This document shows, piece after piece, positions 1 through 20,283 of a stretch of 20,283 nucleotides of DNA. Position numbers and translations under genes: made by a program. Numbering within the stretch: the stretch's first letter is position 1; every line of letters begins with the position of its first letter. Below the pieces are notes generated by a model. That model had not been told where the DNA came from, made no database searches, and saw only the letters and a program-made list of their open reading frames with translations. Source of the stretch: a virus. Where the stretch lies: IMG/VR virus record IMGVR_UViG_3300044972_000305, positions 1 to 20,283 of that record, one strand, 5' to 3'.

Positions 1-106
1 CCCTTTTTTGTGCATTGTCATAATTCCCGAGCGGGTCGGGCATTACGGCTTATGAGTCTTTTTTGGTCTCAACTATTTAGAAGTAACTTTCGTAAAAGGG
101 GAATCT
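1..106. other. Non-coding leader upstream of the terminase genes
   Basis: No credible gene is visible here. A short inverted repeat (CCCGA at 26-30, TCGGG at 36-40) could form a weak hairpin, and the 8-mer CTTTTTTG occurs twice (3-10 and 58-65). A good Shine-Dalgarno sequence (AAAAGGGGAA, about 94-103) precedes the first gene. In many phages the region just before the small terminase holds the packaging (cos/pac) site, but nothing in this sequence proves it. I see no convincing -35/-10 pair. Confidence 0.5.
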
Positions 107-538
107 ATGGCACCGAGAGGCAGACCGCCTACGCCGACCGAAGTTAAGAAACGCCGCGGGACTGCTCGCGGCGACCGGGTACCGAATTTGTCTAACCTAG
201 CCGCGGTTCCCGCCATCATGCCGGAACCAGTAGAACTAGACCCGGTTAGCGCGTTGGATTACGTGCTAACGGCCGGGCAAATTTGGCTAGCTCAAACTGA
301 CACGCTCGCGCTAGCAATGCTCCGCGAAGCAATCGAGGAACGCGCAAGCTTGCGCACCGTTGTTATGGCTACGCAATCGGCCGAAGCTCGTAAGGCTTTA
401 CGAGATCTAGAGAAGCAAATACTTTCGCAAATGTCTGCGCTCGGTTTCGATCCTTCGGGCCGGTCGCGTCTTGGACTGGCCGAAGTGAAATCTGCTACGA
501 AGTTAGAACAGTTACGCCGGGCGCGTGGCGAGGGTTAG
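107..538 (+). CDS. terS: Terminase small subunit, P27 family
   Basis: This 143-residue protein is the DNA-recognition subunit of the packaging motor. It binds phage DNA and hands it to the large subunit for cutting and translocation into the prohead. The N-terminus has the basic, proline-rich signature of P27-type small terminases (RGRPPTPTEVKKRRGTARGD, residues 4-23). The middle is helical, and the C-terminus carries the conserved SRLGLAEVKSATKLEQLRR stretch (about 118-136). Length is normal for the family. The ATG has a strong ribosome binding site (AAAAGGGGAA), and the gene overlaps the large-subunit gene by 14 bases, the expected partner. The family call rests on recognised motifs; the exact DNA site bound is unknown. 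Confidence 0.9.
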   Translation: MAPRGRPPTPTEVKKRRGTARGDRVPNLSNLAAVPAIMPEPVELDPVSALDYVLTAGQIWLAQTDTLALAMLREAIEERASLRTVVMATQSAEARKALRDLEKQILSQMSALGFDPSGRSRLGLAEVKSATKLEQLRRARGEG

Positions 539-2069
539 CGGGTGGCCGTCGCGTTGGCTTTCGTTTAACGCAACCGCTAAGACGAAGACGCGCGGTAGTG
601 AGGCTTCCGAATTTATTAACAGTTACGCCCGTGTAGTTAAGGCTTCGGTCGGCGGTGCGGCTGGCGATCTTATTCAGCTCCGGCCGTGGCAGCTAAAGCT
701 ATTAGACAGTTTGCTAGCGGAGACTCCCGACGGAAAACTTAAGCACCGGTCCGCGCTTGTGGGCTTGCCACGTAAGCAGGGTAAGAGCGCGTTAGGTGCC
801 GGGCTTGCGTTGTGGTCGCTTTATTGCGGCGACGCGGGCGGTGAGGTTTATTCTTGCGCTGGTACCCGCGAGCAGGCTCGTATTGTTTTTGGTTCGGCTA
901 AGCGCATGGTTGAGCTAGACCCGGAGCTTTCGAGTATTTCTAAAGTTTATCGGGACGCTATCGAGGTTCCCGACACCGGTTCGGTTTATCGGGTGCTAAG
1001 CCGCGAAGCGGGAGCGTCCGAAGGTCTCTCTCCGACAATGGTCGTATTCGACGAAGTTCACGTTCAGCCGGACCGCGAGCTATGGGATGTTATGGCGCTC
1101 GGCGCTGGCGCTCGGCACGAACCTTTAATGTTAGGTATCACTACTGCCGGGTCACGTACCGACAACTACGGCCGCGATTCTTTCTGTTACTCGCTTTATC
1201 AGCATGGTAAACAAGTAGCCGCTAAAGAGATAGACGACCCTACGTTTTTCTTTTCATGGTGGGAACCGAAAGCCGGTTCAGACTCCGACCATACCGACCC
1301 GAAAGTTTGGGCCGAAGCTAACCCCGGCATAGGTGACTTAAACAGTTACGAAGATTTCAGGTCTACGCTAGTGCGTACACCGGAGTCAGAATTTCGTACG
1401 AAACGAACGAACGTATGGGTAGTGGGTTCGTCTGCTGCGCTGCCGCATGGCGCGTGGGGAAAGCTTGCCGACCCGGACCGTATACCGGACCCGTCTCTAC
1501 CCGTTGTGCTTATGGCCGATGGATCGTGGAGCGGTGACAGTACCGGCGTGGTAGTGGTCACGGTTGAGGAACGGCCTCATATGTACGTTCTTGATTTATG
1601 GGAAAAGCCCGGCGACTCTAACGAATGGCGCGTACCGATTAGCGAAGTAGAAACCGCTATACGTAACGCAGCTCGTTGTATGCAGGTTGCCGAAATCGGT
1701 ATGGACCCGTACCGCTGGCAACGATCTATGCAAGCATTAGAAGACGAAGGTCTACCTATGCTCGAATACCCTATGGGTTCCGTACAGCGAATGGTTACCG
1801 CGTGGAAACTTTTTTACGATGCGGTCCTAGATAAAACGTTTACCCATAGTGGCGACCCGCGGCTAGCACGTCACGTAGAAAATATGGTTCTAAAGATTGA
1901 CGCCCGCGGCGCGCGCCCTACAAAAGAAAACAAACAAAGCACCCGCCATATTGACTTAGGCGTTTGCGCAGTCGCAGGATTAGAGCGCGCCGTATGGCAC
2001 GCTACGCACGTTCCGACACCGGCAACGGTGCCGCAAATTATCGACCCGTGGAGCTTTACCGATGCGTAA
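525..2069 (+). CDS. terL: Terminase large subunit (Terminase_1 type ATPase/nuclease)
   Basis: This 514-residue motor and nuclease cuts concatemeric DNA and pumps it through the portal by ATP hydrolysis. Visible motifs: Walker A-like GLPRKQGKS (about 80-88); Walker B with catalytic acid, MVVFDEV (172-178); coupling motif TTAGS (206-210). The C-terminal RNase H-like nuclease has acidic residues in LMADGSWSGDST (D332), IGMDPYRW (D394) and RHIDLGV (D477). Length and order match Terminase_1 proteins. The start is GTG, 14 bases inside the small-subunit gene, implying coupled translation. No truncation or missing core motif is seen. Confidence 0.96.
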   Translation: MARVSGWPSRWLSFNATAKTKTRGSEASEFINSYARVVKASVGGAAGDLIQLRPWQLKLLDSLLAETPDGKLKHRSALVGLPRKQGKSALGAGLALWSLYCGDAGGEVYSCAGTREQARIVFGSAKRMVELDPELSSISKVYRDAIEVPDTGSVYRVLSREAGASEGLSPTMVVFDEVHVQPDRELWDVMALGAGARHEPLMLGITTAGSRTDNYGRDSFCYSLYQHGKQVAAKEIDDPTFFFSWWEPKAGSDSDHTDPKVWAEANPGIGDLNSYEDFRSTLVRTPESEFRTKRTNVWVVGSSAALPHGAWGKLADPDRIPDPSLPVVLMADGSWSGDSTGVVVVTVEERPHMYVLDLWEKPGDSNEWRVPISEVETAIRNAARCMQVAEIGMDPYRWQRSMQALEDEGLPMLEYPMGSVQRMVTAWKLFYDAVLDKTFTHSGDPRLARHVENMVLKIDARGARPTKENKQSTRHIDLGVCAVAGLERAVWHATHVPTPATVPQIIDPWSFTDA

Positions 2070-2205
2070 CGCCTTAACTACTTTCGCTGAGATTATTGGG
2101 GCCGCGGCGATCGTTTGCGGTATCGCTATGGTTTCGGTTCCGTTCGCTTTCATTAGCGGCGGCGTTTTGGTTATTGCCGGTTCTTACTTGGCGGCTACGC
2201 GATGA
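2062..2205 (+). CDS. 47-residue membrane miniprotein between terminase and portal
   Basis: The open frame starts with ATG at 2062, overlapping the last 8 bases of the large terminase gene, and its TGA shares bases with the portal ATG (ATGA). The product is almost wholly hydrophobic: MRNALTTFAEIIGAAAIVCG followed by a second apolar stretch with FISGGVLVIAGSYLAATR. It probably forms one or two membrane helices. Both overlaps fill the gap between two essential genes exactly, which is the main evidence that it is real. Function is not recognisable; it might affect membrane association of packaging or act in the host envelope. No signal peptidase site or catalytic motif is visible. Confidence 0.72.
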   Translation: MRNALTTFAEIIGAAAIVCGIAMVSVPFAFISGGVLVIAGSYLAATR

Positions 2206-3380
2206 GCATTTTTAGCCGTCGCGCTATGCCGGCACCGTTACGGAATACCGGTTTCCTTGTCGGTAACAACTGGTCGGGCGAAAACGTTACGGAAGAAACC
2301 GCGCTAGAGGTTGCGGCGGTTCTGTCGTGCGTTTCTCTACTGGCCGACTCGGTAGCGGCGTTGCCGTTGCGTGCGGTCAGCCAGACCGGCGAACGCAATA
2401 CACGTATCGAGACCCCTAACTTTTTAACTGACCCGGCCGAAACGGTTACGCAATACGAACTTATCCATATGGTCGTTTCGTCGCTGGCATTACATGGCAA
2501 CGCGTATCTATGGCTTGACTATGCGGGCGGTACTGCCGGGCTTCCTTCTCAAGTCGTGCCGCTACATCCCGATAACGTAAACGTTACGATCGTAGGAAAT
2601 TCGCGTACGTACACGGTCGCCGGTTCCGCGATTGACGCTAACCAAATTTTGCATTTGCGATGGTTTACACCGCCGCAAGCCGCGAAGGGTATTAGCCCGT
2701 TACATCAGCAACGAAATACGATCGGCTCTGCGCTTGCCGTGGAACGTCACGTATCGCAATGGTACGGCGAAGGCGGTACGCCGTCTTCCGTTCTAGAGGT
2801 AGACGGAGATATAACCGTCGAGGCCGCGAAAGTTTTGCAAGCTACATGGGAAACGCAGCACCGCCGCCGCCGCCGTCCCGCCGTTCTTTCCGGTGGCGTT
2901 AAATGGAAACCTATTAGCGCATCCGCCGCCGATATGGAATTAAACGCGTCGCGAGAGTATGCAGTCGCAGAAATTGCGCGCATCTTCCGTATCCCGGCGC
3001 ATATGATCGGCGCAAAATCCGCTAGCCAAACGTACACAAATAACGAACAGGCCGGTTTAAACTTTCTTACGTTTACTCTCCTGCCATGGTTGCGCAGAAT
3101 CGAAGCGGCGTTTTCTAACCTTATGCCTACCGGGCAGCGCGTCGAGTTTGATACTTCCGCATTTCTTCGCGCCGATACGATTAACCGATACCGCGCTCAT
3201 CAGCTCGGCATAACTTCCGGTTTCATTACGCCGAACGAAGCGCGCCACGTCGAAGGTATGGAACCTTATTTCCCCGGCGGCGACGCGTTTGTTATGGCGT
3301 TGCCGGGCGCACCTATGGCCGGTCCCGGTGGCAATCCCGATCTACCGCCGGTCGGCGTAGACGCAGACCCGCCCGAATAA
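2202..3380 (+). CDS. Portal protein, HK97 family
   Basis: This 392-residue protein forms the dodecameric ring at the capsid vertex through which DNA enters and leaves and on which the connector is built. Family features in order: ALEVAAVLSCVSLLADSVAA (about 31-50), LHGNAYLWLDY near 97-107, ILHLRWFTP followed by GISPL near 150-168, and the C-terminal helical part with AEIARIFRIPAHMIG and NEQAGLNFLTFTLLPWLRRI (about 255-302). Length is typical of HK97-type portals (about 390-420). Translation is coupled to the preceding miniprotein by ATGA, and the last base of its stop is the first base of the protease ATG. An HRRRRRP run (about 221-227) is basic but sits in a normally variable loop. Confidence 0.95.
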   Translation: MSIFSRRAMPAPLRNTGFLVGNNWSGENVTEETALEVAAVLSCVSLLADSVAALPLRAVSQTGERNTRIETPNFLTDPAETVTQYELIHMVVSSLALHGNAYLWLDYAGGTAGLPSQVVPLHPDNVNVTIVGNSRTYTVAGSAIDANQILHLRWFTPPQAAKGISPLHQQRNTIGSALAVERHVSQWYGEGGTPSSVLEVDGDITVEAAKVLQATWETQHRRRRRPAVLSGGVKWKPISASAADMELNASREYAVAEIARIFRIPAHMIGAKSASQTYTNNEQAGLNFLTFTLLPWLRRIEAAFSNLMPTGQRVEFDTSAFLRADTINRYRAHQLGITSGFITPNEARHVEGMEPYFPGGDAFVMALPGAPMAGPGGNPDLPPVGVDADPPE

Positions 3381-4711
3381 TGCCCGACGCGTTTCCGCCT
3401 AACGACGGAATGGTTACCGAAGCTGCACGCGGTTTAGCGTGGCGCAGCGAATACGGTCGAGGCGGTACCGCTATCGGTATCGCTAGAGCGCGCGACATTG
3501 TTAACCGAAAAGATTTACCCGTAGCTACATGGCGACGGATTAAAGCCTATTTCGATAGGCACGAAGTAGATAAACGCGCAGAAGGTTTCAGCCCCGGCGA
3601 AGACGGTTACCCGTCTAACGGCCGTATCGCGTGGGCGTTGTGGGGCGGCGACGCAGGCTATACGCGTGCGCAGTCAATCGTAGAAACCGCTAACGAAACG
3701 AAAGCGTCAGCTATGGAACAGCAAAACGAAACCCGCAACGGCGACGGTATGTACCCGCTTACGCCGCGTCAGCAGAAACAGTACGAAGATTTAGAAGCGG
3801 TTACCGAATTGTTCGGGCAGTTTAATACTGGCATCGGTGAGGCTGGCGCGCATTATGTAGACGCTGCCGCTAACCCGTTTGCTAGTGAGGGTTTGGTTTG
3901 TTCGAACTGTTCGTTTTATGAGGGTCCGCGCGCGTGCGAAATCGTTGCGGGCGATATTGACCCTATGGGCGTATGCAAGTTTTGGATTATCCCGGAAAGT
4001 TTAACGTCGGGCGTTACGCCGGTAGACGTAGAGACGGTGGAAGATATGACCGAAGAAACAGTTACGGAACCGGAACCGGTGCGTTATGCCGCCTATCCGG
4101 TAGAGGCTCGCCGTATCGCCGGGCGTGACGTAGAGTTTCGCACCGTCGAGGTAGGGACCTTACAAGCTGGCGACGAAGACGCCGAAGGTTTCGCGCGTTC
4201 GTTTACTGGTTACGCTGCCGTCTTTAATTCACCTAGCGAACCGTTGCCGTTTATTGAGACGATCGCACCGGGCGCGTTTAAGCGTTCGCTGAATTCCGGT
4301 AAGGAAATTCGCGCATACGTAAACCACAATTCCGATATGCCACTAGCGACCACTAAGAACGGTTCGCTACAGCTCGCAGAGGATGAGCGCGGGCTACGCG
4401 TTAATATGACGCTTCCCGATACGACCGCCGGTCGTGACCTTTCGGTACTTCTCCGCGAAGGCGTAGTTCACTCTATGAGTTTTGGTTTTGCAGTACCGCG
4501 CGGCGGTGACGCGTGGAGCGACGACGGACAAAGCCGCGAGCTTCGCGAGGTCGTGCTATATGAGATTTCCGTAGTTTCGGGTCAGCCTGCATACGCAGCG
4601 ACGACCGGAGCAACCGTACGCACCGCCGACGATGCTACAGACATTCCCGAACCGGGCCGGTCTGTAGATATCGCCCGACGGTATTTAGAACTAGCGCGAA
4701 AGCGTAAGTAA
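3380..4711 (+). CDS. Prohead protease (S78) fused to an N-terminal phage domain and a four-Cys domain
   Basis: This 443-residue protein has at least three parts. Residues 10-100 form a domain known from phages, with GLAWRSEYGRGGT, HEVDKRAEGF and PGEDGYPSNGRIAWALWGGD; its function is unknown to me. Residues 170-205 hold C174-x2-C177-x8-C186-x12-C199, spacing like a high-potential iron-sulfur protein or a small zinc site. Residues 245-415 are the S78 maturation protease, with candidate catalytic H316 (VNHN), S367 (in SMSFGF) and E395 (LYEISVVSGQPAY). The protease trims the capsid delta domain and probably itself. Ordinary S78 prohead proteases are about 180-230 residues, so roughly half of this chain is extra. 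An internal ATG at 4046 with GGTGGAAG upstream could make a shorter protease form. The start overlaps the portal stop (TAATG). Confidence 0.9.
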   Translation: MPDAFPPNDGMVTEAARGLAWRSEYGRGGTAIGIARARDIVNRKDLPVATWRRIKAYFDRHEVDKRAEGFSPGEDGYPSNGRIAWALWGGDAGYTRAQSIVETANETKASAMEQQNETRNGDGMYPLTPRQQKQYEDLEAVTELFGQFNTGIGEAGAHYVDAAANPFASEGLVCSNCSFYEGPRACEIVAGDIDPMGVCKFWIIPESLTSGVTPVDVETVEDMTEETVTEPEPVRYAAYPVEARRIAGRDVEFRTVEVGTLQAGDEDAEGFARSFTGYAAVFNSPSEPLPFIETIAPGAFKRSLNSGKEIRAYVNHNSDMPLATTKNGSLQLAEDERGLRVNMTLPDTTAGRDLSVLLREGVVHSMSFGFAVPRGGDAWSDDGQSRELREVVLYEISVVSGQPAYAATTGATVRTADDATDIPEPGRSVDIARRYLELARKRK

Positions 4712-4806
4712 CCAGCGACCCGAATAACGCGCCCGGACGCTATGCGCACCACCGCGTTTATTCACTTGCTACCCCTACAAAAATCCAACTAAGGAAAGGC
4801 TCGGCT

Positions 4807-6006
4807 ATGTCTGAGTTTATTAAGAACCTTAGCGAACAGCGCGCCCGCGCATGGGAGCAGGCAAAGGGTCTACTTGACCACGCCGCTACCGAAGCCCGCG
4901 ACCTGTCCGCTGAGGAATCAGAGCAATTCGACCGCATTAACGCCGAACTTGATACCGCCGACGCGCGTATTAAGTCAGTTATCGACGCCGAACAGCGTAA
5001 CCGTGATATCGAAGAAAGCCGCGCCCGTCTTGGCGTTCCGGCCGACCTCGGCGCAACCGTTACCGCTTCGGTTGAGAACAGCGACGAAGATACCGTTCGT
5101 TCACTTATGAACGGCGAGATTCGTAGCGCACGTTTTGAGAAGCGCGCTATTACGTCTTCGTCTTCGGGTGGTGCGGTTCCTACTTCCGTTTACGATCGCA
5201 TCGTGGAACACCTCGTTCAGACGAACGTTGTGCGTAACGTTGCTACTATCGTTACCACGAACACCGGCGAGACGCTGAACGTTCCTACGTCTACCGCGTT
5301 TAGTACCGCGTCTATCGTTGGCGAAGCTGCGCAAGCTTCCGCTTCCGATCCGACTCTTGCTACCCGCGCGCTCGGAGCTTACAAGTACACCGTACTCGTG
5401 CAGCTCTCGAATGAATTGGCAAGCGACGGAGCCGTAGACGTTGCGGGCTTCCTCGCACGTCAGGCCGGTACCGCTATCGGTGTCGCTACTCGTGGACATA
5501 TGACCACGGGCGACGGCAGTTCGAAACCGACCGGTATCGTTACTAGCTCAACCGCTGGCAAGACCGGCTCGACTTCTGTCTCCGGTGCATTTACCGGGGA
5601 TAATCTGATCGACCTTCGCTATAGCGTTGGATCAGCGTACACGTCGCAACCCGGCTGCGGTTTCATGATGAATAATACCGCGATGGCTGCGGCTCGTAAG
5701 CTTAAGGGTACCGCGAACGATCACTACATTTTTGCTCCCGGCATGAATGGCGACCCCGATCAGCTTCTCGGCTTCCCGGTGTACCTGAACGATTCAATGG
5801 CTAACCCGGCAGTTTCGGCTAAGTCTGTTCTGTTCGGTCACTTCCCGAGCTACTACATCCGCGAAGTTAACGGTATCGACGTTGCAGTTTCGGACGATTT
5901 CGCGTTCGACTATTCTGTTCGTACGTTCCGTGTGCAGCTCCGTACCGATGGTCTACTCATTGACCAGACCGGCGCGGTTAAGCATTTCGTCGGCGGCGCA
6001 AGCTGA
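4807..6006 (+). CDS. Major capsid protein, HK97 fold
   Basis: This 399-residue protein builds the icosahedral shell. Residues 1-75 are a charged, coiled-coil delta (scaffolding) domain, linked by a low-complexity stretch to a mature domain that probably begins near residue 112 (FEKRAITSSSSGGAVPTSVY). The likely protease cleavage site is in that linker; the exact bond is not determinable here. Later hallmarks include TFRVQLRTDG and the ending DQTGAVKHFV. A strong ribosome binding site (AAGGAAAGG, 7 bases before ATG) follows a 95-base untranslated gap, and codon choice differs slightly from its neighbours (more CTG and CTC leucine), consistent with high expression. A long hairpin follows the stop codon. 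Confidence 0.95.
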   Translation: MSEFIKNLSEQRARAWEQAKGLLDHAATEARDLSAEESEQFDRINAELDTADARIKSVIDAEQRNRDIEESRARLGVPADLGATVTASVENSDEDTVRSLMNGEIRSARFEKRAITSSSSGGAVPTSVYDRIVEHLVQTNVVRNVATIVTTNTGETLNVPTSTAFSTASIVGEAAQASASDPTLATRALGAYKYTVLVQLSNELASDGAVDVAGFLARQAGTAIGVATRGHMTTGDGSSKPTGIVTSSTAGKTGSTSVSGAFTGDNLIDLRYSVGSAYTSQPGCGFMMNNTAMAAARKLKGTANDHYIFAPGMNGDPDQLLGFPVYLNDSMANPAVSAKSVLFGHFPSYYIREVNGIDVAVSDDFAFDYSVRTFRVQLRTDGLLIDQTGAVKHFVGGAS

Positions 6007-6027
6007 TATAGCTTCGCCTTTTGGTTT

Positions 6028-6071
6028 GGTTTACGTCGGTTCGGTATCCCCTTCCCGGACCGGCGTAAACC
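6028..6071 (+). promoter_or_regulatory. 17-bp hairpin directly after the capsid gene
   Basis: Left arm 6028-6044 pairs with right arm 6055-6071 across 17 consecutive positions (15 Watson-Crick, two G-U) around a 10-base loop (TATCCCCTTC). It begins 22 bases after the capsid stop codon and ends 29 bases before the next gene. No U-run follows the right arm, so it is not a textbook intrinsic terminator. It could be a partial terminator/attenuator, an RNase processing point or a 3' stabiliser that raises capsid mRNA over downstream messages. Confidence 0.75.
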
Positions 6072-6100
6072 GCCACCACCTATAAAGGAAACTTTCTCTT

Positions 6101-6331
6101 ATGCGTATTCGTATGCTTGTAGACATTTCGGGAACCATTGACGGCCAAGACTGGCCGGGCAAAGGTAACGAATTCGACGTACCCGAAAACGTCGCAGCCG
6201 ATCTATTCGCAAACGGTTTCGCGGAACCAGTAACCCGCAAAACGGCAAAGGTCGAGACGACCACCATCGACCCGGTTACCGAAACCGCCGCCGAACCGAA
6301 GCCGCGCGCACGACGCGCCGCTAAGGAATAA
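6101..6331 (+). CDS. Small head/neck-module protein of unknown function
   Basis: This 76-residue protein begins MRIRMLVDISGTIDGQDWPG and has an N-terminal half of about 45 residues (ISGTIDGQDWPGKGNEFDVP, then AADLFANGFAEPV), a pattern recurring in small phage proteins encoded between capsid and connector genes. The C-terminal 30 residues are a low-complexity Thr/Glu/Pro tail ending in a basic cluster (KPRARRAAKE). The role is not established; a small structural or capsid-associated part is an inference from position. The ribosome binding site AAAGGAAA lies 10 bases before ATG, downstream of the hairpin at 6028-6071, so its level may be tuned separately from capsid. Confidence 0.7.
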   Translation: MRIRMLVDISGTIDGQDWPGKGNEFDVPENVAADLFANGFAEPVTRKTAKVETTTIDPVTETAAEPKPRARRAAKE

Positions 6332-6336
6332 ACGCC

Positions 6337-6909
6337 GTGGCGTATCTCACTCCCGCGCAGGTTCGTTCACGTATCCCGGCGTTATCTAATCAGACGACGT
6401 ACACGGATACGGAACTAACTAACCTAGTCGCCGAGTTTGAAGATATCGCCGAACGGTATCTACAAACCGCTTTCCAAACGCGCACCGCGACCGCTGAACA
6501 AACGGTACGCCCTAACAAATGGGTTCAGCTCGCAAACCGTCCGGTAGTTAGCGTCTCAGCGTTCAGCGTGGACGGCGTAGCCGGACTACTAACGGACCTA
6601 ACTACGGAGACCGCTACGGGCTTAATTTACGGTCCTGCATGGTATGGGGCGGACGTACTGACCGTGACATATACCTACGGTATTGCTACACCGCCGGAAC
6701 CGTTGCTACGTGCTTGCGCGGAATACTGCCGGTCCGTTGCTTTCGCGGATCGTTCGGGACAATCCCGCGACGTAATCGCGCAGAGCTTCGACGGTTCTAT
6801 GACCCGCTATAGCACGCCGGACTGGAATAGAGGCCGACCTACTGGTTTCCTAGAGGTTGACCGACTGCTAAACAGTTTCCGCGAATACATTGCACCGGGT
6901 CTAGCGTGA
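6337..6909 (+). CDS. Head-tail connector (adaptor), gp6-like
   Basis: This 190-residue protein probably forms the ring bound under the portal. The N-terminal half is helical (MAYLTPAQVRSRIPALSN, then ELTNLVAEFEDIAERYLQTAF), followed by a beta-rich middle (RPVVSVSAFSVDG, then ADVLTVTYTYG) and a C-terminal helix typical of the HK97 gp6/SPP1 gp15 adaptor group (PPEPLLRACAEYCRSVAF). The start is GTG, 5 bases after the preceding stop, with AAGGAATAAA upstream. Its last four bases overlap the next gene's GTG (GTGA). Position after capsid and before the tail terminator agrees with the assignment. The family is moderately sure; the exact class of adaptor is inferred. Confidence 0.78.
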   Translation: MAYLTPAQVRSRIPALSNQTTYTDTELTNLVAEFEDIAERYLQTAFQTRTATAEQTVRPNKWVQLANRPVVSVSAFSVDGVAGLLTDLTTETATGLIYGPAWYGADVLTVTYTYGIATPPEPLLRACAEYCRSVAFADRSGQSRDVIAQSFDGSMTRYSTPDWNRGRPTGFLEVDRLLNSFREYIAPGLA

Positions 6910-7352
6910 CCGCTACTACGTCTATTCGCTGGCAAGCCGCCGAACGCGTAGTATCTCTACTACGTGCCGAGCCGCTACTAGCAAACGTGAGCGTAGAACC
7001 GGGATGGCCCGGCGATCGGGTACCGCAAGCCGAACTTATTTGGCTAGACGAAATCGACGGCACCGTAAATATTCCGGTAATGACCGGCGGCCGTAAACAA
7101 CGCGACGACATTTTTAACCTACCGTTTCAAATTCGCGTAATCGGCTACGGAACACTCACCGAAACTATGCACCGGTTAACGCAAATCGTCGCCACGATCG
7201 AAGACACGCTAGCCGATGACACTTCCCTAGCTGATCTCGACGGCGTTCTTTCCGCAGAAGTAACCGAAGAACGGCAGACCTCGGCAATGTTTCCCGAAGG
7301 ACCTACCGGTTTCGCGGAAGTTGTCGTAACAGTTTCTACCCGCCTTTTATAA
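6906..7352 (+). CDS. Tail terminator / tail-completion protein (putative)
   Basis: This 148-residue alpha/beta protein fits the size and location of the ring that caps the tail tube and joins it to the head. It opens with a helix (IRWQAAERVVSLLRAEPLL), a strand ending VSVEPGWPG, a strand AELIWLDEI, a helix (TETMHRLTQIVATIEDTL) and a final strand FAEVVVTVSTRLL. This pattern resembles gpU-like and minor-tail completion proteins, but there is no diagnostic motif. It starts at GTG overlapping the previous TGA, so expression is probably by coupling; no clear Shine-Dalgarno is visible. Confidence 0.65.
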   Translation: MTATTSIRWQAAERVVSLLRAEPLLANVSVEPGWPGDRVPQAELIWLDEIDGTVNIPVMTGGRKQRDDIFNLPFQIRVIGYGTLTETMHRLTQIVATIEDTLADDTSLADLDGVLSAEVTEERQTSAMFPEGPTGFAEVVVTVSTRLL

Positions 7353-7365
7353 AGGAACGTAAACA

Positions 7366-7563
7366 ATGCAGGTAACGAACACTACAGGCGGCGACCTATA
7401 TTTAGCCGCGCTACAAATTGTCGTAGCGGATGGCGAAACCGTCACCGTGGACGAAACCTACGCCGAACTTTTGACGGCGCAAGGCTGGACAAACAAACCG
7501 TTAAAAACGTCGGCTAAAGCCGTAGACAAGACCGAACCGGTCGAGACGAAGGAAGTTAAATAA
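7366..7563 (+). CDS. Small hypothetical protein next to the tail tube gene
   Basis: This 65-residue protein has a compact beta-rich N-terminus (MQVTNTTGGDLYLAALQIVV, then ADGETVTVDETYAELLTAQG) and a lysine/glutamate-rich tail. Similar tiny proteins with a TGGDL...VADGETVTVD pattern occur in phage neck/tail modules, with no assigned function that I know of. The ribosome binding site is good (AAAGGA, 10 bases upstream), and the stop overlaps the tail-tube ATG (TAATG), so the two are probably co-translated. The tail contains GAAGGAAG, which serves as the ribosome binding site of the next gene. Confidence 0.7.
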   Translation: MQVTNTTGGDLYLAALQIVVADGETVTVDETYAELLTAQGWTNKPLKTSAKAVDKTEPVETKEVK

Positions 7564-8711
7564 TGGGCTATACAGGTATCGACGCGCAGATTGGTTACGC
7601 GACTGAGGTCACCGTAGGTACACCGGCAACGGTTACCGCGTTTCTTCCTTTGGTTTCCGAAAGCCTTATGCAAGAGCGCGCGCGCTTAGAGTCGGCGGGC
7701 ATCATTGCCGGTCGTCGCGTGCTTGCTTCTCAGCAATGGAACGGCGGCGACATTACCGTTTCGGGTTCTGTTCAGCATGAGCTTTATAACCGTGGTCTAG
7801 GCAAACTGTTTACCGCTATGTTCGGCGATGTTGCTACTACTGGCGCGGGACCGTATACGCATACGTTCACACCGGGCGACCTTACCGGCGACGCGCTTAC
7901 TATTCAGGTTGGGCGACCCGCTACGAATGGCACTACTTACCCGTTTACTTATGCGGGTATGAAAGTTTCCTCGTGGGAAATCGCCTGCTCTGCCGGTGAA
8001 ATCGCTACCCTCGGGATGGATGTAGTCGGTACCCGTGAGATTGACTACCGCGTAGTTACCGACGGCGTTACTACTTCCGGGTCCGCTTCGATCACGTCGG
8101 CGAGCGCATCGTTTAACGCTTCCGATATCGGTAACCCTATTTCCGGTACCGGTATCCCGTCCGGGGCTACGATTCTTTCGGTTCAGTCGGCGACGGCCGC
8201 GACGCTTTCCGCGAACGCTTCCGCTTCCGGTACTAGCATTTCGTTCACTCTCGGAATCGCTTTAGCTGCCGCTTCGTACCCGTCCGGTATTAAGCCGCTT
8301 AAGTTTAACCATGCTGCCGTTTCTATCGGTGGTGCTTCGGTTAACGCTAAGAGCCTTACCATTTCCGGCAATAACGGACTAGACGACGCTCGCCGATTCC
8401 TCGGTAATCAGCGCATTTCGGAACCTCTCGAAGCTAACCTTCGGGAATACTCCGGCACGATCGAAGTAGAGTTTACCGACCTTACGCAGTACCGCCGTTT
8501 CGTTACAGGTTCGGAAGCTGCGCTAGTCGCTTCGTTCACTTCCGGTACGGACTCGGTAACCATTACTACGAATATTCGCGTAGACGGTTCTACTCCGCAG
8601 GTTGCCGGGCGCGAAATTCTTGTTCAGTCGCTACCGTTTAAGTGTGTCGCATCGTCTACCGATGCTTCCGCTATTACTGTCGCTCTCGTTAACAGCGACG
8701 CTACGCCGTAA
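7563..8711 (+). CDS. Major tail tube protein with an inserted beta domain
   Basis: This 382-residue protein should be the main tail tube subunit. The flanks match tube proteins: an N-terminal arm (MGYTGIDAQIGYATEVTVGT), the middle ASQQWNGGDITVSGSVQHEL, YTHTFTPGDL near 98-107, and YAGMKVSSWEIACSAGEIAT near 130-149. Residues about 165-231 look like an inserted domain rich in Ser, Ala and Gly (GNPISGTGIPSGATILSVQS within it), after which the tube fold resumes at PSGIKPLKFNHAAVSIGGAS. Such inserts usually project from the tube surface. The gene precedes the chaperone and tape measure genes as expected. The start overlaps the previous stop. Confidence 0.87.
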   Translation: MGYTGIDAQIGYATEVTVGTPATVTAFLPLVSESLMQERARLESAGIIAGRRVLASQQWNGGDITVSGSVQHELYNRGLGKLFTAMFGDVATTGAGPYTHTFTPGDLTGDALTIQVGRPATNGTTYPFTYAGMKVSSWEIACSAGEIATLGMDVVGTREIDYRVVTDGVTTSGSASITSASASFNASDIGNPISGTGIPSGATILSVQSATAATLSANASASGTSISFTLGIALAAASYPSGIKPLKFNHAAVSIGGASVNAKSLTISGNNGLDDARRFLGNQRISEPLEANLREYSGTIEVEFTDLTQYRRFVTGSEAALVASFTSGTDSVTITTNIRVDGSTPQVAGREILVQSLPFKCVASSTDASAITVALVNSDATP

Positions 8712-8714
8712 CCG

Positions 8715-9251
8715 ATGGCGTATAAGCCCGGCAAATCTTCCGGCGCGGCTATCGCGTCTGAGTTCGGCGGGCGTTACGCCGTTAACGTTATTGGTTTACG
8801 CGAGTTCCGTAAGGCGCTTAAAGCTGTCGGGCCGGAATGGCCGAAAGAGTTAAGCCGCGCAAATCGTGAGATAGCGAAGATAGGCGAACGCGTTAGCCAA
8901 ACCGAAGCCCGAGGTATGGGCGGTGTTCAGGCGAGAGCCGCGAACGCTATTAAAGGTTCGGCTAGCGCGCGAGAAGCTCGAATACAAATTAAACCGTCGT
9001 CGGGTAAACGAAACCCTACGGCTATGGCGAACACCGCGTTTTGGGGAGCTAAGAAACGTACCGGCTGGTATCGAACGAAACCGCCGGGTAAGCCTCAGCA
9101 CCCGGAATGGGTCGGTAACCGTTGGGAAGTAGCCGACCTAAATAGCGGACCGTATGCGATTAACGCTGCGCTTGCCCGTCACCTAGACGACATCGTAGCG
9201 GCGCATCGCGCAGCACTAGACAGGCTCGCCGCTAAAGCTTTTACCGACTAA
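8715..9251 (+). CDS. HK97 gp10-like neck/tail-component protein (putative)
   Basis: This 178-residue basic protein begins 3 bases after the tail tube stop. It contains VIGLREFRKALKAVGPEWPK (about 25-44), typical of the helix that opens gp10-like tail-component proteins, then a long helix, a basic middle (KPSSGKRNPTAM), a W/P-rich stretch (GWYRTKPPGKPQHPEWVG) and a C-terminal helix (RHLDDIVAAHRAALDRLAAK). In many siphoviruses such proteins sit before the tail tube gene; here it follows it. No obvious ribosome binding site precedes ATG, suggesting coupling to the tube gene. Function in neck or tail completion is inferred from similarity of pattern. Confidence 0.6.
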   Translation: MAYKPGKSSGAAIASEFGGRYAVNVIGLREFRKALKAVGPEWPKELSRANREIAKIGERVSQTEARGMGGVQARAANAIKGSASAREARIQIKPSSGKRNPTAMANTAFWGAKKRTGWYRTKPPGKPQHPEWVGNRWEVADLNSGPYAINAALARHLDDIVAAHRAALDRLAAKAFTD

Positions 9252-9285
9252 CCGAATATCCGAACTTTGCAGGAGAGTTCTAACT

Positions 9286-9648
9286 ATGGCAAACGCACCA
9301 CGACCCGGCAGCGGGCGACGCAAGCAAGCAACCGAACAAGCGCAGCGCGTTTTACGTATCACCGTCTCAGGCGAAACGTATACGTTTTGCCCCGATAATA
9401 TTCCGTTTAACGAACAAATCGCGGTACGTAAAGCGTGCGGCGGTTTACCGTTCTCGGCTTTTTGGGGCGGAGAAAATACGGTAGGCGTGGACTCGCTACA
9501 AATTATGTTCTGGTTGGCGCGTCGCGCGTCGGGTGAACCGAACCTTTCGCTAGGTGCGGTACTGGACGAATGGCCCGACGTACTCAACCCGGCCGATTTT
9601 GAAGTAGCTATAGAAGACCCTAACGAAACCGACGACACCCCGGAATAG
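9286..9648 (+). CDS. Tail assembly chaperone (G-like, unshifted product)
   Basis: This 120-residue protein fits the first tail assembly chaperone, which binds the tape measure and recruits tube subunits and is absent from the finished virion. After a basic N-terminus (RPGSGRRKQATEQAQRVLR) it has FCPDNIPFNEQIAVRKACGG and the acidic end EDPNETDDTPE. The location between tail tube and tape measure is diagnostic. A strong ribosome binding site (AGGAGAG) precedes ATG. The TAG stop at 9646-9648 is followed 2 bases later by a stable hairpin, and an extension in the -1 frame runs to 9797, the classical arrangement for a frameshifted GT product. Confidence 0.82.
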   Translation: MANAPRPGSGRRKQATEQAQRVLRITVSGETYTFCPDNIPFNEQIAVRKACGGLPFSAFWGGENTVGVDSLQIMFWLARRASGEPNLSLGAVLDEWPDVLNPADFEVAIEDPNETDDTPE

Positions 9649-9678
9649 TACGGGCAAGGCTATTAAAAGTCTTGCCCG
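9637..9678 (+). promoter_or_regulatory. Probable -1 ribosomal frameshift signal
   Basis: The zero-frame codons ACC CCG GAA TAG (9637-9648) are followed by an inverted repeat: CGGGCAAG (9651-9658) and CTTGCCCG (9671-9678), extended inward by G-U, C-G and U-A to 11 pairs around a 6-base loop (ATTAAA). From CCCCGGAA the spacer to the stem is 5 bases, in the usual 5-9 range. The tRNA-Pro could slip from CCG to CCC, but the next codon pairs poorly after slipping (GAA to GGA), so no standard X XXY YYZ heptamer is present. The evidence is structural and positional; slippage itself is inferred. Confidence 0.65.
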
Positions 9679-9797
9679 CTTTGTCGTATCTATACGGAAT
9701 TAAACCGTGGGATATTGGGCGACTGTCGCCCGCTGAACTAATCGTTTACCTAGACGATCTCGAAGAAACAAACCGCGCACGTATGAAAGGACGGTAA
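9642..9797 (+). CDS. T extension of the tail assembly chaperone, reached by -1 frameshift
   Basis: This frame has no ATG near its beginning (only a Met four codons before the stop), yet it codes a phage-like segment: RARLLKVLPALSYLYGIKPW, then DIGRLSPAELIVYLDDLEET. The upstream chaperone frame is one base ahead, so a -1 shift near 9637-9645 would make a fusion of about 170 residues. In this frame an in-frame TAA at 9621-9623 forces the shift to occur between 9624 and 9648. Many siphoviruses make a tail chaperone G and a fused GT at a fixed ratio from this site. The stop lies 3 bases before the tape measure ATG, and its end supplies that gene's ribosome binding site (AAAGGACGG). Confidence 0.72.
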   Translation, partial: GIVRARLLKVLPALSYLYGIKPWDIGRLSPAELIVYLDDLEETNRARMKGR

Positions 9798-9800
9798 GCG

Positions 9801-12107
9801 ATGGCATCTACTAAATATCTCTCTATCGTTTTTACCGGTGAGGATAAGAGCGCGACTAAAGCGTTTCGTTCCGTGGACGATGCCGCAGCTACTACCGGGT
9901 CTAAACTTTCGCAGCTCGGTTCTAAAATCTCTCCGGCGGTCGCGGCCGCTTCCGCTGCGGTAGTTGCTGGCGTCGGGTTCGCTATGAAATCGGCGTTCGA
10001 CGCGGCTACCGAATCGGCTCTAGTTGCTCGCGAAACTGAACGCGTTATCCAAACTACCGGCGCTTCGGCGTGGACGACTGCCGACCAGATCGGCGACCTA
10101 GCTACGTCGGTTTCTAACCTGACCGGCAAGGACGACGAACTAGTGCAATCGTCTGCGAATCTGTTACTTACGTTCGCGAAGGTTCGTAACGAAATCGGAG
10201 AAGGTAACGATATCTTCGATCAGGCCGTAGGGCTTTCGTTAGACCTTTCCGTAGCGTTAGGTACTGACGCGTCTAGCGCGTCTATTCAATTAGGCAAGGC
10301 GCTTAACGATCCCGTTAAGGGTATTACGGCTTTGTCTCGCGCTGGCGTTTCGTTTACTGCCGATCAAAAGGAACAGATTAAAACGCTGGTCGCTACCGGC
10401 GATGTTCTCGGCGCGCAGAAAGTTATCCTTGGCGAACTTAAGAACCAGTTCGGCGGAGCTGCCGAAGCCGCTAAGACACCTATTGAGGCTTTACAAACGA
10501 AGCTCGGCAATTTACAAGAGAGTATCGGTACGGCGCTTATGCCGACTATCGGCGCTATTGCTGATGCGGTGGGCGTTGCGGTGGATGCGTTTAGCGCGTT
10601 ACCCGATCCCGTTAAGAACGCGGTCGTTATTGTCGGCGGTGTCGGTACTGCTGCGCTCGGCGCTATCCCGCTAGTTACTAAAATCGCGGACACGTTCGGC
10701 GATGTAGTTGGCCCGGCTATGAAAATATTCCGTGGCGTTGTCGATAACGTCGCTATCGGTATTGGTCAGATGGCTACGAAGTTTGGTGCGTCTCAGGATA
10801 TGGGCGCGAAACTTGCTAGCGGTTTAGCGGGTGCGGTTACTCCCGCGCTTCTCGGCGTGACCGCTGCCGCAACTATTGGTTTTGCTATTTGGACGATGTA
10901 CCAAAACGCGCAAGCCGAAAACGAGCAGCGTTCTAAAGATTTTACCGAAGCTCTCAATAGCGAAACGTCTGCGATTCAAGGAAACGTAGCCGCGGTAATT
11001 ACGAAGCAACTAGCCGACAGCGGCGCGGCCGAAGTTTTGAACGGCACTACCGCGAAGGTTGATTTATTCACGAACGCTATTACTAAAAATGGCGACGAAT
11101 TGGAAGCGATTAGGTTTAACGCGGATCAGTTAGGCGGGCAACAGTTAATTGAACGTCTACGCGGTCTAGCGGAAGGCGGCAACGCCGTAGCCGCTGAAAT
11201 GGTTCGCCTAGCCGACGCCGGAGAATTGACTAGCGGACAAATCGAGACGCTCGCGCGCGGTTTAGATGACACTTCCGACGCGTACGACAAGGGCGCTACG
11301 CAAGCCGAAATATATAAAACGGTCCAAGACGGCGTAGCTATCGCAGCGGGTAAAGCGACTAATAGCACGCTTGCGCAAATCGAGTCGCTTAAAACGCTGG
11401 CAGACGAATTACGCGCGCAAACGGACCCGTGGTTTGCGGCGTATAAATCGCAGCAAGCGGTAACGGACGCGCAAACGAAACTTAACGAAGCTACTCGTAA
11501 GTACGGGCCGGACTCGAAAGAGGCTAAAGACGCTGCGCTAGCAAACGCGGAAGCGGCTATCGGGTTAAAGGGCGACCTAATCGAACTAAAGCAAGCGAAC
11601 CTAGACGGCGCAGGCGCACCCGAACTAGCCGCGCAGCTTAACGATTTAACGCGTTTCGGTTTCGATCCCACTAGCGAAGCGGCGCGCGGTGTCGGTTACG
11701 ACATTCTCACCGTGGGCGCAGCGGCCGACTCCGTAGACGGCAAGACCGTAAACGTCGCCGTAAATTTGGATATGGCGCAAGCGAAAGCGCGCCTAGCTTA
11801 TCTCGATAGCGTTAAAGACCCGGTTACCGGTTACGTTTCGCTAGGCGATATCTACGCGGCTTCGAATATGTATGCGAAAGGCGGCATGGTTGCAGACGGT
11901 CCGTTTATCGTCGGCGAACAAGGCCCGGAGCTTGGCTATAAAATCGGGTCTAGCGTACGCATCTTCTCAAACCCGGACACTAAGCAAATGCTTTCGTCGG
12001 GCGGTTCTATGTCAGGCGGTCCCGTAAACGTGTACGTAACTAACGCGCAAGCATCACCGTACGAAATCGGTAAAGAGGTCCTATGGGCCACGAAGGTGGC
12101 GGGCTAA
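9801..12107 (+). CDS. Tape measure protein
   Basis: At 768 residues this is the longest product here; it runs along the tail lumen, fixes tail length and is usually ejected with the DNA. The N-terminal part (about 45-260) is an Ala/Ser-rich helical tape with the conserved pattern SVSNLTGKDDELVQSSANLL and ALNDPVKGITALSRAGVSF. There are hydrophobic segments near 44-62, 272-295 and 345-365 that could insert into the membrane. The C-terminus has a common tape measure ending (YAKGGMVADGPFIVGEQGPE). At about 1.5 angstrom per residue, a tail near 115 nm is expected. The product starts 3 bases after the T-frame stop. No lysozyme or peptidase motif is visible. Confidence 0.93.
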   Translation: MASTKYLSIVFTGEDKSATKAFRSVDDAAATTGSKLSQLGSKISPAVAAASAAVVAGVGFAMKSAFDAATESALVARETERVIQTTGASAWTTADQIGDLATSVSNLTGKDDELVQSSANLLLTFAKVRNEIGEGNDIFDQAVGLSLDLSVALGTDASSASIQLGKALNDPVKGITALSRAGVSFTADQKEQIKTLVATGDVLGAQKVILGELKNQFGGAAEAAKTPIEALQTKLGNLQESIGTALMPTIGAIADAVGVAVDAFSALPDPVKNAVVIVGGVGTAALGAIPLVTKIADTFGDVVGPAMKIFRGVVDNVAIGIGQMATKFGASQDMGAKLASGLAGAVTPALLGVTAAATIGFAIWTMYQNAQAENEQRSKDFTEALNSETSAIQGNVAAVITKQLADSGAAEVLNGTTAKVDLFTNAITKNGDELEAIRFNADQLGGQQLIERLRGLAEGGNAVAAEMVRLADAGELTSGQIETLARGLDDTSDAYDKGATQAEIYKTVQDGVAIAAGKATNSTLAQIESLKTLADELRAQTDPWFAAYKSQQAVTDAQTKLNEATRKYGPDSKEAKDAALANAEAAIGLKGDLIELKQANLDGAGAPELAAQLNDLTRFGFDPTSEAARGVGYDILTVGAAADSVDGKTVNVAVNLDMAQAKARLAYLDSVKDPVTGYVSLGDIYAASNMYAKGGMVADGPFIVGEQGPELGYKIGSSVRIFSNPDTKQMLSSGGSMSGGPVNVYVTNAQASPYEIGKEVLWATKVAG

Positions 12108-12958
12108 TGCCTAGCGACTGGACGTTTACGTATAACGGTTTAACGATCGGCGGCGACGGTTCGCCGTATCAGATTACGCAGCTAACCGGGTTGCATGACT
12201 CGCCCGAAATTCGGACTAGTGACCAAATCCGCGCACGCGCTCACGGGCTATTTGCCGGTAGTGATCTTCTCGGCGGGCGTTCACTTATGGCGCAGGTCGA
12301 GGTAGTCGCAGCGCACCCGGACGAAACGGTATGGTCTGATTTTTCGCGTGCGCTCGTTCCCGGTCAGGGCGACGAACTGCCGTTAGTGTTCCAAATTCCC
12401 GGCGTAGCTGGCGGTATCTCTATCGAGGTTGGGGCGCGGGTTCGGCGTTTATCGTTGCCGGTGGACCGTTCGTATTTCTTCGGGCATGGTTCCGCGGCGG
12501 TTGAGTTTTGGGCGACTGACCCGCGTATTTATTCGCAGGCGGCTACTACGCAATCCGTTTCGCAGGCTTCGGTTTCCGGTACCGGTTTAGTGTTTCCTAT
12601 TACGTTTCCGCTTTCTTTTGGCGGTGCGGTTACTGGCGGGCAGTTTGTCGCCACTAACGCCGGAGAGTTTGCCGCGCCGTGGGTCGCGACTATTGCCGGT
12701 CCGATCGTTAACCCGGTCCTAGAGAACGTCACTACCGGGCAGGCGATAGCGTTTACTATTTCACTAGCCGCAGGGGAAACGCTGGTCGTTTCGTCTTTAG
12801 ATCGTTCCGTATTGCTTAACGGTACGGCTTCGCGTTATTCGTCGCTTGTCGTCGGTTCCTCATGGTGGGAGCTTGCACCGGGTGACAATACGGTACGGCT
12901 GGCAGGTACTTCCGGTTCCGGTTCTGTTTCGTTTACCTTCCGCTCAGCGTGGGTATAG
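12107..12958 (+). CDS. Distal tail protein (Dit-like)
   Basis: This 283-residue protein probably forms the ring at the tail tip where the fibre and hub proteins attach. The first 130 residues match a Dit-like N-terminal domain: TFTYNGLTIGGDGSPYQITQ, RTSDQIRARAHGLFAGSD with LLGGRSLMAQVEVVA. After a linker with AVEFWATDPRIYS, the C-terminal half is a beta-rich domain (APWVATIAGPIVNPVLENVT, ending FTFRSAWV). I chose ATG 12107, sharing one base with the tape measure stop, with AGGTGG upstream. An in-frame ATG at 12083, preceded by AAAGAGG, would add eight residues (MGHEGGGL) and cannot be excluded. Confidence 0.78.
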   Translation: MPSDWTFTYNGLTIGGDGSPYQITQLTGLHDSPEIRTSDQIRARAHGLFAGSDLLGGRSLMAQVEVVAAHPDETVWSDFSRALVPGQGDELPLVFQIPGVAGGISIEVGARVRRLSLPVDRSYFFGHGSAAVEFWATDPRIYSQAATTQSVSQASVSGTGLVFPITFPLSFGGAVTGGQFVATNAGEFAAPWVATIAGPIVNPVLENVTTGQAIAFTISLAAGETLVVSSLDRSVLLNGTASRYSSLVVGSSWWELAPGDNTVRLAGTSGSGSVSFTFRSAWV

Positions 12959-12970
12959 AAAGGTTTAGTT

Positions 12971-14113
12971 ATGACTGTTCGTAGTGTCCCTATCTTTTTG
13001 CAGGCGGGTTCGCATCCGGCCGAAGAAACCCGGTTAATGCTCGGCGGTATGTTGGGTACGGTTACCGGTTCGTTTGCGGGTGGTGTCGCGTCGAGTGACC
13101 CGGCGCATGGCATTGTTCGTGCTACAGATTTTGAGGTTACGCAAAACGGTACCCCGAATATGTCGGTAAACGTTGCGGCGGGTGGCGCGTTTATTCGTGG
13201 AACGCAGAACGCTAATCAGGGCGCGTACCATGTATGGAACGACGGCACCGTTAACCTTTCGATCTCGGCAGCTGACGCTACGAACGGTCGTAGGGATTTA
13301 GTTATTGCTCAGGTTCGCGACTCGTATTATTCGGGTGCTACAGACGATGCACGTATTACCGTTGTTACTGGTACACCGGCAGCGTCTCCCGCGGACCCTT
13401 CGCTAGCTTCGTTTCCTAACGCGCTAGTTCTTGCGCGTATCACGGTCGCCGCTGGCGACACCGCTATAAATACGGCGGATATTACGGACCTTCGAACAAT
13501 CGCGAATCAGAGCGGCAAAATTCCTACGTTCTCTACGACAACGGCTCGCGATATTGCTATTCCTGTACCGGTTGAAGGTCAGGTTTACTATTTGAATTCC
13601 GGCACAAGAACCGAGGGCGTCTATACCTACACCGATGGGGCGTGGCGTGAAGCGCGTATTCCTGTCCCCGGTTTCTCTGTAACGAAAACAAGCGCGCAGA
13701 CCATCACGGCTAACACCTTTACCGTCGTTTCATTGGCTAGCGAAACCTACGATCACGGCAACCTTTATGCCTCGAACACCTTTACGGTTCCTACTGGCTA
13801 TGCGGGCAAATGGCTTCTTATCGCAAACATCGCTTGGACGACCATTGCTAGTGGTGAAAATAAAACTGCTTTCATTACCCGCCAAGCCACAGGTGGCGGC
13901 GCACCAACATCGGCCGACGCCATCGCCGCTCAGGGCGCGTTGAACTCTGGCTCATTCCTTGCGCCACGCGTCAATCTTTCAGTGATCTATAACGCGTCTG
14001 TCGGCGATCTGTTCAAACTTTGTGTCCAACATGACGGCACCGGCACCATTCAAGTCCTCGCGAACGCTTCCGGCTTGCCAACTTTCTTTCAGGCGACTTG
14101 GTTAGGCACATGA
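12971..14113 (+). CDS. Minor tail / receptor-binding protein with a C-terminal jelly-roll domain (putative)
   Basis: This 380-residue protein has a tail-attachment region (about 35-185) containing HGIVRATDFEVTQNGTPNMS and VNVAAGGAFIRGTQ, a pattern common in phage baseplate and fibre proteins. A linker (GQVYYLNSGTRTEGVYTYTD, then GAWREARIP) follows, and the C-terminal 145 residues look like a C1q/TNF-type jelly roll (QTITANTFTVVSLASETYDH, then GNLYASNTFTVPTGYAGKW). Such domains often bind host surface sugars or proteins. Codon use in this last third is unlike its neighbours (more CCA, TCA and GCC; no CTAG), suggesting domain exchange. It lies between Dit and the hub gene; RBS AAAGG. Confidence 0.72.
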   Translation: MTVRSVPIFLQAGSHPAEETRLMLGGMLGTVTGSFAGGVASSDPAHGIVRATDFEVTQNGTPNMSVNVAAGGAFIRGTQNANQGAYHVWNDGTVNLSISAADATNGRRDLVIAQVRDSYYSGATDDARITVVTGTPAASPADPSLASFPNALVLARITVAAGDTAINTADITDLRTIANQSGKIPTFSTTTARDIAIPVPVEGQVYYLNSGTRTEGVYTYTDGAWREARIPVPGFSVTKTSAQTITANTFTVVSLASETYDHGNLYASNTFTVPTGYAGKWLLIANIAWTTIASGENKTAFITRQATGGGAPTSADAIAAQGALNSGSFLAPRVNLSVIYNASVGDLFKLCVQHDGTGTIQVLANASGLPTFFQATWLGT

Positions 14114-14139
14114 TCTACACAAGCGGGAGCGTTTGAATC

Positions 14140-15282
14140 GTGGCCGTTTATCGTTGTATAGCTGCGGACCTTCGAACCGGTACGCGCATAACCGAGCTAC
14201 CGCTAGCCGGTCTCAGTTTTGGCGCACGCCTAAACGACGTAGGCCAAGCATCCGGGAAGCTCGCACTTCCGGCACCTAACAGCGAAACAAACCGCGCACT
14301 AGCGACACTCCTAAACGATGCGGTAGACGAAGCCCGCCGTATGCTCATTATCGAGCGCGACGGCGTTATCGTATGGTGCGGAATTATTTGGGTAGCGGCC
14401 TACAACGATAGCGACCAGTCCCGCGACGTACGCGCATCCGACGATAGTTCGTACTGGCGGAAACGGATCGTAAACTATAACCAAACGTTCACCGCATCCA
14501 CGGCAACTACGATCGCGCAAACCGTCATAACGACAGCGCAAGACGCGCAAGGCGGAAACGTAAACGTAACGGTAGTACGCGAAATAGCTCCGACGTTTAC
14601 AGAGCCGCCGGTAACGTTAACGCTAGACCGCTACGAACTACAGACCGTTGGCGACGTAATCGAGGAACTAGCGAAAGCCGACGCCGGTTTTGAGTATGAC
14701 TATTCGTACGCGTGGAATAGCGGCGGCACCGTAGACAAAACGTTAACCCTTTCCTATCCGCGTCGCGGCCGTAACTTCTCCCGATCCGGTCACGTATTCG
14801 AAGTAGGCCGCAACGTAACCGAATTTACGTGGCCGTCTGATGGCACGCGCGTAGCAAATAAAGTATGGGCAACCGGCAACGGCGAAGGCGACGCGATGCT
14901 CATCAGCTCCGCAGCGGATACGTTCCAAATTCTGCCCGGCACGTCAGGCGGTCCCGGCTATCCGCTACTAGAGGAAGTGACCGCTTCTAAACGTACACGC
15001 GGTACCGACGGGCAAACGCAACTAGACGCGCTCACCGCCGGACGTATCACGGCAGTAGCTACGCCGGTCGTGCTACCGGAAATCACGGTACGCGCAGACC
15101 TAGACCCGGTATTCGGTTCGTACATTACGGGCGACGCGTGCCGTCTCATTATCCCGCCGAACCTTTCGCCACGTTTCCCGGACGGTCTCGACCAGTACCG
15201 TAGAATAGTCGGATGGAACGTTAGCGTAAACGACGAAGGAACCGAAGCGGTCTCGTTAATCTTGGGAGAGGAACCTAACTAA
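14140..15282 (+). CDS. Minor tail / baseplate hub protein, ReqiPepy6 gp37-like
   Basis: This 380-residue protein is probably the hub at the tail tip, analogous to gp27/Tal-like proteins. It starts with MAVYRCIAADLRTGTRITEL, contains a W-rich stretch (RRMLIIERDGVIVWCGIIWV, about 66-85), and later VRASDDSSYWRKR, the central FTWPSDGTRVANKVWATGNG and the C-terminal FPDGLDQYRRIVGWNVSVND. This pattern fits the siphovirus ReqiPepy6 Gp37-like family, common in actinobacteriophages. The start is GTG after a 26-base gap with a weak GGGAG site. No catalytic cell-wall domain is seen. The stop shares a base with the next ATG (TAATG). Confidence 0.75.
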   Translation: MAVYRCIAADLRTGTRITELPLAGLSFGARLNDVGQASGKLALPAPNSETNRALATLLNDAVDEARRMLIIERDGVIVWCGIIWVAAYNDSDQSRDVRASDDSSYWRKRIVNYNQTFTASTATTIAQTVITTAQDAQGGNVNVTVVREIAPTFTEPPVTLTLDRYELQTVGDVIEELAKADAGFEYDYSYAWNSGGTVDKTLTLSYPRRGRNFSRSGHVFEVGRNVTEFTWPSDGTRVANKVWATGNGEGDAMLISSAADTFQILPGTSGGPGYPLLEEVTASKRTRGTDGQTQLDALTAGRITAVATPVVLPEITVRADLDPVFGSYITGDACRLIIPPNLSPRFPDGLDQYRRIVGWNVSVNDEGTEAVSLILGEEPN

Positions 15283-15755
15283 TGCCGGATATCCCGCTAC
15301 CCGAAGACCTCTCTACTTATATTCGTAGTATGGAATCGCGTATACGTGCGCTCGAAACCGCACCGCGCGCGCAAGACACTACGCAACCGTGGCAGTTTGC
15401 AGAAATTAACGCGACGTTTACTACGTCTTCTACCGTGGACGTTGATTCTTCACCGGCGGGGCCGACTGTCACGATTGACGTTACGCAGACGGGGCGGGTT
15501 TTGGTTTCCGCTGGCGCGTATATCGGGTTAGACGCAACCGGACAAACGGCGACTATTAGTTTATATATCGACGGTATTTTATCTTCGTCTATTGCCGGGC
15601 TTTCTAATCAGTCTTCGCAAATTGCCGGAAACGTTTTTAGCTCGCGCGTCGTTACCGGTTTAACCGCGGGTTCGCATACGTTTATTCTTAAGTATCGCTC
15701 GACCGGCGGTAACGTAAACTTTTCGAGCCGCTCCCTAATCGTTCAAACGTTCTAG
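15282..15755 (+). CDS. Short tail fibre/tip protein: helical stalk plus beta domain
   Basis: This 157-residue protein has a short helical stalk, likely a trimeric coiled coil (LPEDLSTYIRSMESRIRALE, residues 6-25), then a linker and about 110 residues of beta-rich sequence (VTIDVTQTGRVLVSAGAYIG, then GSHTFILKYRSTGGNVNFSS) resembling a C1q/TNF-like jelly roll. The PEDLSTYIRSMESRI start recurs in small phage tail genes that follow the hub. Attachment to the hub and a role in host contact are inferred from position and from the two-part architecture. It starts at the hub stop (TAATG). Confidence 0.68.
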   Translation: MPDIPLPEDLSTYIRSMESRIRALETAPRAQDTTQPWQFAEINATFTTSSTVDVDSSPAGPTVTIDVTQTGRVLVSAGAYIGLDATGQTATISLYIDGILSSSIAGLSNQSSQIAGNVFSSRVVTGLTAGSHTFILKYRSTGGNVNFSSRSLIVQTF

Positions 15756-15761
15756 GAACCT

Positions 15762-16634
15762 ATGACCTACTACCTTCTAGATAATCCGCCTAAGTCGCGA
15801 CAGTTTTATACGTCGCGAAACGCTAGCCCGACATGGGCGGTAGGGGTTCACACTTCCGAAGGCGCAACCGGACCGGGTAGCGCACGATCGTTAGCGGCTT
15901 TTATTGCGCGACGTTCCGACCCCGGATCGTATGCGGCAATCGTGGACAGCGAAGAAACCGTTTACCTTGTGCCACCGAATTTTACGACGTTCAGCGTAGC
16001 TAGTGCCGGATACAATTCGCGTACGTGGCATATCTGTTTAGCGGGCCGCTCGGCGGACCTTTCCCCTAACGACCCGAATACGCAAGCAATGATTGCGCGC
16101 GCCGGTTCAGCTATCCGCGAACTATGGCAGTCGCTAGGAATCGACGTAAACGAGGCGGCGCAATGGATAGGGACCGACGCACTTAACCGCGTCGGTCTGT
16201 TCTGCCACGGGACCGTTCAGCCCGCTGACCGTTCCGACGCGTGGAGCCGACACCCGGACCGCTCGACCTTTGACCAGTTACTAGTAAACGCAATCCGTAC
16301 GGCGACGCCGACACCGGGACCGATTTCTACGAAAGATACCGATATGTTTCATATGGTTAATACAGACAAGCGCGACGAATTCATAGCGCTCACCGACGGC
16401 GGGCAAGTTGTGTCGTGCTGGTCGGGTACACCGGGCGGACCTATTGGCCCGTGGATGGAATTAAAGCCCGGTATCGCAGGGTCTAACCTTGTCGCCGAAT
16501 ACGCCGCCGACGGTCGGCTTTGTGTCACGCTCGCCGCTATGGGCGAGCTTTGGGGATCATGGCAAGCGGCACCGTCTGCCGGGCCGTGGTGCGACTGGTT
16601 CCGCGTAAACGATCTCCGCGCACTAGTCGCGTAG
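15762..16634 (+). CDS. N-acetylmuramoyl-L-alanine amidase endolysin (Amidase_2 type)
   Basis: This 290-residue protein should cut the amide bond between muramic acid and the stem peptide at the end of infection. Residues 15-180 fit Amidase_2: AVGVHTSEG (H30, first zinc ligand), SYAAIVDSEETVYLVPP, TWHICLAGR (H90), and CHGTVQPADRSDAWSRHPD (H149; H164 or D166 in the terminal ligand position). After a Thr/Pro linker (TATPTPGPIS), residues 205-281 form two tryptophan-rich units (VVSCWSGTPGGPIGPWMELK and ELWGSWQAAPSAGPWCDWFR) like blades of a tectonin/PLL-type lectin, a plausible wall-binding domain. The family is confident; the ligand is unknown. Confidence 0.88.
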   Translation: MTYYLLDNPPKSRQFYTSRNASPTWAVGVHTSEGATGPGSARSLAAFIARRSDPGSYAAIVDSEETVYLVPPNFTTFSVASAGYNSRTWHICLAGRSADLSPNDPNTQAMIARAGSAIRELWQSLGIDVNEAAQWIGTDALNRVGLFCHGTVQPADRSDAWSRHPDRSTFDQLLVNAIRTATPTPGPISTKDTDMFHMVNTDKRDEFIALTDGGQVVSCWSGTPGGPIGPWMELKPGIAGSNLVAEYAADGRLCVTLAAMGELWGSWQAAPSAGPWCDWFRVNDLRALVA

Positions 16635-16638
16635 TGCC

Positions 16639-16944
16639 ATGTTTGCACAAGCTCAAACGACAATAGTAGACGGTCCGGGTTTCGGCGTCGCCGAATGGAT
16701 CGGGATAGTAACGGTAGTAACGGTCGCGTTCGGCGCGGTCGTCGGCGCAATCGTACAACTAGTACGCCTACGCCGTGAGAACACCGAACAGCACGCCGAA
16801 GGGCGCGCGCTCGTAACCGATGTACGCGACCGGCTACTAGACCTGCACACTTCCGTAAATCGCGTGGACGAAAAAGTAGACCATCTAGATACACGTCTAG
16901 ACCGACACGAAAATATCCACCACCGCGGTCGCCGTAAATGGTGA
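16639..16944 (+). CDS. DUF2746-like membrane protein, candidate holin
   Basis: This 101-residue protein has one clear membrane helix (about 18-43: WIGIVTVVTVAFGAVVGAIV) followed by a charged, helical cytoplasmic-type tail (RALVTDVRDRLLDLHTSVNR, then DEKVDHLDTRLDRHENIHHR). One membrane segment plus coiled coil right after the endolysin is typical of DUF2746-type actinophage membrane proteins and of some type III-like holins. Whether it forms lesions, or regulates the r1t-type holin encoded downstream, cannot be told. It begins 4 bases after the amidase stop. Its last seven bases overlap an alternative start of the next gene. Confidence 0.68.
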   Translation: MFAQAQTTIVDGPGFGVAEWIGIVTVVTVAFGAVVGAIVQLVRLRRENTEQHAEGRALVTDVRDRLLDLHTSVNRVDEKVDHLDTRLDRHENIHHRGRRKW

Positions 16945-16964
16945 ACCCGCCTAAAGGGGACGGC

Positions 16965-17192
16965 ATGAGCTTCGCAGACGAAGTAAAAAAAGAGAACCGC
17001 GGAACCGGGCAACGCTGCCGGACGTGCCAACTTCTCGAACAGTTAGACCCGACCGAAGCCGCCGAAATCGCTACGGTCATGGCAGACAAAACAGTACCAA
17101 CCGAACCGATCGCGCGCGCGTTGAATAATCGCGGTCTAGATATTTCCGGCAATGCCGTTAGAAAGCATCGGTTACGTTGTGTCATTTCGTGA
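16965..17192 (+). CDS. Small Zn-finger/HTH-like protein
   Basis: This 75-residue protein, as started at ATG 16965, has an excellent ribosome binding site (AAAGGGGA, 4 bases upstream); an earlier ATG at 16938 lacks one. C18-x2-C21 (QRCRTCQLLE) and H68-x3-C72 (RKHRLRC) could bind one zinc ion. Between them a helical region ends in a helix-turn-helix-like IARALNNRGLDISGNAVRKH (about 49-68). This looks like the small Cys-rich protein that often precedes the phage metallophosphoesterase gene. DNA or RNA binding is an inference; the target is not known. Confidence 0.65.
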   Translation: MSFADEVKKENRGTGQRCRTCQLLEQLDPTEAAEIATVMADKTVPTEPIARALNNRGLDISGNAVRKHRLRCVIS

Positions 17193-18255
17193 CGAACTAA
17201 ACGAAGACGAAGTAGCTCTAGACGTAGACGCGCTCGCACGCCGCAACGCAAAACTACGTCGCGAGAATTCGACGCTACGCCGTCAGCTAGACCAGTCCGA
17301 CGCGAAGACAGAGGAACTAACACGCTTCCTAGATTTTCACGATGCAATAACCGCAGCGGATACGCGGCCGCCTAAATGGTTGACGCCTAAGAAACCGCGC
17401 GGCAAGCATCACGCGACACTAGTCGCCATTCTTTCCGACACCCATTTCGACGAGGTAGTTAACCCGGACGAAGTAGGCGGACTAAACGCCTATAACCGGG
17501 TCATAGCTACGCAGCGTCTCGAACGTTGGGCCGAAGGCGTTATAAAACTTGCTAGGCATTACCTTACCGGCGTCACTTATGACGGCGCGGTAGTGATGCT
17601 CGGCGGCGATATGTTCACCGGCACGCTGCACGATCTCGCAGAAACAAACGAAGACACTCTTTTCGGTTCGCTTCTCTACTGGTCAGAGCAGATAGCCGCA
17701 GCTTTACAAATGATCGCCGACGAATTCGGCAAGCTGCACGTACCCGTAGTGGTCGGTAATCACGGTCGGTTAACGCGCAAACCGCGAACCAAACAACGCG
17801 CCCGCGATAACCTCGACTATCTACTAGGGCATATGCTCGCCCGACAACTACGCAGCGACTCTATAACGTTTGACATTACCGACGGTACCGACTGTTGGGT
17901 ACCGGTTTACGGTATAACGCATCTTCTAACGCATGGCGACCAGACCACGGGCGGCGGCGGTATCGGCGGTATATGGTCGCCGATTATGCGAATGTCCGCG
18001 CGTAAGGCGCAACGCTACGCGGCCGAAGGTAGAACCTTTGACACTATGGTTATGGGCCATTGGCACCAACTAATAAGCGCACCGGAGCAAGGTCTAATAG
18101 TAAACGGTTCGCTAAAAGGCTACGACGAATACGCCGCGGTTTCTAACTTCCGACCGGAGCAAGCGCAGCAAGCTTTATGGTTAGTGACCCCTGAGCGCGG
18201 TATAACACTTTCGGCACCGGTCATGGTGACCGACCGCAAAAAAGAAGGATGGTAG
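17179..18255 (+). CDS. Calcineurin-like metallophosphoesterase
   Basis: Numbering is from GTG 17179 (358 residues); an ATG at 17152 would add nine residues but neither start has a clear ribosome binding site. The protein has an N-terminal coiled coil (ALARRNAKLRRENSTLRRQL, about 18-37), then a metallophosphoesterase with the full metal-binding set: SDTHFDE (D87, H89), GGDMFTG (D144), GNHGR (N194, H195), LTHGDQ (H252) and GHWHQ (H294, H296). It therefore has an intact active site for phosphodiester or phosphomonoester hydrolysis. It closely resembles a widespread phage phosphoesterase (NEDTLFGSLLYWSEQ, SLKGYDEYAAVSNF). Its substrate is unknown. It overlaps the HTH-like gene. Confidence 0.88.
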   Translation: MSFRDELNEDEVALDVDALARRNAKLRRENSTLRRQLDQSDAKTEELTRFLDFHDAITAADTRPPKWLTPKKPRGKHHATLVAILSDTHFDEVVNPDEVGGLNAYNRVIATQRLERWAEGVIKLARHYLTGVTYDGAVVMLGGDMFTGTLHDLAETNEDTLFGSLLYWSEQIAAALQMIADEFGKLHVPVVVGNHGRLTRKPRTKQRARDNLDYLLGHMLARQLRSDSITFDITDGTDCWVPVYGITHLLTHGDQTTGGGGIGGIWSPIMRMSARKAQRYAAEGRTFDTMVMGHWHQLISAPEQGLIVNGSLKGYDEYAAVSNFRPEQAQQALWLVTPERGITLSAPVMVTDRKKEGW

Positions 18256-18258
18256 GCA

Positions 18259-18609
18259 ATGGGTACGCAGGAACCCGAAACAATTAAATGGGACTCGATT
18301 ACCGCCGACGCGCATAAGCTCGTGTATGGGGACCGACAAATTGCCTACGCGCACCCGGCCGCTGATTATGGCCGCGTGGTAGATATCTTCCGCGCTATTA
18401 CCGGTATCGAATTAACGCCCGAAGAAGGCGCGTTATTTATGAAATCGGTAAAGCTTGCGCGCATTGCCTACGGACTAGAGCAGCAACACCCGCCGGAACT
18501 TATGCGCGACTCAATCGTAGACCTAGCCGGTTACGCCGAAGTGCTATGGGGAATTATGATCTACGAACCCGAAGACGATACAGAACCCGACGACGACTAC
18601 GACGAATGA
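18259..18609 (+). CDS. DUF6378-like protein
   Basis: This 116-residue helical protein has the DUF6378-type pattern GDRQIAYAHPAADYGRVVDI (about 24-43), with ELTPEEGALFMKSVKLARIA (51-70) and DSIVDLAGYAEVL (84-96). The D-x4-DLAGY segment recalls helices of all-alpha NTP pyrophosphatases, but I cannot confirm activity. The last 15 residues are strongly acidic (YEPEDDTEPDDDYDE). It begins 3 bases after the phosphoesterase stop, and its stop overlaps the next start (ATGA). Position beside a phosphoesterase suggests nucleotide or DNA-end metabolism, but this is inference. Confidence 0.75.
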   Translation: MGTQEPETIKWDSITADAHKLVYGDRQIAYAHPAADYGRVVDIFRAITGIELTPEEGALFMKSVKLARIAYGLEQQHPPELMRDSIVDLAGYAEVLWGIMIYEPEDDTEPDDDYDE

Positions 18610-18872
18610 CCGAAGAAACGTGGCCGTGGCTACTGTTCGCTTTCGAGCTAGTCGGCTTATTCGCTATGTCGCAGCTTGTCGGGAAACGTAAACGCTGGTA
18701 CGGGTGGCTTATCGTCGCGGCTTGTATGTCGCTACCGTGGCTCACCTACTCGCTTACGACCGGACCGCGTTACGGTTTCGTAGCGTTGTCGGTTCTATGG
18801 CTTTCCGTACATCTTTCTAACGCTTACCGATGGAAGGTAGACCGTGGCGATAATAACTTTCCCGCATCCTGA
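18606..18872 (+). CDS. Three-helix small membrane protein
   Basis: This 88-residue protein starts at the ATG that overlaps the previous stop (ATGA). An upstream in-frame ATG at 18546 would add an Arg-rich leader that reads as an off-frame shadow of the acidic tail before it. Three membrane helices are visible: PWLLFAFELVGLFAMSQLV (7-25), WYGWLIVAACMSLPWLTYSL (31-50) and GFVALSVLWLSVHLSN (57-72), with a basic loop after the first (GKRKRW). Similar small membrane proteins accompany actinophage lysis genes and look like half-sized transport or holin-like proteins. A holin/antiholin role is possible but unproved. Confidence 0.68.
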   Translation: MTEETWPWLLFAFELVGLFAMSQLVGKRKRWYGWLIVAACMSLPWLTYSLTTGPRYGFVALSVLWLSVHLSNAYRWKVDRGDNNFPAS

Positions 18873-18960
18873 ATGGGATTTAGACGACGATCTAGACGAC
18901 GACGACTACGAATACGAAGACGAACCCGCAGTACCCTTAACTACACCCGGAGAAAACTAA
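18844..18960 (+). CDS. 38-residue acidic microprotein
   Basis: The frame starts with GTG 18844, overlapping the membrane protein gene by 29 bases, with a strong Shine-Dalgarno (GGAAGG, 6 bases upstream). Its TAA shares a base with the holin ATG at 18960. The peptide starts MAIITFPHPEWDLDDDLDDD and continues DYEYEDEPAVPL, so about 14 of 38 residues are Asp or Glu. The tight fit and good ribosome binding site argue for a real gene. There is no recognisable family; charge mimicry of nucleic acid or a role in coupling holin translation are guesses. Confidence 0.6.
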   Translation: MAIITFPHPEWDLDDDLDDDDYEYEDEPAVPLTTPGEN

Positions 18961-19187
18961 TGTTCAATATTCAATGGCTACGCGACGCTACCGAACGCGC
19001 GCTTAAATCCGCAGCGCAGGCGATCGTACTCGCTTTAGGCGCGTCGCAAGGTTTCGACCTTTTCGCGGCTGACTGGCAGAACGTCGCAGGTATCGCGGCG
19101 GGTGCTACGGTTCTGTCGGTTCTTACGTCGGTTATCTCCGCGCCGCTCGGCGCTAAAGGTTCCGCTTCGCTTCTGTCGGCTAAGTAA
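18960..19187 (+). CDS. Holin, phage r1t type
   Basis: This 75-residue protein matches the r1t-holin pattern: an amphipathic N-terminus (FNIQWLRDATERALKSAAQA), a first membrane stretch (AIVLALGASQGFDLFA, about 20-35), the DW turn (AADWQNV), a second helix (VAGIAAGATVLSVLTSVISA) and a short tail. Holins form lesions that let the endolysin reach the wall. I place the start at ATG 18960, overlapping the acidic microprotein stop, with GGAG upstream. An earlier in-frame start would add an Arg-rich leader that is only a shadow of the acidic gene. It is separated from the endolysin by six genes. Confidence 0.78.
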   Translation: MFNIQWLRDATERALKSAAQAIVLALGASQGFDLFAADWQNVAGIAAGATVLSVLTSVISAPLGAKGSASLLSAK

Positions 19188-19531
19188 TGGCTACCCCGGC
19201 TTACTATCCGATTTCGGTTCGTATCGGCGATACGGAAACGGTAACGGTTACGTTGCAGGAATCTAACGGCACGCCGGTAGATATCACCGGGCGTACATAT
19301 GCCGCGCAGATTAGAGCTACCGCCGATGCCGCTTCCACGATCGCTACGTTTACTTGTGCGATTACGAACGCAGCTGCCGGACAGTTTGCTTGCACACTTT
19401 CGGCGACTACGACCGGTGCGTTAAGTATCGGAACGGGCGTATGGGATTTACAGGAAACCAGCGGCGGCGGCACCGTTAAAACTACGATCCTCGCGGGACC
19501 GGTCCGTATTGACTACGACGTTACGCGATGA
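19187..19531 (+). CDS. BppU-N-like structural protein
   Basis: This 114-residue beta-rich protein shows the pattern of the N-terminal domain of baseplate upper protein BppU and kin: ISVRIGDTETVTVTLQESNG (9-28), TPVDITGRTYAAQIR, and ALSIGTGVWDLQE, with a final strand RIDYDVTR. Such domains often attach receptor-binding proteins to the virion. It starts at the holin stop (TAATG), and its own stop overlaps the next gene (ATGA), which codes a fibre-like protein. The pair probably works together; virion position is not fixed by the sequence. Confidence 0.7.
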   Translation: MATPAYYPISVRIGDTETVTVTLQESNGTPVDITGRTYAAQIRATADAASTIATFTCAITNAAAGQFACTLSATTTGALSIGTGVWDLQETSGGGTVKTTILAGPVRIDYDVTR

Positions 19532-20118
19532 GTAGCAACGTTACGGTCCGGGTTACGGATGTAGTCGTACGGTCGGCGTCTTCGGATGTTGTCGTACGGT
19601 CTGCCGGTCCCGTTATCGTCGCTGCGGGCGGTTCCGGTCCTACTGGCCCGGCTGGCGCAACGTGGCAAGGTTATTACGGATCGTTCAGCGACTCGACAAC
19701 GCAAACGATCACCGCGAATACGGCTACGCCGATCCGGTTTAATACGACCGAGGAAAGCAACGGCGTAACAGTAGGGTCGCCTACGTCGCGGCTCGTGATC
19801 GCTAACGCCGGTACCTATAACGTTCAGTTTTCAGCGCAGGTAGATAAAACCGACGGCGGACAAGATGACGCGACTATTTGGTTACGTGTTAACGGTACCG
19901 ACGTTGCCCGTACCGCTACGGATTTAACCCTAGAGCAGTCCGCTAGGCGCATTGTTGCGGCGTGGAATTTCGTTTACACGTTTACCGCCGGTCAGTATGT
20001 AGAACTTGTATGGTCGTCTCCCGATTCGAGCATGAGGCTACTTGCGGCGGGTACGCGGACGGGTCCGGTTCGCCCGGCGGTGCCGTCGGTTATTTGTACG
20101 GTTACGCGGGTGGCGTAG
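19528..20118 (+). CDS. Fibre-like protein: strand repeats, collagen-like hinge, jelly-roll-like head
   Basis: This 196-residue protein begins with short beta repeats (VRVTDVVVRSASSDVVVRSA, residues 7-26), of which DVVVRSA is exactly repeated 9 residues apart. A short Gly-X-Y hinge follows (GSGPTGPAGA, about 35-44). The head is a beta-sandwich with YYGSFSDSTTQTITANT, IRFNTTEESNGVTV, GTYNVQFSAQVDKTDGG, DATIWLRVNGTDVARTATDL and WNFVYTFTAGQYVELVWSS. This last pattern is a widely shared phage structural jelly roll. A surface fibre or capsid/tail decoration is likely. It is the last gene before the operon terminator. Confidence 0.75.
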   Translation: MSSNVTVRVTDVVVRSASSDVVVRSAGPVIVAAGGSGPTGPAGATWQGYYGSFSDSTTQTITANTATPIRFNTTEESNGVTVGSPTSRLVIANAGTYNVQFSAQVDKTDGGQDDATIWLRVNGTDVARTATDLTLEQSARRIVAAWNFVYTFTAGQYVELVWSSPDSSMRLLAAGTRTGPVRPAVPSVICTVTRVA

Positions 20119-20218
20119 GTCTCCGGCTCAGCGACGGCGCGTATTCCTGCACGCGCCGAATAGACGGTATGCACCGTATGGCGCAGCCAGTCACTAAATA
20201 CCATTAGAGCCGGTCGCG
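20119..20218 (+). other. Untranslated trailer with two small hairpins
   Basis: No supported gene is present. Two inverted repeats are visible: CGGCGCGT/ACGCGCCG (20135-20158, 8 pairs, 8-base loop) and ACGGT/ACCGT (20164-20177, 5 pairs, 4-base loop). They precede the terminator and may protect the 3' end of the late message, or be part of a small RNA; neither is proved. Confidence 0.45.
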
Positions 20219-20263
20219 AATGGCCCGGTTACCTTCACGGGTGGCCGGGCCATTTTGCGTTTT
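20219..20263 (+). terminator. Intrinsic terminator of the late operon
   Basis: Fifteen consecutive pairs join 20219-20233 to 20240-20254 (13 Watson-Crick and two G-U), with a 6-base loop (TTCACG). The stem is followed by TTTTGCGTTTT. The GC-rich stem next to a U-run is a textbook Rho-independent terminator. It stands 100 bases after the last structural gene and probably ends transcription of the whole module. Confidence 0.88.
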
Positions 20264-20283
20264 CCGGTGCATTTCCCCACGTC

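Follow-up and report, generated by a model that had tools for sequence, protein, structure and literature searches.

Why should the prohead protease of a phage carry, in the middle of its polypeptide, a four-cysteine motif resembling that of high-potential iron-sulfur proteins (HiPIPs)? The locus that raises this question lies in a 20,283-nucleotide fragment from an uncultured virus (IMG/VR record IMGVR_UViG_3300044972_000305, positions 1 to 20,283; hereafter the window, meaning the whole stretch analysed), with the gene order of an ordinary head-tail virus: terminase, portal, protease, HK97 capsid and tail genes. A preliminary description of this DNA had proposed that the protease may carry a metal cluster or zinc knot that could sense redox, stabilise an assembly intermediate or be co-packaged. 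Here, we identify a divergent domain of the HiPIP family in phage head proteins, a setting new for it. The best overall explanation, to which we give a probability of about 0.6, is that this domain (H) is a HiPIP-family [4Fe-4S] domain serving as an accessory, head-resident protein rather than in catalysis by the protease or its regulation.

The protease is of the HK97 type (Peptidase_S78 at residues 266–413, E = 2.1e-39; TIGR01543, E = 3.4e-31), and its gene adjoins those of the portal and capsid. The features of the locus, in window coordinates, are:

2202–3380: portal gene
3380–4711, + strand: prohead protease of 443 residues, ordered N-terminal domain, HiPIP-like domain (H), linker, Peptidase_S78 (open reading frame and domain matches)
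3380–3715, + strand: N-terminal domain, residues 1–112, part of phrog_2859, a confident fold in the full-length model
3746–3997, + strand: H, residues 123–206, with an N-terminal helix, a conserved GAHY tyrosine and the four-cysteine core (profiles, fold and conservation)
3854–3856, + strand: Tyr159, invariant in 113/113 copies, counterpart of the conserved HiPIP tyrosine (Tyr14 of Iro)
3899–3901, + strand: Cys174, predicted cluster ligand 1, invariant in alignments
3908–3910, + strand: Cys177, predicted cluster ligand 2, invariant in alignments
3935–3937, + strand: Cys186, predicted cluster ligand 3, invariant in alignments
3974–3976, + strand: Cys199, predicted cluster ligand 4, followed by K-F-W (aromatic shield), invariant in alignments
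3998–4174, + strand: acidic, variable linker between H and protease, residues 207–265 (median homologue identity 28%, low pLDDT)
4175–4618, + strand: Peptidase_S78 domain, residues 266–413, with invariant His316 and Ser367 (Pfam match)
4807–6006: HK97 capsid gene

From knowledge of the family, we take His316 and Ser367 to be the likely catalytic residues of the S78 domain. The N-terminal domain (3380–3715) appears repeatedly among these head proteins, in some before H and in others after it.

The preliminary description had read the motif correctly: C174-x2-C177-x8-C186-x12-C199 accounts for the only four cysteines of the protein, and the peptides that it quoted, CSNCSFYEGPRAC and GDIDPMGVCKFW, are found around them inside 3890–3980. 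That interval contains the motif but not the whole domain, which spans about residues 123–206 (3746–3997). Cysteine makes up 0.5% of the window proteome, from which composition 4.9e-6 exact occurrences of the motif are expected. A scan of viral contigs yielded 75 loci, and a profile-driven scan found at least 295 confirmed relatives, 80 of which were kept. Among the distinct homologues covering the region, C-x2-C-x8-C-x12-C is retained with the same spacing in 113 of 113, no copy having lost a single cysteine, and the tyrosine upstream of Cys1 is present in all 113 as well. Divergent second copies of H, 28–33% identical to the window domain, also retain the four cysteines. Such conservation across homologues rules out a chance occurrence of the motif.

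Because the search patterns included cysteine-containing peptides, we tested conservation again in loci gathered through the capsid protein. In this set, unselected for the cysteine domain, 51 of 51 complete H copies were intact, and the single exception was a contig end cutting inside the domain. The distribution of H is all-or-none: either the four cysteines are present or the whole domain is absent. H was also more conserved than the protease in each of 116 pairs with protease identity below 45%, which we do not take as proof that it evolves more slowly because the loci were chosen through H peptides. Beyond the cysteines, the Phe-Tyr after Cys2 is kept among H copies, a tryptophan stands at Cys4+3 in 106/113, and position Cys4+2 or +3 is aromatic in 110/113. 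The residue before Cys4 (Cys4-1) is isoleucine in 87 copies, valine in 16 and another residue in 10, with tryptophan in 0 of the 113.

As described, HiPIPs carry electrons in the periplasm, chiefly in phototrophs and iron oxidisers, and their [4Fe-4S] cluster uses the 3+/2+ couple at +50 to +500 mV; Tat export to the periplasm is usual for them, not definitional. Tryptophan at Cys4-1 is well conserved in the family, not universal, and is replaced by tyrosine in Iro. Searching all PDB sequences with a hidden Markov model of the phage homologues returned HiPIPs as the five best matches (best E = 8.8e-5), and the NCBIfam HiPIP model Iro (NF041615) matches the window protein at E = 5.4e-5. Pfam HIPIP (PF01355) matches 29 of 35 H members. 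The window domain itself scores 18.7 bits, below the gathering cut-off of 22 bits, as does one real short bacterial HiPIP (20.3 bits), and this cut-off is not biologically defining for HiPIPs. When the phage H profile was aligned by hhalign with ten bacterial HiPIPs, most of them bearing twin-arginine leaders, it scored 98%, while 60 shuffles preserving the cysteine columns gave at most 13.5%. An AlphaFold (AF2) model of H built without templates reached a pLDDT of 95.8, and Foldseek placed HiPIPs as its three best folds in the PDB (TM 0.41–0.54, best probability 0.97, E = 0.03). In the full-length AF2 model, residues 137–243 are not resolved and the domain arrangement is not usable.

Elsewhere in the window (16938–17192, + strand), an 84-residue protein with a CxxC pair has weak HTH and HIPIP scores and a metallophosphoesterase-like gene downstream. 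As this apparently unrelated protein reaches about 15 bits with HIPIP, such scores alone mean little.

The spacing of H is the same as in the bacterial HiPIPs that we examined and as in PioC (Cys 22/25/34/47; PMC7462912) and Iro (Cys 24/27/36/49; PMC10654088). An aromatic residue at Cys4+2 or +3 is a HiPIP feature (PMC7462912), and the conserved Tyr14 has a role in Iro (PMC10654088). The window protein has no twin-arginine leader, H being an internal domain. Because the missing tryptophan is a conserved but non-universal trait, we place H in the HiPIP family as a divergent homologue rather than among the classical HiPIPs. Tests on sequence, profile and fold, independent of one another, support true homology behind the resemblance proposed in the preliminary description, and we are nearly certain that H is homologous to HiPIPs of the minimal PioC/Iro type. 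H probably binds a [4Fe-4S] cluster.

We compared the contexts of H across loci, counting each locus and including contigs that overlap. The arrangement seen most often is terminase, portal, N-H-S78 and capsid, and in most loci H lies within the portal-protease-capsid block. In some loci it directly precedes the protease; in others it follows it (L057, L058, L071–L073), stands before the N-terminal domain (L050, L060) or forms the C terminus of the portal (L040). It also opens protease-capsid polyproteins of about 632–635 residues, with Pfam S78 and capsid matches in one chain (L027:2922–4817, L041:2633–4537), shares a chain with the N-terminal domain and a Zeta-toxin domain (L061:2122–4509, also L064), and occurs twice in one chain (L046, L051, L053). 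Some loci have H alone, as a free gene, and some of the free copies in large phages adjoin tail-fibre-like genes, not head genes. The free, portal-fused, Zeta-fused and duplicated copies rule out that H always accompanies the protease, and the free copies near tail-fibre-like genes rule out that it always belongs to the head gene cluster. A fold search among viral proteins found the H fold in entries that UniProt names as ClpP-class protease, XkdF, HAD, ParB/sulfiredoxin, Zeta toxin and helicase.

At L068, L069 and L079, large phages carry a pair of adjacent free HiPIP-like genes that differ from each other, each beginning with a WL[AS]-type motif. We rejected the WL[AS]E N-terminal motif of these paired copies as a general targeting tag, since it has few genome matches and nearly all of them are H genes. 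At L254 (2475–3896), another domain fills the slot between N-terminal domain and protease where relatives have H.

A natural pair of loci, with and without H, isolates the domain: L208 and L218 have flanks of 88% identical DNA, and L208 has about 306 bp extra, in frame, encoding H. On a capsid tree of 83 rows, explaining where H is present or absent takes 6 changes, and supported branches force at least 4 of these. From its varied positions, its clean absence and these gains or losses, we conclude with high confidence that H is an accessory cassette and no functional component of the protease.

Phages in sequence records bear related domains. By terminase (45%) and capsid (37%), the nearest cultured relative is Pontimonas phage phiPsal1. 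Its prohead protease (AUV61415.1; MG835450.1, L259:3809–5260) combines the N-terminal domain with a four-cysteine HiPIP-like domain, as the window protein does, but differs in that the domain has the spacing C-x2-C-x15-C-x12-C, precedes the N-terminal domain and scores only weakly as a HiPIP, although HiPIPs are its best matches in both Pfam and the PDB. It may represent an independent recruitment. Synechococcus phage S-SRM01 (MW015081.1) encodes a free 67-residue HiPIP (QPX48026.1, L260:3968–4171) that is 44% identical to a bacterial HiPIP and starts with MKSFQEFLFE; eight S-SRM01 genes share such a start, and a control pattern finds none. Its F4, F7, L8 and E10 fit the capsid-targeting scheme of T4 by comparison with T4 sequences. 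T4 capsid-targeting sequences are ten-residue N termini in which residues 4 and 7 mainly serve targeting and 8 and 10 processing (PMC9026906). Because the S-SRM01 HiPIP is a separate lineage, we treat its targeting signal as analogous evidence only.

The same H domain occurs in 1 of 50,697 phage records, that one being a metagenome-assembled phage. In DSL-LC01, H stands at the end of a "capsid maturation protease" whose neighbour is annotated "high potential iron-sulfur protein" (WJZ48512.1, L077:3143–3877). We rejected this neighbour as an H protein: it has no Pfam match at E 10 and the H profile does not retrieve it. WJZ48512.1 is a different cysteine-rich protein, with no Pfam or PHROG match.

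The fusion partners suggest where H acts. Given what is generally known of HK97-type heads, the inside of the prohead is presumably the common denominator of most of them (protease, portal C terminus and N terminus of the capsid polyprotein), which favours a head cargo or internal module over a protease-specific redox switch. Six related phage records, some of them fragments, have no NifU-type scaffold genes, which points to cluster loading by the host. We propose that host Fe-S machinery would insert the [4Fe-4S] cluster in the cytoplasm, the polypeptide folding around it, and that H would then enter the prohead within the protease, on the C terminus of the portal or at the N terminus of the protease-capsid polyprotein; entry of this kind is, from the partners, likely. 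Maturation proteolysis in the prohead could free H, leaving a head-resident accessory protein that the virion might keep or eject together with the DNA. The co-packaging suggested in the preliminary description is plausible in this light, although retention in the virion or ejection as cargo is a tentative proposal that we would place somewhat below even odds. The task of H is the least certain step of the mechanism, the candidates being an electron carrier, an oxidant sink or a cluster-stabilised interaction module. A broader generalisation is speculative and at present doubtful: that HiPIP domains have been recruited time and again by aquatic phages as head cargo, each an iron-sulfur protein that is produced during infection of the cell, enters the prohead through fusion to any available head protein or through a capsid-targeting sequence, is released there by the prohead protease, and then either travels with the DNA or stays in the virion as a redox centre.

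We weighed this reading against one in which the cluster is structural only, a folding staple, with H an interaction or scaffold-like module in head assembly that is broken down or expelled afterwards. Lambda gpL, whose 4Fe-4S domain moves as a rigid body (PMC11101478), sets a precedent in a phage particle; the folding of PioC, which is poor in secondary structure, is apparently driven by the cluster (PMC7462912); and the missing tryptophan at Cys4-1 may mean that tuning of the potential is less needed. Yet close relatives assemble without H, its fusion partners are too varied for a single interaction partner, and another phage has a free HiPIP with a capsid-targeting-like start, so that we regard a purely structural role as the less likely reading, though a serious rival. 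It is improbable that H senses redox state or oxygen to time the protease, with oxidation or loss of the cluster altering protease activity or prohead maturation. In most loci H is fused directly to the S78 protease, and [4Fe-4S] clusters can respond to oxidants; but some copies of H are not joined to a protease at all, being free or attached to the portal, and others follow it across a variable linker; the protease with H cleanly removed persists in nature (L208/L218), and the full-length model, of low confidence, shows domains without contact. Both the redox sensing and the stabilised assembly intermediate of the preliminary description are weakened, because H is cleanly missing from close relatives whose protease and capsid are the same, and because it also occurs detached from the protease. 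A zinc knuckle or ribbon, in which the four cysteines would hold zinc in a small structural or nucleic-acid-binding domain, is very improbable: CxxC...C...C sites often bind zinc and three H members match DUF3716 weakly, but the HiPIP similarity reaches well beyond the cysteines, the Tyr, the Phe-Tyr after Cys2 and the Trp at Cys4+3 are retained, the predicted fold is like HiPIPs and unlike zinc folds, no zinc family recurs among matches to 24,736 Pfam models, and a zinc site in H finds no support from profiles or folds.

As an accessory head-resident [4Fe-4S] domain, H would have implications beyond this locus. Its fold is a conserved, swappable head-protein module in at least 295 uncultured viral contigs, which suggests that iron-sulfur chemistry serves viruses, during assembly or infection, in a way not yet described. 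Some phages probably build an iron-sulfur protein inside their heads, as the fusions suggest, and may carry it; if packaged, H is a concrete candidate for iron inside phage heads. The L208/L218 pair offers a natural comparison with and without H, and phiPsal1, a phage whose host is named, a related HiPIP-like domain within its prohead protease. In the literature that we searched, no paper brings HiPIP, phage and capsid together: a HiPIP domain is not mentioned in the DSL-LC01 paper, iron-sulfur or HiPIP terms are absent from the text of the polyvalent-protein paper (PMC5512222), and the text of PMC9026906 does not mention iron-sulfur cargo. This agrees with the earlier statement that no role had been described, although UniProt already labels at least two viral relatives as HiPIPs: A0A6J5M9J5 (uncultured Caudovirales phage), which has the same domain as H (TM 0.95, 51% identity), and A0A879R316 (S-SRM01), of the related but separate lineage (TM 0.54, 28%), are both auto-named "High potential iron-sulfur proteins family profile domain-containing protein". 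These labels are automatic and are not linked there to prohead proteases.

Compared with known systems, the window protein is, in its C-terminal half, an unremarkable HK97-type prohead protease (Peptidase_S78), whereas the HiPIP-like cassette is an extra that close relatives lack. With PioC of Rhodopseudomonas palustris and Iro of Acidithiobacillus ferrooxidans, H has in common the cysteine spacing, the upstream tyrosine, the aromatics after Cys2 and Cys4 and profile similarity; unlike them, it sits within a phage head protein, without a Tat signal and with an extra N-terminal helix, and has mostly Ile or Val where HiPIPs have Trp or Tyr before Cys4. The lambda tail protein gpL has an iron-sulfur domain in a phage structural protein, as predicted for H (PMC11101478), but in the tail tip, not the head. 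Although the window protein has no capsid-targeting sequence, a possible functional analogue of H is found in T4 internal head proteins and phage polyvalent proteins, which are dispensable, variable, carried in the head and ejected (PMC9026906, PMC5512222).
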